DNA of 64,000 bases from an uncultured Flavobacteriales bacterium (GTDB lineage Bacteria; Bacteroidota; Bacteroidia; Flavobacteriales; Schleiferiaceae). The DNA lies in NCBI GenBank assembly GCA_913055685.1, contig CAJXKC010000001.1:1116001-1180000 (forward strand). Direction: 5' to 3'. Made by a program: the position numbers and the translations under genes. Shown piece by piece: positions 1 through 64,000 of the stretch (position 1 is the stretch's first letter; each line of letters opens with the position of its first letter). Under the pieces are notes generated by a model, which saw only the letters and a program-made list of their open reading frames with translations, was not told where the DNA came from and made no database searches.

Positions 1-3000
1 CTTATTTCGGTACTTGGTTTGACGCGGATTTAGGTAACCCTTATGATGACATTATCGGTTCGGATATTGCTCGTGGTTTGGGTTATGTTTATAATGGTGA
101 TAATGATGATGAAGGTGCCTTAGGTTATGGTAGCAATCCTCCTGCGGTTGGATTTGACTTCTTCCAAGGTCCTTTTGCTGATTATTTTAATGGTATTGAT
201 GACGACCGTGATGGTTGTGTCGATGGTATTCGTATCGACGGAATTTGTCAGGCAGAAGATCCTACTATCGGTCGTAACGAGCGTATTATCATGTCTGGTT
301 TCATGTACTACAACAACCGCTCTAACTTTAGCGGTCCTTCTGGTACCACCGACCCAGCCAACGCTCAGGAATTCTATAACCTCTTACAGTCGATTTGGAA
401 GGATGGTCGTCCTTTAGTTATTGAGACGCCTTCTGGTCCTGGTAACACTGGTAACGGTGATGGATATTCTCTAGATCCTTCTTTGGTGCAAACCAAGTTT
501 GCTTATCCTGGAAACTCTATTGACACCACCGGTGCTTATGAGCCTTTCCAACCAATTAACTGGTTTGAATCTCCAAACAATCAAGCAGATAAGCGTGGTC
601 TTCACTGTGCAGGACCATTCTCACTTGCTCCTGGTGCGCTTAACTTCATCACCACTGGTGCAGTTTGGGCGCGTAACTTTGCCTCACAAGATTTATTTGC
701 TTCAGTAAACGATGTAATTGTTGCCGATGATAAAGCGCAGCAATTATTCGATAACTGTTTCCAAGTATTGGATGGTCCACGTGCTCCAGATATCGAGATT
801 GTTGAATTAGACCGTGAGTTGGTAATCAATTTGGTAAATGCTTACGATGAGCGTACCATGGGTTACGTGCAAAAAGATCCACGTATTCCACCAGTACCAA
901 CCTGGACTCCAGCGCAAATCGACTCAGCCGAGCAAGAGAATTATTTCTCATACGTATTCGAAGGTTTCCAAATTTTCCAAGTGGCTAATGCCGATGTGGG
1001 TGTAGATGACCTTTACGATGTGAGCCAATCTCGTCTAATTGCTCAATCTGACCTTAAGAATGGCATCGGACAATTAGTAAACTACTTCGAATCTCCAGAC
1101 TTATTAGGTAACCCACTTACTCCACAAGACATGACCTTACAGGCCAATGACCAAGGAGTTGAGTTAAGCTACCGAGTTTTAGAGGACGCTTTCGCAGAAG
1201 GAGATCGTCGCCTAGTTAACAATAAGGAGTACTACTTCTATGTACTTGCTTATGCACAGAATAACTACCGCACCTTTAATCCTGGTAATACTGGTGATAA
1301 TGCAGATGCGCAGAAAACGCCTTACCTAGCAGGTCGTCTTAATATTGGTTTAAACTCTAAGCCTTACCAAGGTATTCCTTCTAAAGTGGAAAACCGTAAT
1401 AATGGTACTAAGCTTAATGCAAGCTGGGGTGATCAAATTGAGGTAACTCGTATTAGCGGAAAAGGTAATGGTAATACCTACTTAAGAGTATCTCAGGAAA
1501 GTCAGGATGCGATTATTAATAATAACGGATTCCAAGAAGTTAAATACGAACCTGGCTTTAGTCCGGTTGAAATTAAAGTAGTGAATCCTTACGAAATTGG
1601 TGAGGGAACTTATCAATTACGTTTCACAGATTTAAATAGCTCTCGTAGTTGGGAACTTTATGATGACCAAGGTGACTTGGTAGCGGAAAGTGAGCAAGGC
1701 ATCGATTACAGTGCCGAGCAGATCGTAATTTCTCGCGATACTATCTCGGGTGTAGAAACTCCGTTAGGGTTCTCCATTAGCGTAGACGAGGCGATTGCTC
1801 CTGGATTTGAACGTGAAGGTTCGGTTAATAACGGGGTTATCGGTGGATCTATCACTTATGCAGATCCTACTAAACCATGGTTATCAGGTGTGCCTGATTC
1901 AGATGCTGAGAATCCAACCAACTGGATTTTAGCTGGATCGAATAATATTTCGGATAATGATAACCTTCCTTCAGTTTACTATAATGACCATAGCGCTGGT
2001 GACAATAATGTGGATCCATTAGGTCAGTTCGAAACTGTTTTAGGAGGTACTTGGGGACCAGTTGCCCTAGCTAGTAATGTGCCTCTTGCAGGTACCCCTA
2101 GCACTGAGCCTAGTTTCCGTCAGAGTCCAGGTTATCCTTTACGCGACGGTACTAACTTTAATCGGATGTACCCAATCTCTCAAATGCCAAACATCGACGT
2201 GGTGATTACTCCAGATCATACCAAATGGTCTCGTGTACCGGTATTAGAGATGGGTAACTATCCAGAATCTAACGAAGGTGGTGCCCTTACTTTCCGCTTA
2301 AGAGAAGGTAAAAGCTTAAACAAAACTTCGGATGGTAGTTTGGTAGAAGACCCTAGCACAACCGGTTGGTCTTACTTCCCTGGTTATGCTTATAATGTAG
2401 AAACCGGTAACCGTCTTAATCTAGTGATTGCGGAAAACTCTTGGTTACGTTCAGAAAATGGTTCTGATATGCTTTGGAACCCAACCGCGAACTTCACTCA
2501 GAAATTGGGCTCTATTGCTCTAGGTGGTATGCATGTACTTTATGTATTGGCAGACTCTTCATCTTTCCGTGGAACTATGAAGGACCTAACTTACCAAGGC
2601 GATCAAATTGATGATTACCCAATTAAGGACGAGTTAGAGAATATGGGTAGTGCCCTTACTCGTACAGATGTTTGGGGCTCAATGACCTGGTGTACCATCG
2701 GTATGCTTTCTAGCAACCAGTATGAGTTTGATGATTACCGTAATATTCCATCAGAAGTTAAAGTTGAACTTCGCGTTCAAAGTCCTTACGGACAGACTGC
2801 TACTTCAGAAAACGGTGGTAATCCAATGTATGAGTTTAGCCTAGATGGTTATAAAGCGGTATTCAATGATTTGCAGATTGCTAGCGATGCTTTAGAAAAC
2901 ATTCGCGTAGTGCCTAACCCATACTATGGTTCTTCAGGTTATGAAGACGGTCAGTTGGATAATATTGTGAAAATCACAAACCTACCTCCTCGTTGTGAGA

Positions 3001-3206
3001 TTAATATCTTTATGCCTAATGGTACTTTAATTAGAACTATTAATAAGGATAATGCTCTTACATACGTTGAGTGGGATTTGAAAAACGAGTTTAACGTACC
3101 AATCGCAAGTGGTATCTACCTAATTCACATCGATGCTGGCCCTGCTGGTCAGAAAGTTGTGAAGTGGATGGGTAGCTTACGTCCGGTTGACCTTAACGCA
3201 TTCTAA
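1..3206 (+). CDS. Very large surface/secreted protein, 3' part only
   Basis: The reading frame is open from the left edge (first full codon at base 3), so the gene starts outside the window and at least 1067 residues are visible. The visible part is rich in Asn, Gly, Asp and Tyr, with an Asp-rich, Cys-containing segment (IDDDRDGCVDG) that resembles a calcium-binding loop. The last ~100 residues hold an Ig-like module beginning VVPNPYYG, typical of FlgD-like/T9SS-associated C-terminal domains, though the tail (VDLNAF) is not a canonical type A sorting signal. The next gene, 11 bases downstream, is a PorV/PorQ-family barrel, which suggests export or anchoring through the T9SS. The exact function is not recognisable. 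Confidence 0.75.
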   Translation, partial: YFGTWFDADLGNPYDDIIGSDIARGLGYVYNGDNDDEGALGYGSNPPAVGFDFFQGPFADYFNGIDDDRDGCVDGIRIDGICQAEDPTIGRNERIIMSGFMYYNNRSNFSGPSGTTDPANAQEFYNLLQSIWKDGRPLVIETPSGPGNTGNGDGYSLDPSLVQTKFAYPGNSIDTTGAYEPFQPINWFESPNNQADKRGLHCAGPFSLAPGALNFITTGAVWARNFASQDLFASVNDVIVADDKAQQLFDNCFQVLDGPRAPDIEIVELDRELVINLVNAYDERTMGYVQKDPRIPPVPTWTPAQIDSAEQENYFSYVFEGFQIFQVANADVGVDDLYDVSQSRLIAQSDLKNGIGQLVNYFESPDLLGNPLTPQDMTLQANDQGVELSYRVLEDAFAEGDRRLVNNKEYYFYVLAYAQNNYRTFNPGNTGDNADAQKTPYLAGRLNIGLNSKPYQGIPSKVENRNNGTKLNASWGDQIEVTRISGKGNGNTYLRVSQESQDAIINNNGFQEVKYEPGFSPVEIKVVNPYEIGEGTYQLRFTDLNSSRSWELYDDQGDLVAESEQGIDYSAEQIVISRDTISGVETPLGFSISVDEAIAPGFEREGSVNNGVIGGSITYADPTKPWLSGVPDSDAENPTNWILAGSNNISDNDNLPSVYYNDHSAGDNNVDPLGQFETVLGGTWGPVALASNVPLAGTPSTEPSFRQSPGYPLRDGTNFNRMYPISQMPNIDVVITPDHTKWSRVPVLEMGNYPESNEGGALTFRLREGKSLNKTSDGSLVEDPSTTGWSYFPGYAYNVETGNRLNLVIAENSWLRSENGSDMLWNPTANFTQKLGSIALGGMHVLYVLADSSSFRGTMKDLTYQGDQIDDYPIKDELENMGSALTRTDVWGSMTWCTIGMLSSNQYEFDDYRNIPSEVKVELRVQSPYGQTATSENGGNPMYEFSLDGYKAVFNDLQIASDALENIRVVPNPYYGSSGYEDGQLDNIVKITNLPPRCEINIFMPNGTLIRTINKDNALTYVEWDLKNEFNVPIASGIYLIHIDAGPAGQKVVKWMGSLRPVDLNAF

Positions 3207-3217
3207 GAACGAATTAA

Positions 3218-4270
3218 GTGAAGAAATCCATGAGATATTTTCAGAAAATAGCTGTTGCAATTTGTGTTCTAGGATTTATGAACACTGTGCAGGCAGGTAA
3301 CCCACAACGTGCCGGACAGGCAGGTGCTCCCGAATTACTGATTAATCCTTGGGCCCGTTCAAGCGGCTGGGGTGGAGTAAATATCGCCGGGGTAACCGGG
3401 GTACAGTCATCCTTTGTGAACATCGCTGGTATTGCAAATACCGAAGGAACTGAAGTTTCTTTCACCAATACCCAGTGGTTAGTTGGTGCCGGAATCGGCA
3501 TTAATGCAGCGGGCTTTAATCAGTCGGTGGGCGAGAATGGGGTTTTAGCCGCCAATTTCGTTTCCTTCGATTACGGTTCTTGGGAGCGCACTACTATCGA
3601 AAACCCTGACGGGGGAATTGGTAGTATTAGTCCTTCAACCGCAATCATTGGTTTAGGTTATGCCCAGAAGTTTACCGAGTCTATTCGCGGTGGTGTTAAT
3701 CTTAAGATTTATACTACTAGCATTGTAGATATGACGGTTACTTCAGCGAGTGTAGACGCGGGAGTACAATATGTTACTGGGTCACGCGACCAAATGAAGT
3801 TCGGTATTACCCTGCGTAATATCGGTCCTTCTGCGGTTTACGAAGGTGAAGGTCAGTCTATCACACTGGTAGTGCCACAAGGTGGGTATGCGCAAGAATT
3901 TAATGAGCGTAGTCAGTCCTTCGAATTACCTGCTACCCTTTCTATTGGCGGTAGCTATGATTTCGAATTCTCTCAACAGCGCTTAACCGTTGCGGCGGCA
4001 TTCCAATCAAATTCTTTTGAGAAGGATATTTATACCGCTGGTGTAGAGTACTCCTTCAAAGAAATTGCGATGCTAAGAGCAGGCTATACCTTCTTTGATA
4101 GCCGCGATTATGCCGAAAACACTAGTGTGTTCTCTGGTTTTAATGCGGGAATCTCTTTCGATGTTCCCTTGTCTAAGGACAATGACAATACATTCCAATT
4201 AGATTATTCATTCCGTTCTACTTCGTTCTTCTCGGGCGTACATAGTATCGGTGTATCTATCTTGCTCTAA
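3218..4270 (+). CDS. PorV/PorQ-family outer-membrane beta-barrel protein
   Basis: 350 residues with an N-terminal signal peptide (hydrophobic ~8-25, cleavage near VQAG). The mature start, with PELLINPWARSSGWGG followed by a VNIAGIANT-like stretch, matches the PorV/PorQ family pattern (LxIxPxARxxGMG ... NPA). The rest alternates short hydrophobic strands, as expected for a FadL-like barrel, and ends in a strand finishing ISILL. PorV shuttles T9SS cargo to the sortase PorU. The gene lies 11 bases after the giant surface protein and probably shares its operon. It is a PorV/PorQ paralogue; which family member it replaces cannot be decided from sequence alone. Confidence 0.75.
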   Translation: MKKSMRYFQKIAVAICVLGFMNTVQAGNPQRAGQAGAPELLINPWARSSGWGGVNIAGVTGVQSSFVNIAGIANTEGTEVSFTNTQWLVGAGIGINAAGFNQSVGENGVLAANFVSFDYGSWERTTIENPDGGIGSISPSTAIIGLGYAQKFTESIRGGVNLKIYTTSIVDMTVTSASVDAGVQYVTGSRDQMKFGITLRNIGPSAVYEGEGQSITLVVPQGGYAQEFNERSQSFELPATLSIGGSYDFEFSQQRLTVAAAFQSNSFEKDIYTAGVEYSFKEIAMLRAGYTFFDSRDYAENTSVFSGFNAGISFDVPLSKDNDNTFQLDYSFRSTSFFSGVHSIGVSILL

Positions 4271-4295
4271 GCAAACAAGCAGGAAGATTATTTAA

Positions 4296-4303
4296 TATCT
4301 TTG
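4296..4303 (+). promoter_or_regulatory. Bacteroidota -7 box upstream of greA
   Basis: TATCTTTG matches the Bacteroidota consensus TAnnTTTG exactly, 53 bases before the greA start. No convincing -33 TTG is seen at the usual distance. The predicted transcript would begin just before the hairpin at 4311-4335. Confidence 0.55.
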
Positions 4304-4310
4304 CAACGTG

Positions 4311-4335
4311 GAAAAGGCCTCATTGAGGTCTTTTC
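4311..4335 (+). promoter_or_regulatory. Hairpin in the greA leader
   Basis: An 11-bp inverted repeat (GAAAAGGCCTC, loop ATT, GAGGTCTTTTC; one G-U pair) lies between the greA -7 box and the greA start. It could terminate the upstream PorV-like transcript or be a leader structure of the greA mRNA; the T-rich end is short (TCTTTTC). Confidence 0.5.
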
Positions 4336-4356
4336 TGCGTTTAATATTTCTAGAAT

Positions 4357-4830
4357 ATGGGAGTAAGTTATTATACCAAAGAAGGTCTCGAAAAGCTTAA
4401 AAAAGAGCTTGAGCACATGAAGCATGTAGAGCGTCCAAAGATTTCGCAGCAAATTGCAGAGGCGAGGGATAAGGGCGATCTATCAGAGAATGCAGAATAC
4501 GACGCAGCTAAAGAGGCGCAAGGTCTCCTAGAAATGAAAATTAGCAAGCTTGAAGATACGCTCGCTAATGCACGATTAATGGATAGCTCTAAAATAGACA
4601 CCAGTAAGGTGATGGTTTTAGCTACGGTTAAAATCAAGAATACCAAGAATGGGATGGAATTGAGCTATAAGCTTGTTAGCGAAAGCGAAGCCGATCTTAA
4701 AAACGGTAAGATTTCAGTTAGCAGCCCAATTGGAAAAGGTCTTACCGGAAAGAAAGTTGGAGAGGTAGCGGAAATTCAGACTCCTGCTGGTAAAATGGAA
4801 TTTGAAATTCTAGATATTAAATTCGACTAG
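4357..4830 (+). CDS. greA: Transcription elongation factor GreA
   Basis: 157 residues, the usual GreA length. The N-terminal antiparallel coiled coil (about 1-75) carries the tip motif GDLSENAEYDAA (about 40-51), whose acidic residues enter the RNA polymerase secondary channel and trigger cleavage of backtracked RNA. The C-terminal FKBP-like domain (about 80-157) contains the conserved SPIGKGLTGKKVGE stretch. It starts at ATG 4357 after an AT-rich leader with its own -7 box and hairpin. The HIT gene begins 2 bases after the stop, so the two are probably cotranscribed. Confidence 0.97.
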   Translation: MGVSYYTKEGLEKLKKELEHMKHVERPKISQQIAEARDKGDLSENAEYDAAKEAQGLLEMKISKLEDTLANARLMDSSKIDTSKVMVLATVKIKNTKNGMELSYKLVSESEADLKNGKISVSSPIGKGLTGKKVGEVAEIQTPAGKMEFEILDIKFD

Positions 4831-4832
4831 CT

Positions 4833-5228
4833 ATGGCTTCCATTTTTTCAAAAATTATTGCGGGTGAAATACCCGGATATAAGATTGGAGAAACTGAAAA
4901 GAGCTTTGCTTTCTTGGATATATTTCCTCTGCATGCTGGTCATACTTTAGTGGTTCCTAAAAAGGAAGTAGATTATCTATTTGACCTTGCACCAGAAGAT
5001 TACCAGGACCTGATGGATTTTTCGAAGCAAGTTGCGCACGCAGTAGGTAAGGCAATTCCTTGTAAAAGGGTAGGGGTTGCTGTAATTGGACTAGAAGTAC
5101 CTCATGCGCACGTTCACCTTATTCCTATTAATGAAGTTAGTGACATTGACTTCTCTCGTCCTAAACTAAAATTTAGCGAAGAAGAAATGGCTGACTATGC
5201 GGCGAAGATCCGCGCCAACTTATCCTAA
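4833..5228 (+). CDS. HIT-family nucleotide hydrolase/transferase
   Basis: 131 residues covering a single HIT domain. The signature HAHVHLIPI (His-x-His-x-His, residues 91-96) is the nucleotide-binding and catalytic triad of histidine-triad proteins, which hydrolyse adenosine phosphoramidates or dinucleoside polyphosphates. The N-terminal SIFSKIIAGEIPGYKI is typical of the Hint branch. It starts 2 bases after greA and ends in a 9-base convergent overlap with ruvC. The physiological substrate cannot be named from the sequence. Confidence 0.93.
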   Translation: MASIFSKIIAGEIPGYKIGETEKSFAFLDIFPLHAGHTLVVPKKEVDYLFDLAPEDYQDLMDFSKQVAHAVGKAIPCKRVGVAVIGLEVPHAHVHLIPINEVSDIDFSRPKLKFSEEEMADYAAKIRANLS

Positions 5229-5774
5229 ACGATCCGGATTATCTTTCAAAAACTTATCCCAAGATTTGGTTTTAGAGCCCGCGACCAAGGGATGACTATC
5301 CTGGTAATGATGACAAAGGGCAACGGCTAAAGCATCGGAGGCGTCTAAATATTTGGTCTCAATCTTATGGCCAAAGCTTCGCTCTAACATCGCATAAACC
5401 TGCTCTTTACTAGCACTTCCTTTGCCAGTAATGCTTTGTTTAATCTTTCGAGGGGAATATTCTTCTACCGGTATATCCTTAAATAGAGCGGCGGCCATAA
5501 TAACGCCTTGCGCTCTTCCCAACTTAAGCATACTCTGAACATTCTTACCAAAGAAAGGGGCTTCTACCGCCATTTCATCCGGCAGGTACTCATCAATAAC
5601 TGCTAGCGTGCCTTCAAAGATTTGCTTTAGTCTTAAAATAGGGGAGTCGGCCGGTTTAAACTTGATACTATCTAAGTGGATTAGCTTAAAATTCTTTCCA
5701 CTGGTTTCTATCAGTCCATAGCCCATGATTTGGGTACCGGGATCTACCCCTAAGATGATTTTTTCTTTCGCCAT
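5220..5774 (-). CDS. ruvC: Holliday junction endonuclease RuvC
   Basis: 184 residues, normal for RuvC. The RNase H-like fold carries the expected acidic catalytic residues: Asp11 in GVDPGT, Glu71 in AVEAPFF, and Asp144/Asp147 in YLDASDALAVALCHH. RuvC resolves Holliday junctions by symmetrical nicking together with RuvAB, which are not in this window. Its 3' end overlaps the HIT gene by 9 bases, and its ATG lies only 13 bases from the probable start of the divergent glycosyltransferase. Confidence 0.97.
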   Translation of the reverse strand: MAKEKIILGVDPGTQIMGYGLIETSGKNFKLIHLDSIKFKPADSPILRLKQIFEGTLAVIDEYLPDEMAVEAPFFGKNVQSMLKLGRAQGVIMAAALFKDIPVEEYSPRKIKQSITGKGSASKEQVYAMLERSFGHKIETKYLDASDALAVALCHHYQDSHPLVAGSKTKSWDKFLKDNPDRLG

Positions 5775-5787
5775 CGGACCAAATTTA

Positions 5788-6909
5788 ATGCTTTACTTTG
5801 TTCTGATGATGTACGCTTTGGTATTGCTGCTATTGGTCTTTCTAGCCTATGTTTATTTGGCTCAATACCTGTTTAAGGGACTGGCACGCATAAGCTGGAA
5901 TAAGTCAGGGGACTCCCTCCAGCAATGGCTTAGTTTGGCCGTGGTCATCGCTCACAAAAATGACGTTTCAGCCCTCACGGACTTACTAGCAGTATTGGAA
6001 GATAATTCCGAGCTAAAGTCTTTGGCGATTTATGTGGTTGACGATTTCTCCAATCACAACAACCGGGCTAAACTCGAACAGCTTATAAGAGCTACTACGC
6101 TTAAGATTAAACTAATTTCTAATCAGGGTGAGTCAGGTAAGAAAGGCGCGCTGCAGTTTGCCCTGCACCAGATAGAGGAAGAATATGTTCTACAGCTAGA
6201 CGCTGATGTAAGACCGTCACCTGAGCTAATTACAGAACTTGCCCGACAATGGAGGCCTGATACCAAGCTTATTATTGCCTCAGTGAGAATGCGAGCCAGG
6301 ACGAATTTTTGGTCGGGGCTAGCAGCCCTAGACTATCTTTCCCTGCAACTTACCGGTTTTGCTAGCGCGGCCCTAGCCGAACCATTTATGGCCAGTGGGG
6401 CCTGTATGCTATACCAGCGCCAAAGCTTTTTAGAATTATCGCAGGTTGGCAGTAAATGGCAAAGCGGTGAGGATGCCTTTTTTGTTCAAGCTTTGGCGGA
6501 GCGAGACTTACAAAGTATTAGTATTGCGCCGCGGGCTTTTGCCATGACCGATGCCCCGGCCAATTTCAAAGCTTTAATTCGGCAAAGGTTGCGTTGGGGT
6601 GCCAAGAGTACCGCCTACCCATCTCTTAAGGCTAAAACCTTAGCATTATTAGTCGCGGCTGTAAATTTTTATTTGTTGGCAGGCCTGGTCTACAGTTTTT
6701 ACAATAGCACTCTATTACTTTGGCTCTTCAGTTTTTGGCTTTTTAAAGCTTTTGTTGATTACCGCCTTTTGGCCAACTTTGCCAAGCATACCGATGAGAA
6801 GGAGTTGCTACGAAATTACCCCTTCAAGGCTCTGGCCTATCCCTTCTACATTGTTCTGGTGGTCTTACTAATTCCCTTTGCCCCTAAAAAACGTTGGCTT
6901 AAAGCCTAG
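5788..6909 (+). CDS. Membrane-anchored family 2 glycosyltransferase
   Basis: 373 residues from ATG 5788; a longer reading frame from 5725 would run into ruvC on the other strand and lacks family support. One N-terminal membrane helix (~3-28), a cytosolic GT-A domain, then C-terminal membrane helices (~285-365). GT2 motifs are visible: VVDD (~84-87), LDADVRPS with the DxD at ~138-140, the general-base GED (~227-229) and QRLRWG (~266-271). The QxxRW-like motif is characteristic of processive or membrane GT2 enzymes. The sugar and product are unknown. The last 4 bases overlap the convergent channel gene. Confidence 0.88.
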   Translation: MLYFVLMMYALVLLLLVFLAYVYLAQYLFKGLARISWNKSGDSLQQWLSLAVVIAHKNDVSALTDLLAVLEDNSELKSLAIYVVDDFSNHNNRAKLEQLIRATTLKIKLISNQGESGKKGALQFALHQIEEEYVLQLDADVRPSPELITELARQWRPDTKLIIASVRMRARTNFWSGLAALDYLSLQLTGFASAALAEPFMASGACMLYQRQSFLELSQVGSKWQSGEDAFFVQALAERDLQSISIAPRAFAMTDAPANFKALIRQRLRWGAKSTAYPSLKAKTLALLVAAVNFYLLAGLVYSFYNSTLLLWLFSFWLFKAFVDYRLLANFAKHTDEKELLRNYPFKALAYPFYIVLVVLLIPFAPKKRWLKA

Positions 6910-8162
6910 TCTTTTTTAAGAATTCGACTAAAATCACCCCCGCTTGGGTTTTGGAATACCTTAAGGTCGAAGTGCTCTACTGCAGCCAATAGATGATCCA
7001 TGATATCGCTTTGAATGCTTTCATAGTTAATCCAGGCAATATCATTACTGAAGCAATATATTTCCAAGGGAATGCCCGTTTCGCCTGGTTGTAATTGGCG
7101 AACCATTAGGACTTCATTGGAAGCGATTTTAGGATGCTCACTAAGGTAGTTTTCGATATACCTTCTAAAGACCCCAATATTGGTCATGTGGCGACCATTA
7201 ATTAAAACCGACTTGTCTACATTCTTACTGCGATTTGCAGCTTCAATTTCTGCTTGTCGCTTGCTTACATATTCGGCAACCCGCTGATACTTTTGAAAGC
7301 GGTTTAGCATTTCTTCATCCACAAACTTAACCGAGTGAATGTCGATATTAATGCTGCGTTTTATGCGGCGTACGCCCATATTGGTCATTCCGCGCCAGTT
7401 TACAAAGCTGTCGCTGATAAAGGCATAGGTCGGAACAGTAGAAATGGTTTTATCCCAATTGCGAACCTTAACGGTGGTAAGGTTTATTTCAATTACATCG
7501 CCATCGGCACCGTATTTAGGCATGCTCACCCAGTCACCGATCCGAACCATATCATTACCAGCAATTTGAATACTGGCAACTAAGCCTAAAATAGCGTCCC
7601 GGAAAATTAGCAGAATAACCGCCGTAGCCGCTCCAAAGGTGGTGAGAATGGTGGTGGCGCTTTTGTCTAGGAGGTTAGAAATAATAAAAACCCCGCCCGA
7701 AATGTAAATGATAATAAGCGCTACTTGCACATAGCTGCTCACTGGTTTTCCTTCAAAGCGCTTGGAGTTTAAGCCAATGTATTCCAGCGCTTTTAAAAAC
7801 TTATGACTTACATTAATTACATTGATAATCACGTAAGTAACGACCAGCTTGCGTAATATTTCTACCAGTAAATCTGATTTCTCAAATAAGTCGGGTAAGG
7901 CATAGTATACCACGATAGCTGGCAGTAAATGCGAAAGCGAACGAAATACTCGCTTTTCCAGTAAAATGTCGTCGTAATTATTTTTAGAACGCTTTACATA
8001 GCGCGTAACAAGCCGTAAAATGATTTTACGGGCGATAAAGTCCACGATTAGACTGAGTACTAGAACTAAGGCAATGTCTACACCGAAGGTCAATCGGTCT
8101 ACCCATAAATCGCTAATTCCGAGGCTCGTTAGCCACTCATGCGCCCAATGATTAATCTGCAT
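6906..8162 (-). CDS. Mechanosensitive ion channel, MscS superfamily (YbdG-like)
   Basis: 418 residues, close to the ~415 of E. coli YbdG. There are several N-terminal membrane helices (~22-50, ~70-95, ~145-170). The pore helix and beta domain follow, with the hallmark IFRDAILGLVASIQI and the Gly/Ala-rich TTFGAATAVILL helix. The C-terminal cytosolic domain includes IGDWVSMPKYGADGDV and a YbdG-like VKVRNWDKTISTVP stretch. The family releases solutes on hypo-osmotic shock. It follows the DUF4249 gene by 32 bases on the same strand and may be the third gene of that operon. Confidence 0.92.
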   Translation of the reverse strand: MQINHWAHEWLTSLGISDLWVDRLTFGVDIALVLVLSLIVDFIARKIILRLVTRYVKRSKNNYDDILLEKRVFRSLSHLLPAIVVYYALPDLFEKSDLLVEILRKLVVTYVIINVINVSHKFLKALEYIGLNSKRFEGKPVSSYVQVALIIIYISGGVFIISNLLDKSATTILTTFGAATAVILLIFRDAILGLVASIQIAGNDMVRIGDWVSMPKYGADGDVIEINLTTVKVRNWDKTISTVPTYAFISDSFVNWRGMTNMGVRRIKRSINIDIHSVKFVDEEMLNRFQKYQRVAEYVSKRQAEIEAANRSKNVDKSVLINGRHMTNIGVFRRYIENYLSEHPKIASNEVLMVRQLQPGETGIPLEIYCFSNDIAWINYESIQSDIMDHLLAAVEHFDLKVFQNPSGGDFSRILKKD

Positions 8163-8194
8163 AATATTGCTAATTCTAAAGGCAAAGCTACGAT

Positions 8195-9079
8195 TTAAGG
8201 CTTATACCTAATCCCATTAGCGGACTCACCAATGGTTTGGAAATAGCCAAATGCATATTGATTTTCTGCTCCTTCTTTGTAAATATTCCCAACTACCATG
8301 GCTGGCGGCGCGTCGAATGGGGAGCCGGTTTGCACCTGACTTTGCAAAACATTTAAATAATCTTCAAAATCAGCAGATACCGACTGGATAAAAACACTGA
8401 GACTATCAGCCTCCATTCCCGCTTCGGGTTCCTCAAAGGGTCCATAAATTGCAATGGGTGGGAATAAACCCCGACCAAAGTATATTCCATCTAGCTCTTC
8501 GTCATTGATAATGATATTTTCTTGAGCAAAGAGGGAATCATTAAGCTTACGCTTGATGCGGTAGTAATTTCCTTTACCAGGTAAATCGCCGAAATACATT
8601 AGAGCATAATCTCCTTCGAAGAAGGCCTGAGGGGTAGTACTTCGATTAAGTGTTGCTTGCTTGATGGAATCTATCGGGGGTACCGGTCGAAGAGTGTCTA
8701 ATCGACTTAGCCAAACTCCTTGCATTTTTTCAGGTACTTGGGGGTCATTAATTTCTACCCTTAGTTGATACTGCTTGTTAAAACTACCTAAGAAATTAGC
8801 TTCATAATGTCCTGCGAGGCTGTCCGATTCCGTGAGGACTAGTATTTCTTGCCCATCTTCTAAAATACTCACACGGGCATTAGAAACCTCTTGAAAGGCT
8901 TGATTGTCGAAGTAAGCAGAGGTGCTTTGCAGTTTAACGAATAGGGGTTCAGAATTACTAAGCACTCCGTTTACTACTAATTCGGGTTCGGCGGCTTCTA
9001 CATCTAATTCAACCACGTCTCGGCAAGCGGAAAGCGCCATAAAACCGATCAATAAAGTTATGATGTGCAGATTTTTCAT
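8195..9079 (-). CDS. DUF4249-type outer-membrane lipoprotein
   Basis: 294 residues. The N-terminus is a lipoprotein signal with a lipobox ending LSAC (Cys19). The mature protein is beta-rich and resembles the DUF4249 family, whose genes regularly follow TonB-dependent receptor genes in Bacteroidota. That is the arrangement here: only 2 bases separate the receptor stop from this start. By analogy with SusD-type partners it probably sits on the cell surface beside the receptor, but its ligand is unknown. The DUF4249 assignment rests on the conserved EPELVVNGVL start and gene context. Confidence 0.8.
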   Translation of the reverse strand: MKNLHIITLLIGFMALSACRDVVELDVEAAEPELVVNGVLSNSEPLFVKLQSTSAYFDNQAFQEVSNARVSILEDGQEILVLTESDSLAGHYEANFLGSFNKQYQLRVEINDPQVPEKMQGVWLSRLDTLRPVPPIDSIKQATLNRSTTPQAFFEGDYALMYFGDLPGKGNYYRIKRKLNDSLFAQENIIINDEELDGIYFGRGLFPPIAIYGPFEEPEAGMEADSLSVFIQSVSADFEDYLNVLQSQVQTGSPFDAPPAMVVGNIYKEGAENQYAFGYFQTIGESANGIRYKP

Positions 9080-9081
9080 TT

Positions 9082-11457
9082 CTAAAAATTAAAGTTCCAG
9101 GTTACCGAAGGGATGATAGTGCCAAAAATGGATAGCTGCTGAGCTTGGGTGTTTAAATTTTGGGCGGATGTCCCGTTTTGGTTCGGTGCTTGTTCAAAAT
9201 AAATTGAATAGGCATTTCGACGGGCATATACATTGTAAAGGCTAAAGGACCAAGAGCTGTAAAATTTCTTGCCTTCCTTTTTTTCGGGAATGTAGTTAGC
9301 GGATAAATCTAAGCGATGGTAATCGGGTATGCGGTATGAATTACGGTTACGGTAAATGGGCACCACAAAGTCCTCAAATTGGAACTTACCTTCAGGCGGA
9401 GTAATAGGTCGGCCGCTTTGATAGGTGAAATTCATACCGATATCCCAAGTTTTACTTATTTGATAATTCAAAACCAAGGATATATCGTGACGCTTATCGT
9501 AATTGGCGGCGTACCATTCCCCAGCATTAATCGCTAAACTGGGATCTTGACTTTCTACCTTTAGTTCTGTTTTAGATAAGGTATAGCTAAGCCAACCAGT
9601 TAATCGCCCACTTTGCTTACGGAGGTAGAACTCTAAACCATAGGAACGGCCTATGCCACTGGTTATTTCGGTCTCGATACTTTCATTAAATATTAGGTCA
9701 GCCCCATTGCGGTAATCGACAATATTGCGGAAATCTTTGTAGTAGCTTTCTATCGATAATTCGTAGGCATTATCATTAAAGTTCTGGAAATAACCTAAGG
9801 CCACTTGGTTTACGGTAGCAGGCTTTATATGCATGCCTGCCGGGCGGTATAAATCAACCGGCGTTGGTGCAGTGGTATTGCTTATTAGGTGAATGTATTG
9901 ACGGGTGCGGTTGTAGCTTGCTTTCAGGCTTTTTTCATCATCCAAGCGATAATTGATAGCCAAACGCGGTTCTAATCCATCTAAACCATTGTAAGCCTTA
10001 ATGATATCGCCTTTTCCGTAGTCTACCCTTTCTACCACTTCATCTAATTCAGGTAGTTCTTGATTTTGATAAATATTCTTGCTTTGCGGACCTAAATTGT
10101 AAAATGAAGAATAGCGAAGGCCGTATTGTACACTAAACAAAGGACTAAACTTATACTCATGAGAAAAATAGAGCGAGGGCTCTAGGGCATATTCCCTTTG
10201 CAGGGTTAAATCGACCACCCCGGTTATGGTACCTGGTTTAAAGCGGTAGTAAATGGCTTCTAGACCAAACTCAAATTCACTATTTGCATTAGCGTAATAA
10301 GTGTACTGATTTTTAAGATGGTAATCCTGAATGGTAGATTGAAGTCGGAAGTTAAATTCATCATCTTCAGGAGTACCTAAGGCATAGGTGTAATCACTAA
10401 AGATTAAGGATAAATTTGAGAACAACTTATCACTGTAAAGGTGATTCCAGCGCCCCGTAAGGGTAGCATTTCCCCATTCAAAGCCAAATAGGTCGTTTAT
10501 CTCGAAGACATCACGGCCAAAGTATCCCGAAAAGTAAAGGCGGTCTTTCTCGCTGAAGATGTAATTTAACTTAGCGTTGAAATCGTAGAAGTATAAGGTG
10601 TTTTGGGATATGGTTTCATCCGGACTAAGACCTAAAAAGATGTCTGCATAGGACCTTCGTCCGGCAATCATGAAGGCAGACTTTTCTTTCTGAATAGGGC
10701 CTTCTAATAAAAGGCGGCTAGAGAGTAAGCCAATACCTCCTGTTCCTGAAAAGGCCCGGTTATTACCATCTTTCTGTCTTACGTCTACCACCGAACTCAG
10801 TCGACCTCCATAACGAGCGGGAATTCCTCCCTTGTATAATTTAACGTCCTTTACCGCATCGGCATTAAAGATGGAAAAGAAGCCAAATAGGTGAGAGCTA
10901 TTGTAGACAGGGGCTTCATCGAGGATAATTAAGTTTTGGTCGGTGTTGCCGCCCCTTACATTAAAACCATTCGATGCCTCTCCTACGGTGCTTATGCCGG
11001 GTAATAAAGTAAGACTGCGGATAATGTCGACTTCCCCTAAAAGGGCGGGCATTTTCTTAACGTCTTTGACATCGACCTGAACCACACTCATTTCGATGCT
11101 GCTCACATTGCGGTCAATTTTTTCACTACTCACCACAACTTCCTCGAGAGTGGTCGAAGATTCCTTTAATTCCCAATTTATCTTTTGATCGGCACTTAGC
11201 TCAATCTCTCGGCTTTGCGTTTCATAGCCGATGTATTGAATCTGCACCTGGTAACGACCGGGGGGTAAGCTCAGAGAATAAAAACCGTAAACATTAGTGG
11301 AGCTTCCTTTCCCCAACTGTGGGAGGTAAACATTAACCCCGATGAGTTCTTCTCCGGTTTTAGCATCGCGGACGTAACCGCTAATTGTGTACTGTTGATC
11401 CTGACTTTTAAGAGCCCAAGAGCACAAAAGGAGAAAAGCGAGCAGCGCTTTTTGCAT
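9082..11457 (-). CDS. TonB-dependent outer-membrane receptor with carboxypeptidase-like N-domain
   Basis: 791 residues. Signal peptide (~1-18), then a CarboxypepD_reg-like domain (ISGYVRDAKTGEELIGVNVYLP, ~25-105), a plug domain (~115-230, with FNVRGGNTDQNLIILDEAPVYN split by VGEASNG) and a 22-strand barrel ending in Phe, as usual for outer-membrane barrels (SVTWNFNF). It imports an unidentified ligand using TonB energy. It is followed directly by the DUF4249 lipoprotein and then the YbdG-like channel. A candidate -7 box (TATTTTTG) lies about 85 bases upstream. Confidence 0.93.
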   Translation of the reverse strand: MQKALLAFLLLCSWALKSQDQQYTISGYVRDAKTGEELIGVNVYLPQLGKGSSTNVYGFYSLSLPPGRYQVQIQYIGYETQSREIELSADQKINWELKESSTTLEEVVVSSEKIDRNVSSIEMSVVQVDVKDVKKMPALLGEVDIIRSLTLLPGISTVGEASNGFNVRGGNTDQNLIILDEAPVYNSSHLFGFFSIFNADAVKDVKLYKGGIPARYGGRLSSVVDVRQKDGNNRAFSGTGGIGLLSSRLLLEGPIQKEKSAFMIAGRRSYADIFLGLSPDETISQNTLYFYDFNAKLNYIFSEKDRLYFSGYFGRDVFEINDLFGFEWGNATLTGRWNHLYSDKLFSNLSLIFSDYTYALGTPEDDEFNFRLQSTIQDYHLKNQYTYYANANSEFEFGLEAIYYRFKPGTITGVVDLTLQREYALEPSLYFSHEYKFSPLFSVQYGLRYSSFYNLGPQSKNIYQNQELPELDEVVERVDYGKGDIIKAYNGLDGLEPRLAINYRLDDEKSLKASYNRTRQYIHLISNTTAPTPVDLYRPAGMHIKPATVNQVALGYFQNFNDNAYELSIESYYKDFRNIVDYRNGADLIFNESIETEITSGIGRSYGLEFYLRKQSGRLTGWLSYTLSKTELKVESQDPSLAINAGEWYAANYDKRHDISLVLNYQISKTWDIGMNFTYQSGRPITPPEGKFQFEDFVVPIYRNRNSYRIPDYHRLDLSANYIPEKKEGKKFYSSWSFSLYNVYARRNAYSIYFEQAPNQNGTSAQNLNTQAQQLSIFGTIIPSVTWNFNF

Positions 11458-11541
11458 TTTAACTTTTAATTAGATTAGCTGCGAACAAGTCTTATTAAAA
11501 AGACCTTATTTTTACAGACAGTTCATTTAGTTTTCGTGGCG

Positions 11542-11549
11542 CAAAAATA
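11542..11549 (-). promoter_or_regulatory. Candidate -7 box for the TonB receptor operon
   Basis: On the minus strand TATTTTTG matches TAnnTTTG exactly, giving a leader of roughly 80 bases before the receptor start. No clear -33 TTG was found at the expected spacing, so confidence is limited. Confidence 0.4.
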
Positions 11550-11613
11550 TCAGCTCCCCACAATATCATTGGAAGCTACGCGCTATTTAACACAGATTTA
11601 AGCATAAAGATCA

Positions 11614-13722
11614 ATGACATTTGTTCAGCGAGTAAATAAATTTCGAATTTTCATTCTAATAGCGGCAATTGCCTTCGGTTTTGCCTTTTACAATCCGAGC
11701 GAACAGGAAGAGAAAAAGGACCAGTTGGTGATGAATTTGATTTATCAGATTCTGCGCACCAATCATTTTTCTCCCCAAGAACTTGATGATGATTTTTCCA
11801 AAAAGGTTTACACTGCTTTTGTTGAGAATATCGACTACAATAAAAGGTTTTTATTAGCGAGCGATATAGCGCAGCTGGAAGAACATCGCCTTGACATCGA
11901 CGATCAAATTCGAGCCTCCCAATTATCCTTTTTTAACACCGCCTTCGAGTTATACATTAAGCGCTACGAAGAAAGTAAGGCCTACTATCCAGAAATTCTA
12001 GAAGAGCCATTTGACCTAAGTAAAGCGGAGTCCATAGAGACCGACGAAGAAAAGCTAGACTTTGCTGCTTCGCAATCCGAACTTAAGGACCGCTGGCGTA
12101 AGTATTTGAAATACCGTGTGCTCCTGCGTATGGACGAAATGGTACTGGATGCAGAGAAAGATTCTAGTGATTCAGAGAATTTGAGTCTAGCTGAAATGGA
12201 GGCTAAGGCACGCGAGAAGGAAATGGAAGTGCATGACGAGTGGTTTAAGGCCTTGGACGATATGGACCGCTTCGATTGGATGTCCACCTACCTAAATGCG
12301 ATAACTGCTATTTACGATCCGCATACGCAATACTTTCCGCCAGAGCGTAAGGAGGACTTTGAGATAAACATGACCGGCCAATTGCAGGGAATCGGCGCTC
12401 AATTAGGGCAGAAAGGGGACTATGTAACCATCACTAAAGTTATTGTTGGCAGTCCTTGCTGGAAGCAAGGTGATTTGGAAGTGGGCGACAAAATCATTCG
12501 TGTAGAACAAGAAGACGGCGAAGTAGTAGACATGGTGGGGATGAGTGTTCGCAAAGCGGTAAAACACATTCGAGGCCCCAAAGGCACCGTGGTTAAATTA
12601 ACCGTGCGTAAATTGGATGGATCTAAAGAAGATATTCCTATTACCCGCGACATCGTAGAACTTGAATCTACCTTTGCTAAATCGAGTGTTTTAGGTGAAG
12701 GCGATTCAAAAGTGGGCTACATTAAACTACCCAAATTTTACGTGAATTTTTATGGCGACGATAACCGCGATTGTGCAGAGGACGTGGCCAAGGAGTTAGA
12801 AAAGCTTAAAGCTGAAGGGGTAAATAGTGTGGTATTAGACCTCCGTAATAATGGTGGGGGTAGCCTGCAAGGAGTAATCGACATTGTAGGTTTGTTCATC
12901 GATGAAGGTCCTGTAGTTCAGGTTAAAGCCCCAAGCAGAAGGCCCCGGGTATTATCCGATAGTAAATCGGGTGTGGTTTACGATGGGCCCTTAGTGGTTA
13001 TGGTGAATCAGTTTAGTGCTTCGGCCTCGGAAATTTTTGCCGCTGCTATTCAAGACTATCAGAGAGGAATTATCATTGGCTCGCAATCTACTTTTGGCAA
13101 GGGAACCGTGCAAAATGTAGTGGACATGGATCGTGCGGTGAGTCAGGCTTACGCCGATTTAAAACCCTTAGGTGCTTTAAAATTGACCATTCAAAAATAC
13201 TATCGCATCAATGGTGGTACTCCGCAGTTAAAAGGAGTTCAATCGGATATCGTTTTACCCGATAATTACATGTATACCCCTTATGGTGAAAAGGAGCAAA
13301 ACTTTGCTTTGCCATATGATGAGATTGAGTCTGCCAAATACCAAGCTTGGGATAAAGGGGTAGAGTCTTATTCTGAGGTAATTGCCAAGAGTAAACTCCG
13401 TATCGATAGTAATCAAAAGTTCAGCTTAATTGAGGCATATGCTAAATGGATTAAGGAAGAAAGAGAAGATTCGCAATATCCACTGAACTGGGAGGAATTC
13501 CAGAAAGAGCAGCAGGATTATCGTGCCGAAGCGGAAAAGTACAAAGGCATGCGAAAGAGTAGGGTGGAATTGTCGGTAAGCACCAATAAAGCAGATATTG
13601 AGGAGGTAGAATCAAGTAAGGAAAATCAGGAAAAGAATGAAAACTGGCATAAGGCCTTGCGAAAAGATCTTTACCTTTCTGAGGCCTATCGAGTAGCGCT
13701 TGATATGGCTAAAAGTAGCTAG
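11614..13722 (+). CDS. prc: Carboxy-terminal processing periplasmic protease (Prc/Tsp family)
   Basis: 702 residues, similar to E. coli Prc (~680). One N-terminal membrane/signal segment (~10-27), a helical N-domain, a PDZ domain (~245-335; MTGQLQGIGAQLG then VGDKIIRVEQEDGE), and an S41 peptidase core. The Ser/Lys dyad is visible: Ser470 in QFSASASEIFAAAIQDY and Lys496 in TFGKGTVQ. A Lys/Glu-rich C-terminal domain follows, as in Prc. The enzyme degrades periplasmic proteins from their C-termini and trims envelope enzymes. The OppC-like permease starts 2 bases after its stop. Confidence 0.94.
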   Translation: MTFVQRVNKFRIFILIAAIAFGFAFYNPSEQEEKKDQLVMNLIYQILRTNHFSPQELDDDFSKKVYTAFVENIDYNKRFLLASDIAQLEEHRLDIDDQIRASQLSFFNTAFELYIKRYEESKAYYPEILEEPFDLSKAESIETDEEKLDFAASQSELKDRWRKYLKYRVLLRMDEMVLDAEKDSSDSENLSLAEMEAKAREKEMEVHDEWFKALDDMDRFDWMSTYLNAITAIYDPHTQYFPPERKEDFEINMTGQLQGIGAQLGQKGDYVTITKVIVGSPCWKQGDLEVGDKIIRVEQEDGEVVDMVGMSVRKAVKHIRGPKGTVVKLTVRKLDGSKEDIPITRDIVELESTFAKSSVLGEGDSKVGYIKLPKFYVNFYGDDNRDCAEDVAKELEKLKAEGVNSVVLDLRNNGGGSLQGVIDIVGLFIDEGPVVQVKAPSRRPRVLSDSKSGVVYDGPLVVMVNQFSASASEIFAAAIQDYQRGIIIGSQSTFGKGTVQNVVDMDRAVSQAYADLKPLGALKLTIQKYYRINGGTPQLKGVQSDIVLPDNYMYTPYGEKEQNFALPYDEIESAKYQAWDKGVESYSEVIAKSKLRIDSNQKFSLIEAYAKWIKEEREDSQYPLNWEEFQKEQQDYRAEAEKYKGMRKSRVELSVSTNKADIEEVESSKENQEKNENWHKALRKDLYLSEAYRVALDMAKSS

Positions 13723-13724
13723 GA

Positions 13725-14798
13725 TTGCAGATTTTAAGAGGAATTTGGAAAGACCCACTGGGAGCAGCAGGTTTGCTCATTATTGCGATAGGCGCCTTTT
13801 TGGCCCTCTTTGCCTATACCTTAATTTCGGATGATAGTCCGAATGCGAACGAAATGCATTTGGCCATCAGCAATCAAGCCCCCGGTTTTGAAGCAGAGTT
13901 TCTATTAATTCCTAGGGAAGCGGAAAAGGTGAATGCCTGGGAAGCTTTTTGGTCAGGCAAGCCATCTGCCTTTGAGCGTATCCCTCTAAGAGATTATAGC
14001 TTAAAAGACACTAAACTTTTTTATTATGATTTCGGGGCGGCCAAGGAGGCGGAAGCGAAATCTATAAACCTTGCCCAATACTATGGCCCAGATGATATTT
14101 CTAAGGAGGCCTTTCTCGAAAAGAAAAGCTATTATTTAGGCACCGATCGCTACGGAAGAGACCTATTAAGTCGCTTAGTACTTGGGGCAAGGGTGTCTTT
14201 CTCAGTGGGTTTTTTAGCCGTTTTAATTTCCTTAATTATTGGTATTCCCTTGGGGGCTATTGCCGCCTACTATGGGGGCTGGGTAGACAAGCTGATCTTA
14301 TGGTTTATTAATGTGGTTTGGTCTATACCTGGACTTCTATTAGTGATTGCTATTACCCTGGCTCTTGGCAAAGGCCTATGGCAGGTATTTATTGCTATTG
14401 GTTTTACTATGTGGGTTGAGGTCGCACGGGTAATTCGTGGACAAATTATGAGTATCCGCGAAAAGGAATACATTCAGGCGGCCAAGGTTTTAGGCTTTTC
14501 AGATTTACGCATTATCTGGAAGCATATTCTACCCAATGCCACCGCTCCTTTGATTGTGATATCGGCGGCCAATTTTGCGGCGGCCATCCTGGTAGAAAGC
14601 GGACTTAGCTTTTTAGGTTTAGGGGCACAACCTCCGAGTCCAACCTGGGGTACCATGATTAAAGATCATTATGCTTATTTGATCATGGATAAAGCCTACC
14701 TGGCTATTATTCCGGGTCTCGCAATAATGCTCTTAGTGCTCTCCTTTATGTTTGTGGGTAATGCCTTACGCGATACCTTGGACGTGAAAAGTATCTAG
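13725..14798 (+). CDS. OppC-like ABC transporter permease, TTG start
   Basis: 357 residues. One N-terminal membrane helix (~12-35), an unusually long extracytoplasmic stretch (~36-140), the conserved LGTDRYGRDLLSRLVLGAR entry to the BPD_transp_1 domain, and five more helices. The EAA loop is clear (EYIQAAKVLGFSDLRIIWKHI split before LPN). This is the OppC/DppC type of peptide or nickel importer permease. No partner permease, ATPase or binding protein lies nearby. The only in-frame initiator that keeps the first helix is TTG at 13725, 2 bases after the prc stop; the nearest upstream in-frame stop is at 13716-13718. Confidence 0.88.
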   Translation: MQILRGIWKDPLGAAGLLIIAIGAFLALFAYTLISDDSPNANEMHLAISNQAPGFEAEFLLIPREAEKVNAWEAFWSGKPSAFERIPLRDYSLKDTKLFYYDFGAAKEAEAKSINLAQYYGPDDISKEAFLEKKSYYLGTDRYGRDLLSRLVLGARVSFSVGFLAVLISLIIGIPLGAIAAYYGGWVDKLILWFINVVWSIPGLLLVIAITLALGKGLWQVFIAIGFTMWVEVARVIRGQIMSIREKEYIQAAKVLGFSDLRIIWKHILPNATAPLIVISAANFAAAILVESGLSFLGLGAQPPSPTWGTMIKDHYAYLIMDKAYLAIIPGLAIMLLVLSFMFVGNALRDTLDVKSI

Positions 14799-15394
14799 AA
14801 GTTTAGGCGAATACCTACTCCTTCTGCATTAACATTGATGTTTTGTAGATAAGGTATTAGATCGGCGCTACCGTGACTTGCATGCAGCCAGTACATGATT
14901 AAATCAAAACTGAGTAGAAAGGCACCATTTACAATTATTGCTCGGCCAAAACCTTCCCAACGATTGTATTTATCCGCTTCATTTTTCGCTCTTTCTCGGA
15001 GGTAAAAACCTCCCGCCATATAGGCAATGTCGAGCGCCGCATTTACTGCTAATATCCGTTTAATACTTTCTTGCTCTTGCCAGGAATCAAGTAAGCTCAA
15101 ACTTTCAATACTCTGACTTTGATAATAGCCAAAACCAGCGATAATAAGGTTAACCGCATTCCAGCCAAGATTCATCTGATGATAAGCCTTGTTTAAACCA
15201 TTGGGATGTTTCAAATTAAAGGCACTCCAAGTCATGTTGGCAATAGACCAAGAGCCAAGGACTAACATTCCCTGCCTATTTAGGCTTAAGCGATCCTGGT
15301 TAAATTCGGCTAGCCAGTTTGAACTGTCTTGAGCGCTTATGCCGAAGCTCAAAACCAGCAAAAGTGAAAGCAGTAGCAGTTTCTTGAAAGTCAT
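14795..15394 (-). CDS. Uncharacterised membrane protein with signal peptide
   Basis: 199 residues. A cleavable-looking signal peptide (~1-21, ending SFGISAQ) is followed by four hydrophobic segments (~43-60, ~75-92, ~115-133, ~150-170). Conserved-looking aromatic stretches include SWSIANMTWSAFNL and MNLGWNAVNLIIAGFGYY. It resembles small Bacteroidota-only integral membrane families (possibly the one named DUF6992), but I cannot confirm the family. It overlaps the convergent OppC-like gene by 4 bases and lies about 20 bases after the aat start region on the same strand. No function is proposed. Confidence 0.7.
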   Translation of the reverse strand: MTFKKLLLLSLLLVLSFGISAQDSSNWLAEFNQDRLSLNRQGMLVLGSWSIANMTWSAFNLKHPNGLNKAYHQMNLGWNAVNLIIAGFGYYQSQSIESLSLLDSWQEQESIKRILAVNAALDIAYMAGGFYLRERAKNEADKYNRWEGFGRAIIVNGAFLLSFDLIMYWLHASHGSADLIPYLQNINVNAEGVGIRLNF

Positions 15395-15415
15395 ACTTAA
15401 CTAAGATATTTTAAG

Positions 15416-16117
15416 CTAGAATTGTTCTTCTGGGTCGAAAACCAGACCGGCATCCTTAGGTTTTTCTAAAGCTTGCTTTAATTGTTTATTGAAAGCCTCT
15501 CGGTGAATGGTTATCGCTCCAAGGCTTCCCAAGTGAGGATTGTAAACCTGACAGTCCACTAAGTCATAACCAAAGGCTTCCAGTCGCTGACAAAGTCTAA
15601 TAAAACAGATTTTACTAGCATTGCTTGCTTTGGAGAACATGGATTCTCCAAAAAATACAGAGCCCATTGCTAAACCGTATAAACCACCTACCAATTCCCC
15701 ATTCTGCCAAGCTTCTACGCTATGGGCTAATCCTTTTTGGTGTAATTCTACAAATGAATCGAGGTGTGCCTTTGTAATCCAAGTGCCATCCTGACCCGGC
15801 CGCTCAATAGATTGGCACGCTTCTATTACTTGGGTAAAGGCTCGGTTAAAAGTGATGGTAAAACGCCTCTGGTTTAAAAGGTTACGACTACTCTTGGTAA
15901 TACGAATTTGTCGCGGTATTAAAATAGCCCGTTCTAGTGGACTCCACCAAAGGAGAATTCCTTCAGGTTCGTTCCAAGGGAAAGCCCCTAATCGATAGGC
16001 TTCAATTAAGCGCTCTGGTTTTAAATCACCCCCAATTGCTACAATATCATTATCAACATTCCAATCCTCGGACTGAGGAAACCACAGTGAATCGTTATGA
16101 AGTTCGTAAATGGCCAA
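15416..16117 (-). CDS. aat: Leucyl/phenylalanyl-tRNA-protein transferase, TTG start
   Basis: 233 residues, matching E. coli Aat in length. Conserved blocks: VAIGGDLKPERLIEAYRLGA with FPW, LLWWSPLERAIL, GTWIT, AHSVEAW, ELVGGLYGLAMGSVFFGESM and DCQVYNPHLGSLGA. The enzyme adds Leu or Phe to N-terminal Arg/Lys of proteins, marking them for ClpS/ClpAP (N-end rule). The protein aligns from its first residues with known Aat proteins, so the TTG at 16117 is the best start. That TTG follows the TAA of the AtoE-like gene with no gap and in the same frame. Confidence 0.94.
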   Translation of the reverse strand: MAIYELHNDSLWFPQSEDWNVDNDIVAIGGDLKPERLIEAYRLGAFPWNEPEGILLWWSPLERAILIPRQIRITKSSRNLLNQRRFTITFNRAFTQVIEACQSIERPGQDGTWITKAHLDSFVELHQKGLAHSVEAWQNGELVGGLYGLAMGSVFFGESMFSKASNASKICFIRLCQRLEAFGYDLVDCQVYNPHLGSLGAITIHREAFNKQLKQALEKPKDAGLVFDPEEQF

Positions 16118-17470
16118 TTAGAAGATCATTAAGGCTATTCCAAAAGTAAGCAAGCCCAAAAGCATTAAAATAAGAGTATAAGGTACAATTTCTCGCGCTT
16201 TTAAGCCGGTGATACCCAATAGGGGTAAGGCCCAAAATGGTTGCAGCATATTGGTAAGCTGATCCCCATAGGCCATAGCCATAATCGCTTTGGCAAAAGG
16301 AATATTTAACTGACTAGCAGTTTCAAGGATCACGGGACCTTGAATAGCCCATTGTCCGCCTCCGCTGGGAACAAAAACATTGATAATCCCTGCCGATAAA
16401 AAAGTGTAAAGGGGAAAACTAAAGGCCGTGCTATGGCTACTGAAATAGGCGCTAAGCGCTGCAATTAATCCTCCGTCTTTCATGAGTCCCATTATTCCGA
16501 AATAGAGTGGGAATTGGAGCAGTATGCCTGCCGCCCCTTGAATGGCTTCATCGATAGCCTTCAAAAATGAAAGTAAATTTTGATGAAAAATAAGACTAAG
16601 ACCAAGGAGCATCATATTAATGTAATTGGGACTAATAAAGCTCGAATCTATACTGGATAAAGCTTCATAAATCCCGATCCCAACAATAGCTAAACCAATG
16701 CTTAGGCCGAAATAGCGGGAATAATCAATTCGTTCGGCTCCTCGAACCTTTTCTAAGGTGCCTTCCTTTTTCTGAGCGCTTATTTGTCGATCAGAGCGAG
16801 GGGCCTTTTTACTTAATAAAAATAGACTTAGTGGTATTAAGATGAGTAGGATTAGGTTTGGCCAAATATTCAAGGCACTTAAAAGAGTTTCACCAAATCC
16901 CAATCGATCGGGAAGTCCAGGTGTTTCGGGACTTAAGGATTGCAAGTGTCCCAGTTCCGCAACTTTAATGGGGGCGCTACCACTAAGGCCGCCGTGCCAA
17001 ACCATTAAGCCGCTATAACCCGCTGCACCCAGTAGCCCGTAATTAAAGGGAATACCTTTAGCACTAAAATCTTCTGCCGCTTTACGCGCCATTACAGCTC
17101 CGAAGACTAAGGCCAAACCCCAATTGAAATAGGCAACTAATAAGGTGAAAAAAGCGACTAAAGCAGTACTGGTCTCGGGTCTGCGCGATAGTTTTAGAAT
17201 TTGATTGATGAAGGTCTTGATACTAGGAGCTAAGGCCAAGCTATGACCAAGCACTAATATCAGCATCATCTGCACCATAAAAACCAGCAAGGGGCCATTC
17301 CAGAGCCCCTTTTGCCAGTCATTTACAGAATTTTCAAGCCTTAGAGAGAAACTCCCTTCAGCATAAAGCCAGTATAAAACGAAGCTGAGTAAGCTTAGCA
17401 ATATTGCAATCGCGAAGGGCGAAGGCAATAAATAGCGGAAAGCTTTTTCGAATTTTCTGGCAAAGCTCAT
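16118..17470 (-). CDS. AtoE-like short-chain fatty acid transporter
   Basis: 450 residues with about 11-12 membrane helices. Recognisable family features are the N-terminal LPSPFAIAILLSLLSFVLYW helix, FNWGLALVFGAVMARKAAED, the HGGLSGSAPIKVAE loop and the PSGGGQWAIQGPVI motif near residue 350. The family imports short-chain fatty acids such as acetoacetate or butyrate across the inner membrane. It is the third gene of a minus-strand operon (flavin reductase, DUF3127, this gene, aat); the gap to DUF3127 is 5 bases. The substrate is inferred from the family only. Confidence 0.9.
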   Translation of the reverse strand: MSFARKFEKAFRYLLPSPFAIAILLSLLSFVLYWLYAEGSFSLRLENSVNDWQKGLWNGPLLVFMVQMMLILVLGHSLALAPSIKTFINQILKLSRRPETSTALVAFFTLLVAYFNWGLALVFGAVMARKAAEDFSAKGIPFNYGLLGAAGYSGLMVWHGGLSGSAPIKVAELGHLQSLSPETPGLPDRLGFGETLLSALNIWPNLILLILIPLSLFLLSKKAPRSDRQISAQKKEGTLEKVRGAERIDYSRYFGLSIGLAIVGIGIYEALSSIDSSFISPNYINMMLLGLSLIFHQNLLSFLKAIDEAIQGAAGILLQFPLYFGIMGLMKDGGLIAALSAYFSSHSTAFSFPLYTFLSAGIINVFVPSGGGQWAIQGPVILETASQLNIPFAKAIMAMAYGDQLTNMLQPFWALPLLGITGLKAREIVPYTLILMLLGLLTFGIALMIF

Positions 17471-17475
17471 TTTAC

Positions 17476-17877
17476 CTAGAAGGGTAAATCGTCATCGTCT
17501 TCTTCATAAGGCGCCATGCCGGGAGGTTTACTAAAGTCATTACCTTGACTATTTTCTGAGGCAAAGCCCTCGGCGCTGCTAGGAGCAGGGCTAGGAGCGG
17601 CTCCACCGGCTTTTTCAATGCGCCATCCCTGAATGGAATTGAAATATTTCACCTCTCCTTGTGGTGAGGTCCACTCGCGACCACGAAGATTGATGCCGAT
17701 CGTTACTTTTTCGCCTTCACGGTAAGTATCTAATAAGTCGGTTTTGTCTTGAACGAATTCGATGCTTAAATGCTGAGGATATTGTTCTTCGGTAGTTACT
17801 ACAATTTCTCTTTTGCGAAAATTAGCACTTACTTGTTGGGTGTCACTGATGCGTTTTACGGTTCCGCTTACTTCCAT
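17476..17877 (-). CDS. DUF3127 protein with an SSB-like acidic tail
   Basis: 133 residues. The N-terminal ~90 residues (EVSGTVKRISDTQQVSANF, then REIVVTTEEQYPQHLSIEF) match the DUF3127 family and look like a small beta-barrel. A Pro/Ala/Ser-rich linker follows, and the protein ends EEDDDDLPF. That tip is nearly identical to the C-terminal peptide by which SSB recruits repair and replication proteins (DDDIPF in E. coli). It sits 5 bases downstream of the flavin reductase and 5 bases upstream of the AtoE-like gene. A role in binding single-stranded nucleic acid is an inference. Confidence 0.85.
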   Translation of the reverse strand: MEVSGTVKRISDTQQVSANFRKREIVVTTEEQYPQHLSIEFVQDKTDLLDTYREGEKVTIGINLRGREWTSPQGEVKYFNSIQGWRIEKAGGAAPSPAPSSAEGFASENSQGNDFSKPPGMAPYEEDDDDLPF

Positions 17878-17882
17878 TTGAT

Positions 17883-18785
17883 TTAGTTACGATTAAGTCG
17901 GTCACTTAAAAGCACTTTCCAGGCTTTTTGGACCTTATTTTTAGCTAATAGTTCTTTGGCGTATTCATGTAATTGCTCGCGTGCTTCCATGCCGTCGGCC
18001 GAGTTTGCGAAGATATCCTTGATTCTTGGATGAGCGGCAATTTCTGCAATTTCTTCGTCATTGGGGAGCCTCTCTACATTTCCTAGCTTCCCTAGGTCAT
18101 TGCCAGATAAGAAAACACTATTACGAATGCGTGGAGGAATTTGATCAATACCAATGCCAAGGGTGGCTAAGGGTTTTTCTACTTCAAACATCGATTCCCC
18201 GGTCGCACGGGTGTACCAGTTGGCACCCATTCGGGCAACCAAATCTAGTTTGGTACAGTCGGTTATCCCCTGTTCGTTAAGCACCGATTCGTCTACATGC
18301 ATTCGTAAAACCTCACAAATAATTAGGTTTCCAGCTCCACCTTCTTCACCCAGGTATATGATGTCATTGACCTTACATTCGAATTGTACCGGTGATTCCT
18401 TCACTCTAAATGGAGCTACCAAATCAGACTTAATGGGTGTTAATCCTGCTTTTTCAAATTCATTCACCTCTGATGGATATTCCGTGGAGGAAAGTGACAT
18501 TTGCTCAACCAGGTCAAAATTCACCACATTAATAACCACCTCACGGGTTTTTTCAATGTTAAACAGGGTGTCTTTATTGGTGTTGTTTCTTACCCTACGA
18601 TTGGGAGAGAAAATAAGTACCGGTGGTCTGGTGCTAAATACATTGAAATAGCTAAAAGGACTAAGGTTTGCCTGCCCGTCCTCATTTACGGTACTGGCAA
18701 AAGCAATAGGACGTGGCCCTACGGCTGCTAATAGATGAGCATGGGCTTCTTTTCCCGCTAACTCGTTTAAGTCTATTGATTTCAT
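17883..18785 (-). CDS. Flavin reductase-like FMN-binding split-barrel protein
   Basis: 300 residues from ATG 18785. A TTG 21 bases upstream would extend it, but that codon falls inside the predicted -7 box, so the ATG is preferred. The N-terminal ~190 residues form a flavin-reductase domain: AAVGPRPIAFASTVNEDGQA, then NLSPFSYFN and a VVINVVN strand, typical of proteins that bind FMN and use NAD(P)H. The C-terminal ~100 residues are helical and charged. It is the first gene of the operon with DUF3127, the AtoE-like transporter and aat. The physiological acceptor is unknown. Confidence 0.88.
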   Translation of the reverse strand: MKSIDLNELAGKEAHAHLLAAVGPRPIAFASTVNEDGQANLSPFSYFNVFSTRPPVLIFSPNRRVRNNTNKDTLFNIEKTREVVINVVNFDLVEQMSLSSTEYPSEVNEFEKAGLTPIKSDLVAPFRVKESPVQFECKVNDIIYLGEEGGAGNLIICEVLRMHVDESVLNEQGITDCTKLDLVARMGANWYTRATGESMFEVEKPLATLGIGIDQIPPRIRNSVFLSGNDLGKLGNVERLPNDEEIAEIAAHPRIKDIFANSADGMEAREQLHEYAKELLAKNKVQKAWKVLLSDRLNRN

Positions 18786-18803
18786 GTCTTTTCTGATCTT
18801 AGG

Positions 18804-18811
18804 CAAAAATA
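18804..18811 (-). promoter_or_regulatory. -7 box for the flavin reductase operon
   Basis: TATTTTTG on the minus strand matches TAnnTTTG and lies 19 bases upstream of ATG 18785. It overlaps the alternative TTG start at 18806, which argues for the ATG. Confidence 0.5.
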
Positions 18812-18914
18812 AGGATTTAGCCCTGCCTTAGCTCTTAAAAATAGGTGACAAATGTTTCTCAATTAGCCCTACTTAAAAAAAGTAATTTCTTTTTAAGGAA
18901 TATAGGTTTTGTTA

Positions 18915-18922
18915 TATATTTG
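18915..18922 (+). promoter_or_regulatory. -7 box for tRNA-Leu(UAG)
   Basis: TATATTTG matches TAnnTTTG exactly, 10 bases before the tRNA 5' end, which would give a very short 5' leader. No obvious -33 TTG. Confidence 0.55.
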
Positions 18923-18932
18923 CCGCCCTATT

Positions 18933-19014
18933 GCGGGCGTGGTGGAATTGGTAGACACGCTAGACTTAGGATCTAGTGCCGCGAGGTGTGAGAGTTCGAG
19001 TCTCTCCGCCCGCA
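18933..19014 (+). tRNA. tRNA-Leu (anticodon UAG)
   Basis: Cloverleaf with a 7-bp acceptor (GCGGGCG/CGCCCGC), a Leu-type D arm (GGTGGAATTGGTAGACAC), anticodon stem CTAGA/TCTAG with loop CTTAGGA giving UAG, a long class II variable arm and the T-arm GAGAGTTCGAGTCTCTC. The discriminator is A. The 3' CCA is not encoded (ACCT follows the acceptor), so it must be added enzymatically. A strong terminator follows. Confidence 0.97.
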
Positions 19015-19021
19015 CCTCAAG

Positions 19022-19054
19022 AAAAAGGCTGACATTTTTGTCAGCCTTTTTTTT
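19022..19054. terminator. Bidirectional terminator between tRNA-Leu and the LamG gene
   Basis: A 12-bp stem (AAAAAGGCTGAC / GTCAGCCTTTTT) flanked by A-run and T-run, so it can serve both the tRNA on the plus strand and the convergent LamG gene, whose stop codon lies in the T-tract. Confidence 0.85.
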
Positions 19055-20414
19055 ATTCAATAATTAGTTTGCTCTGCCTGTACTCTTGTGGTCCATTTAC
19101 CCGGAGGAGATAAATGCCGGGGATCATCTCACTTAGCTTAATGGTGTTTTTACCCGCTTTTGAAAGACTGCCACTTTTAAGAACCTGGCCATTCAGGTTT
19201 AGAATCTCATACTTATTATAATGACCCACTGGTAAATTAAGTTTTATCTGATCCTTAGCAGGGTTGGGGAACATCTGGAATTCGCTAGAGTGACGTTCCT
19301 GCAATCCTATATTGCTAATATTTATACAGGCAGAAGTATCTACACAACCATTTAAACTTACCTCTACCGCGTAGTTACCATTTTGCACAATGTTAAAAGT
19401 GCGATTTCTTACTCCTTGAATAGCTTTCATCCCATCATTACAGTCTAGCCATTGATATGTAGCATTGGGGTCGCTTTCATTGGCCTGGATCTGATTAGCC
19501 GATATCCGAGTAGCGGAGGAATCTAAACTTACCACCGTTAAATTAAGACTGTAGAGGGTATCGCATGCCCCAGAATTGGAAAGAGTATCTTGGTATAAAC
19601 CACTCTGAGTATAGGTTTGTCCGTTTAAGGCAGTGTAGGGGCCACAGGCAGTGATGGTTTCATTTAACTGAACATCTGAACCCAATAAAGGGCTCGAAAT
19701 ATAATTGGAGCCTGTACCGTTTAAGCTAAAGTTATGCAGGCTTCCATTATTGGTGCCAGCATCATCAACAAGGCTAGATACGGAACTATTATTAGCGCCA
19801 GCCACTCCTTCATTAAACTTATAATAGGCCAATAAATTAGAGGGTGTCACACAAATTTCGTTACTGTCGTTAATTGCTAACTGGCTAGCGCTAAGGGCGG
19901 TATTCCAAATCCTAACTTCATCGATATCACCTTCGAAATGATTAACACCATCTACTCGTCGGCCTATCATAAAACTGCCAGAGCTTGTGTTAACTCCGCT
20001 TAAGGTGCCGCTAACATCGAGGACACCGTCTACATACAAACTAACGGTACCTGCTTTGTAGCTAACTGCGACATGATGCCAATTTCCATCATTCACTGCA
20101 ATGGTGCCGCTTACTCCTGAACCGCCAATTTCGAGACGGATGGTATTTCCCCACAATACATTAAAGGTAAAACGGGTGCCGGTGGTCATGCTGCCCCAAT
20201 TAGCTATAACTCTTTGTCCACCTTGTCCAGGTATGGCATTAGCGGTGGTGCGAATCCAGGCTTCTATAGTGCGGTCACCATTACCGCTTATACCAGTAAA
20301 GGGGCTGGATACATAATCGTCGGTTCCATCGAAATTTAGTCCGGTTTGCGCAAAATAAAGACTTGGCAAAAGGCATAATAGGAGTAATAAACGGTAGGCT
20401 ATTGTTTGGTTCAT
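19053..20414 (-). CDS. LamG-domain secreted protein with T9SS sorting domain
   Basis: 453 residues. Signal peptide (~1-22), then a concanavalin A/LamG-like domain (~25-215) with LNFDGTDDYVSSPF, GNWHHVAVSYKAGTVSLYVDG and FEGDIDEVRIWNTALS, a pattern common in Bacteroidota surface lectin-like modules. A short Ig-like/Cys-containing region follows (~245-370). The last ~75 residues form a type A T9SS C-terminal domain (FQMFPNPAKDQIKLNL ... GIYLLRVNG). It is probably exported by PorV/PorU and anchored or released at the surface. It starts 14 bases after the TonB-like gene stop, so the two may be cotranscribed. The ligand is unknown. Confidence 0.9.
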   Translation of the reverse strand: MNQTIAYRLLLLLCLLPSLYFAQTGLNFDGTDDYVSSPFTGISGNGDRTIEAWIRTTANAIPGQGGQRVIANWGSMTTGTRFTFNVLWGNTIRLEIGGSGVSGTIAVNDGNWHHVAVSYKAGTVSLYVDGVLDVSGTLSGVNTSSGSFMIGRRVDGVNHFEGDIDEVRIWNTALSASQLAINDSNEICVTPSNLLAYYKFNEGVAGANNSSVSSLVDDAGTNNGSLHNFSLNGTGSNYISSPLLGSDVQLNETITACGPYTALNGQTYTQSGLYQDTLSNSGACDTLYSLNLTVVSLDSSATRISANQIQANESDPNATYQWLDCNDGMKAIQGVRNRTFNIVQNGNYAVEVSLNGCVDTSACINISNIGLQERHSSEFQMFPNPAKDQIKLNLPVGHYNKYEILNLNGQVLKSGSLSKAGKNTIKLSEMIPGIYLLRVNGPQEYRQSKLIIE

Positions 20415-20428
20415 TGCTGGTTATTGAC

Positions 20429-21193
20429 TTATTCTTTTAGTTCAATTTTTATGGGCACCACAAAACTCATGCGTACTGGTTTGCCTCGTTGGCTAGCAGG
20501 TTGAATAGCTGGTAAGGATCGAATTACGCGCAGTGCTTCCTCATCTAGCCAGGGATCCACTTTTCGCAATAATTCAACATTGCTAATCTGACCATTTTTT
20601 TCGACCACAAATTGTACAATTACGCGGCCTTGTATCTTTAATTGTCGCGCGGCTTCACTGTAAACAAAGTTTTCACTTACATACCGGAGTAACTGTCTTT
20701 GAAAGCATTCCTTTTTTTCATCATTACTCGCTTGTGCATCACATCCAGGGAAAACTGGAACCGATTCTACCACTGCAAAAGGGATCGGATCTTCAAGTTC
20801 TTCGAGTACCTCTGCTTCTTGCTCAATTACTTCTACCTCACCATCGACGTATTGGACATCTTGGTTGTCATTGAGGAGGAATTCATTTTCATCGGTTTCG
20901 GTAGCACGCATGTCCAACTCATTCTCGACTTCTAAGTGGTCGTCTATGATATCCAGTTTAGTGGGAAGTTCTTTGGGTGCCTCTTGGGTTGTTTTTTGGG
21001 GCGGTCGGATGGTTATAGGAACCACAATATCATCACTATCTACAATAATCACCTTTTTGGGTTCAGGCTTTTCTTCACTAAAGTTGATGTTGAAGAGACC
21101 AATCATTGCTAAAATTGATAGAGCTAAGCCTATTAGAAAGAAATGGGTGCGGTATTTCTCTAGGTCAATTTTAGGGTTCTTCTTGATTTGCAT
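20429..21193 (-). CDS. TonB-family energy transducer
   Basis: 254 residues in classic TonB order. A short cytosolic N-terminus, one membrane helix (~17-36), a long acidic/Pro-containing periplasmic spacer with many Glu and Val residues (~40-140), and a TonB C-terminal domain (~160-254). Conserved features of the last domain are VPVFPGCD, GRVIVQFVVEKNGQISNVELL, EALRVIRSLP and PVRMSFVVPI. It transmits proton-motive energy to TonB-dependent receptors, several of which are in this window. ExbB/ExbD are not nearby. Confidence 0.92.
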   Translation of the reverse strand: MQIKKNPKIDLEKYRTHFFLIGLALSILAMIGLFNINFSEEKPEPKKVIIVDSDDIVVPITIRPPQKTTQEAPKELPTKLDIIDDHLEVENELDMRATETDENEFLLNDNQDVQYVDGEVEVIEQEAEVLEELEDPIPFAVVESVPVFPGCDAQASNDEKKECFQRQLLRYVSENFVYSEAARQLKIQGRVIVQFVVEKNGQISNVELLRKVDPWLDEEALRVIRSLPAIQPASQRGKPVRMSFVVPIKIELKE

Positions 21194-21252
21194 GGCGCTC
21201 AGATTTTAAATCTAAGATAGAGGAATCGCTGACCAAAAACAGAGAATGGCTT

Positions 21253-21279
21253 AAAAAAAAGCCGGCTCAGGCCGGCTTT
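21253..21279 (-). terminator. Terminator of the 1813-residue T9SS protein gene
   Basis: A 9-bp stem (AAAGCCGGC / GCCGGCTTT, loop TCAG on the plus strand) followed, in the minus direction, by eight T residues. It separates the giant gene from the TonB-like gene. Confidence 0.85.
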
Positions 21280-21281
21280 AA

Positions 21282-24200
21282 TTATTGTTTGATAATAGGG
21301 AAGCTCATTGGACCAAGCTTACTTTTTATCTGAATTTGATAATAGCCTGTGGATACATCACTCATGTTTAATTCTGTCTCGCCCGGTTTCGGATTCCAGC
21401 TTCGCAATAAACTACCTCTACTATCAATAAGGCTAATGCTTTCAATTTCAGGTAGATTCTCAGGCCAATTGATGACTAATAAATCTTTAACCGGATTGGG
21501 GTAGAGTCCGATTTGAGCTAAACTGGGTTCTTTCAGTCCAATTTGGTTCAACTTAAATTTGCGGGTATCAATACCACCACAGTTATTACGTACGGTTAAT
21601 TCCACCTCATAGAATAATCCTGGAGTACTGTAAATATGAATAGGATTAGGGCCGGTACCCGTTGTACCATCGCCAAAGTCCCAGTCGTACGATACGGCAT
21701 TGGTGGATAGGGTTCCATCGAACTGTACCCTTAAGCCAGCATTAATTGGATTTAAAATGGTGTAAGTCCAATCGGCCACAGGCGGCTCGCAGGCTTCAAC
21801 CGTACGAGTGTTACGTACGGTGTCGCCACAATCATTCCAGCTTATCAGGGTAACCGATTTATCTAAATTGTCGGCATATTGTACCGAGACTCTCGGGCCA
21901 TTAGCCGTAAATCCATCGTCTAAATCCCAGGCATAACCCGTGGCATTATTAGAGGTGTCGGCCGTGAAAATGGTACTATCCGCAGTCTGGAGCCAAGAGA
22001 AATTCGCAAATAAAGTATCGCAGACATTAATTACCTGAATGCTGGTGTCGGCATTACCACAGTCGTTTGCAGCGATAAGAGTTACGGTGTAGGTACCCGG
22101 ACTAGGATAGGTGTAATTTGGGTTAAGCGCACTGCTGCTATCTCCATTGCCAAAAGACCAGTATAAGGTATCGGCATTGGTCACATTAGAAGTGAAGCGC
22201 CTATTTAAAAAGCGTTTTATAAAGGTGAAATTAGCACTTACAGAGTCGCAGATTAGGGTGCTTAAAGTATCAATTAAGCTGCCGCTTGATATTGATCCGC
22301 AGCTGTCAAACAATTCTATAACATAACCAGTACTTGGGTTGAGGCCATTTATCGCGTAGGGGCTGCTGATGCCATTAACCACCGTGGCGGTCGCTGGTCC
22401 AGCAGAAGCCTCATACCATCTGAGGTTGGTAGTAGAGCCTGTTGTATTGGTGATGTTCCAGCTAAAAGTGAGGCTATTATAGGTGGCATTGGTGAGCTGT
22501 AAATTAACCGGTTTGCCACAGCTAGGTCCGGCAGATTTAACTTCAACATCATCAACCGCAATATCTCCCTGACCACCAAATCCTGATCCAGGGGTTACTC
22601 TAAATACAACTTCGATGGTGTCTCCCACATAACTCCCCAAATCGATAGAGTCTAATTTCCAAGGAGAGGCACTGCTGCTTTGTTGTTGTCCGACCCAGGT
22701 GCGTAAGATTATTCCATTACCATTATTACGGGTGTTAATCCGCACTTGGAGGTTTCCAATATTGGATCCAAACATATGGTATGAGTAATAAAGCTTAGGG
22801 TCGCTGGTATTAATAAGCGCTATTTCTGGACTACGCATGGTAGCGATATTAGCGGCATTGCTAAAGTCACTTTCAAAATAAATGTAATTACCGGATCCAC
22901 TAGCATCGCTATTTGGACCGGTGTTAAAGCTTGAAGTCGCTCCACTTCGCGTTCCCCATTTGTCGTTATTTGAAGCTCTGTTTCGGGTCCAACAAGGGCT
23001 AATTTGATCGCCTGTATTGAAGAACCCTATACCCGAGGTCCATGGCGATGCGTCAAAAGACTCGCTAAATGGTAATGAGCTGATTCCACAACTGGTGCTT
23101 ATAAAGGCGGGACCTTCCCACCAACTTACATCGCCTGCACCACAACTATCCTGTACAAAGATTTCATAGCTCGTACTGGGATTTAAACCGTTAATCGTGT
23201 AGGGGTTTGCACTAGTAGGGGCAATGATAAAAGGTTGAGTGCTTCCACTGGGACGATATTTCACCTGCCAATTAGTAGCGCCTCCGCTAGTCCAAGATAG
23301 GGTAATGGAGTTTTGAGTAGTGCTGGTAGCACTTAGGTTCGTAGGTTTTAAGCAGGTGGGAATATTATCAATACGAATATCGTCAATAGCAATGTTGGCC
23401 CTAGCTGCGAAATTATTGGAGCGAAAGGCCCTAAATCTTATCCGAATAGTATCACCAACATAAGCCGATAGGGAAGCAATCCTCTCAATCCACGCAGCGG
23501 AGCTGGAGGTCTGCTGCTGACCAGTAATTGTGGAAAGAAGAGACCAGCCAGAACCATTATTCACAAATACCTGAAGCTTATCGATATCGCTGCCAAACAT
23601 ATGGAACCAGAAGCGCAATTCAGGATTACTTAAGGTATCTAAACTAATGGAAGGAGTTTCTAAGTCTGTATCTAAATTGGTTCCGAATGCCCCTGCTCTT
23701 ATCGAATAGGCATATTTTCCATTGCCTGAAGTATGATCTTGATCTGGACCAGACTGAAAACCATCGGAAGCCCCTTGATTACCGCGCCAGAAGTAGGCGC
23801 TGGTGTCGCTTCGATCCCAACAGAAGTCAATGTCACCTGGATCATTGAATACACTGGGGTCGGTCCAATTAGCATTATCAAAGTTTTCAAAATAAGGCGC
23901 CGTTAGCACAACACATGAGGTTTGGGCAGTAACAGAACTGGTCCAAAAGCTTACACTTCCCACTCCACAGCTATCTCGCAAATAGAATTGATAGCTAGTG
24001 CTTGGGCTTAGCCCCGACACCGTAAAAGGATTAGTGCCAGCATTTACTAAAGTTCCACTGCCAAGGCTAAAGCCACTAGGACCATATTCAATTTGCCAAT
24101 TGGTAGCACCTCCGCTGGTCCAATTAAGAGTCACAGAATTAGAACCGGTGCTTAGTACACTCAAATTGCTGGGCTGCGGACAACTGGGTTGCTCATCAAT

Positions 24201-26723
24201 TCGCAGGTCGTCGATGCTTATAGGTGCTTGGTTTGAGAAGGGTGAATTACGATGACCAACAATCTTTAAAACAATGGTATCGTTGGCATAGGCTGCCAGG
24301 GATACAATTGCTTCTTGCCATGCATCACTTGAAGCATTCTGCTGTTGACCGTTTACAGTCCAAAGTTGACTAAATCCACTACCATTGTCGATATAAACAC
24401 TTAATGAATCGATGCCAATACCGAACATATGATACCAAAAGCGTAATTCCGGAATAGTAAGGGCGCTGAGGTCTATGCTAGGGCTTAGTACCTCGGCTTT
24501 AATAACCTGACCTAAACCAGCTGTGAAAAGTGATTGGGTAAATAGGTATTGATCATTACCAGTGGTGTGATCACCGCTGGGCCCGGCATTAAAAACTGGG
24601 GGTGGGCCGTCCTCTATGGACCATTGGAAATTAACGGTAGTGTCAGGGGTCCAGCAAGAATTTAAGGTGCCGGCTGCGGTAAAGCTACCGGGAGCAAAGT
24701 CGCTTCCATCAAAATTCTCAAAATAAGGCGCTAAAATTGGGTTGCAGAAAGTGCTGAAGCTAATTGGGCCAACCCAAGCGGAAACGTCACCCGGTCCGCA
24801 GCTGTCTCTTACGTATGCAACATAGTTAGTATTGGCACTTAAACCATTAATAGTATGCGGATTTGAGCTGGTGCCAATGACAGTGCCAGCACCCGCACTG
24901 GTTCCGGGAGGGCCATAGCTGATGTTCCAGTTTGTAGCTCCGCCGCCTTGCCAGGCCAATGTCGCCGAGTTGGAAGCAAGGCTCTGTACGGCTAAATTTT
25001 GCGGCTTGGGACAACTTGGGGCCTCGTCAATTAAAATATCATCTATGGAAATATCGGTAGCAAATCCATTGGCCGTCCTTTCCGCTTCAAATCTGATTTG
25101 GATAGTATCATTAACATAAGCCGACAGCGAAACGATTACTTCTTTCCAGCTTGCATTTTTGGTATTTTGCTGCTGACCACTTTGGGTATTTACCAAAACA
25201 AAACCGTTTCCGCGGTCTACATAAGTCCTTAAGGCCACAATATTGGCCCCGAACATATGGGTGAAAAAACTTAATTGTGGATTAGTTAAGCCATTTAAAT
25301 CTATCAAAGGGCTGTAAGCATTGCTGGTATTGCTACCGCCAGTGGCTACTACCTCAGTATAAAGATATTGCCCACTTCCGCTTGTGTTGTCTCCGCTAGG
25401 CCCTGTATTAGTTGGAGAGAATAATGGCGGTCCCGGCTTCCAGATAAAATTACCTGACTGACGAGTCCAACATGAATTTATACTGCCTATGCCATTAAAA
25501 GTGGTGCTAGTTACAAATCCATTGGCGTCGAAATTTTCAGAGTAAGGCGTGCTTAGGGGGTTACAGGCCGTTTTGAAGGCCACTGGGCCCACCCAAGAGG
25601 ATAGGTCACTAGGACCGCAACTATCCCTAACATAAATTTCATAGTTGGTACTCGGACTCAAGCCGCTTATGCTTGCCGGTTTTGAACTCACAGTAATGAT
25701 GGTCCCGCTGTTTACGGCAAATCCAGGGCTACCATAGCTAAGTTGCCAATGGTTAGAACCTCCGCTGGTCCAATCGAAGCTGGCCGAGTTGCTGCGAACA
25801 GAGATGTTTCTGAAATTTTGGGGCTTCGGACAACTAGGTGTTTCTTCGATATTTACATCATCAATACATATGGCATTTTGGAAACCAAGGGTTTGCTCAA
25901 GGCTAACAAATTTAATGCGTACCGTGTCGTTTGCATAAGCCGATAAATCGAGGATACTCTCTTTCCAAGCATCGCTATTTGAAAATTGTTGCTGACCATT
26001 AATTGTTTGAAGTAATTGATAGCTCGCTCCATAGTCGTTCGAAATGAATACTTTAAGCTTTTCTATATCGGCTCCAAACATGTGGTAAAAGAATCGAAGA
26101 CGTGGCGCGTTTAGAGTTCCCAAATCAAATAAGGGAGAAAAGAGTAAGGCTGAGTCAGTCTGACCAATGGTGAAAGCTAAATTATCCACCATCATATATT
26201 TACCGCTACCCCCAACACCAGTGCTGGCTCCAGTGAAAGTACTTACGAAAGATGGTGGTCCTGGTTTCCATAGATAACCACTAGCGCTTGGATCGCGTTG
26301 CCAGCAAGAGTTTATGGTTCCCGCTGCGTTTAAGGCACCAACAGTCCAAGCAGCACCATTAAAATTTGAAGTGAAAGGAGGATTTACCACATTGCAACTG
26401 GTGCTTATGATGGCAGATGAAGGCCAAGGATTACTGCCGGTACAAACCTCGCGTACCTGAAATTCATATACGGAATTAGCGTTTAAGCCCGTAATTCTAT
26501 GCGGCTTGGAGGATGTAGTGGTGATAGGGGCAGTGCCTATGTTTCCACCCTGACCCACATAGCGGATTTCAAAAGAAGAGGTGGTAGTGTTGTCCCAGTC
26601 TACTTCAATAAAGTTTGGTCCATAAGACACTGAGCGCAAGTTCAAAGGTAAATTGCATTGCGCAGTTACAGATAGGGCAATGACTTGCAGTATTACGAAT
26701 AGGCTTAGCGTAATTTTTCTCAT
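21282..26723 (-). CDS. Giant modular T9SS adhesin-like protein (Fn3/MAM-like repeats, PKD, sorting domain)
   Basis: 1813 residues. Signal peptide (~1-21), then alternating fibronectin type III and MAM/choice-of-anchor-J-like jelly-roll modules: Fn3 starts at residues 23, 298, 571, 848, 1124 and 1402, with five jelly-roll modules between them. Each jelly-roll has an HMFG tetrapeptide, then GQQQ, an AW/PW pair and a DD near its end. Three PKD-like domains follow (~1492-1727; WSFGNGDSS, WDLDDGF, WDFGDGTTG), then a type A T9SS domain (~1737-1813; LYPNPVKDLLVINWP). It is probably a surface adhesin or glycan-binding protein. No catalytic domain is recognisable. Confidence 0.92.
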   Translation of the reverse strand: MRKITLSLFVILQVIALSVTAQCNLPLNLRSVSYGPNFIEVDWDNTTTSSFEIRYVGQGGNIGTAPITTTSSKPHRITGLNANSVYEFQVREVCTGSNPWPSSAIISTSCNVVNPPFTSNFNGAAWTVGALNAAGTINSCWQRDPSASGYLWKPGPPSFVSTFTGASTGVGGSGKYMMVDNLAFTIGQTDSALLFSPLFDLGTLNAPRLRFFYHMFGADIEKLKVFISNDYGASYQLLQTINGQQQFSNSDAWKESILDLSAYANDTVRIKFVSLEQTLGFQNAICIDDVNIEETPSCPKPQNFRNISVRSNSASFDWTSGGSNHWQLSYGSPGFAVNSGTIITVSSKPASISGLSPSTNYEIYVRDSCGPSDLSSWVGPVAFKTACNPLSTPYSENFDANGFVTSTTFNGIGSINSCWTRQSGNFIWKPGPPLFSPTNTGPSGDNTSGSGQYLYTEVVATGGSNTSNAYSPLIDLNGLTNPQLSFFTHMFGANIVALRTYVDRGNGFVLVNTQSGQQQNTKNASWKEVIVSLSAYVNDTIQIRFEAERTANGFATDISIDDILIDEAPSCPKPQNLAVQSLASNSATLAWQGGGATNWNISYGPPGTSAGAGTVIGTSSNPHTINGLSANTNYVAYVRDSCGPGDVSAWVGPISFSTFCNPILAPYFENFDGSDFAPGSFTAAGTLNSCWTPDTTVNFQWSIEDGPPPVFNAGPSGDHTTGNDQYLFTQSLFTAGLGQVIKAEVLSPSIDLSALTIPELRFWYHMFGIGIDSLSVYIDNGSGFSQLWTVNGQQQNASSDAWQEAIVSLAAYANDTIVLKIVGHRNSPFSNQAPISIDDLRIDEQPSCPQPSNLSVLSTGSNSVTLNWTSGGATNWQIEYGPSGFSLGSGTLVNAGTNPFTVSGLSPSTSYQFYLRDSCGVGSVSFWTSSVTAQTSCVVLTAPYFENFDNANWTDPSVFNDPGDIDFCWDRSDTSAYFWRGNQGASDGFQSGPDQDHTSGNGKYAYSIRAGAFGTNLDTDLETPSISLDTLSNPELRFWFHMFGSDIDKLQVFVNNGSGWSLLSTITGQQQTSSSAAWIERIASLSAYVGDTIRIRFRAFRSNNFAARANIAIDDIRIDNIPTCLKPTNLSATSTTQNSITLSWTSGGATNWQVKYRPSGSTQPFIIAPTSANPYTINGLNPSTSYEIFVQDSCGAGDVSWWEGPAFISTSCGISSLPFSESFDASPWTSGIGFFNTGDQISPCWTRNRASNNDKWGTRSGATSSFNTGPNSDASGSGNYIYFESDFSNAANIATMRSPEIALINTSDPKLYYSYHMFGSNIGNLQVRINTRNNGNGIILRTWVGQQQSSSASPWKLDSIDLGSYVGDTIEVVFRVTPGSGFGGQGDIAVDDVEVKSAGPSCGKPVNLQLTNATYNSLTFSWNITNTTGSTTNLRWYEASAGPATATVVNGISSPYAINGLNPSTGYVIELFDSCGSISSGSLIDTLSTLICDSVSANFTFIKRFLNRRFTSNVTNADTLYWSFGNGDSSSALNPNYTYPSPGTYTVTLIAANDCGNADTSIQVINVCDTLFANFSWLQTADSTIFTADTSNNATGYAWDLDDGFTANGPRVSVQYADNLDKSVTLISWNDCGDTVRNTRTVEACEPPVADWTYTILNPINAGLRVQFDGTLSTNAVSYDWDFGDGTTGTGPNPIHIYSTPGLFYEVELTVRNNCGGIDTRKFKLNQIGLKEPSLAQIGLYPNPVKDLLVINWPENLPEIESISLIDSRGSLLRSWNPKPGETELNMSDVSTGYYQIQIKSKLGPMSFPIIKQ
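22521..26657 (-). repeat. Five ~825-bp tandem modules within the giant T9SS gene
   Basis: Protein-level repeats of about 275 residues (Fn3 plus jelly-roll), beginning at residues 23, 298, 571, 848 and 1124, with a sixth partial unit (Fn3 only) at 1402. Spacing is very regular (275, 273, 277, 276, 278), but DNA identity between units looks modest, indicating old duplications. Confidence 0.85.
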
Positions 26724-26896
26724 AAAACTTTCGATCGAACTGTGTAAAGGTAACGTAGTAAGACTAGAAAAGGTTGGTATTAAGGGAATTAGGAACGTTA
26801 AATTCTGTTAAATCTAGTAAACGCTACCTATTGTCATTTTAAGTATTGCCTCGAATTATTCTGTATTTTCGCTGGCATCAAGAGCATAATCATACT

Positions 26897-27559
26897 ATGG
26901 ACGAAATAGATCACAAGGAAAACACCATCAAAGAAATTCTACATCAAAATTTCCCGGTCTTCAAAAACGATGCGATGCTCGATTCGATAGCCCGAGAAGC
27001 GCGTTGGTTTAATAACAATAAAGAAGAGACGATTGTTGATATCGGTGATTTCCCTAAATGGATTCCACTGGTAACCAAAGGGGCGATAAAGATCAGTCGT
27101 GCTGATGATGATGGAGGCGAGATCTTTCTATATTATTTATACCCTGGTCAAACTTGCGCAATGACCCTTAACTGTTGTATGATTGATAAGCCAAGTGAAA
27201 TTCGTGCAGTAGCCGAAGCGGGGACGGAATTCGTGGGATTACCTAGAAAATCACTGCCAAAATGGATGTTGGACTTTGAGGAATGGCGTCAGTTTACCTT
27301 GGAGTCATATAATGAACGCTATGAGAATCTTTTGGCTACTATCGATGCCATTGCATTTCAAAAGCTCGATGAGCGATTAATTAATCTCTTGAGAGATAAA
27401 AGTATCGCGATGGGAAATACCGAAATTGAGGTTACCCATAAGCGTTTGGCCGAAGAACTGCATTCTTCACGAGAAGTAATCTCTAGATTATTAAAACAAT
27501 TAGAAAAAATAGGAAAAGTTAAGCTGAGTCGAAATAAGGTTAAAATCCTTGATTTTTAG
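26897..27559 (+). CDS. Crp/Fnr-family transcriptional regulator
   Basis: 220 residues from ATG 26897; a TTG-initiated extension from 26846 is possible but less likely, as a TATTTTCG box lies at 26864-26871. The N-terminal cyclic-nucleotide-like beta-roll (~30-125) includes GAIKISRADDDGGEIFLYYL and GQTCAMTLNCCM. The C-terminal winged helix has the recognition-helix segment THKRLAEELHSSREVISRLL (~175-197). The Fnr-type N-terminal cysteine cluster is absent, so it is not an obvious Fe-S sensor, although three cysteines cluster near residue 85-92. It precedes the dioxygenase-like and rhodanese genes on the same strand. Confidence 0.9.
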   Translation: MDEIDHKENTIKEILHQNFPVFKNDAMLDSIAREARWFNNNKEETIVDIGDFPKWIPLVTKGAIKISRADDDGGEIFLYYLYPGQTCAMTLNCCMIDKPSEIRAVAEAGTEFVGLPRKSLPKWMLDFEEWRQFTLESYNERYENLLATIDAIAFQKLDERLINLLRDKSIAMGNTEIEVTHKRLAEELHSSREVISRLLKQLEKIGKVKLSRNKVKILDF

Positions 27560-27628
27560 GTTTTAAGGTGATAAAAGTCATAGGCTAAATGGCTATGATA
27601 CCCTACCTTCATTAGTCATTCGGATATA

Positions 27629-28156
27629 ATGGAGGCAATTGTAAATTTAGACCAGTTACATCATAATCTTAACCTCGGACCAGGCTTTGGAGGTTACAGT
27701 AAGCTGGTGAAGGCGGTGGATTTTACACCAGAGGTGCTCCGAGACATTGGAAGTTTTTCTCAGGATCATTATCAAAGAATACGCTTATATGACTCAAACT
27801 TAGTAGAGGCAATATTAACCTGTTGGGAACCTGGTCAGATAGGTAAGATTCATAATTTTCATCATTCCATGGGTTGGTTTAAAGTAATAGCCGGCTCTAT
27901 TTTTTTAGAACATTTTAAATTTAAGAAAGGGGGCCCGGTGGTAAGCTATCAAAGCTCCTATCCCGAGACCATTCAAGGCTTCTTGAATGACGACCTCGGC
28001 TTTCATCGTTTTAGTAATCCGCATCCTAAACGCGCCATGGTGCTATTCATTTATGCGGATAAGATTAAAGAGTGGGATGTGTACAACCCGAAAAATGGAA
28101 ATGTAGAGCGCCGTAAGGCCGAAGTAGATTTTAATTTGGATTTAGTGAACTCGTGA
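27629..28156 (+). CDS. Cysteine dioxygenase-like cupin with an altered metal motif
   Basis: 175 residues, the normal length for type I cysteine dioxygenase. The substrate-binding Tyr-x-Arg is present (Tyr48/Arg50 in HYQRIRLY), as are the CWEPGQ lead-in, the IAGSIFLE strand and a third-ligand candidate His126 in LGFHRFSNPH. The usual HxH metal pair is replaced by IHNFHHSMGW: His75 is kept, but the next ligand position is Phe77, with His78/His79 beside it. True family members oxidise cysteine to cysteine sulfinate. The fold assignment is fairly secure; activity is not. The gene follows the Crp/Fnr regulator by 69 bases. Confidence 0.75.
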   Translation: MEAIVNLDQLHHNLNLGPGFGGYSKLVKAVDFTPEVLRDIGSFSQDHYQRIRLYDSNLVEAILTCWEPGQIGKIHNFHHSMGWFKVIAGSIFLEHFKFKKGGPVVSYQSSYPETIQGFLNDDLGFHRFSNPHPKRAMVLFIYADKIKEWDVYNPKNGNVERRKAEVDFNLDLVNS

Positions 28157-28215
28157 TGCAGGTCACATCTTCTTTCTTGCTAAGCACACATTTTTGCAGG
28201 AAAGAATTACACTAC

Positions 28216-28518
28216 ATGGGATTATTTTCATTTTTAACTAAAAAAGGCGATCGCATCCAAGATTTTCTAAGTCGCGGGGCGATTGTAATTGATGTTAGAT
28301 CAAAGCAGGAGTTTCAGGCGGGTCATATCAAAGGTTCTAAGAATATGCCTTTGCCGGGCCTTTCTGGAAAGATTAAAGAAATAAAGAAGCTAGAAAAACC
28401 GGTAATATTTTGCTGTGCTTCCGGCATGCGCAGTGGACAAGCTACCGCTATGATGAAGCGGGAAGGTTTGGACTGCATTAATGGCGGTGGTTGGCAGAGT
28501 TTATCGCGTCATTTGTAG
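28216..28518 (+). CDS. Single-domain rhodanese-like sulfurtransferase
   Basis: 100 residues from ATG 28216; an upstream GTG at 28153 would add 21 residues with no family match and overlap the previous gene. One rhodanese domain: VIDVRSKQEFQAGHIKGSKN and the active-site loop CCASGMRSGQA, with the catalytic Cys at about residue 67. Such proteins carry sulfane sulfur as a persulfide. It follows the cysteine-dioxygenase-like gene, so a shared role in cysteine or sulfur handling is plausible. A UUCG-capped terminator follows the stop. Confidence 0.92.
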   Translation: MGLFSFLTKKGDRIQDFLSRGAIVIDVRSKQEFQAGHIKGSKNMPLPGLSGKIKEIKKLEKPVIFCCASGMRSGQATAMMKREGLDCINGGGWQSLSRHL

Positions 28519-28538
28519 TTCAATTGGTTTAGTGAAAG

Positions 28539-28563
28539 AAAGGTGCCTTCGGGCACCTTTTTT
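28539..28563 (+). terminator. Terminator after the rhodanese gene
   Basis: A 9-bp stem (AAAGGTGCC / GGCACCTTT) closed by a UUCG tetraloop and followed by a T-run. Confidence 0.9.
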
Positions 28564-28584
28564 AGTTTATAGGCCTAGATAGGA

Positions 28585-28592
28585 TACCTTTG
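28585..28592 (+). promoter_or_regulatory. -7 box for the NdpA-like gene
   Basis: TACCTTTG matches TAnnTTTG exactly, 16 bases before the ATG, implying a very short leader. Confidence 0.55.
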
Positions 28593-28608
28593 CAGCCTAT
28601 TCTATATT

Positions 28609-29646
28609 ATGTTCGACAAAACTCTAAGCAAGCTTAATCACCTAGCGGTGCACGTTGTGGGTAATAAAACCAAAGAGGAGGAATTGCTCCTTAGTAAGGC
28701 CGAAAGCGGCATTGACACTCCCACCCAAAATATTGTTTGGTATTATCTGAATAGTGCCTTTAAAAACCCCGAGTATTATCGCTTCAACCATCCTAGTGGT
28801 TTAGAATTTAATAATGTCTATCAAATTTGTAGGCAATTGTTTCAAGCCCCAGACTCCTTCTTAGGCGCCTCTCAAAAATTAGCGCAGATGCTTTATGAAG
28901 TGTCGGATCATCCACAGGTAAAGAGCGGTGAACTTCTGGTACTGTACTTCGAGCGATTAAGGCACTTACAGTTCGATGGTCCAGCTATTGCCTTATTTAA
29001 ATCTGAGCAGAAGCAGCCTTTTCTCTTTACAGAGGAAGAAGAAGATGTAATTGAGCTTTACAGCTATCAAGGTATTAATCCTTCCAAAGTAGATAAAGCC
29101 GCCTTGATTTTTGCTCAGGATGAAGATGATGGCTTTCAAGTTTTAAGCGTAGATAATGTCAACAAAGGGGAAGAGGCCAAATTCTGGTTCGAGCAGTTCC
29201 TGCGCTTGCAAGTTCGTTCCAGTGAATATGTGAAAACGGCCGAGATTATAAAGATTACCAAGAATTTCATTGACCAAGACCTTAAAGAGGAGAAGGAATT
29301 GGAACGCTCCGAAACGCTTGAGTTCTATGGGCGTACCAAGGAGTATTTTGAAGTGAATGAGCAATACGAGCCTGATGCATTTAGCAAACAGGTGTTCGAA
29401 GAGGAGAGTGTGGCCGACCGCTTTAAGGAGTATATAAAGGCAAGAGACTTAAACGAGCTCGGCCTAGATAGTCAGTTTGAAGTTTCGCAGGAAGCGGTTA
29501 AAAAGAAGGAACGCGTATTTAAAAGTGTGCTAAAGCTTGATAAGAACTTTCATGTTTACATTCACGGCGATCGCTCAAAAATTGAAAAGGGCGTAGATGA
29601 AAATGGTCGAAAGTATTACAAGATATTTTACGAAGAAGAGCATTAA
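28609..29646 (+). CDS. Nucleoid-associated protein, NdpA/YejK family
   Basis: 345 residues, like the 37-kDa nucleoid-associated proteins (E. coli YejK, 335). Visible family traits are the N-terminal LNHLAVHVVGNK, the central EDVIELYSYQGI and the C-terminal FKSVLKLDKNFHVYIHGDRS region preceding the ENGRKYYKIFYEEEH end. YejK binds DNA and interacts with topoisomerase IV. It is monocistronic, with its own -7 box and a strong terminator. The role is inferred from the family; sequence similarity to the proteobacterial proteins is moderate. Confidence 0.85.
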   Translation: MFDKTLSKLNHLAVHVVGNKTKEEELLLSKAESGIDTPTQNIVWYYLNSAFKNPEYYRFNHPSGLEFNNVYQICRQLFQAPDSFLGASQKLAQMLYEVSDHPQVKSGELLVLYFERLRHLQFDGPAIALFKSEQKQPFLFTEEEEDVIELYSYQGINPSKVDKAALIFAQDEDDGFQVLSVDNVNKGEEAKFWFEQFLRLQVRSSEYVKTAEIIKITKNFIDQDLKEEKELERSETLEFYGRTKEYFEVNEQYEPDAFSKQVFEEESVADRFKEYIKARDLNELGLDSQFEVSQEAVKKKERVFKSVLKLDKNFHVYIHGDRSKIEKGVDENGRKYYKIFYEEEH

Positions 29647-29676
29647 AAAAGGCCCCGTAGGAGGGGCCTTTTTTTT
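29645..29676. terminator. Bidirectional terminator between the NdpA-like gene and the TonB receptor
   Basis: A 12-bp stem (AAAAAAGGCCCC / GGGGCCTTTTTT, loop GTAGGA) with T-runs on both strands. It lies between convergent genes and overlaps their stop codons. Confidence 0.88.
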
Positions 29677-31885
29677 AAGGTAATCGATAGTAAACTCCTA
29701 GATAGAAGTTTCGGCCAAATATGGGGCCCCAAATGAAATTACTGTCGAAATAAGCGTCATTGGGATTAGCGGCATTAACAATTGGGTTTTCTTGTCTGAA
29801 ATTGAACAGGTTATCTACCCCAATAAAGAATTCAAAGTGCTTCCATTCCTTATTAATCTGACTATTAACCGTGAAATAGCTAGGTGAAAAATCATCCTGT
29901 CTAAAAGCCTCAGGACTCTCATTGGTACTAGGTAATCGTTTAGAACCAAACCAGTTAAGAGTAAGGTCAAACTTCCATTTACTATTGCTTTGATAAGAGG
30001 CGTTTAGAAAGGCTCGATGTTCTGGAATGCCATAGTTTAGGTCAATTCCCTGCAAGAAGTTTTCTTCAGCTCGCAGGTATTTGTAAGCCAACCTAAATTC
30101 GAGATTACTGGTCGGACTATAATCAATCTGGCTAAGAGCAGAAAAAGAGCGAGAGCCTTGACGGTTAAGGATAAAAGCGGATAGGGGATCATAATCAAGA
30201 TCACTAACCATCTTTGACTCAAACCAAGTATAGAACAAATCCGTGTTCCAGATAAATAGCTGGTCGCCGATAATGATGTTTTGGTTCCAACTAAAACCTG
30301 CATTCCAAGCAATTTCAGGACGCAAGTTGAGGTCAGAGAAATATAGCTTGCGATTAGAAGCTAGGAGGCTCGCATTTTCCGCCAAGCGATTGGGGGTGCG
30401 CTGGCCTCTTCCGCCGCTAAGGCGTAAGGTTGTATTACGGCCTAGATTGTAGCGTGCTTGTAGCCTAGGACTGAAGTATATTTCTTTGAAATAACTATTG
30501 TAATCGCCCCTAAGTCCAGCTACCAGACTAAAATCTTCATTAGGATTATAACTATACTCAAAATAGGCACCAGGAACAATTTCTTGCCTATGGTGCTGAT
30601 ATAAACCATCATTAAGACTGTCCAGCCTTTCTTCATAGTCTTCAATAAGTAAAGAAAGGCCAGTCTTGAATTGATGACTCTCATTTCCAATCTTATTATG
30701 ATAAATGGTATTCAAATAAGCATTGTTTTGCACAGCGCTTAATTTGCGATTACCAAAAGTGCTGGAGCGATCTTGCCTGCTTAGACTGTAAATAATTCCC
30801 AAACTTTCAAAATCCGAATTCGGATTGACGTATCCGGTTTTACCGAATAACTCATATCGTGAATCTTCGCTTTCAAAGCCCCAGGCGTCCTTTATATCGC
30901 TATTAATAAAATCCAATTGACCACCTTTTCTCTGATCTTGAACTAGGCTTAGACCTATTTGTCCTTCCCAATTATCGCCGATATGATAATGGCTACGGTG
31001 TAGTAAGTTTAATTGATTGCCGGTCGTAAGATCGGCAAAGCCATCCCCATTGCGATCTTGTGCAATGGGAACAGCGCTGTAATGTAGCATTGTCGTATGC
31101 ATGGGATGCGATCCAGGGTAAGTGTACAATACATTGAGTTCGCTCCTTGCACCTTGGTTTAGGAAAGCATTTAATAATAATTGAGGGGAGTTCTCGGGTT
31201 TGTAGTACTCCACATTAATTTGACCGGTAATCGATTCGTAGCCATTGAGCACCGAGCTAAGTCCTTTGGTAACTTGAATGCTTTCAATAAAAGGGCCAGG
31301 TATGTAGGCCAGGCCATTAGTGCTATTTAAGCCACGAGCAAAGGGGATGTTCTCCCTTTGAATAAGGGCGTATTTACCCGCTAAACCAAGCATTTCAATT
31401 TGCTTTGTACCGCTAATACCGTCACTAAATGAAGCGTCGATACTGGCATTGGTCTCAAAGCTTTCGCTGAGGTTACAACAAGCAGCTTTGCGTAATTCCG
31501 ATTCATCGATACGAAAGTTAAGGCCAGCAGCTTTGGCATCTACTTGAGTAGCTTTTGCTTTTCCTACAACGGTTACATCATTGAGTTGCTCATTGGCACT
31601 GCGTAGGGTAAAATTAGTAATTCCCTTACGCGAGATGATCATCTTTTCTTGGGCTTCATAGCCGGCAAAGCTGGCTACCAGAATAGTAAATCCTGGGGCC
31701 TTCTCAATTTGATATTCACCATTTTCATTGGTGGTAGTACCGACTTTGCTTCCTTTCCAATATACTTCCGCTAGCGGTGCAGGACGCTCTTGCCCATCTT
31801 CCACCAAATAGACCTTACCACTTATCTGGCCTTGGACCTGCAGGCTAAGCAAGGCCAAAACCATAATCTTAATTTTTTGGTACAT
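29675..31885 (-). CDS. TonB-dependent receptor, putative metal/copper-linked type
   Basis: 736 residues. Signal peptide (~1-19), carboxypeptidase-regulatory-like domain (~20-100), plug (~105-240) and barrel, ending YLGVYYRLP. The plug contains AACCNLSESFETNASID, a paired-cysteine variant seen in Bacteroidota receptors that accompany HMA-domain proteins. It starts 2 bases after the HMA gene stop and is the last gene of the HYC_CC_PP-HMA-receptor operon. This context suggests transport of a metal or a metal complex, most plausibly copper, but the ligand is an inference. Confidence 0.9.
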   Translation of the reverse strand: MYQKIKIMVLALLSLQVQGQISGKVYLVEDGQERPAPLAEVYWKGSKVGTTTNENGEYQIEKAPGFTILVASFAGYEAQEKMIISRKGITNFTLRSANEQLNDVTVVGKAKATQVDAKAAGLNFRIDESELRKAACCNLSESFETNASIDASFSDGISGTKQIEMLGLAGKYALIQRENIPFARGLNSTNGLAYIPGPFIESIQVTKGLSSVLNGYESITGQINVEYYKPENSPQLLLNAFLNQGARSELNVLYTYPGSHPMHTTMLHYSAVPIAQDRNGDGFADLTTGNQLNLLHRSHYHIGDNWEGQIGLSLVQDQRKGGQLDFINSDIKDAWGFESEDSRYELFGKTGYVNPNSDFESLGIIYSLSRQDRSSTFGNRKLSAVQNNAYLNTIYHNKIGNESHQFKTGLSLLIEDYEERLDSLNDGLYQHHRQEIVPGAYFEYSYNPNEDFSLVAGLRGDYNSYFKEIYFSPRLQARYNLGRNTTLRLSGGRGQRTPNRLAENASLLASNRKLYFSDLNLRPEIAWNAGFSWNQNIIIGDQLFIWNTDLFYTWFESKMVSDLDYDPLSAFILNRQGSRSFSALSQIDYSPTSNLEFRLAYKYLRAEENFLQGIDLNYGIPEHRAFLNASYQSNSKWKFDLTLNWFGSKRLPSTNESPEAFRQDDFSPSYFTVNSQINKEWKHFEFFIGVDNLFNFRQENPIVNAANPNDAYFDSNFIWGPIFGRNFYLGVYYRLP

Positions 31886-31887
31886 AT

Positions 31888-32241
31888 CTACTTCTTTTTG
31901 TGGTCTTCGTGCGTCTGTGGGTCACGGTAAAGACAACAAGCATGAAGGGAATTATATGCCGAATCGGGTGCAGCTAAATATTCGGTGTCGTAGCCGGATG
32001 CGGCCACTGCTTTATAAATCTTTTCGAGATTTACTTTTTCTTTGTCGAAAGAGAGCTTTAAAATTTTAGTGTCTTGGTCCCATTTGGCCTTTGAAACACC
32101 TTCCATTTTAGCCGCTTTTTCGATAGTGCTTTGGCACATGCCGCAAACCCCATTCACCACTAAACTGGTATCGATCTGTGATTGGGCACTCAGGCCTAAA
32201 GTGAATAAACTTAAACTGATTATTAAACTTAACTTCTTCAT
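31888..32241 (-). CDS. Exported heavy-metal-associated (HMA) domain protein
   Basis: 117 residues. Signal peptide (~1-20, ending LGLSAQ), then one HMA domain with the metal-binding CGMC (Cys33, Cys36) in VVNGVCGMCQSTIEKAAKM and a terminal strand around GYDTEYLA. The C-terminus adds a second possible metal site (HACCLYRDPQTHEDH). Most HMA domains are cytosolic chaperones or P-ATPase domains, so export to the periplasm suggests metal capture outside the inner membrane. It lies between the HYC_CC_PP gene and the TonB receptor. Copper is the usual ligand of CxxC HMA domains. Confidence 0.9.
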   Translation of the reverse strand: MKKLSLIISLSLFTLGLSAQSQIDTSLVVNGVCGMCQSTIEKAAKMEGVSKAKWDQDTKILKLSFDKEKVNLEKIYKAVAASGYDTEYLAAPDSAYNSLHACCLYRDPQTHEDHKKK

Positions 32242-32291
32242 TTTACTTGATTTATTTATTGACTAAAAAACTTTGCAAAGGTTTTCTAGGT

Positions 32292-32756
32292 CTAAATCAA
32301 GTAGGATTGAATTTCGGCTAAGTATTGAGATAATTCTGGATTTAGCTCTCCTTTGACTTCTGGAGGTCCGGTGTAGATATAGTCTACCGCTAAAACCTTA
32401 TCAAAGAATTTAGCTGAGCATTCATTTAGCGCTTTAGACGCACTGGAGGGGGAGTTCTCCTGCTTACTTTGCTCATTTTGTGACTGGGCAGACTCAACTT
32501 GCACCGAGGCCACGCTAATCCATTCATCATTGCAGCAAGGAAGGTGAGTTGACTCATAAACGTCGCATTCGCCTTTACTTTTCTCTGCAAAATCATTGTG
32601 GTGAAGCTCTTCGTTAGAACAGCTTTCCGCTTCGATGTAGAAGCTTTCCTCGATTAGCATCCCCAGGCAATAATGGCGACTTAAGGAAAAGCCTGCCCCA
32701 GCCCAAAGTAGGATGGGCACTAAGAAGATTGCGGTTATTTTTCGAAGAAAATTCAC
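32292..32756 (-). CDS. HYC_CC_PP family exported protein
   Basis: About 154 residues from GTG 32756; a longer form from TTG 32789 would begin upstream of the predicted transcription start. An N-terminal signal/membrane segment (NFLRKITAIFLVPILLWAGA) precedes the three signatures that name the family: HYC in SRHYCLGML, CC in HLPCCNDEW and PP in YTGPPEV. Other Cys and His residues (ESCSNEELHHND, GECDVYE) suggest metal binding. It is the first gene of an operon with an HMA protein and a TonB receptor. The biochemical role of the family is unknown to me. Confidence 0.8.
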   Translation of the reverse strand: MNFLRKITAIFLVPILLWAGAGFSLSRHYCLGMLIEESFYIEAESCSNEELHHNDFAEKSKGECDVYESTHLPCCNDEWISVASVQVESAQSQNEQSKQENSPSSASKALNECSAKFFDKVLAVDYIYTGPPEVKGELNPELSQYLAEIQSYLI

Positions 32757-32760
32757 TTTA

Positions 32761-32768
32761 CAAAGATA
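32761..32768 (-). promoter_or_regulatory. -7 box of the putative copper operon
   Basis: TATCTTTG on the minus strand with TTTG 18 bases upstream (32787-32790) reproduces the Bacteroidota -33/-7 promoter. The -33 element falls in the T-tract of the preceding gene's terminator. The box ends only 4 bases before GTG 32756, so the transcript would be nearly leaderless. Confidence 0.6.
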
Positions 32769-32785
32769 GCTAAAGGCAATTAGTA

Positions 32786-32815
32786 ACAAAAAACCCTGGC
32801 GAAAGGCCAGGGTTA
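32786..32815 (-). terminator. Terminator of the barrel-SPOR gene
   Basis: A 9-bp stem (AACCCTGGC / GCCAGGGTT on the plus strand, loop GAAAG), followed in the minus direction by a T6 run. Confidence 0.85.
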
Positions 32816-32833
32816 AAATACTCTTAATCTTAT

Positions 32834-33967
32834 CTAAAATTTAGCTATCCAGGCGTCGCTGTAATATTTGCGGGCCTCATCACGGTGCTTTTTAGCGGCA
32901 GCCATGCTATCAGAAGATTTATAGATAACTCGGTAGGTATCTAGCCGCTCGATATAGGCGATCATCATCTCATCACGATCCAACTTGCTGCGATCGATGA
33001 ATTTTTGGGCACCGGCACGAGTAGGTGAAGAAACAACAATTACGCGGTAACGTACTGGGCCGATATCATCGGATGAAGCATCCTTAACCACCATGTTTTC
33101 ACCTTTACCTGGTTTGACCTCACCTTTAACCCGAACAGGGTTTGCTTTTAGGCTATCCACTTGGCTTTGGAGGATGGAGATTTGCATATCCTTCTCCTGA
33201 TTGCTCATTTCAAGGCGACCAATTTTTTCGGCATTACGATTAGCCTGGGCTTCGAAGCGATCTGTGCTGTCCGCTTTGGCTTTCAGATCATTGAATTTTT
33301 TTGGATCTACTTCAATCTTAGATTTATCCCGATCTGATTTCAAATAGAAGTGTATACCGGCACTAAAAATTCCGTAGCTATCGGAAGAATTAGCGTCAAA
33401 GGCATCTACCCATGGCTGTTGCCACAATATCCGGTGGGCATAGCCCAAATTGATATCCATTTTATTATTCACGGGTATACCAAGATTAATACCGGCCAAG
33501 AAAAAGGTTTGAATAGAGTAACTCGAGCCACCAACATTTTGCGCGGGTACCTCGGTAATTTTTTGACGGGTATTAATATCGTAAAGGGTTGAATTAGCGA
33601 AACCTGCACCAACTCCTATACGCGGACTTAGTTTGTACTTCGGCTTCTTGTCGAAGTAGCTAAGCACATTATATTCCGCCGAGACATTCCCTTCGTAAGT
33701 TTGGTTTTGAAAGAAGGCGGTGTTATTGTTTCCATTCAGCTGTAGTGCAGTCGCCTCCGCGCGTAAGCGCAGGTGTGGCATTACATCATAGCCTATTCCA
33801 GCTGATACGCCTAAGTTTGGTTTGTAACCTTGATAGGTATTTTGATTAAGTCCGACAAAGGGGATTCCTAACCCTAATTCGGCGGTGGCAGAGAATTTAT
33901 CTTGAGCCGAAAGACTTAAACTTAAAAGTAAACTTAGACTTAAAAGACTAGTAATTTTTTTCATCAT
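32834..33967 (-). CDS. Outer-membrane beta-barrel protein with coiled coil and C-terminal SPOR-like domain
   Basis: 377 residues. Signal peptide (~1-21), an eight-strand-like barrel (~25-215, ending GIFSAGIHFYLK), a charged heptad-rich segment (~225-275; RLEMSNQEKDMQISILQSQV), a basic linker, and a C-terminal region of about 75 residues (YRVIVVSSPTRAGAQKF, MIAYIERLDTYRVIYKS) that reads as a SPOR domain. SPOR domains bind denuded peptidoglycan. The architecture would tie the outer membrane to the cell wall, much as OmpA-family proteins do with a different domain. The exact function is unknown. Confidence 0.75.
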   Translation of the reverse strand: MMKKITSLLSLSLLLSLSLSAQDKFSATAELGLGIPFVGLNQNTYQGYKPNLGVSAGIGYDVMPHLRLRAEATALQLNGNNNTAFFQNQTYEGNVSAEYNVLSYFDKKPKYKLSPRIGVGAGFANSTLYDINTRQKITEVPAQNVGGSSYSIQTFFLAGINLGIPVNNKMDINLGYAHRILWQQPWVDAFDANSSDSYGIFSAGIHFYLKSDRDKSKIEVDPKKFNDLKAKADSTDRFEAQANRNAEKIGRLEMSNQEKDMQISILQSQVDSLKANPVRVKGEVKPGKGENMVVKDASSDDIGPVRYRVIVVSSPTRAGAQKFIDRSKLDRDEMMIAYIERLDTYRVIYKSSDSMAAAKKHRDEARKYYSDAWIAKF

Positions 33968-34131
33968 ACAAGGTAATTGGTTGTGATTCCTGAGGGATCT
34001 TATTGGTAAAAATAGAAATTTTATTGATTGGCATGCAGTCTACAACTACTTACGCCTAAAATGGCTGTTATGGATTTTTGGGCTCTGTTTACTATTAATA
34101 GTCTAGCTGATGCTAACTGATTAATATTAAC

Positions 34132-34139
34132 TACTTTTG
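34132..34139 (+). promoter_or_regulatory. -7 box for tig
   Basis: TACTTTTG matches TAnnTTTG, 36 bases before the trigger factor start. The 208-base gap between the divergent barrel-SPOR gene and tig otherwise shows only a weak minus-strand TATTTTTA. Confidence 0.55.
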
Positions 34140-34175
34140 CGCTCCCTTTTAAGAAGCTGATTAAAAAAGGATCAA

Positions 34176-35516
34176 ATGAACGTAACTGTAACAAAGAAAG
34201 ACGACTTAAACGCGGTATTAACTGTGGCTATCGAGGAGTCGGATTATCGTGAAAAAGTAGAGAAAACCTTGCGCGACTACCGTAAGAAGGCAAATATCCC
34301 TGGTTTTCGTCCAGGACATGTGCCTGCAGGTTTAATCCGCAAGCAATTCGGTAAATCGGTGTTAATTGAAGAAATCAACCATATTCTTCAGCACGCAGTT
34401 TACGACCATATTCGCGAGGAGAAACTAGATATCTTAGGCAATCCAATGCCGGTAGAGCAGAATGACATTGATTGGGATGCTCAAAAGGATTTCTCTTTCG
34501 ACTACGAATTAGGTTTAGCACCGCAATTTGAGTTGAAATTGAATGCTCGCACGAAGATTCCTTATTTGAAGGTGGTAGCGGATGATGAGATGATCGACCG
34601 TTACGTTACAGATTATGCTCGTCGTTTTGGATCTATGTCTTACCCCGAGGCAATCGAGGAGAATGCGATATTCAAAGGAAAGTTTGTAGAGGTTAAAAAA
34701 CGCGGTGAGGCTGTTGAAGGAGGTATTGAAGTGGAAACGACTCTAGCTTTAGACGCCCTTAGCGATAAAGGAATTAAATCGGCTACCGGTAAAAAAGTTG
34801 GCGATGTGATTCTATTGGATAAGAAATCCTTTAAAGACGATTTCCGTTTAGCCGGTGTCCTTAAAGTAGAAGATGATGTATTGGAAAACTCTACTCATAA
34901 GTTTGAAGTGGAGCTTACCGAAGTTAGCAAGCTTGAGCCTGCCGAGGTGAACCAAGAATTATTCGACAAAATTTTCGGCGAAGGGACAGTGAAGGACGAG
35001 AAAGAGTTCCGTGCTCGCATTAAAGCTGACGCCGAACGTGTTTTTGTAGGAGATACTGATCGTAAATTCTACCAAGATGTACGTGACAAATTGTTAGATA
35101 AGACTTCTTTCGATTTGCCAGAAGAATTTTTAAAGCGCTGGATGCAAACCGCCGGTGAGAATCCTATTTCTGCCGATGAAGTTGAAGAGCAGTTCCCTAA
35201 TATGAAGGAGGACATGCGTTGGCAGATTATCGAAAACCGCGTTATCGCTGATAATGATATTAAGGTAGAGCATGAAGAATTGGTGGAGTATACCAAGCAA
35301 ATGGTTATGCAGCAAATGGCTCAATACGGTCAGTTCCCAGAGGGAATGGACTTGGATAAGATTGCTCATAATGTTCTAGGTAACCGCGAAGAAGCCCAAC
35401 GTATTAACGACCAACTATTCCAGCAAAAGCTGATGGAATTCTTCAAGAATACCTTTAAGGTTGAAGAAAAGGAAGTGACTTACGAGGAATTCGTTAAAGA
35501 GCTTTCCGGAAAGTAA
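34176..35516 (+). CDS. tig: Trigger factor, ribosome-associated chaperone
   Basis: 446 residues, typical length. The N-terminal ribosome-binding domain carries the signature GFRPGHVP (~42-49; GFRxGxxP) that docks on ribosomal protein L23. The middle region (~150-240) corresponds to the FKBP-like prolyl isomerase domain but is divergent (FKGKFVEVKKRGEAVEGGIE). The C-terminal helical arms follow, to KELSGK. Trigger factor folds nascent chains. It is followed by a terminator, then clpP and clpX, the same order as in many bacteria. Confidence 0.95.
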   Translation: MNVTVTKKDDLNAVLTVAIEESDYREKVEKTLRDYRKKANIPGFRPGHVPAGLIRKQFGKSVLIEEINHILQHAVYDHIREEKLDILGNPMPVEQNDIDWDAQKDFSFDYELGLAPQFELKLNARTKIPYLKVVADDEMIDRYVTDYARRFGSMSYPEAIEENAIFKGKFVEVKKRGEAVEGGIEVETTLALDALSDKGIKSATGKKVGDVILLDKKSFKDDFRLAGVLKVEDDVLENSTHKFEVELTEVSKLEPAEVNQELFDKIFGEGTVKDEKEFRARIKADAERVFVGDTDRKFYQDVRDKLLDKTSFDLPEEFLKRWMQTAGENPISADEVEEQFPNMKEDMRWQIIENRVIADNDIKVEHEELVEYTKQMVMQQMAQYGQFPEGMDLDKIAHNVLGNREEAQRINDQLFQQKLMEFFKNTFKVEEKEVTYEEFVKELSGK

Positions 35517-35543
35517 TCGGAAAAGCTGACAGATATTTGAATT

Positions 35544-35569
35544 GGCCCGATCATTGTCGGGCCTTTTTT
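35544..35569 (+). terminator. Terminator after tig
   Basis: A 7-bp GC-rich stem (GGCCCGA / TCGGGCC, loop TCATTG) followed by six T residues. Confidence 0.85.
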
Positions 35570-35601
35570 GTTAATATTAAGGTCTCAATAAAATCTAAAA
35601 A

Positions 35602-36276
35602 ATGGATTTCGGAAAAGAATTTATGTCCTACGCGGTAAAAGACCGCGGCTTGAGCTCCATGCATGTGGGCAAATATTTAGAATCTTCATTAACCCCTTAT
35701 ATCATCGAGGAGCGTCAGCTTAACGTGGCGCAAATGGATGTTTTCTCTCGCTTGATGATGGATCGCATCATCTTTCTGGGAACGGGAATCAATGACCAGG
35801 TAGCTAATATTGTACAGGCGCAGCTATTGTTCTTAGAGTCATCAGACTCTAGCAAAGACATTCAGATTTATCTTAATAGTCCGGGTGGATCGGTTTACGC
35901 AGGATTGGGTATTTACGATACAATGCAATTGGTTAAACCGGATGTAGCAACGATTTGTACTGGTATGGCTGCTTCAATGGGAGCAGTTCTTTTATGTGCT
36001 GGTGCTGATGGGAAGCGCTCGGCTTTAAAGCATAGTCGTGTAATGATTCACCAACCGATGAGCGGTGCTCAGGGTCAGGCTAGCGATATGGAAATTGCTG
36101 TACGTGAAGTGCTAAAAATGAAGAAGGAGCTTTACAATATTATTGCGAGTCACTCTAAACAACCTTTTGACAAGGTAGAAGCCGATTCTGATCGCGATTA
36201 TTGGATGTCTTCGGTAGAGGCTAAGGAGTACGGTATGATAGACGAAGTACTGGATAGCCAACGCGCGAAGGACTAA
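35602..36276 (+). CDS. clpP: ATP-dependent Clp protease proteolytic subunit
   Basis: 224 residues. The catalytic triad is visible: Ser125 in GMAASMGAVL, His150 in RVMIHQP and Asp199 in SDRDYWMS. The N-terminal part contains the MMDRIIFLGTGIND strand typical of ClpP. The tetradecameric protease works with ClpX or ClpA. It lies 85 bases after tig and upstream of clpX; a strong hairpin separates it from clpX, so the two are not simply one transcript. Confidence 0.97.
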   Translation: MDFGKEFMSYAVKDRGLSSMHVGKYLESSLTPYIIEERQLNVAQMDVFSRLMMDRIIFLGTGINDQVANIVQAQLLFLESSDSSKDIQIYLNSPGGSVYAGLGIYDTMQLVKPDVATICTGMAASMGAVLLCAGADGKRSALKHSRVMIHQPMSGAQGQASDMEIAVREVLKMKKELYNIIASHSKQPFDKVEADSDRDYWMSSVEAKEYGMIDEVLDSQRAKD

Positions 36277-36303
36277 ATACGTTAGTATTAAGAGTTTGGA
36301 AAT

Positions 36304-36337
36304 GGAATCCGTTCCGGATGCTCTGGAACGGATTCCT
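36304..36337 (+). terminator. Terminator between clpP and clpX
   Basis: A perfect 12-bp inverted repeat (GGAATCCGTTCC / GGAACGGATTCC, 9-base loop) followed by TTATTTTT. The following T-tract also contains the clpX -7 box. Confidence 0.8.
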
Positions 36338-36345
36338 TATTTTTG
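36338..36345 (+). promoter_or_regulatory. -7 box for clpX inside the terminator tail
   Basis: TATTTTTG matches TAnnTTTG, 15 bases before the clpX ATG and immediately after the clpP terminator stem, so the two elements overlap. Confidence 0.5.
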
Positions 36346-36360
36346 CATTTTAGATTTTGT

Positions 36361-37617
36361 ATGAGCTCAAAGAAAGAAAGTTTAAGTTGTTCGTTTTGTG
36401 GTCGCGAAAAGAAGGACACTAATGTCCTTATCGCGGGTATAAACGGACACATTTGTGATCATTGCATCCGCCAGGCTTATGGCATTGTGGTGGAAGAGAT
36501 GAACACCAAGGAGCATAAAGAACTGAGTCAGTCTTTACGTTTGGTAAAACCTAAAGAGATTAAAAAGTTCTTGGATGAGTATGTGATTGGGCAGGATGAG
36601 GCCAAGCGAATTCTTTCGGTAGCCGTGTACAATCACTATAAGCGTCTAAATGCGATTCAAAAGGCCGAGGTAAAAGAAGCTGAGGTTGAGATTGATAAAT
36701 CCAACATCATGTTAGTAGGGGAAACCGGAACCGGAAAGACCTTGCTAGCGCGCACTATTGCTAAGATGTTAAATGTTCCCTTCACCATTGTGGATGCCAC
36801 GGTTCTTACCGAAGCTGGTTATGTAGGGGAAGATGTTGAAAGCATTCTAACTCGATTACTGCAAGCGGCTAACTACGATCAAAAAGCGGCGGAACGCGGG
36901 ATTATCTTTATTGATGAGGTAGATAAAATTGCCCGTAAAAGCGATAACCCATCTATTACTCGCGACGTGAGTGGGGAAGGAGTTCAGCAGGCTTTATTAA
37001 AGCTTTTGGAAGGAACTAAGGTTAATGTTCCTCCCCAAGGTGGCCGTAAGCATCCAGATCAGAAGTTTATTGAAGTAGATACCCGCAATATCTTATTTAT
37101 TGCCGGCGGTGCTTTCGATGGTATTAGTCGCAATATCGCTAACCGTTTAAATACTAAAGCGGTAGGCTTCCATTCTTCGAAAGATCGTGAAAGCTTCGAT
37201 GAAATGAATATGCTGCAATATGTAGCCCCTCAAGACTTGAAGAGTTTCGGTTTGATTCCAGAACTAATCGGTCGTATCCCTGTAATTACACATTTAAATC
37301 CCCTTACCCGCGAGGTACTGAGGGAGATTCTTACCGAGCCTAAAAATGCTATTATTAAGCAGTATACGCAGTTGTTGAAAATGGACGGGGTAGAGCTCGA
37401 TTTTAGAGCGGAAGCGATTGAATACGTGGTAGACAAGGCTATGGAATTCAAATTGGGTGCCCGTGGCTTGCGTTCAATAATAGAGTCTATCCTAACCGAT
37501 GCGATGTTTGAGCTTCCTGGTGAGGTAGACGAAGGTTACACCTTGATAGTGGATGAGGACTATGCAGCCGAAAGAATCAACAAAATGTCAATGAAAGCCC
37601 TTAAGGCAGTTAGCTAG
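36361..37617 (+). CDS. clpX: Clp protease ATP-binding subunit ClpX
   Basis: 418 residues from ATG 36361; an upstream ATG at 36343 falls at the -7 box and adds no conserved residues. N-terminal zinc finger (CSFCGREKK ... HICDHC), then the AAA+ domain with Walker A GETGTGKT, Walker [11 protein letters not shown], and the pore and sensor regions ([15 protein letters not shown]). ClpX unfolds substrates and feeds them to ClpP. The 3' end overlaps the convergent folA gene by 8 bases. Confidence 0.97.
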
Positions 37618-38104
37618 TGGCAATTTTTTTATAAGTCAAAAACTCATAGGGGTGGGCGTGTTTATCGTCCGCCTCTTTTTTTTCGCCCCGGGCTAGTTTC
37701 CAAATCGAAGTGTCGAATTCAGGGAAATAAGTATCGCCTTCATATTCGGCATCGATTAAGGTTAACTCAATGGTATTGGCGTGGGACAAGCTCTGCTTGT
37801 AGATTTCCGCTCCGCCTACTATAAAAGGTTGGTCATCATCCACAACCATGGCAATTGCTTCTTCCAGACTTTGGGCTACCTTACAACCTTCGGCCTGATA
37901 ATCTTCTTGTCGAGAAATGACAATATTCACTCTATTTGGCAAGGGTCGGCCTACACTTTCGAAAGTCTTACGACCCATAATTACGTGATGCCCAGAGGTA
38001 AGCCGTTTGAAATGCTTTAAATCCTCCGGAAAGTGCCAAATTAAGTCATTGTCTTTGCCAATCACTCTATTTTTTGCCATTGCGGCAATAAGGGTCAGGT
38101 TCAT
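37610..38104 (-). CDS. folA: Dihydrofolate reductase
   Basis: 164 residues, normal for DHFR. Conserved blocks: [20 protein letters not shown] (substrate loop), the active-site acid in [18 protein letters not shown] (NADPH site), and [13 protein letters not shown]. It reduces dihydrofolate, which is made by ThyA in the same minus-strand cluster. The small secreted TonB-C gene separates folA from thyA (gaps of 9 and 10 bases), pointing to one operon thyA-tonB_C-folA. Confidence 0.96.
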
Positions 38105-38113
38105 CTTAAAAAT

Positions 38114-38578
38114 TTATTGTAAACGAGCGTTTATCGGTAAGACATAAGAAATGCGAACCGGTTTCCCTTTATGATAGGCTGGTTGGTCAATCGGGATACT
38201 TTTAACCACTCGTACCGCTTCTGCATCCAGGGTTTCGCTAACTCCTCTAAGAATCTCAACGGTACTAATGGTGGCATCCTTTTCAACGATAAAGCTCACA
38301 AATATTCTTCCTCCCACACCGGCTTTGCGATCCTCTTTAGGAAACTTAAAGTTTTTAGCCACATGATTTAAAATACTCACTTGTAAGCATTTTCTCAATG
38401 CGCTATTAGCTTGTTCTGCATCACAATTTGGTGCCACCGGAACTCTTTCAACCTCGGCAAAGCTTATGGCTTTCTTAGCTTCTTCCTGATCAAGGATTTC
38501 GCTCTGGGCTTGAAGTTCTAGGCTAGTGAAAATAAAAAGGAGGGCGAAGAGTCGATATAGTGCTTTAGATGCAATCAT
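38114..38578 (-). CDS. Small secreted TonB C-terminal-domain protein
   Basis: 154 residues. A cleavable-looking signal peptide (~1-24, ending LELQAQ) replaces the membrane anchor and Pro-rich spacer of true TonB. The remainder is a TonB-C-like domain (~50-154) with VPVAPNCD, GRIFVSFIVEKDATISTVEI, EAVRVVKSIP and PVRISYVLPI, closely parallel to the larger TonB at 20429-21193. A soluble periplasmic TonB-C protein cannot itself couple to ExbBD. It sits between thyA and folA, with which it has no obvious functional link. Confidence 0.85.
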   Translation of the reverse strand: MIASKALYRLFALLFIFTSLELQAQSEILDQEEAKKAISFAEVERVPVAPNCDAEQANSALRKCLQVSILNHVAKNFKFPKEDRKAGVGGRIFVSFIVEKDATISTVEILRGVSETLDAEAVRVVKSIPIDQPAYHKGKPVRISYVLPINARLQ

Positions 38579-38588
38579 GGTTTTTCTT

Positions 38589-39494
38589 TTAAACCGCTAC
38601 TTGAGCCCGAATGGCCGGATGCGGATCATAATTTATTAATTCAAAATCTTCGTATTTGAAATCGAAGAGATTTTTAATATCCGGATTAATACGCATTTGT
38701 GGAAGAGGCCGCAATTCTCTGCTTAATTGTTCGCGGCTCTGATCGAGGTGGTTTTCGTAGAGGTGGGCGTCACCAAAAGTGTGTACGAAGTCCCCTAATT
38801 CCAAACCGCTTACCTGGGCGATCATAATGGTAAATAAAGCGTAGGAAGCAATGTTAAAGGGCACGCCTAAAAAGACATCAGCGCTGCGTTGGTACAACTG
38901 ACAACTTAATTTATTGTCGGCCACGTAAAATTGAAACAAGGTATGACAAGGAGGTAAGCCCGATTTTGCCATAACCGGAATGTCTTTAGGGTTCCAAGCC
39001 GAAACGATGTGGCGGCGACTATCCGGCTTGTTCTTTAAGTCCTCTAGCAAACCTTTAATTTGATCTACTCCCTCGAAGCTGCGCCATTGGTGACCGTATA
39101 CTGGTCCCAGTTCGCCCCACTGCTTTGCGAATTCCTCGCTTTCAATAATTTGATTTTTGAAGTTTTGCAGTTCTGCTTTCCAGGCTTCAGAGTATTTAGG
39201 CAGCTTATCGGCTAAACCATTTTGTACTAGATAGTTTTGGAATGGCCATTCATTCCAGATATTAACTCCATTCTTCACCAAATAGCGAATATTGGTGTCG
39301 CCAGCAATGAACCACAACAATTCATGAATGATTGATTTAAGGTGTACCTTTTTGGTAGTTACTAAAGGGAATCCTTCTTGAAGATTAAAGCGCATTTGAT
39401 AGCCGAATACAGATAAGGTATTTATGCCGGTTCGGTTTTCTTTCATCACCCCATTGGCGAGGATGTGCTTCATTAAATCGTGGTACTGCTGCAT
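38589..39494 (-). CDS. thyA: Thymidylate synthase (ThyA type)
   Basis: 301 residues. Catalytic Cys183 in [12 protein letters not shown], the dUMP-binding [10 protein letters not shown] and [20 protein letters not shown] stretches, and GDAHLYENH are all present; the N-terminus has [17 protein letters not shown]. It methylates dUMP to dTMP with 5,10-methylene-THF, giving dihydrofolate for FolA. It is the first gene of the minus-strand cluster. It carries the extra mid-domain segment (~85-125) found in the longer ThyA class. Confidence 0.97.
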
Positions 39495-39636
39495 GGCTTT
39501 CCTTTGAGGTAAAAATAAGTTTTGATGGGTAAATTAGCATAGCGGTTGTGTACTAATTGCCCGGCTTGTTAATTTCTTTTAGCAGACTTAGGGTATTTGG
39601 ATTTTATTAATCAATTTTAAAGGCAAATATTGAAGA

Positions 39637-41442
39637 ATGTCTGGCATCCATAATAATATTCTAGTTGAGTGCTCTTGGGAAGTGTGCAATCAAATTGGTG
39701 GGATTTACACGGTTTTACGATCTAAGGTTCCGGCTATGATTGAAAAATGGGGTGATAATTATTGTTTATTAGGCCCTCTTTCTGATCCCAATATTGATGC
39801 GGAGTTGGAGGATATTAATGATTTAAGTGATCCTATTGCCAGGGCGGTTCAGAAATTACGAGACGAGGGTATGGAGATTCGTTATGCTCGTTGGCTAGTA
39901 ACAGGTCGCCCTAAGGTGGTTTTGATCCGACCAGATCATTTCTTTAATCAATTACCGGAAATACAAGAGTATTATAAATCTACTTTTGGTCTAAGTCAAG
40001 ATCACCACAATAAGCTTTTTAATGAAATGTTGGTTTGGGCGCGGGCCAATGTCAAGTTCTTACTAGCCTTAGAAAAGCAGGTGGGAGAGGAGAAGCTTAT
40101 TCTTCATTTTCATGAATGGATGGCCGCAGCGCCAATTTTAGACTTATCGGAACAAAAGCCAAAAATAGCTACCACCTTCACGACCCATGCAACAATACTG
40201 GGCCGCTATTTAGCGGGTTCTTACCCTTCTTTTTATTCAGAATTACCCAATTTCGATTGGCGGAAAGAGGCGCGGAATTTTGGGATTTTACCCCTGGCGG
40301 AACTAGAACGATTAGCGGCTAATAAGGCCAAAAGCTTTACTACGGTTAGTGAGGTAACGGCGGTGGAGTGCGTCCATTTATTGGGTAAGTCTCCCGACGA
40401 GGTAACCCCTAATGGCTTAAACATAAAGCGTTTTGTAGCGATGCATGAAGTGCAGAACTTGCATCAGCAATTTAAAGAACGCCTTCATGACTTTACAATC
40501 GGTCACTTCTTTCCCAGTTATAGTTTTGATCTCGATAACACCTTGTATTTTTTCACCTCTGGGCGCTATGAGTTTAGCAATAAGGGCTATGATATAAGTT
40601 TAAGAGCGCTTAATCTCTTAAATGAGCGCATGAAGAAGGAAGGCATTGAGACTACTGTGGTCATGTTCTTTATTACCAATCGTGAAACTTGGTCGATAAA
40701 TCCCAAAGTATTGCAGTCAAACGGAGTATTACAGGAAATCCGCAAAAGCGTAAAAGCCATCCAAAGTCAGATTGGTAATCGCTTATTTCAGGCGGCGGTT
40801 AGCTCCGAAAAAGATCATCGTCTACCGGAGACTTCAGGAATGGTAGATGATTATTGGAAGTTGCGCTACCGGCGTACCATTCAATCTTGGAAATCGGAGG
40901 AATGGCCTTATATCACTACCCATAATTTAAAAGACGATGAAGGCGATCAGATCCTGAATGAAATGCGGGGTTTAAAGATGTTTAATAGTCCGCTTGATAA
41001 GGTGAAACTGGTGTATCACCCTGAGTTTATTAAAAGTACCAATCCACTGTTTGGTGTGGATTACAACGATTTTGTACGTGGTTGTCACTTGGGAATTTTC
41101 CCCAGTTATTATGAGCCTTGGGGCTATACTCCTTTAGAGTGCATCGCTCGAGGGGTAGCTACGGTAACTTCCGACCTTTCGGGCTTTGGTAAATACGTGC
41201 AAGGGATGGAAGAAGCCAAGGAGGACCAGGGAATATTTGTACTGCGTCGTGAAAATAGAAAAGAAGAGGATGCGGTGAATGATCTGGCTGCTTACCTCTA
41301 TCACTTTGTTAAACACAATCGACGTTATCGCATCATCCAGCGAAGTAAAGCTGAAGATTTTTCCGAGCACTTTGATTGGAAAAACTTAATTCATCATTAC
41401 GAAAAGGCCTACCTCAAGGCGGTAGGAAAGAAGAAGGCTTAG
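39637..41442 (+). CDS. Glycogen synthase, GT3 (eukaryote-like) type
   Basis: 601 residues. The N-terminal ECSWEVCNQIGGIYTVLRSK loop and the HFHEW and TTFTTHATILGRYLAG motifs are those of GT3 glycogen synthases, as in yeast and animals, not bacterial GT5 GlgA. The C-terminal domain has FFTSGRYEFSNKGYDI and the catalytic-site IFPSYYEPWGYTPLECIA. GT3 enzymes use UDP-glucose to extend alpha-1,4-glucan. No other glycogen gene is adjacent. It overlaps the convergent CNT transporter gene by 4 bases. Confidence 0.92.
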   Translation: MSGIHNNILVECSWEVCNQIGGIYTVLRSKVPAMIEKWGDNYCLLGPLSDPNIDAELEDINDLSDPIARAVQKLRDEGMEIRYARWLVTGRPKVVLIRPDHFFNQLPEIQEYYKSTFGLSQDHHNKLFNEMLVWARANVKFLLALEKQVGEEKLILHFHEWMAAAPILDLSEQKPKIATTFTTHATILGRYLAGSYPSFYSELPNFDWRKEARNFGILPLAELERLAANKAKSFTTVSEVTAVECVHLLGKSPDEVTPNGLNIKRFVAMHEVQNLHQQFKERLHDFTIGHFFPSYSFDLDNTLYFFTSGRYEFSNKGYDISLRALNLLNERMKKEGIETTVVMFFITNRETWSINPKVLQSNGVLQEIRKSVKAIQSQIGNRLFQAAVSSEKDHRLPETSGMVDDYWKLRYRRTIQSWKSEEWPYITTHNLKDDEGDQILNEMRGLKMFNSPLDKVKLVYHPEFIKSTNPLFGVDYNDFVRGCHLGIFPSYYEPWGYTPLECIARGVATVTSDLSGFGKYVQGMEEAKEDQGIFVLRRENRKEEDAVNDLAAYLYHFVKHNRRYRIIQRSKAEDFSEHFDWKNLIHHYEKAYLKAVGKKKA

Positions 41443-43166
41443 ATTAGCATTCCAACAATAACGGCCGTAAATAAACTAGCCATGGTTCCTGCTATCAGAG
41501 CTTTAAAGCCTAGGCGGGATAAATCGCCACGCCGCGATGGGGCTAGGGAACCAATACCTCCGATTTGGATACCAATACTGGCAAAGTTCGAGAAGCCACA
41601 TAAAATGTAGGTGGCAATGATAATTGACTTTTCAGAGCTAAATTTTCCGGCCGCCATCAGGTCACCTAAAGAAACATAGGCGACAAATTCGTTTAAGATG
41701 GTCTTCTCGCCAAGAAGCTGACCTACCAAGAAAATATCCTCATTGGCTACACCCATTAGCCAGGTAATCGGAGCGAGAATATAGCCCAAGATAAACTCCA
41801 TGGAAAAGCCATCGTACTGACCATTGGTGAATGATAGAACCCAATCATTTAAGCCGCTCAAATCACCGATAAAATCTTTAAGAAATGCGTTTACCATGGC
41901 TACTAGGGCAATGAAAACTAATAGCATGGCCCCTACATTAACCGCTAATTTTAATCCATCGGTGGTGCCATTGGTAATGGCTTCAAGGGCATTGTCGCCT
42001 ATTTTCTGTTTGCCAAGGTGCATTTCATTATTAACCTCCTTGGTTTCTGGTAAAAGAATTTTTGCGGCCACTACAGCTGCCGGAGCGCTCATTACCGATG
42101 CGGCTAAAAGGTGCTTAGCAAAGAAAGTTTGTTGTACCACATCGTCACCACCTAAAAAGCCGATATATGCCGCTAAAACACCCCCAGCAATGGTAGCCAT
42201 GCCACCACTCATTATGCAGAGCAATTCGCTGCGAGTCATTTTATTGATGTAGGGTTTAACTAGTAAAGGGGACTCAGTCTGACCTAAAAATATATTTCCG
42301 GCCGCGGATAACGCTTCCGCTCCACTCAGTTTCATGGTGCGTTTCATGATCCAGGCAAAAGCATAGACAATCTTTTGCATTACCCCGTAGTAGAATAATA
42401 GACTAGTTAGGGCAGAGAAGAAAATAACCGTAGGTAATACTTTAAAAGCAAAGATGTAACCGAGACTGCTGGTCTCATTGATTAACTCACCAAAAAGGAA
42501 TTTTGCTCCAACGTCGGTGAAACTTAGCAGGATTACAAACTTTTTAGAAAGCCAATCGAAGCCGTCGCGAATGAAGTTGACCTTCAAGATGGCTAAAGCG
42601 AAAATTATCTGAATGAGCAAACCCTTAATAACCAAGGGCCAGTTAACCGATTTTCGCTTTGAGGACATGGCGAAGCTTAAGCCGATAAGCACTAATAGAC
42701 CCAAAAAGCCCCTTAGTAAAGTTTTTAGGTCGAAATTATTCTGACTAAAGTCGTAATCAAGGGGTAAGCCTTGAAGATTGTTGCTCGAAGTTGCGGTGCT
42801 TGGCATTTCGGGCTGACTTCTAACAAATCGATAATGCACCTCATTCTCAACAATATCTAAAACGCTATCGTTTAGGGTGGTGATTTGATATATTCTAATG
42901 GTGTCGGCAGGCGCTTGGTAATTGAAGAGAAGCATTGCACCCTTGCTATCTTCAGTAATTTGATAGTTACCCCAAGCTTTTAAATCTTTAGCTTCAAGCT
43001 GATAATAGAAACTATCATTGTCGAAGATGCGAAGGCTGTCATTATCCGTAATGCTAAATAAGGATTGACCAGATTTGCTAATTGACTGAAATTGCCATTC
43101 ACCGCTAATTTGCGCCCAAAGCGGGAACTGCATCAACAGGCTAAGAAGGACTAAGATTTGGCGCAT
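41439..43166 (-). CDS. Concentrative nucleoside transporter with N-terminal periplasmic domain
   Basis: 575 residues. The C-terminal ~430 are a CNT/NupC-type transporter: FWIMKR-like entry, the conserved GNIFLGQTESPLLVKPYI, MSGGMATIAGGVLAAYIGFL, a VMSAPAAVVAAK helix and CGFSNFASIGIQIGGIGSLA. CNT proteins import nucleosides with Na+ or H+. The first ~125 residues are unusual: a signal peptide (~1-19) and a small beta-rich, lipocalin-like domain (ISGEWQFQSISKSGQSLF ... NEVHYRFV), presumably periplasmic. The neighbours do not explain this domain. Confidence 0.9.
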   Translation of the reverse strand: MRQILVLLSLLMQFPLWAQISGEWQFQSISKSGQSLFSITDNDSLRIFDNDSFYYQLEAKDLKAWGNYQITEDSKGAMLLFNYQAPADTIRIYQITTLNDSVLDIVENEVHYRFVRSQPEMPSTATSSNNLQGLPLDYDFSQNNFDLKTLLRGFLGLLVLIGLSFAMSSKRKSVNWPLVIKGLLIQIIFALAILKVNFIRDGFDWLSKKFVILLSFTDVGAKFLFGELINETSSLGYIFAFKVLPTVIFFSALTSLLFYYGVMQKIVYAFAWIMKRTMKLSGAEALSAAGNIFLGQTESPLLVKPYINKMTRSELLCIMSGGMATIAGGVLAAYIGFLGGDDVVQQTFFAKHLLAASVMSAPAAVVAAKILLPETKEVNNEMHLGKQKIGDNALEAITNGTTDGLKLAVNVGAMLLVFIALVAMVNAFLKDFIGDLSGLNDWVLSFTNGQYDGFSMEFILGYILAPITWLMGVANEDIFLVGQLLGEKTILNEFVAYVSLGDLMAAGKFSSEKSIIIATYILCGFSNFASIGIQIGGIGSLAPSRRGDLSRLGFKALIAGTMASLFTAVIVGMLI

Positions 43167-43205
43167 ACTAGAATTCTTGGGACGAATTTATAAATCCAAG
43201 CGGAT

Positions 43206-43823
43206 TTATTGATCTCCTTGTTCCCGTTTATCAATTTCGTCCCTTAATCGAGCGGCTTTTTCGTAATCTTCATTGCGCACCGCTTCATCGAGTTGTTTCT
43301 TTAAACTCTCCAAACTTTGGGTCGCCATAAGACCGGCAGATTTACTGCTATCCAAACTCTTCGCTTGGCTTTTTTCGGGCTCTTTTGTGCTGGTAGCATC
43401 GCTGCCCCCTTCTTGCAAAATGATCCCCGCTTTATCTAAAATTTCACCGTAGGTATAAATAGGAGTTTTAAAGCGAATAGCTAAGGCAACAGCGTCGGAA
43501 GTGCGCGCATCTAAACTGTGCTCTTCTCCATTTCGATCACAAACCAAGATGGAGTAAAAAACTCCATCTTGTAATTTGTGAATTAAAATTTCCTTGATTT
43601 TGATCTGATACTGATCGGCAAAGTTTTTAAATAGGTCATGGGTAAGAGGGCGCGGAGGATTAACATCCTTCTCTAAAGCAATAGCAATACTTTGGGCTTC
43701 AAAGCCACCAATAATGATGGGAAGCCGACGTTCACCATTTTCTTCTCCCAAAACCAAAGCATAAGCACCGCTTTGCGTTTGACTATAAGAGAGGCCCTTT
43801 ACAAATAACCTAATGCGATCCAT
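43206..43823 (-). CDS. Bifunctional nuclease (DUF151) family protein with UVR motif
   Basis: 205 residues. The N-terminal ~135 are a BFN/DUF151 domain: YALVLGEENGERRLPIIIGG, SIAIALEK, RPLTHDLF and SLDARTSDAVALAIRFKTPI. A low-complexity linker rich in Ser/Lys/Glu leads to a C-terminal UVR motif (LKKQLDEAVRNEDYEKAARL split before RDEI), the helical hairpin shared with UvrB/UvrC. BFN proteins in plants and archaea have been reported as nucleases; the bacterial role is unclear. The gene follows etfA by 5 bases and is probably cotranscribed with etfBA. Confidence 0.92.
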   Translation of the reverse strand: MDRIRLFVKGLSYSQTQSGAYALVLGEENGERRLPIIIGGFEAQSIAIALEKDVNPPRPLTHDLFKNFADQYQIKIKEILIHKLQDGVFYSILVCDRNGEEHSLDARTSDAVALAIRFKTPIYTYGEILDKAGIILQEGGSDATSTKEPEKSQAKSLDSSKSAGLMATQSLESLKKQLDEAVRNEDYEKAARLRDEIDKREQGDQ

Positions 43824-43828
43824 TTAGC

Positions 43829-44794
43829 TTAGTTGGATGCCTTAAACTTTTTGATCTCTTCGGTAAGTTTGGGTACTACCTCAAAGGCATCGCCCACGAT
43901 TCCGTAATCCGCCGCTTTAAAGAAAGGAGCTTCAGGATCCTTATTAATAGCCACAATTGTTTTTGAGGCACTTACTCCCGCTAAATGCTGAATTGCACCA
44001 GAAATGCCAATCGCCACGTATAAATTAGGCTTAATGGCAATGCCAGTTTGACCAACGTGTTCGCTATGTGGACGCCATCCCATATCGGAAACAGGCTTGC
44101 TACAAGCAGTGCCGGCATCGAGTACTTCGGCTAATTCTTCAATCATACCCCAGTTTTCGGGGCCTTTGAGTCCGCGGCCTGCGCTTACTACTCTTTCAGC
44201 TTCTGGTAATGGAATTTTTCCCTTAACTCGGTCAACGGATTGCACTTGTACACGAGTGGCATCACCACCAGAAGCGCTTGCGCTTTCCACGCTTGCTTCG
44301 CCACTTCCTTCAATTACAGGAATCGAATTGGGAACAAATAAAACTACTCGTTTTGCGGCGTCGGTACTTAATAGGTTAAATCCTTTTCCTGAGAATACTC
44401 CACGCTTTACGGTAAAGGGACTGGTGCTTTCTGGAAGGGAAACCACATTGCTTAGCAGAGCAGAGTCACTTGCAATAGCTAATGCTGATGCCAGGGCTTT
44501 ACCATTAAAAGTTGCACTAATAACAATGGTTTCTGCTCCATTAGCCGCTGCAATCTCTGCAATGGCATTGCCATAGGCATTGGCATCAAAGCTTTCAAAG
44601 CCGCTGTTTAGGTGCAATACTTTATTGATGCCATATTTTCCTGCTTCCGCAGCACTATCCTCTAGATTACCAATGCATAAGCCAATGGCTTCGCTGCCGA
44701 GTGCTTCCGCAGTTTTTGAGGCGTAAAGAGCGGCTTCCCAAGTGTTTTTCTTGAATTTACCTTCCCAAGATTCTAAATATACTAATACAGACAT
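43829..44794 (-). CDS. etfA: Electron transfer flavoprotein alpha subunit
   Basis: 321 residues. The FAD-binding C-terminal domain is clear: VVSAGRGLKGPENW, PVSDMGWRPHSEHVGQTG, LYVAIGISGAIQHLAGV and VAINKDPEAPFFKAADYGIV. With EtfB it passes electrons from acyl-CoA dehydrogenases to the quinone pool through ETF:quinone oxidoreductase. It is the second gene of a minus-strand operon (etfB-etfA-BFN), 16 bases downstream of etfB. Confidence 0.97.
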   Translation of the reverse strand: MSVLVYLESWEGKFKKNTWEAALYASKTAEALGSEAIGLCIGNLEDSAAEAGKYGINKVLHLNSGFESFDANAYGNAIAEIAAANGAETIVISATFNGKALASALAIASDSALLSNVVSLPESTSPFTVKRGVFSGKGFNLLSTDAAKRVVLFVPNSIPVIEGSGEASVESASASGGDATRVQVQSVDRVKGKIPLPEAERVVSAGRGLKGPENWGMIEELAEVLDAGTACSKPVSDMGWRPHSEHVGQTGIAIKPNLYVAIGISGAIQHLAGVSASKTIVAINKDPEAPFFKAADYGIVGDAFEVVPKLTEEIKKFKASN

Positions 44795-44810
44795 GTTTCA
44801 ATTTTTTGAA

Positions 44811-45557
44811 TTAGATCACTTTAGCTTCATCATGCAGGAGTTGTACTAACTCACTAACATTCTCTGCGTCGATCATTTTTACGGCACTTTTAGGAGCGGG
44901 CTTGCTGAAAGAACCCACGGAAGTTTTGGTCTCCGCATCAACGGCGGCTTTAACTTCTAATGGTTTCGTTCTTGCCTGCATAATTCCACGCATATTAGGA
45001 ATTCGTAAATCGCTTTCCTCAACTAAGCCTTTCTGACCGCCAATTACCAATGGTAAACTAGCGCTAAGCTTTTCTTTTCCACCATCGATTTCGCGAGTGA
45101 AATTAAATTCGGGTCCTTCACCATCCATACCAACACAGGCATTAACAAAGGGCCAATTTAAAAGAGCTGCTACCATACCCGGTACCTGTCCACCGTTATA
45201 ATCAATCGACTCACGACCAGCGATGATGAGGTCATAGCCGCCTTCCTGAGCCACAGCAGCAATTTGCTTGGCTACAAAAAAAGCATCGCTTGGCTCAGCG
45301 TCTACTCTAATAGCATTGTCTGCACCAATGGCAAGGGCCTTTCGTAAGGTAGGTTCAGTTTCGTTGCCGCCTACATTAAGTACGGTAACGGAAGCTCCCT
45401 TTTTTTCCTTCAGCCAGATGGCGCGAGTTAAACCAAATTCGTCGTAAGGATTAATCACAAACTGAACACCATTTTTGTCAAAGGCGCTATTGTCAGCTGT
45501 GAAGTTGATTTTTGAGGTAGTATCGGGTACGTGACTGATACAAACTAATACCTTCAT
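44811..45557 (-). CDS. etfB: Electron transfer flavoprotein beta subunit
   Basis: 248 residues. Typical EtfB features are KVLVCISHVPDT at the N-terminus, FVINPYDEFGLTRAIWLKE, the VDAEPSDAFFVAKQIAAV region, IIAGRESIDYNGGQVPGMVA and the DLRIPNMRGIMQARTKPLE recognition segment. It forms the AMP-containing partner of EtfA. The 171 bases upstream, facing divergent pdhB, show no strong -7 box for this gene; a weak TATTTTCG is the best candidate. Confidence 0.97.
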   Translation of the reverse strand: MKVLVCISHVPDTTSKINFTADNSAFDKNGVQFVINPYDEFGLTRAIWLKEKKGASVTVLNVGGNETEPTLRKALAIGADNAIRVDAEPSDAFFVAKQIAAVAQEGGYDLIIAGRESIDYNGGQVPGMVAALLNWPFVNACVGMDGEGPEFNFTREIDGGKEKLSASLPLVIGGQKGLVEESDLRIPNMRGIMQARTKPLEVKAAVDAETKTSVGSFSKPAPKSAVKMIDAENVSELVQLLHDEAKVI

Positions 45558-45701
45558 ATTTTATTTGAGTTCTGAGAAGTGATAAAGTCTTTGCCGCGAA
45601 AATAACCTAAAAATAGCCGCGGTCAAAATGCTATGCACGCATATTAAATGCAGAAATGCAGATAATCGTTCACAAGCTCCCTAAATTTTATTCGCCTTTA
45701 G

Positions 45702-45709
45702 TACTTTTG
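45702..45709 (+). promoter_or_regulatory. -7 box for pdhB
   Basis: TACTTTTG matches TAnnTTTG, 19 bases before the ATG. No -33 TTG at the usual spacing. Confidence 0.55.
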
Positions 45710-45728
45710 AGCCTTCAAAATTATTCCA

Positions 45729-46712
45729 ATGGGAAGAGTTATTCAGTTTAGAGAGGCAATTGCCGAAGCGATGAGCGAAGAAATGCGTCGCGATGAGACC
45801 ATTTATTTAATGGGTGAGGAAGTAGCCGAATACAATGGGGCCTACAAAGCCTCGAAGGGTATGTTGGATGAATTTGGTCCAAAACGCGTCTTGGATACGC
45901 CCATTGCCGAGCTTGGTTTTGCGGGTATTGGCGTGGGTTCAGCAATGAATGGCCTTCGTCCGATTGTGGAGTTTATGACTTTTAACTTTTCGATGGTAGC
46001 CATCGATCAGATTATTAATAATGCGGCTAAAATGTTCCAAATGAGCGGGGGGCAGTTTAATGTGCCTATCGTTTTCCGCGGACCGACTGCTTCTGCAGGG
46101 CAATTAGCAGCAACCCATAGTCAGGCTTTTGAGTCATGGTACGCCAATTGTCCCGGACTAAAAGTGGTAGTTCCAAGTAATCCTTACGATGCAAAAGGGT
46201 TACTTAAATCCGCTATCCGTGATAATGATCCAGTAATCTTTATGGAGTCGGAGCAGATGTATGGCGACAAGATGGAAGTTCCAGAGGAAGAATATTTAAT
46301 TCCTTTGGGTAAGGCTGATATTCGTCGCGCGGGTTCGGATGTAACCATCGTTTCCTTTGGTAAAATTATTAAGGAAGCCGATAAAGCAGCAGAGGAGTTA
46401 GCCAAAGAAGGCGTTGAATGTGAGATCATCGATTTACGCACCGTGCGTCCGATTGATTATGCAGCAGTAGTTGAGTCTTTAAAGAAGACCAACCGTATGG
46501 TTATTGTTGAAGAAGCCTGGCCATTAGGAAATATTTCTACCGAGCTCATTACCCATTGTCAGGAGCATGCTTTCGATTATATCGATGCGCCTATTATTCG
46601 CGTAAATACTGCAGATACTCCTATGGCTTATGCCCCAACTTTGGTAAAGGAGTTTTTACCTAATGCAGAGCGAATTATCAAAGCCGTTAATAAAGTTACT
46701 TACCGCGATTAA
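45729..46712 (+). CDS. pdhB: Pyruvate dehydrogenase E1 component, beta subunit
   Basis: 327 residues. Conserved E1-beta features: MGEEVAEYNGAYKASKGM, VLDTPIAELGFAGIGVGSA, FRGPTASAGQLAATHSQ, and DLRTVRPIDY in the C-terminal domain. It forms the alpha2beta2 E1 with PdhA, decarboxylating pyruvate with thiamine diphosphate and acetylating lipoyl-E2. The alpha subunit and E2 are not adjacent. It is monocistronic, with its own -7 box and a terminator. Confidence 0.95.
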   Translation: MGRVIQFREAIAEAMSEEMRRDETIYLMGEEVAEYNGAYKASKGMLDEFGPKRVLDTPIAELGFAGIGVGSAMNGLRPIVEFMTFNFSMVAIDQIINNAAKMFQMSGGQFNVPIVFRGPTASAGQLAATHSQAFESWYANCPGLKVVVPSNPYDAKGLLKSAIRDNDPVIFMESEQMYGDKMEVPEEEYLIPLGKADIRRAGSDVTIVSFGKIIKEADKAAEELAKEGVECEIIDLRTVRPIDYAAVVESLKKTNRMVIVEEAWPLGNISTELITHCQEHAFDYIDAPIIRVNTADTPMAYAPTLVKEFLPNAERIIKAVNKVTYRD

Positions 46713-46737
46713 TTAGCGTTTATCAAATGTTATTATA

Positions 46738-46770
46738 AGGCCGCTCCCTTTAGGTGAGCGGCTTTTTTTT
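46738..46770 (+). terminator. Terminator after pdhB
   Basis: A 7-bp GC stem (GCCGCTC / GAGCGGC) with a 9-base loop and an eight-T run. Confidence 0.85.
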
Positions 46771-46799
46771 CTAATTGAAAGCTTAAGCTTCCTTAATTC

Positions 46800-46830
46800 T
46801 TTGGCTGAAAGCCATTTTAGCGTACTTTTG
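46800..46830 (+). promoter_or_regulatory. hppA promoter with complete -33/-7 elements
   Basis: TTTG (46800-46803), a 19-base spacer, then TACTTTTG (46823-46830). This is the best full match to the Bacteroidota promoter consensus in the window, 38 bases before the hppA start. Confidence 0.7.
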
Positions 46831-46868
46831 CGCCCCTTAATACGTATCTAAATCAATCAATAAATACT

Positions 46869-49406
46869 ATGAACGACTGGTTAATGTATTTGGTTCCTGC
46901 ACTCGGAGTGGTTGGAATCTTGGTTATGCTGGTAAAATCTGCCTGGGTTAGTAAACAGAGTTCAGGTGAAAAAAACATGTCCGAATTAGCAGGTTATATT
47001 GCTGATGGAGCCATGTCATTCTTAAAAGCAGAGTGGAAAATCATGAGCTACTTCGTGATTATCGCAGGTATCCTTTTAGCTTATTCAGGAACCTTAGTGG
47101 AGCACTCTAGCCCAATCATTGCAATTGCTTTTGTAATTGGTGCAGTATTTTCTGCCTTAGCCGGTTATATTGGTATGCGTATCGCCACCAAGGCCAATGT
47201 GCGCACCACAGAAGCAGCACGTACCAGCTTGGTAAAAGCTTTAAAAGTATCCTTTACTGGTGGTTCAGTAATGGGTCTAGGTGTAGCGGGTTTAGCTGTA
47301 CTAGGACTAGGATCTTTATTTATAGTATTCTATTATTTATTCGTTCCTGAAGGAGCCGCTATCACTGGTGGTGAAATGAAAACCGCGATTGAAGTATTGG
47401 CTGGATTCTCTTTAGGTGCAGAATCAATTGCCCTATTTGCCCGTGTTGGTGGTGGTATTTATACCAAAGCTGCTGATGTAGGCGCCGACCTTGTAGGTAA
47501 AGTAGAAGCAGGGATTCCTGAGGATGATCCTCGTAACCCAGCTACTATTGCAGACAACGTAGGTGATAATGTTGGTGATGTTGCGGGTATGGGAGCTGAT
47601 TTATTCGGTTCTTATGTGGCAACCATTTTGGCTACTATGGTATTGGGTCAGGAAATTGCCTCTACTGATAATTTCGGAGGTATGGCTCCTATTTTATTGC
47701 CAATGGTAATTGCAGGCCTAGGTTTGATTTTCTCTATCATTTCGATGTCTTTCGTTCGCGTAAGCGGGGAAGAAAGCTCAGTACAAAAAGCACTTAACAT
47801 CGGTAACTGGTCTTCTATCATTTTTGTGGTAATCGCTTCTTATCCTCTAAGTATGTGGATGCTTCCAGAAAGCATGACCCTGCGTGGATATGAATTTGGA
47901 GCAATGGACGTATTTGTCGCCATTCTTATCGGCTCCATCGTAGGTGCCTTAATGAGTTGGATTACGGAGTTCTACACCGCTATGGGTAAGAAACCGGTTA
48001 ACTCAATTGTACAGCAGTCTTCTACGGGTCACGCTACCAACATTATCGGTGGTTTAGCCATGGGTATGCAGTCTACTGTAGTGCCAATCATTATTCTTGC
48101 TGCCGGTATCATCCTTTCTTACCACTTTGCTGGTTTATATGGTGTGGCAATTGCCGCTGCCGGTATGATGGCTACAACGGCCATGCAATTGGCGATTGAC
48201 GCTTTCGGTCCTATCGCTGATAACGCGGGAGGTATTGCGGAAATGAGTGGCTTACCAGAAGAAGTTCGTGGACGTACCGATAATTTGGACGCTGTAGGTA
48301 ACACTACCGCCGCGACTGGTAAAGGTTTTGCTATTGCTTCGGCAGCTCTTACTGCTCTTGCCTTATTTGCGGCCTTTGTGGGTATTGCAGGTATTGACGC
48401 TATCGACATTTACAAGGCTCCGGTATTGGCAATGCTATTCATTGGAGGTATGATTCCTTTCATCTTCTCTTCATTGGCGATTTCTGCCGTTGGTCGTGCT
48501 GCGATGGCAATGGTACATGAAGTACGTCGTCAGTTTAAAGAGATTCCAGGAATTATGGAACATAAGGCAACTCCCGAATATGAGAAGTGTGTAGAGATTT
48601 CTACCAATGCTTCGATCAGAGAAATGATGTTGCCAGGAGCCATTGCCTTAATTACTCCAGTAGTAGTTGGTTTTGGTTTTAATGGTGTATTTGAAGGAAC
48701 TTCTTCAGCAGAAATGCTTGGAGGTCTTTTAGCGGGCGTTACCGTGTCTGGTGTTTTAATGGGAATCTTCCAAAACAATGCCGGTGGTGCTTGGGATAAT
48801 GCTAAGAAATCCTTTGAGGCCGGAGTAGAAATTGATGGTAAAATGGAATACAAAGGTTCAGACGCTCACAAAGCTTCTGTAACTGGTGACACTGTTGGTG
48901 ATCCATTTAAAGATACTTCTGGTCCTTCTATGAATATCTTAATCAAATTAATGTCTATTGTTTCTTTGGTTATCGCTCCTCATATCAATGTTGGTGAAGC
49001 AGGTCACGGTAGTCACAGTGCTATGGCGATGGCTTCAACCGAAGAGATCCTGTCCATGACTGGTGACGTGGTAATGAGCGATTCTAAGGTGTCTGGTCAG
49101 GTAGATTTATTAGGACCTGAGTCACTTGGTGGTGAGGTTAGTATTAAAGCCTTCCGTTTTGACCTACCGGTTGAAGAAACTATTGTAGACCTTAAAGTTG
49201 AGCTTAACGCGGAAGAGGTATCAAAAGCTTTAGGTTCTCAATTTAATGCCGTAGTAGTAAATGCCAGTGAACTACACCGTGGTGTGGACGGGAAGTTTGG
49301 TGGTCCAGTTTTCCTAAGTTTAGATGGAAATGCTGTACCGGCCCAGATGAGAATGCAAATCTTAAGCGATAAAACCATCAGCGCAAGCTTAGCGATGATG
49401 CAATAA
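46869..49406 (+). CDS. hppA: Membrane-bound ion-translocating pyrophosphatase with C-terminal extension
   Basis: 845 residues with about 16 membrane helices in the first ~705. Pyrophosphate-site motifs are intact: [40 protein letters not shown] and a later [17 protein letters not shown]. The [10 protein letters not shown] segment has Ala (481) where K+-independent enzymes have Lys, indicating the K+-dependent class. It hydrolyses PPi and pumps H+ and/or Na+; which ion cannot be settled here. The last ~138 residues (from about [10 protein letters not shown]) are a soluble extension beyond the usual end, probably periplasmic. Confidence 0.95.
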
Positions 49407-49425
49407 GCGCTTTTAGCGAATATTT

Positions 49426-49462
49426 AAAGTCGGTTTATCTGCGGGTAAACCGACTTTTTTTT
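49426..49462 (+). terminator. Terminator after hppA
   Basis: A perfect 12-bp stem (AAAGTCGGTTTA / TAAACCGACTTT, 8-base loop) followed by a T-run. Confidence 0.9.
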
Positions 49463-49478
49463 GCTTGGAAAATGAGGT

Positions 49479-49513
49479 AAAAAAAATCTGGCCATCGGAA
49501 GAAGGCCAGATTT
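49479..49513 (-). terminator. Terminator of the deoxynucleoside kinase gene
   Basis: A 10-bp stem (AAATCTGGCC / GGCCAGATTT) followed on the minus strand by eight T residues; it faces the hppA terminator in the convergent gap. Confidence 0.85.
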
Positions 49514-49538
49514 CAAGCTTTTGAATTTAGCGTGAATA

Positions 49539-50153
49539 TTAGAAGAGGCCGTTTAATTCGGCGTCGATATTATTTATGATTTTCCCTAAATCCTCTGGGT
49601 CGTTCGCAAATTTGTTTTCATCTACATTAATGATGAGTAATTTGCCTTTATCGTAACCAGAAATCCAGGCTTCGTAGCGTTCGTTTAAGCGGTTTAGGTA
49701 ATCGATGCGAATATTGTTTTCGTAATCGCGTCCGCGCTTCTGGATTTGGTCTACCAAAGTGGGAATAGAAGCTCTTAGGTAAATCAATAAATCGGGTGCA
49801 GGAACAAATGATTCCATCAGCTCAAATAGCTCCTGATAATTTTCGAAGTCACGGCTAGGCATCAAACCCATAGCGTGTAAGTTGGGGGCGAAAATATGGG
49901 CATCTTCATAAATCGTACGATCCTGAATGATGTTCTTATTACCCTCCCGAATTTCTTTTACCTGTCGAAAACGGCTATTAAGGAAATAGATCTGCAGATT
50001 AAAAGACCAACGCTGCATTTCTCGGTAAAAATCATCTAGATAGGGATTGTCCTCCACATCTTCAAAATGGGGAGTCCAGTTGTAATGCTTCGCAAGAAGT
50101 CTGGTTAAAGTTGTTTTTCCTGATCCGATATTTCCCGATACAGCAATATGCAT
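49539..50153 (-). CDS. Deoxynucleoside kinase
   Basis: 204 residues from ATG 50153; a GTG six codons upstream is the alternative. Walker A GNIGSGKTTL near the N-terminus, the substrate-binding EDVEDNPYLDDFY, DRTIYEDAHIFA and the LID-type KRGRDYENNI mark the dNK/dGK/dCK family, which phosphorylates deoxynucleosides to monophosphates for salvage. Specificity is not readable. A second, more distant copy lies at 57290-57895. It has its own -7 box and terminator. Confidence 0.93.
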   Translation of the reverse strand: MHIAVSGNIGSGKTTLTRLLAKHYNWTPHFEDVEDNPYLDDFYREMQRWSFNLQIYFLNSRFRQVKEIREGNKNIIQDRTIYEDAHIFAPNLHAMGLMPSRDFENYQELFELMESFVPAPDLLIYLRASIPTLVDQIQKRGRDYENNIRIDYLNRLNERYEAWISGYDKGKLLIINVDENKFANDPEDLGKIINNIDAELNGLF

Positions 50154-50172
50154 GGTCGATTTTTTAAGCACA

Positions 50173-50180
50173 CAAATCTA
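50173..50180 (-). promoter_or_regulatory. -7 box for the deoxynucleoside kinase
   Basis: TAGATTTG on the minus strand matches TAnnTTTG, 19 bases upstream of ATG 50153 and just beyond the alternative GTG, which supports the ATG. Confidence 0.5.
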
Positions 50181-50215
50181 AGCTTTATCCCGAAAAAATC
50201 CGGCTTCAAAGGGGC

Positions 50216-51019
50216 TTAATCGAAGCGATATAAATAGAGCTTGTCTTCAAGCCAGAAATAAAGGCTGAGGTCTTTAAGAATGATTTTCTTAACGCCATCG
50301 AGCGGACAAATAAATTTTTGAACCCGTTTGGAATTGTCTATGGGATAGAGTTTTAGGAGTCCTTTATTATTCAGACTAATCCAGCGGCGATTGTCGAAAT
50401 CAAAGCTGTGAATGGTGTCCTTGTCGTAGATAATTTCCCTTTTTGCTCCTAAGGCATCAAAACTTATAAACCCTTGGTGCTCGATATAAATGATACTGTA
50501 ATTAAAGCCTGAAATAAGTGCGTTTACTTGCGGTTTGTCTAGTGGCAGTTGACTAATAATAGGGCTGGCATTAACAATGCGTTGTTCCGTAAGGGAATAT
50601 TGAAAAAGCCGATCAGCACTCTGGTCATAAACCCAAAAGCGGTTTTGGTCGGAGTAGGCTACTAATTTGGGATCATTGAAGCCTAAATTAAGCATGGATA
50701 AACTCTGACTCTCATTGAGGCGGTTGTCCAAAATTCGCAGCTGATTAAAATCTGCGTAGTAAATCATAGGGTTAAGGGCATTGAGAACATCAACCTGATC
50801 GATAGCGCCATAACTAGGGTCAGCAAAACTGGACAGGAATTTTCCTTTAGGGTCTAGTTTACGAATTTCCGTTCCCAAAACTGCGTAGATGTTCCCGAAC
50901 TGATCTACTTCAATATTGTCGGCATTCTTGGGCAGATCAATGGTTTTGTGGTGAACCAAGCCCTGGGCAGAACCCAGAAAAATACCCAGGCAAAACAGGA
51001 TGCTAGTTAGACCTTTCAT
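50216..51019 (-). CDS. Secreted protein of unknown function, beta-propeller-like
   Basis: 267 residues with a signal peptide (~1-18). The sequence has repeated short beta segments of the type NIEVDQFGNIYAVLGTEIRK, RFWVYDQSADRLFQYS and RRWISLNNKGLLKLYP, suggesting a small propeller-like fold of the NHL/SMP type. No catalytic motif is recognisable. Its ATG overlaps the GH3-family stop by 4 bases (ATGA-type coupling), so the two are translated together and may act together. No function is proposed. Confidence 0.75.
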   Translation of the reverse strand: MKGLTSILFCLGIFLGSAQGLVHHKTIDLPKNADNIEVDQFGNIYAVLGTEIRKLDPKGKFLSSFADPSYGAIDQVDVLNALNPMIYYADFNQLRILDNRLNESQSLSMLNLGFNDPKLVAYSDQNRFWVYDQSADRLFQYSLTEQRIVNASPIISQLPLDKPQVNALISGFNYSIIYIEHQGFISFDALGAKREIIYDKDTIHSFDFDNRRWISLNNKGLLKLYPIDNSKRVQKFICPLDGVKKIILKDLSLYFWLEDKLYLYRFD

Positions 51020-52527
51020 TGTAAAGCGATAAGTTCTTCGACATACTGTCGACTATTGCTTAAGCGAGGCACTTTGTTTTGACCACCCAATTTGCCTTTC
51101 TGTTTTAACCAGTCGTAGAATAAGCCGGGTCGACCCTTAATAATTTCCAACTGTCGTAAGGCCATGCCCTTATGCCTCTTGGCCTCATAGTCGCTATTCA
51201 AATCGCAAAGGCTTTGATCCAGCAGTTTTGCAAATTCATCCAAATCTTGCGGCTCTTGGTCAAATTCAATAACCCATTGATGCGCCCCGCTTTCTTTGTG
51301 ATCCATGAAGATTGGCGCGGCGGTAAACTCCTTTACTTGGGCGCCAGTGGCATTACAGGCTTTTTGCAGTCCAGCTTCGGCATTTTCAATTATTAATTCT
51401 TCGCCAAAGACATTTATAAAATGCTTGGTACGACCAGTAATCTTAAATCGGTAGGGACTCAAAGAGCTAAAGCGGATAGTGTCTCCAATTAAATAACGCC
51501 ATAAACCCGCATTAGTGGAAATCACTACTGCATAATTGACCCCTAATTCCACTTCTTCTAGACTTACCGTTTTTGAATCGGTGCCCGCAAATTGATCCAT
51601 GGGGATAAACTCGTAGTAGATGCCATAATCCAGCATTAATAGCATTTCTCCTGCGTCCGCTTGATCTTGGATGCCAAAGAAGCCTTCCGATGCATTATAG
51701 GTTTCGATATAATTGATGTCCTTGCCAATTATTTCATTGAATTTTTGACGGTAGGGTTCAAAGCTTACCCCGCCGTGCATATACAACTCTAGATTAGGCC
51801 AGACATCAGAAATGTATTTTTTGCCGCTTATTTCGAGCACGCGGTGCATTAATATCATCATCCAAGAAGGAACACCGGCAAGACTGCGTACATCTTCCCG
51901 CATAGAGGTAGTGGACATCGCCTCAATCTTCTCCTCCCATTCGGTCATAAGACTAATCTTATTATTGGGTGTACTGCGCATTTCTACCCAAAAGGGAAGG
52001 TTTTCGATAATGATAGCCGAAACATCTCCATAATAAGTGTTGATCTTTTCATTGTCAACGAAAGTGCTCCCGCCTAGCCTTAGGTTCATACCTCCGAAAA
52101 TCTCCGTTTCGGGATAAAGATTACAGTAGATACTAAGCAGGTCTTTGCCTCCTTTAAAGTGACAATCTTCTATGGCCTCACTACTTACCGGCAGAAATTT
52201 GCTTTTACTGCTGGTAGTACCCGATGATTTAGCGAACCATTTAATTTCTCCCGGCCATAGAATATCGGGAATGCCTTGTCGCAAGCGATTGATTTCTGGC
52301 TCGAGGTCTTCGTAAGTGCTCAATGGTACCCTTTCTTGAAAATCTTCGGAGCGCTCAATTTCATCGAAACGATACTTTTTACCCCATTCGGTTTCACTCG
52401 CACTTGCTAGTAATTGGGCTAATACCTCGGCTTGTACCTCATGAGGGTATTTCATGAATAGCTCCAGCTGGTGATAGCGCTTCTTCATGCGCCAACTTAA
52501 AAATGAATTTACCAGGTCGAGCTTCAT
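51016..52527 (-). CDS. GH3-family acyl-adenylate/amido synthetase-like protein
   Basis: 503 residues over the whole GH3 fold. ATP-binding signature AKSSGTTSSKSKFLPVS (~99-115), then the MHGGVSFEPYRQKF and ETYNASEGFFGIQD motifs (~255-300), and GLWRYLIGDTIRFSSLSPYRF (split) before the C-terminal domain with KHFINVFGEELIIENAE. In plants GH3 enzymes adenylate hormones such as auxin or jasmonate and join them to amino acids. The bacterial family is common in Bacteroidota and its substrates are unknown. It overlaps the downstream secreted-protein gene. Confidence 0.92.
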   Translation of the reverse strand: MKLDLVNSFLSWRMKKRYHQLELFMKYPHEVQAEVLAQLLASASETEWGKKYRFDEIERSEDFQERVPLSTYEDLEPEINRLRQGIPDILWPGEIKWFAKSSGTTSSKSKFLPVSSEAIEDCHFKGGKDLLSIYCNLYPETEIFGGMNLRLGGSTFVDNEKINTYYGDVSAIIIENLPFWVEMRSTPNNKISLMTEWEEKIEAMSTTSMREDVRSLAGVPSWMMILMHRVLEISGKKYISDVWPNLELYMHGGVSFEPYRQKFNEIIGKDINYIETYNASEGFFGIQDQADAGEMLLMLDYGIYYEFIPMDQFAGTDSKTVSLEEVELGVNYAVVISTNAGLWRYLIGDTIRFSSLSPYRFKITGRTKHFINVFGEELIIENAEAGLQKACNATGAQVKEFTAAPIFMDHKESGAHQWVIEFDQEPQDLDEFAKLLDQSLCDLNSDYEAKRHKGMALRQLEIIKGRPGLFYDWLKQKGKLGGQNKVPRLSNSRQYVEELIALQ

Positions 52528-52559
52528 ATATACCGTATTTTAGCGATGAAAATTAAGGA

Positions 52560-53366
52560 ATGGATTTTTTACTTACACTCGAAAAAATGCCTACTTGGCT
52601 GGCTGAAGATAATGAAGCCCAATATATTCTGAAAGCAGATCAGGATTTCATTAAACTTCACCATTTAATTGGTCGGCAAATTACAATAGAATTCCAGAAC
52701 CAAAAGTTTTGCGCCCACTGCGGAAATCAATTTGCAGACTTATTTCGGATGGGCTTTTGCCGCAATTGTTTTTTTACCGCTCCCGAGGCTGGTGAAAGCA
52801 TTATTAGGCCCGAACTAAGTAGAGCCCACGAAGGGATTGAGGACCGTGATCTAGAGTATGAAAAGTCTTATCAGCTGCAAAAGCACGTGGTCTACCTTGC
52901 GAATAGCGGAGACTTAAAAGTGGGGGTAACGAGGGCAGCGCAAAAGGTAAACCGTTGGATAGATCAAGGGGCTTCGCAGGCCATTGTTTTTGCTGAGACC
53001 GATAATCGATTTCAAGCTGGTCAGATTGAAGTTGCTATGAAGTCATATTTGGGCGATAAAACGCCTTGGCAGCGGATGTTAAAGAATGATATCCCTGAAA
53101 TAGATTTGCTTAGTGAAAAGCATCGCTTACGCGACAAATTAGAGGGTGAATTGGCCCAGTTTTACTCGGAAGACGATCATGTGCAGCAAATCAATTATCC
53201 GGTGCAAGAATATCCCTTGAAGGTCAGTTCCTTAAATCTAGACAAGGAAGGGAAAATCGAAGCAGTATTAAAAGGGGTGCGCGGCCAATACTTAATTTTC
53301 GAGGGCGCTAAAGTTTTTAATGTTCGGGCCAATACGGGTTACCGAATTAGTCTCTCCTACTCTTAA
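52560..53366 (+). CDS. DUF2797 protein: zinc-finger plus GIY-YIG-like region
   Basis: 268 residues. A four-cysteine zinc site (Cys51, Cys54, Cys67, Cys70; FCAHCGNQF ... GFCRNCFF) is followed by QLQKHVVYLANSGDLKVGVT (~104-123), which resembles the opening strands of a GIY-YIG fold (VYLA ... LKVGVTR). The remaining part is helical, then beta-rich. The family is uncharacterised; a nucleic-acid role is an inference from the two motifs. It overlaps the convergent LPG-synthase-like gene by 20 bases, the longest convergent overlap in the window. Confidence 0.88.
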   Translation: MDFLLTLEKMPTWLAEDNEAQYILKADQDFIKLHHLIGRQITIEFQNQKFCAHCGNQFADLFRMGFCRNCFFTAPEAGESIIRPELSRAHEGIEDRDLEYEKSYQLQKHVVYLANSGDLKVGVTRAAQKVNRWIDQGASQAIVFAETDNRFQAGQIEVAMKSYLGDKTPWQRMLKNDIPEIDLLSEKHRLRDKLEGELAQFYSEDDHVQQINYPVQEYPLKVSSLNLDKEGKIEAVLKGVRGQYLIFEGAKVFNVRANTGYRISLSYS

Positions 53367-54285
53367 TCCGCGCTAATTCAGACTTCTTTAGGGTGGACAA
53401 ACCAACAAGCGCTGGGATGGCCCAATTAAAGGCCCATACGATGGTAGTGGCGATGGCCATGCCAAAGCTTTGGTCCGAAAAGAGCTCGAAAAAATAAAGC
53501 GATAAAGTTCCTTTTATGAGAAAGTCTAAGCCCGTGTAGCTGGGAATAAGCGCGCTTACAAAGAAGTAGACTGGGAGACTTAAAACCAAAGTAAGGTTTA
53601 ACTCACTTATCCCTAAGCCCCAAATGACCACTCCTAATTGAGAAGAGTAAATAAGGAAGCGCAGGCCGTTTATTCCTAGAACCTCAATTTTAGATGGAAT
53701 ACTGGGTTGGCCGGGTATCAGGTAGTCTTTAAAATGACGTTTACCCCATTGGTATTTTGCCAATAGGCTTATCCATCGCTCTAACTGAAGGTAAAGGATA
53801 AATAAGAGTCCCATAATAATAAAGCTGCCCACCTTTAAGGGTGTTGCCCATTGGCTAAACAAAAAAGGGAACAAGCTAAAGCTGATGATGGCCTTAGAAA
53901 ACAACTTTGGAGCGTGGGTCCAGAAGGTCAAGAATAAAGCTTTTTTACGATGTTCAGGGTCTTCTTGAATAATGTATCGACCGACAAGCTCACCGCTGTT
54001 TAAGGGACTAATAAATGCAAGCCCGTAGCACTTCAGATTATGCTGAATGGCTTCCCTCAAGTTAATTTCACGTAAGCAGGATTGGACAACTTGCCAGGCT
54101 TTCGCGTCCAATAGGAGGTTTATTAAGCCTAAACCTACAAATGCTATGAATGCAATTAGCGTGTCTTGGCCCCAGCTAAGTTCAACTTGGCTAAAATCAA
54201 CCTGACTCAATTTCTGTATCAGGAAATAGAGTGCTAATCCAATCAATCCAAACTTTAAGATGGGATAGAGGACCTTTTTTACCAT
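53347..54285 (-). CDS. Lysylphosphatidylglycerol synthase-like membrane protein (UPF0104)
   Basis: 312 residues with about 7-8 membrane helices. The conserved segment HNLKCYGLAFISPLNSGELV (~103-122) and later PSYTGLDFLIKGTLSLYFF are typical of the UPF0104/LPG-synthase TM family. Only the membrane flippase-like part is present; there is no C-terminal aminoacyltransferase domain. It is the last gene of an overlapping minus-strand run (sppA, YhhQ-like, this gene) and shares 7 bases with the preceding gene. The lipid substrate is unknown. Confidence 0.85.
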   Translation of the reverse strand: MVKKVLYPILKFGLIGLALYFLIQKLSQVDFSQVELSWGQDTLIAFIAFVGLGLINLLLDAKAWQVVQSCLREINLREAIQHNLKCYGLAFISPLNSGELVGRYIIQEDPEHRKKALFLTFWTHAPKLFSKAIISFSLFPFLFSQWATPLKVGSFIIMGLLFILYLQLERWISLLAKYQWGKRHFKDYLIPGQPSIPSKIEVLGINGLRFLIYSSQLGVVIWGLGISELNLTLVLSLPVYFFVSALIPSYTGLDFLIKGTLSLYFFELFSDQSFGMAIATTIVWAFNWAIPALVGLSTLKKSELARIKSRRD

Positions 54286-54971
54286 ACCGAAATCTCTTCG
54301 CCTGCTTTCAGGTCGAAATACCTTTTAATGAGAAAAACGAGCGGATAAATTATAATGGTGTCGGCGGCGGCAAAAAGAACTTTAAAGAGCCAGCCATCTC
54401 TTATCAAAGGAAGGATTTCGTTAAAGCTCTTTATACCTATAAAAATAACCGTGGTTACCAAAATCGTATCTACTAATTGAGAGAATACAGTGGAGAAATT
54501 ATTGCGCAGCCAAAGATGTTTTCCTTTAGTTTTTGCCTTCACTAGGTGGAAGATCCGTACGTCTACAAATTGAGCTACTAAATAAGCCAGCATGCTTGAG
54601 GAAATCACACGCCAAGAATTTTGGAAAACCACATCGTACTCGAAATTACCTACGGGTGAATCGGCTATGGCCGGAAAGAAATGCCCGAGGTAAAGAATAA
54701 GCAGTACTAGTAGTGATGCAAAGAAGCCAGCTAAAACCACCATACTGGTATTGCGGCGGCCATATATTTCACTCAGAATGTCGGTGATAAGGAAGGTGAG
54801 GGGATAGGGGATAACTCCCGCAGATACAATAAAGGTTTTAAACCCTAAATCGACCGTCACAAATTTATTGGCTATAAGATTACAGGTAATTAAGGCGGCG
54901 ATAAACAAAGATGCCAGGATCACAAAAGTGAACCCGGCATGTTTTTGTTTTTTATCGGTGAGTTGCTTCAT
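54279..54971 (-). CDS. Queuosine precursor transporter (YhhQ/VUT family)
   Basis: 230 residues with about six membrane helices. Family motifs include LIANKFVTVDL, the ITDILSEIYGRR loop (~63-74), SSMLAYLVAQFVDVRIFHLV and LRNNFSTVFSQLVDTILVT. YhhQ imports preQ0/preQ1 for tRNA queuosine synthesis. The start overlaps the sppA stop (TAATG arrangement), indicating translational coupling, although the two functions are unrelated. Confidence 0.92.
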   Translation of the reverse strand: MKQLTDKKQKHAGFTFVILASLFIAALITCNLIANKFVTVDLGFKTFIVSAGVIPYPLTFLITDILSEIYGRRNTSMVVLAGFFASLLVLLILYLGHFFPAIADSPVGNFEYDVVFQNSWRVISSSMLAYLVAQFVDVRIFHLVKAKTKGKHLWLRNNFSTVFSQLVDTILVTTVIFIGIKSFNEILPLIRDGWLFKVLFAAADTIIIYPLVFLIKRYFDLKAGEEISVW

Positions 54972-56731
54972 TAATCAATTTGCAAATCGAACTCCATTCT
55001 GGTTTGCAGACCTTGACGGGATTGGGCTTTTTCCAATAATTCAAGGTAATAGGCAAATTGCCCTAGCTCGGCTTTAATTTTCGCCTCTCCCATACTTTCG
55101 CTTAGGTCTTCAAGTAGTTTTTGGAAAGGGTCTACCATTTCGGGGTAGCTTACGACAGTGTAATCGCTTAGTCCAGCTTTTCCTGCCGCCGCATCTATCG
55201 CATCACTCAATCCGCCTAAGGCATCTACTAGTCCTAATTCTAAGGCATCTTCTCCTGAGTATACTCTACCCTGACCAAGGCTGTCTACTCGGGCTATACT
55301 CATCCCTCTACCTTCGGCAACTCTTTCTTTAAAGGTGCCGTATACGCGATCAATTTGAGCAATCATTAGGCGGTTTTCGGCCGGACTCAAATCACGGTCG
55401 ATGGTTCCTAAATCCGAGTATTTATTGGTCTTAACGGTTTCAATATTAATACCCAGTTTTTCATGCATTAGTTCCTCGGCGGTAAAGAATAATCCAAAGG
55501 CACCAATAGAGCCAGTGATGGTATTTTCTTGAGCGAAAATGCTGTCGGCATAACAAGAAATATAGTAACCACCGCTTGCGGCAACATCGCCCATTGAGGC
55601 AATCACTGGTTTTACATCGCGAGCAAGTGCCACTTCTCTCCATATTACTTCAGAAGCCAAAGCGCTACCACCCGGACTATTAACCCGCAGAACGATGGCC
55701 TTTATTTTGTCGTCTAAACGCGCCTTGCGAATGGCACGGGCAATGCGGTCGGAGCCAATGGTGTACTCATTGCCTTCACCAGAATTGATATCACCCTGAG
55801 CAACAATTACTGCTACGCGGCTATCGCTGTAATCCTTTTTACCATTGAGGTCGTATTTCTTTCCATATTTCGCCGGGCTAATAAAGTCAACCTGACGGTA
55901 GCTACTTTTTCCGGCGGCATTGGCAAGAATAGCCTGTACTTCATCTTCGTAGGCGGTTGCCTTTATCAGACCCATATCAGCAGCAGCTAGAGGACTAGTC
56001 ATTAAACTGTCGGCGATAGTGTTAAGCTCAGCTGCGCTTAGGCCGGTACTTGCGCTTATATCGTTCAGGTAATTCTCCCAAACAGAACCTAAAAGTTCGG
56101 TGAGCTGCATTCGATTGGCATCAGTCATCTCCTGACCTAAAAAGGGCTCCACTGCACTTTTAAATTTGTTTCCAGTAGCTCTGATAACTACCGGCTTAAC
56201 GCCTAATTTTTCAAGTGCCTTTTGGTAATAGCTTACTGAAGCGCTTAATCCGGAAAATTCCAGAACGCCCTGGGGGTTAACAAAGAAGGTGTCAGCAACC
56301 GAGGCTAAATAGAGGCCCTTCTGACTTAGAATCTCACTGTATCCATAGATAAATTTCCCACTTGACTTGAAGTCAATTAGCGCCTCGCGAATTTCTAAAA
56401 GCGTGGCATTTCCCGCTAGCGGTAGGCCCCCCTCTAAATATACTCCTGCAATTTTTGGGTCGTCTTTAGCGGCTTTGAGGGCGCTGATGATTTTATCAAG
56501 GCCTGAGGCGCTTTCCATCTGCCCAGCAATAGGATCAAAACTTTCAAAAGGGTTATTCTGAGCGCGCTCCACAAATTGAGCATTTAAGTCAATTCGAAGA
56601 ACCGTACCATCCTTAACTTCTAACTCCGGACTCTGAATGGAGGCTAAGCTGGCAAAAAAGATGAAAAGGATAAAGATTAGAATGGCCCCTCCGAAGATGG
56701 AAGCCAATAACATTTTTAGGAAGGATTTCAT
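54971..56731 (-). CDS. sppA: Signal peptide peptidase SppA, 67K (double-domain) type
   Basis: 586 residues with one N-terminal membrane helix (~7-30) and two tandem S49 domains, as in E. coli SppA. The C-terminal domain carries the nucleophile Ser in DVAASGGYYISC; the N-terminal half supplies the Lys (RATGNKFKSAVEPF, about residue 195-200). NTITGSIGAFGLFF follows the catalytic Ser. It digests released signal peptides in the inner membrane. It begins the overlapping run with the YhhQ-like and UPF0104 genes and is divergent from folK across ~60 bases. Confidence 0.95.
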   Translation of the reverse strand: MKSFLKMLLASIFGGAILIFILFIFFASLASIQSPELEVKDGTVLRIDLNAQFVERAQNNPFESFDPIAGQMESASGLDKIISALKAAKDDPKIAGVYLEGGLPLAGNATLLEIREALIDFKSSGKFIYGYSEILSQKGLYLASVADTFFVNPQGVLEFSGLSASVSYYQKALEKLGVKPVVIRATGNKFKSAVEPFLGQEMTDANRMQLTELLGSVWENYLNDISASTGLSAAELNTIADSLMTSPLAAADMGLIKATAYEDEVQAILANAAGKSSYRQVDFISPAKYGKKYDLNGKKDYSDSRVAVIVAQGDINSGEGNEYTIGSDRIARAIRKARLDDKIKAIVLRVNSPGGSALASEVIWREVALARDVKPVIASMGDVAASGGYYISCYADSIFAQENTITGSIGAFGLFFTAEELMHEKLGINIETVKTNKYSDLGTIDRDLSPAENRLMIAQIDRVYGTFKERVAEGRGMSIARVDSLGQGRVYSGEDALELGLVDALGGLSDAIDAAAGKAGLSDYTVVSYPEMVDPFQKLLEDLSESMGEAKIKAELGQFAYYLELLEKAQSRQGLQTRMEFDLQID

Positions 56732-56792
56732 TTGAATCTAATTAGTTTTGCGTTTCTGATACAATATTAATTATAGTTTTCATTAAGCGGAA

Positions 56793-57293
56793 GTGAAAGG
56801 CGGTATTTACCTTTTATTAGGCGGTAACTTGGGGAATGTGGTCGATTACTTCCTAGCAGCAGAGCGCTCGGCCCAGAATTACTTTAAAGTTTTACGAAAG
56901 TCTTCACTGTACCAAAGCGAGCCTTGGGCAATGGAGAGTGAAAATTTATTTATTAATCAGGTCTGGGAAATAGATACCCATTTAAATCCTAAATCTTTAT
57001 TAGAAACTGCTTTGCTAATTGAAAAGGATTTAGGTCGGGTTCGAAAGCAAGATTCATCCACATACGAAGACCGAGTGCTTGATATCGATATTCTCTTATA
57101 CCGAAATCAGGTAATTTCGGAAAGTGATTTACAGCTTCCGCATCCGCGCATGCATGAGCGCGCTTTTACTTTAATTCCATTGCTAGAATTGGATAAGCAT
57201 TTGCGCAGTCCAAGCGATAATAGCCTTTATCAAGATCATTTATTGGCTTTGTCCGATCAAGAAAGACAATCGGTTAAAATTATGGCTCAGTGA
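56793..57293 (+). CDS. folK: HPPK, 2-amino-4-hydroxy-6-hydroxymethyldihydropteridine pyrophosphokinase
   Basis: 166 residues from a GTG start at 56793. HPPK motifs: YLLLGGNLGNV at the N-terminus, SSLYQSEPWAMESENLFINQ, GRVRKQD and the signature DRVLDIDILLYR (~88-99), then LPHPRMHERAF. It makes the pyrophosphorylated pterin for folate synthesis. The 3' end overlaps the deoxynucleoside kinase start by 4 bases (GTGA), so the two are translationally coupled, a pairing that is common in Bacteroidota. Confidence 0.95.
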   Translation: MKGGIYLLLGGNLGNVVDYFLAAERSAQNYFKVLRKSSLYQSEPWAMESENLFINQVWEIDTHLNPKSLLETALLIEKDLGRVRKQDSSTYEDRVLDIDILLYRNQVISESDLQLPHPRMHERAFTLIPLLELDKHLRSPSDNSLYQDHLLALSDQERQSVKIMAQ

Positions 57294-57895
57294 GATACAT
57301 AGCTTTAGAAGGAAACATTGGAGCCGGAAAGACCACATTAGCTAAATTGCTGGCTAAGGAGCTAAATGCGCGCTTGGTGTTGGAGGATTTTGAGGACAAT
57401 CCATTCCTGGCTAAGTTTTATGAAGATCCCAGGCGTTATGCTTTTTCGGTGGAGATGGCCTTTTTAGCCGACCGTTATCATCAATTGCAAGGTTTACAAT
57501 CCTCAGAGGATTTATTTCAGCCTTTAGTGATAAGTGATTACGCCCCTTTTAAAAGTTTAATTTTTGCCCAAAATAACTTAGAAGAGGCCGAGTTTAAATT
57601 GTACCGCGATTTCTGGCAAATGGCCCTCGGGCGATTGCGCCAACCCGATCTCATTATTTATTTAAATCGCCCCGTAGATTCCCTACAGCGAAATATTCAT
57701 AAGCGCGGTCGCGATTATGAGCAAAATTTAGCTAATCAATACCTGGAAAAGTTAAGTGAACGTTATGCATTTCACTTAAAAAACCACTGGTCGGGAAAAT
57801 TAATTCATCTAGAAGCCGATGATTGGGATTTTTTAAAAGAGCCAGAATCTTTGTCAGACTTCATTTCCCGCTATTTGCAGGATTTTTTAAATTGA
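57290..57895 (+). CDS. Deoxynucleoside kinase (second copy), coupled to folK
   Basis: 201 residues from GTG 57290, whose GTGA overlaps the folK stop. Walker A GNIGAGKTTLAK near the N-terminus, EDFEDNPFLAKFYEDPRRYA, SDYAPFKSLIFAQ and the KRGRDYEQNL LID motif show the same family as the copy at 49539-50153. The two copies differ clearly in the DRT/SDY region and probably in substrate. The end lies ~120 bases before the ompA-type gene. Confidence 0.92.
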   Translation: MRYIALEGNIGAGKTTLAKLLAKELNARLVLEDFEDNPFLAKFYEDPRRYAFSVEMAFLADRYHQLQGLQSSEDLFQPLVISDYAPFKSLIFAQNNLEEAEFKLYRDFWQMALGRLRQPDLIIYLNRPVDSLQRNIHKRGRDYEQNLANQYLEKLSERYAFHLKNHWSGKLIHLEADDWDFLKEPESLSDFISRYLQDFLN

Positions 57896-57964
57896 AGAAT
57901 CAAAAAAGATTTAAAAATTAATTCAAGCATTTATGTGAAATGCGGTGTGATTCTGTGTTTTTAG

Positions 57965-57972
57965 TACTTTTG
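57965..57972 (+). promoter_or_regulatory. -7 box for the OmpA-family gene
   Basis: TACTTTTG matches TAnnTTTG, 44 bases before the ATG. No -33 TTG seen. Confidence 0.55.
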
Positions 57973-58016
57973 TCCTTTATTAATTGCTCACGCATATACT
58001 TAACCCCTTATAATTT

Positions 58017-59441
58017 ATGAAAAGACTAAGTTTACTTTTCGGATTTATTTTCACCGCTGGTATGGCTTCCGCCCAGGATGATGCGCGTATGTCTGAAGCT
58101 CACCCCAGCAATTTTCGCCACTGGTCATTAGGACTAAATGTGGGTGCCACTGCTTCGCTTGGTGATGCCGCGAGTTCTCCTATTGGATCTTTCTGGGGAA
58201 AAAGAAACGGAACCTTTAAAGATAATGTTGGTGGTTTTGAAATTGGCGTTCAAGCGCATTTAGACCGTTGGATTAGTCCAACAATTGGTTTCCGTGGTTC
58301 AGCTGGTTACCATACCATTTCAGGTTCATATAATTATGTTTCCTTTATGGAAGGGGATTATATTGATGCGGACCTTAATATGATGTTGAACTTATCCAAT
58401 ATGTTCATCTACGGAAAAGATTACGATCGCAAATGGTCTGTTCTTTTCGGTTTGGGTCTTGGTTTAAGTTATTTGGATGCAGATCGTTTTATTGCTGATG
58501 GAGGTGATGGAACCTTCGCAGGGAGTGTTGCTGGTCCAGATCGCGCCCTAATCGTAAACATTCCTTTACAGCTTAACTTAAAGTATCGTTTAAGCAATGC
58601 TTGGGATTTAGATATGCTTTATAAGCACACCTTCATGACTATTGATGGAGCAGATGCCCATAGCGTTCCAACTACTGGATTAGATATGTTTGGTTACGCT
58701 GCGGTTGGGGTTTCTTACAACTTCGGAGATGATGACAAGCAAAGCATCGTATACTACAGTCCATTCGAAGGTATGTTTGCTGACATCGCCGAGATGAAAG
58801 AGGGTTACGACAAATTAACCACTGATGACGATGGTGACGGTGTAAGTAACTTATTCGACCAAGATAACAATACTCCAGAAGGAGTAGCGGTTAGCCCAAA
58901 TGGTGCTCCAACCGATGTAGATGATGACGGAGTGCCAGATTACCTAGATGCTGATCCATTTACTCCTAAAGGAGCAAAAGTTGACTCAGAAGGTCGTACT
59001 ATCGATTCTGATGGTGATGGTGTTGGTGACCACATCGACGAAGAGCCTAATACTCCAGAAGGAGTACTTGTAAACTGGAAAGGTGTTTCTGTTGCTGATG
59101 CTGCTTCTGGTGGCGGCGGTGCTTATATGCCATCTGTTTACTTCAACTTCAACAGCGCTACGGTTACTGAAGCTAACTACTTCCGTTTAGCTGCTATTGC
59201 TAGCGGTATGAAGTCTAATCCTAAAGTGAAAATCACTTTAACTGGTTATACTGATGCTTCTGGTCCAGAAGAATACAACAAATCTCTTGGTCAGCGTCGT
59301 GCCGATGCCGCTAAGAAAGTATTAGTACAAGAATTTGGTATCGACGAAGGTCGTATCATGACCGATTCTAAAGGTGAGGCTGATCCATTAGCGAAAAGCC
59401 GCAATAGCATCAACCGTCGTGTAGATGTGTCTGTGAAATAA
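58017..59441 (+). CDS. OmpA-family outer-membrane protein with TSP3-type calcium repeats
   Basis: 474 residues. Signal peptide (~1-19, ending GMASAQ), an eight-strand-like barrel (~35-240), three Asp-rich thrombospondin type 3 repeats (~270-345; DDDGDGVSNLFDQDNN, VDDDGVPDYLDADP, DSDGDGVGDHIDEEP) and a C-terminal OmpA peptidoglycan-binding domain (~365-474; VYFNFNSATVTEAN, GYTDASGPEEYNKSLGQRRA, NSINRRVDV). It is a typical abundant Bacteroidota porin-like, wall-anchoring protein. It is monocistronic, with its own promoter and a strong terminator, and its codons look biased toward high expression. Confidence 0.95.
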   Translation: MKRLSLLFGFIFTAGMASAQDDARMSEAHPSNFRHWSLGLNVGATASLGDAASSPIGSFWGKRNGTFKDNVGGFEIGVQAHLDRWISPTIGFRGSAGYHTISGSYNYVSFMEGDYIDADLNMMLNLSNMFIYGKDYDRKWSVLFGLGLGLSYLDADRFIADGGDGTFAGSVAGPDRALIVNIPLQLNLKYRLSNAWDLDMLYKHTFMTIDGADAHSVPTTGLDMFGYAAVGVSYNFGDDDKQSIVYYSPFEGMFADIAEMKEGYDKLTTDDDGDGVSNLFDQDNNTPEGVAVSPNGAPTDVDDDGVPDYLDADPFTPKGAKVDSEGRTIDSDGDGVGDHIDEEPNTPEGVLVNWKGVSVADAASGGGGAYMPSVYFNFNSATVTEANYFRLAAIASGMKSNPKVKITLTGYTDASGPEEYNKSLGQRRADAAKKVLVQEFGIDEGRIMTDSKGEADPLAKSRNSINRRVDVSVK

Positions 59442-59462
59442 TTAGAATCACATACAAAACAG

Positions 59463-59490
59463 AAAGGGCTCCAAACGGAGCCCTTTTTTT
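59463..59490 (+). terminator. Terminator after the OmpA-family gene
   Basis: A 10-bp stem (AAAGGGCTCC / GGAGCCCTTT, loop AAAC) followed by a T-run. Confidence 0.9.
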
Positions 59491-59512
59491 ATGCTGATAA
59501 ATCCTTGGCTAA

Positions 59513-60043
59513 TTAAGATTTAATTCTCCGGATATAATCCCACATTAGTATCCCAGCACTAACCGAAATATTCAGAGAATGCTTGGTGCCAAATTGGGGG
59601 ATTTCAATTGCCCCATCGCAAATGGCCAAGACTTCATCGCTTACCCCACTTACTTCATTTCCGAAAACAAAAACCTGTTTTGCATTAAGGTTGGGTTGCC
59701 ATTTGCGCAGATCATCGGCGTGATCCGTTTGTTCGATAGCCCAAATCTGGTATCCCTCCGCCTTTAAGGCGCTAAGGGTCGATACCAGGCCTTCGGCCAA
59801 ATGTTGCCAGTCGACCGAATCCGTCGCTCCCAAAGCGGTTTTATTCATTTCCTTGCTGGGCTGCGGACTCAAGCCGCCTAGTATGATCTTCTCACATCTA
59901 AAGGCGTCGGCGGAGCGAAAAACGGAGCCTACGTTTAATAAACTACGTACTTCGTCTAAAGCAATTATGAAAGGGAATTTTTCCTCTTTTTTAAATGCTT
60001 CAGTACTCAATCTATTTAGTTCGCTCATGCGGAGCTTTCTCAT
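59513..60043 (-). CDS. TrmH/SpoU-family RNA 2'-O-methyltransferase
   Basis: 176 residues from ATG 60043 (GTG one codon upstream and a third in-frame ATG at residue 6 are alternatives). The three SPOUT motifs are visible: LNVGSVFRSADAFR, VFVFGNEVSGVS and EIPQFGTKHSLNISVSAGIL. It transfers a methyl from SAM to a ribose 2'-OH in tRNA or rRNA; the target position cannot be told from sequence. It is divergent from mutS, separated by about 30 bases. Confidence 0.93.
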   Translation of the reverse strand: MRKLRMSELNRLSTEAFKKEEKFPFIIALDEVRSLLNVGSVFRSADAFRCEKIILGGLSPQPSKEMNKTALGATDSVDWQHLAEGLVSTLSALKAEGYQIWAIEQTDHADDLRKWQPNLNAKQVFVFGNEVSGVSDEVLAICDGAIEIPQFGTKHSLNISVSAGILMWDYIRRIKS

Positions 60044-60076
60044 CACTATTGTATTTTAGCCAAAGATCAAAAATAC

Positions 60077-62680
60077 TTGAAATTGGCAGCGAAATCGAAG
60101 TCCGAGACCCCTTTAATGAAACAGTACAATGAGATTAAGGCAAAGCATCCTGATGCCATGCTGCTGTTTCGTGTGGGGGATTTTTACGAGACTTTTGGTG
60201 AAGACGCTGTACGGGCCAGTAAAATATTGGATATCGTTCTCACGAAGCGATCCAATGGAGCGGCGGCGGATACCGAGTTGGCAGGCTTTCCGCACCATGC
60301 CTTAGATACCTACCTACCCAAATTGGTAAGGGCCGGTGAAAGGGTTGCGATTTGTGATCAATTGGAAGATCCCAAGCAAACTAAAACCATCGTAAAAAGG
60401 GGAATTACCGAATTGGTGACTCCCGGTCTAACCACCCATGATCAAGTATTGCAATCGGGTAAGAACAACTTCCTTTGTGCGGTGCATATCAGCGCCAATC
60501 GTCAAGGGGTAGCTTTCGCTGATATATCTACCGGTGAGATGATGGTCGCCGAAGGGAGTCACGATTACATTGATAAATTAATTCAGAGTCTAAGGCCAGC
60601 TGAAGTATTGTATCCAAAGTCAAAACGCAAGGTCTTTGAAGAATTATACGAAGGCGACTTTTATGCCTATCCCTTAGATGAATGGATTTATCAATTTGAC
60701 TTCGCAGAAGAAAATTTACTTAATCATTTCAAAGTAAGCTCTTTAAAAGGTTATGGCATTGAGGATATGCCCGAGGCTATTTCGGCCTGTGGGGCGGTTT
60801 TCCACTATATGAAGGAAACCCAGCACAACCGCTTGGAGCACATTAGTAGTATTTCGCGAATTGACCATGGTGAGTATGTTTGGATGGATCGATTTACGGT
60901 ACGCAACCTGGAGATCTTTGAGCCCAATAGTCGCGGAGGGAAATCCTTATTAGCGGTCTTAAATCACTGCTTGTCGCCCATGGGCTCGCGCATGCTACAA
61001 CGCTGGTTGGCAATGCCGCTTTTGGATAAGTCCCAATTAGAAAGAAGGCAATCCATCGTGGAGGTGTTCTATAAGCACCCCTCCTTACTGGAGGAGATTA
61101 GAGAGCCCTTGTCGGAGATCAATGACCTGGAGAGATTAGCGGTTAAATTGAGCACGGCTAAGATCTTACCCAAAGAACTTATTCAGCTAAAGCGAGCCCT
61201 AAGTCTTTCGAATAGTATCAAATCCCTTTGTGAAGATCAAAAAGGCGATTTATTAGCACTGGCGAAGTCACTCAAGCCGCTTAAAGATTTGATAGCCCTT
61301 ATTTCGGATACCTTAAAGGATGAGCCTCAGAATAATTTAGCTAAAGGGGAATACATCCGTTCTGGAGTTTCAAAGGAGCTGGATGAGTACCGTGAGCTCC
61401 TGTACAATGGCAAGGATAAGTTGTTGGAAATTCAGCAAAGGGAGGCAGCGGCAACGGGTATCTCTAATCTGAAAATTGCTTTTAATAATGTCTTTGGTTA
61501 TTACTTGGAGGTTCGGAATACCCATAAAGATAAGGTTCCGGCTGAGTGGATTCGCAAACAGACTTTAGTTAGTGCTGAGCGTTATATTACTGAGGAATTA
61601 AAGGAATATGAGCAAAAGATATTGGGTGCTGAGGAAAAAATAAATGCCCTTGAGCAATCCCTATACCATGACCTCCTTTCGAAGCTGATAGCTTTTATAT
61701 CCGATATCCAATCCAATGCCCGAATCTTAGCTCAAATCGACTGCCTGTCCTCTTTTGCCTACTTAGCGCAAAGGCAGAATTATCATCGACCCAAACTGAG
61801 CGATAAATTTGACTTAAAAATCACTAATGGCAGACATCCGGTGATCGAAATGAGTCTGGCAGCTGGACAGGAGTACATCGCTAATGATGTGACCTTAAAC
61901 CGGGATGACAATCAGTTAATGATGATTACCGGTCCCAATATGTCTGGTAAATCCGCCTTATTGCGTCAAACGGCCTTGATATGCCTTATGGCACAGATTG
62001 GCGCCTTTGTTCCAGCGGAAGCGGCCGAATTAGGCTTGATTGATAAGATTTTTGTGCGGGTAGGGGCATCCGATAATATTTCGCAGGGCGAATCCACTTT
62101 TATGGTGGAAATGAATGAAACGGCTAGTATCCTAAATAACCTCTCGGAGCGGAGTCTAATTCTTTTAGATGAAATTGGTAGGGGTACCAGTACTTATGAT
62201 GGAATAAGTATCGCTTGGAGTATTGCGGAGTTTATTCACGAACACCCGACTAAGGCCAAGACTTTATTTGCCACGCATTACCATGAGCTGAATGAAATGG
62301 CCAATATCTTTCCGCGCATCAATAACTTTAATGTGAGCGTTAAGGAAGTGGGCGATCGCATTATTTTCATGCGCAAGCTTAAAGAGGGTGGAAGTGCGCA
62401 TAGTTTCGGTATTCACGTGGCAAAAATGGCCGGTATGCCAGCCTTAGTTTTAAATCGTGCCGAGAAAATTTTAGGTGAGTTAGAAGCCTCTAGAGCGAAA
62501 GGAAATACGGAGGAAACTTTGGCTAAGAATGAGAGGGAAATGCAGCTAAGTTTCTTTAAACTAGACGATCCCATTTTAGAGGATATACGCAAGGATATCC
62601 AACTCTTGGATATAAATACCTTGACGCCAGTAGAGGCTTTGATGAAATTGAATGAAATCAAGAAAAAAATTGGCGCCTAG
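60077..62680 (+). CDS. mutS: DNA mismatch repair protein MutS
   Basis: 867 residues, full length. Mismatch-recognition motif GDFYETFGEDA (Phe36, Glu38), connector and lever domains, Walker A GPNMSGKS (619-626), ASDNISQGESTFMVEM, Walker B SLILLDEIGRGTSTYDG, and ATHYHEL. The start is a TTG at 60077 (a second TTG lies two codons on); the first ATG (60116) would cut off the KSETPL residues that match other Bacteroidota MutS. MutS recognises mispairs and recruits MutL, which is not in this window. Confidence 0.96.
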   Translation: MKLAAKSKSETPLMKQYNEIKAKHPDAMLLFRVGDFYETFGEDAVRASKILDIVLTKRSNGAAADTELAGFPHHALDTYLPKLVRAGERVAICDQLEDPKQTKTIVKRGITELVTPGLTTHDQVLQSGKNNFLCAVHISANRQGVAFADISTGEMMVAEGSHDYIDKLIQSLRPAEVLYPKSKRKVFEELYEGDFYAYPLDEWIYQFDFAEENLLNHFKVSSLKGYGIEDMPEAISACGAVFHYMKETQHNRLEHISSISRIDHGEYVWMDRFTVRNLEIFEPNSRGGKSLLAVLNHCLSPMGSRMLQRWLAMPLLDKSQLERRQSIVEVFYKHPSLLEEIREPLSEINDLERLAVKLSTAKILPKELIQLKRALSLSNSIKSLCEDQKGDLLALAKSLKPLKDLIALISDTLKDEPQNNLAKGEYIRSGVSKELDEYRELLYNGKDKLLEIQQREAAATGISNLKIAFNNVFGYYLEVRNTHKDKVPAEWIRKQTLVSAERYITEELKEYEQKILGAEEKINALEQSLYHDLLSKLIAFISDIQSNARILAQIDCLSSFAYLAQRQNYHRPKLSDKFDLKITNGRHPVIEMSLAAGQEYIANDVTLNRDDNQLMMITGPNMSGKSALLRQTALICLMAQIGAFVPAEAAELGLIDKIFVRVGASDNISQGESTFMVEMNETASILNNLSERSLILLDEIGRGTSTYDGISIAWSIAEFIHEHPTKAKTLFATHYHELNEMANIFPRINNFNVSVKEVGDRIIFMRKLKEGGSAHSFGIHVAKMAGMPALVLNRAEKILGELEASRAKGNTEETLAKNEREMQLSFFKLDDPILEDIRKDIQLLDINTLTPVEALMKLNEIKKKIGA

Positions 62681-62706
62681 TATTGTTTCAATTTCAGAAA
62701 TGATAT

Positions 62707-62714
62707 TATATTTG
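62707..62714 (+). promoter_or_regulatory. Promoter for tRNA-Gly
   Basis: TATATTTG with TTG 21 bases upstream (62683-62685) fits the -33/-7 pattern. The tRNA starts 40 bases downstream. Confidence 0.5.
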
Positions 62715-62754
62715 CCGTCCCAAAGCACAAGCAGTGGGGAGTTCTTAAAAAATT

Positions 62755-62827
62755 GCGAGAGTAGCTCAGCTGGTAGAGCACAACCTTGCCAAGGTTGGGG
62801 TCGCGGGTTCGAATCCCGTCTCCCGCT
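62755..62827 (+). tRNA. tRNA-Gly (anticodon GCC)
   Basis: A 73-base cloverleaf with D arm GCTCAGCTGGTAGAGC, anticodon stem CAACC/GGTTG with loop TTGCCAA giving GCC, and T-arm GCGGGTTCGAATCCCGT. The acceptor stem is GCGAGAG/CTCCCGC, with A opposite C at the fourth pair. The discriminator is T and CCA is not encoded. Confidence 0.95.
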
Positions 62828-62828
62828 C

Positions 62829-62857
62829 AAAGGCCCTCAGAAGAGGGCTTTTTTTTG
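62829..62857 (+). terminator. Terminator after tRNA-Gly
   Basis: A 6-bp GC stem (GCCCTC / GAGGGC, loop AGAA) flanked by AAA and an eight-T run. Confidence 0.8.
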
Positions 62858-62919
62858 CACCTTAAATGGTACGCATGGTTCTAGACTTTAGATTCCAATT
62901 TCTAGAGTTTAAAATAACC

Positions 62920-63005
62920 GCCCTGGTGGTGGAATTGGTAGACACGCGGGACTTAAAATCCCGTGGCCAGCAACGGCCGTGCGGGTTCAAGTCCCGCCTG
63001 GGGCA
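62920..63005 (+). tRNA. tRNA-Leu (anticodon UAA)
   Basis: Class II cloverleaf: acceptor GCCCTGG/CTGGGGC with two G-U pairs, D arm GGTGGAATTGGTAGACAC, anticodon stem CGGGA/TCCCG with loop CTTAAAA giving UAA, long variable arm, and T-arm GCGGGTTCAAGTCCCGC. The discriminator is A. The following bases happen to read CCA (63006-63008), unlike the other two tRNAs. No clear -7 box was found in the ~60 bases upstream. Confidence 0.96.
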
Positions 63006-63008
63006 CCA

Positions 63009-63039
63009 AAAAAAAGCGACTTATAAAGTCGCTTTTTTT
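63009..63039. terminator. Bidirectional terminator between tRNA-Leu(UAA) and the cyclo-ligase gene
   Basis: A 12-bp stem (AAAAAGCGACTT / AAGTCGCTTTTT) with A/T runs on both sides, between convergent transcription units. Confidence 0.85.
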
Positions 63040-63043
63040 GTTT

Positions 63044-63583
63044 CTATTCTTCAGCAATAAGGAGCAAATCCATGCTCTGATCTAAGTCGGAGCTTTCAAT
63101 TTCCGCCACAAGCTGAAATGGATAGCAAGCGCCAATTCGCAAGGCTTCAGTTTTTTCGGCTAGAAATCGATCGTAATAACCACCGCCATAGCCCAAGCGA
63201 TTTCCGTTTTCGGTGAAGGCTAAACCGGGGCAGATGATTATTTCGGCTTCTTGTTCTGCTGGTATTTCCTCTGCGGGGAGCCAGGTGCCGAATGGAGCAG
63301 CCTTTAGATTATCAAGGCTTAACAAAAGAAGGCTCTCCAAATGACCACCTTCTAAGATTTTAGGTACTTGTACTTCTAGCCCCTTGGCTAAGCAATCTTC
63401 TAAAAAAGGTCCAAGCTGGATTTCCTCTTTCATAGGAAGGTAGCAGTGAATCACTTTGGCTTCCTGATTAGCAACTAAGGCAATTAGCTGCTCTATAATG
63501 CTAGTGTCCCATTTTGCTTTTTGCTGGGCGTCCAATTGTTTCCTTTGAAGGCGTAGTGCTTTGCGGAGTTCTTCTTTAAGCAT
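63044..63583 (-). CDS. 5-formyltetrahydrofolate cyclo-ligase
   Basis: 179 residues, typical length. Signatures: ELRKALRLQRKQLD with the substrate-side Lys/Arg residues at the N-terminus, VIHCYLPMKEEI, IICPGLAFTENGNRLGYGGG and YYDRFL, the family ATP/folate site. It converts 5-formyl-THF to 5,10-methenyl-THF using ATP. Its ATG overlaps the waaA stop by 8 bases, so the two are translated in tandem although unrelated in function. Confidence 0.95.
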   Translation of the reverse strand: MLKEELRKALRLQRKQLDAQQKAKWDTSIIEQLIALVANQEAKVIHCYLPMKEEIQLGPFLEDCLAKGLEVQVPKILEGGHLESLLLLSLDNLKAAPFGTWLPAEEIPAEQEAEIIICPGLAFTENGNRLGYGGGYYDRFLAEKTEALRIGACYPFQLVAEIESSDLDQSMDLLLIAEE

Positions 63584-64000
63584 GGGCTAAGTGCTTGAGG
63601 GCTGCTTCAGAAATTTTCTTAGCGGCACCGACTTTAGTGTCGAGGTATTGCTGCATTTTGGGTTTAAAGGCTTCGCGTTCGCCCTTATTTTCAAAACCTT
63701 CCACAAAGGAGCTTAGCTCTGCACTATTATTAATTTCAAAGGCCAAGCCTTTAGCAATCATCTCTTTGGTTTCCACAAATTTCTTGTGATTAGGTCCAAA
63801 GGCTATAGGGACCTGGTATACCGAAGGTTCAACCGTACTGTGCACACTCACCCCAAAACCACCACCTACTAACACTAGATCGCCATAGCGGTATAGTTTT
63901 TTAAGCTGACCAATATTATCAATGATAAGCACTTGGTTTTGATCCTTCCATGTGCTTTCGCTGAAGCGATTTACCCCAAAATCATGGAATAAGTCATGGA
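63576..64000 (-). CDS. waaA: 3-deoxy-D-manno-octulosonic acid (Kdo) transferase, C-terminal part
   Basis: The reading frame is open to the right edge, so only the last ~141 residues are visible (starting HDLFHDFGVNRFS). The GT-B C-terminal domain motifs of KdtA/WaaA are present: VLIIDNIGQLKKLYRYGDLV, VGGGFGVSVHSTVEPSVYQV (split from the first) and IAFGPNHKKFVET. The enzyme adds Kdo to lipid A precursor at the inner membrane. It overlaps the cyclo-ligase gene by 8 bases. Confidence 0.9.
   Translation of the reverse strand, partial: HDLFHDFGVNRFSESTWKDQNQVLIIDNIGQLKKLYRYGDLVLVGGGFGVSVHSTVEPSVYQVPIAFGPNHKKFVETKEMIAKGLAFEINNSAELSSFVEGFENKGEREAFKPKMQQYLDTKVGAAKKISEAALKHLAHA

Follow-up and report, generated by a model that had tools for sequence, protein, structure and literature searches.

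The DUF3127 gene at positions 17476 to 17877 on the minus strand of the window (the whole 64,000-nucleotide stretch of DNA analyzed here) likely encodes a hub for single-stranded DNA (ssDNA) that resembles the bacterial single-stranded DNA-binding protein (SSB): a distant SSB paralogue with an SSB-type C-terminal tip (SSB-Ct), present beside an ordinary SSB. The gene starts with ATG and encodes 133 amino acids arranged in three parts, all on the minus strand: (i) an OB-fold domain (residues 1 to 89; 17611 to 17877), (ii) a linker rich in Ala, Pro, Ser, and Gly (residues 90 to 124; 17506 to 17610), delimited by low model confidence, variable alignment columns, and the composition of the family's pooled linkers, which are rich in the same residues, and (iii) an acidic tip, EEDDDDLPF (residues 125 to 133; 17479 to 17505). 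In the translation, the TAG stop codon (17476 to 17478) follows Phe133 immediately and leaves the C terminus free. The sequence-only reading had likened this tail to the SSB C-terminal peptide and the whole protein to the barrel, linker, and tip of SSB. The frame is real, it shares its final seven residues (DDDDLPF) with the SSB in the same genome, and a predicted OB barrel, a low-confidence linker, and the tip succeed one another as proposed. The observation of a DUF3127 protein with an SSB-like tip was confirmed, and its interpretation as SSB-like was supported by the comparisons of sequence and predicted structure described below.

Pfam family PF11325 (DUF3127), whose text reads “Domain of unknown function,” matched residues 2 to 88 (E = 1.8e-29; 102.2 bits versus a cut-off of 27), which upholds the family assignment made earlier from the letters alone. 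The whole length of the protein was matched by phrog_4932, “single strand DNA binding protein” (residues 1 to 133 on positions 1 to 117 of 117; E = 1.1e-42); PHROG 4932 is a phage family, whereas the window copy is a chromosomal gene. PHROG 44, which bears the same label, matched residues 31 to 133 (E = 1.5e-7). The Pfam search returned no match to PF00436 (SSB) at E ≤ 10, and TIGR00621 (ssb) scored 11.9 bits (E = 0.21) versus a cut-off of 53.95, which leaves the protein below that SSB family model; all NCBIfam matches were weak. Weak hits to IF-3 (its C-terminal domain; E = 0.096) and to two models of replication factor A (E = 0.16 and E = 0.24) fell under their cut-offs and were not used. 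Among named relatives, the closest came from a MAG of an uncultured Bacteroidetes bacterium (69% identity) and from flavobacteria, so the window genome was taken to belong to the phylum Bacteroidota and presumably to the class Bacteroidia.

The AlphaFold2 model was confident over residues 1 to 90 (pLDDT of 96 to 98 per block) and not over residues 91 to 130 (56 to 62). The predicted elements are strands at residues 2 to 10, 14 to 17, 20 to 29, and 36 to 42, a helix at 43 to 51, and strands at 57 to 70 and 76 to 89, which is the order of an OB fold. With Foldseek, the 50 rows listed were all SSBs, bacterial save for one mitochondrial protein (Rim1), with a best E value of 1.5e-6 and, for the first row, a TM score to the target of 0.74. 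With VIA-align, whose list does not exclude fold families absent from it, the top match was the SSB of Salinibacter (Z of 12.3; rmsd of 2.3 over 90 residues), tied with chains of the primosomal protein PriB (1woc, 11.7; 3klw, 11.7; 1txy, 11.4); an RNA-editing complex chain, 9dei, was also listed (Z of 11.0). The comparison with OB domains proposed along with the first reading thus recovered those of both SSB and PriB for the predicted barrel.

Kinship with SSB was also apparent at the profile level. We built an OB-only alignment of the family (A2; 69 rows, i.e., the window protein and 68 of 80 prepared representatives) that is free of the tail, so the tail cannot decide a match to SSB. Searched against the PDB, the A2 profile found Deinococcus SSB best (E = 4.8e-6). 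The list to E of 10 held 26 distinct sequences, 24 of them SSBs and two of them RhoGDI (E = 0.72 and 1); PriB was not among the 26, which does not in itself exclude it. The full profile (A1), which includes the tail, gave a lower E value for Deinococcus SSB (1.7e-8), but FosB, a seminal ribonuclease, and CENP-I were among its 29 matches to E of 10, and A2 was preferred. Aligned directly by hhalign with an alignment of SSBs (A3; 31 rows), A2 gave a probability of 83% and an E value of 8.9e-6 for this single comparison over 47 columns. As a single sequence, the window protein resembled SSB weakly (E = 0.42), and another alignment spanned residues 53 to 123 only. The N-terminal consensus of the A3 SSBs (LNKVxLIGNLGxDPE) was absent from DUF3127. 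Because the tail-free profile matched SSBs in both the PDB and A3, the barrel appears related to that of SSB, mainly via its second half, and common ancestry rather than mimicry looks right. Since the profile finds SSBs yet the protein falls below the SSB family models, DUF3127 looks like a distant SSB paralogue. In layout, bacterial SSB (PF00436/TIGR00621, e.g., that of E. coli) likewise has an OB barrel, a linker, an acidic xPF tip, and a free C terminus.

Within the barrel, aromatic residues were frequent at positions 20, 33, 78, 79, and 85 (91 to 100% of the 109 rows of A1). By position, F or W occupied 20 in 99% of rows, Y or F occupied 33 in 95%, and W, Y, or F occupied 69 in 92%, while 78 was aromatic in 99% and 85 in 100%; K or R stood at 86 in 98%. 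The base-stacking residues given for E. coli SSB in the part of PMC3991886 cited here are W40, W54, F60, and W88. In the alignment with E of 0.42, which is not significant alone, W69 and F41 lie opposite W88 and F60 in an ungapped part, W54 lies opposite the nonaromatic Q35, and W40 falls outside; position 41 was aromatic in 16% of the 109 rows. The OB part of the window protein is not basic overall (pI of 5.8; charge of −1.4).

Conservation of the tip was assessed in 168 distinct family genes from 162 genomes of the phylum, a set from which one duplicate of the window gene was removed. Matches left out came mostly from the well-sampled families f3, f19, and f25, along with a split frame (G077), a match at a contig end (G257), and one gene under the Pfam cut-off (L116) that the profile did not recover. 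An end in PF was found in 161 of the 168, with Asp or Glu at position −4 in 150 and at −5 in 138. Among the 161, the residue before PF was Leu (109), Val (29), Cys (8), Ile (4), Ala (4), Met (3), Pro (3), or Gln (1), and at least 2 of the five residues preceding xPF were acidic in 158. The closest named relatives agreed, with a PF end in 79 of 80 and extra residues after PF in the remaining one. The terminal DDxPF that the earlier reading had singled out is therefore kept among homologues as xPF after acidic residues. In A1 (114 representatives less L093, L102, L114, and L115, which lack PF, and L097, which has it, for 109 rows), Pro132 and Phe133 were the only invariant columns, an invariance that follows from selection. 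The unselected figure of 161/168 is comparable with those for the most highly conserved barrel residues, W85 (104 of 109 rows) and G55 (103 of 109). Linker columns of A1 beside the tip had entropies near 3 bits, except for one aligned Pro.

The 7 genes without PF comprised 4 from family f14 (4 genomes in two genera) and 3 additional short copies from a single genome. Those of f14 (L093, L095, L100, and L102) keep an acidic end (like SSDVDDD), while the three f14 SSBs that were read (L215, L218, and L220) do end in DDLPF. A hidden PF tip was sought around the f14 stop codons, in the three frames of a segment that reaches 60 bases upstream and 90 bases downstream; since none ended in PF, a simple frame error is unsupported and loss in the lineage is likelier. 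The short DUF3127-like copies (L113, L114, and L115 of genome G394) lack both linker and tip, and a fourth, full copy in that genome has the tip.

Few other proteins of the window genome (2.96 Mb; 99.9% complete) share the tip. A DNA pattern for [DE][DE]xPF-stop gave 5 matches in this genome and 5 in a reversed control, so the raw count is not enriched and the argument against chance rests on which frames the pattern closes. Frames longer than 7 amino acids were closed in three cases only, namely, DnaB (NEDDIPF), SSB (DDDDLPF), and DUF3127 (DDDDLPF); the other two matches close 7-amino-acid frames. In three congeners, the pattern closed DnaB, SSB, and DUF3127 each (frames of at least 60 amino acids with a true stop; SSB and DnaB recognized by eye from near-identity to the proteins of the window genome), with a 66-amino-acid frame added in one. 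In G398 it closed DUF3127 alone among frames of at least 60 amino acids, and in G021 it closed DUF3127, two PF00436 proteins, and one caspase-domain protein. Across these 6 genomes (the window genome and five relatives), 16 of 18 pattern-bearing frames were SSB, DnaB, or DUF3127, and DUF3127 was the only pattern-bearing protein found in all 6; the pattern is strict, and a G021 DnaB ending in DSDVPF escapes it. A merely accidental resemblance of so short an acidic tail was rejected on the basis of family conservation together with the few frames that share the tip.

Among the other bearers, DnaB, the replicative helicase, carries the SSB-like tip NEDDIPF in the window genome (near C1:88765). 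In a draw of 61 genomes, the 30 DnaB_C proteins with the highest scores ended in PF (24), PI (3), or SF, AF, or GF (3); by hand count, 15 of the 30 had PF with at least 2 acidic residues among the five positions that precede x. All 30 best-scoring SSBs of the same draw ended in PF. The G021 caspase-domain protein (L431:219-1625, plus strand; 469 amino acids; Peptidase_C14, E = 2.2e-12) ends in ESDDLPF, which may be accidental, since its last codons overlap, by eye, a possible start of the next frame.

PF11325 was present in 222 of 395 genomes sampled from the phylum, with a single match in 216 of the 222 by our count. By hand count, DUF3127 was found in 96 of the 98 genomes listed as the window genome itself or of the same order or class, where the 153 further genomes without a match were assumed, from the order of listing, to be all of the “same phylum” grade. 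Beyond the phylum, the search covered 14 named control genomes, of which Bacteroides ihuae alone was positive, and collections of phages and plasmids; two plasmid records of the family were labeled “DUF3127 domain-containing protein.” In the second draw, of 61 genomes, canonical SSB (PF00436) was found in 60 and DUF3127 in 34 (hand count), 33 of which also had PF00436; DUF3127 is therefore an addition to SSB and not a replacement for it. The exception, G024 (family f19), has DUF3127 without PF00436 in an assembly of about 210 contigs from which SSB may be missing. The window genome encodes two PF00436 proteins, one ending in DDDDLPF and the other a 117-amino-acid frame without that tip, and thus three SSB-like proteins once the second PF00436 protein is counted with SSB and DUF3127. 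This second PF00436 protein (C1:420511-420819) lacks a linker as well. Relative to bacterial SSB, then, DUF3127 differs in scoring below the family models, in lacking the N-terminal consensus, and in being found beside the canonical protein.

The host neighborhood said little about function. In the window, the gene lies in a tight row on the minus strand with a flavin reductase-like gene (17883 to 18806) and with genes for a short-chain fatty acid transporter (16118 to 17470), leucyl/phenylalanyl-tRNA-protein transferase (15416 to 16117), and a DUF6992 protein (14795 to 15394). A conserved operon was sought in the neighborhoods of the 168 genes (1 to 4 kb per side) and rejected, as no cluster occurred in more than 37 loci. 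Named from one representative each, the clusters included sensor-kinase-like genes in 37 loci (on mixed strands), aat-like genes in 32, flavin-reductase-like genes in 26, and alaS-like genes in 18. The 14 neighbor clusters listed for these loci included no replication operon, so we regard the host context as uninformative on function.

Phage genomes were more telling. A DUF3127 gene was carried by 117 phage records, 115 of them under flavobacterial genus names; host names included Flavobacterium, Polaribacter, Cellulophaga, Nonlabens, and Tenacibaculum, and the other two records read “Bacteroides” and “Bacteriophage.” That this phage branch is named SSB was already known: PHROGs does so, and the four RefSeq phage records that we opened name their DUF3127 copy single strand DNA binding protein. 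In Nonlabens phage P12024L, an Erf annealase and a YqaJ exonuclease are followed directly by the DUF3127 gene, and in Cellulophaga phage phi18:3 the gene is four genes from RecT. In Tenacibaculum phage Gundel_1, NinG is the second gene after DUF3127, and in Fpv5, RusA lies about 2.3 kb before it. DUF3127 is thus beside or near ssDNA-annealing genes in two of the four phages, and in the other two the recombination gene closest to it encodes a nuclease or resolvase and not an annealase. Apart from these four, 148 of 320 nonredundant viral neighbors, picked by hand on coordinates alone and mostly the nearest, were tallied: exonuclease families (14, 12, and 10, overlapping), unlabeled (9), Erf-like annealase (8), and RecT-like (4 and 4) PHROGs led, and Pfam agreed (ERF, 8; YqaJ, 7). 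PF00436 was absent from all 16 DUF3127 phage records searched (4 named phages and 12 IMG/VR records, possibly fragments).

The viral copies also carry the tip. Of 84 read (80 contigs and 4 phages), 83 were closed frames and 71 of these ended in PF, a rate that leans high because the 80 contigs were those most similar to the query out of at least 591. Several (L338, L352, L374, L390, L342, L396, and L398) have extra residues after PF (PFS, PFN, or PFDKQ) or end in PY or PW, alterations with which docking through a free C-terminal Phe might be weaker.

Bacterial SSB binds ssDNA independently of sequence, as an oligomer with four OB folds. DUF3127 would offer one OB barrel for ssDNA, a disordered linker, and a tip of the SSB-Ct type that docks enzymes of repair and replication. 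Several copies, presumably as an oligomer, would coat or tether to ssDNA via aromatic and basic residues that are conserved in the barrel. In E. coli, the SSB-Ct serves many genome-maintenance proteins as a docking signal, and deletion of its terminal Phe is lethal (PMC10164576, in excerpt). At its binding sites, as that excerpt describes, the terminal Phe enters a hydrophobic pocket, its carboxylate sits on a basic lip, and Asp residues are read by a basic ridge; loss of the Phe or a change of Pro to Ser abolishes or weakens binding. DUF3127 has the same features (an acidic run, Pro-Phe, and a free C terminus) on a flexible tether, and we infer that its tip may enter such pockets, e.g., in RecO, PriA, or RecG. 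In E. coli, SSB has RecO and PriA among its partners (excerpts of PMC7913777 and PMC5531588), and the window genome encodes RecO_C and PriA_C domains; the RecO and PriA of this organism would then bind the DUF3127 tip. In doing so, DUF3127 would bring such enzymes to ssDNA, alongside SSB or instead of it, under a division of labor between the two. In the host, given that a canonical SSB almost always accompanies it, its role is probably that of an accessory ssDNA hub of a repair or recombination type, while phages would use the family as their own SSB.

Other readings of the same barrel and tip were weighed. PriB shares a single OB fold with DUF3127 (Z of up to 11.7), its chains fall within 1 Z of SSB in VIA-align, and PriA_C is encoded in the window genome; DUF3127 might therefore be a PriB-like part of the primosome, i.e., a small dimeric OB protein that binds PriA and ssDNA in replication restart, with a tip added. 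We think this improbable, given that PriB is described as lacking the SSB C-terminal part (PMC8509808, in the portion cited here), whereas 161 of 168 DUF3127 genes keep an SSB-type tail; viral copies, moreover, often have annealase or exonuclease neighbors, and PriB is missing from the 26 listed tail-free profile matches, though this is not an exclusion.

The tip, being as well conserved as W85 and G55, could instead be the business end of an adaptor or decoy that occupies SSB-Ct pockets and regulates repair enzymes without coating ssDNA, in genomes where canonical SSB is already at hand (60 of the 61 sampled). Conserved aromatic and basic positions in the barrel favor nucleic acid binding, the 16 phage records carry DUF3127 and not PF00436, and one genome retains tipless copies, all of which make such a role quite unlikely. 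OB folds also bind RNA, so an RNA-binding protein whose acidic C terminus is unrelated to SSB-Ct is conceivable, and the RNA-editing chain 9dei in the structure list and the aat-like and alaS-like host neighbors in part of the genomes would fit. We hold this to be the least probable reading, and a very improbable one, as the tail-free profile matches are SSBs, the labeled viral neighbors are mainly DNA recombination genes, and the position of the tip, its Pro-Phe, and its free carboxyl fit the SSB-Ct (PMC10164576, as excerpted). An SSB-like ssDNA hub thus remains the preferred reading of DUF3127.

By the name DUF3127, the open-access literature yielded one phage paper only (PMC8004638). In the part of it cited here, the ORF25 SSB of Pantoea phage AAS23 is reported to combine an SSB-type OB domain with a DUF3127 domain, with E. 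coli SSB as its best HHpred match; ORF25 is likened to the window protein by this description. No paper on a cellular DUF3127 protein or on an SSB-like DnaB tip was found by title or start of abstract among the open-access papers listed, which is weak evidence of absence.

More speculatively, these bacteria may run two parallel ssDNA hubs, SSB and DUF3127, whose nearly interchangeable tips compete for the same enzyme pockets, with DnaB as a third bearer; their replication fork would then follow a tip code of three proteins that differs from the one in E. coli and that phages would exploit by bringing a DUF3127 copy as their own SSB. We offer this as a tentative model that is rather less likely than not to hold in full. 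A second tip-bearing OB protein, if real, would make one-SSB models of repair traffic incomplete for a large bacterial group. With it, a domain of unknown function would gain a named and testable function, one that suggests why phages of such hosts carry DUF3127.
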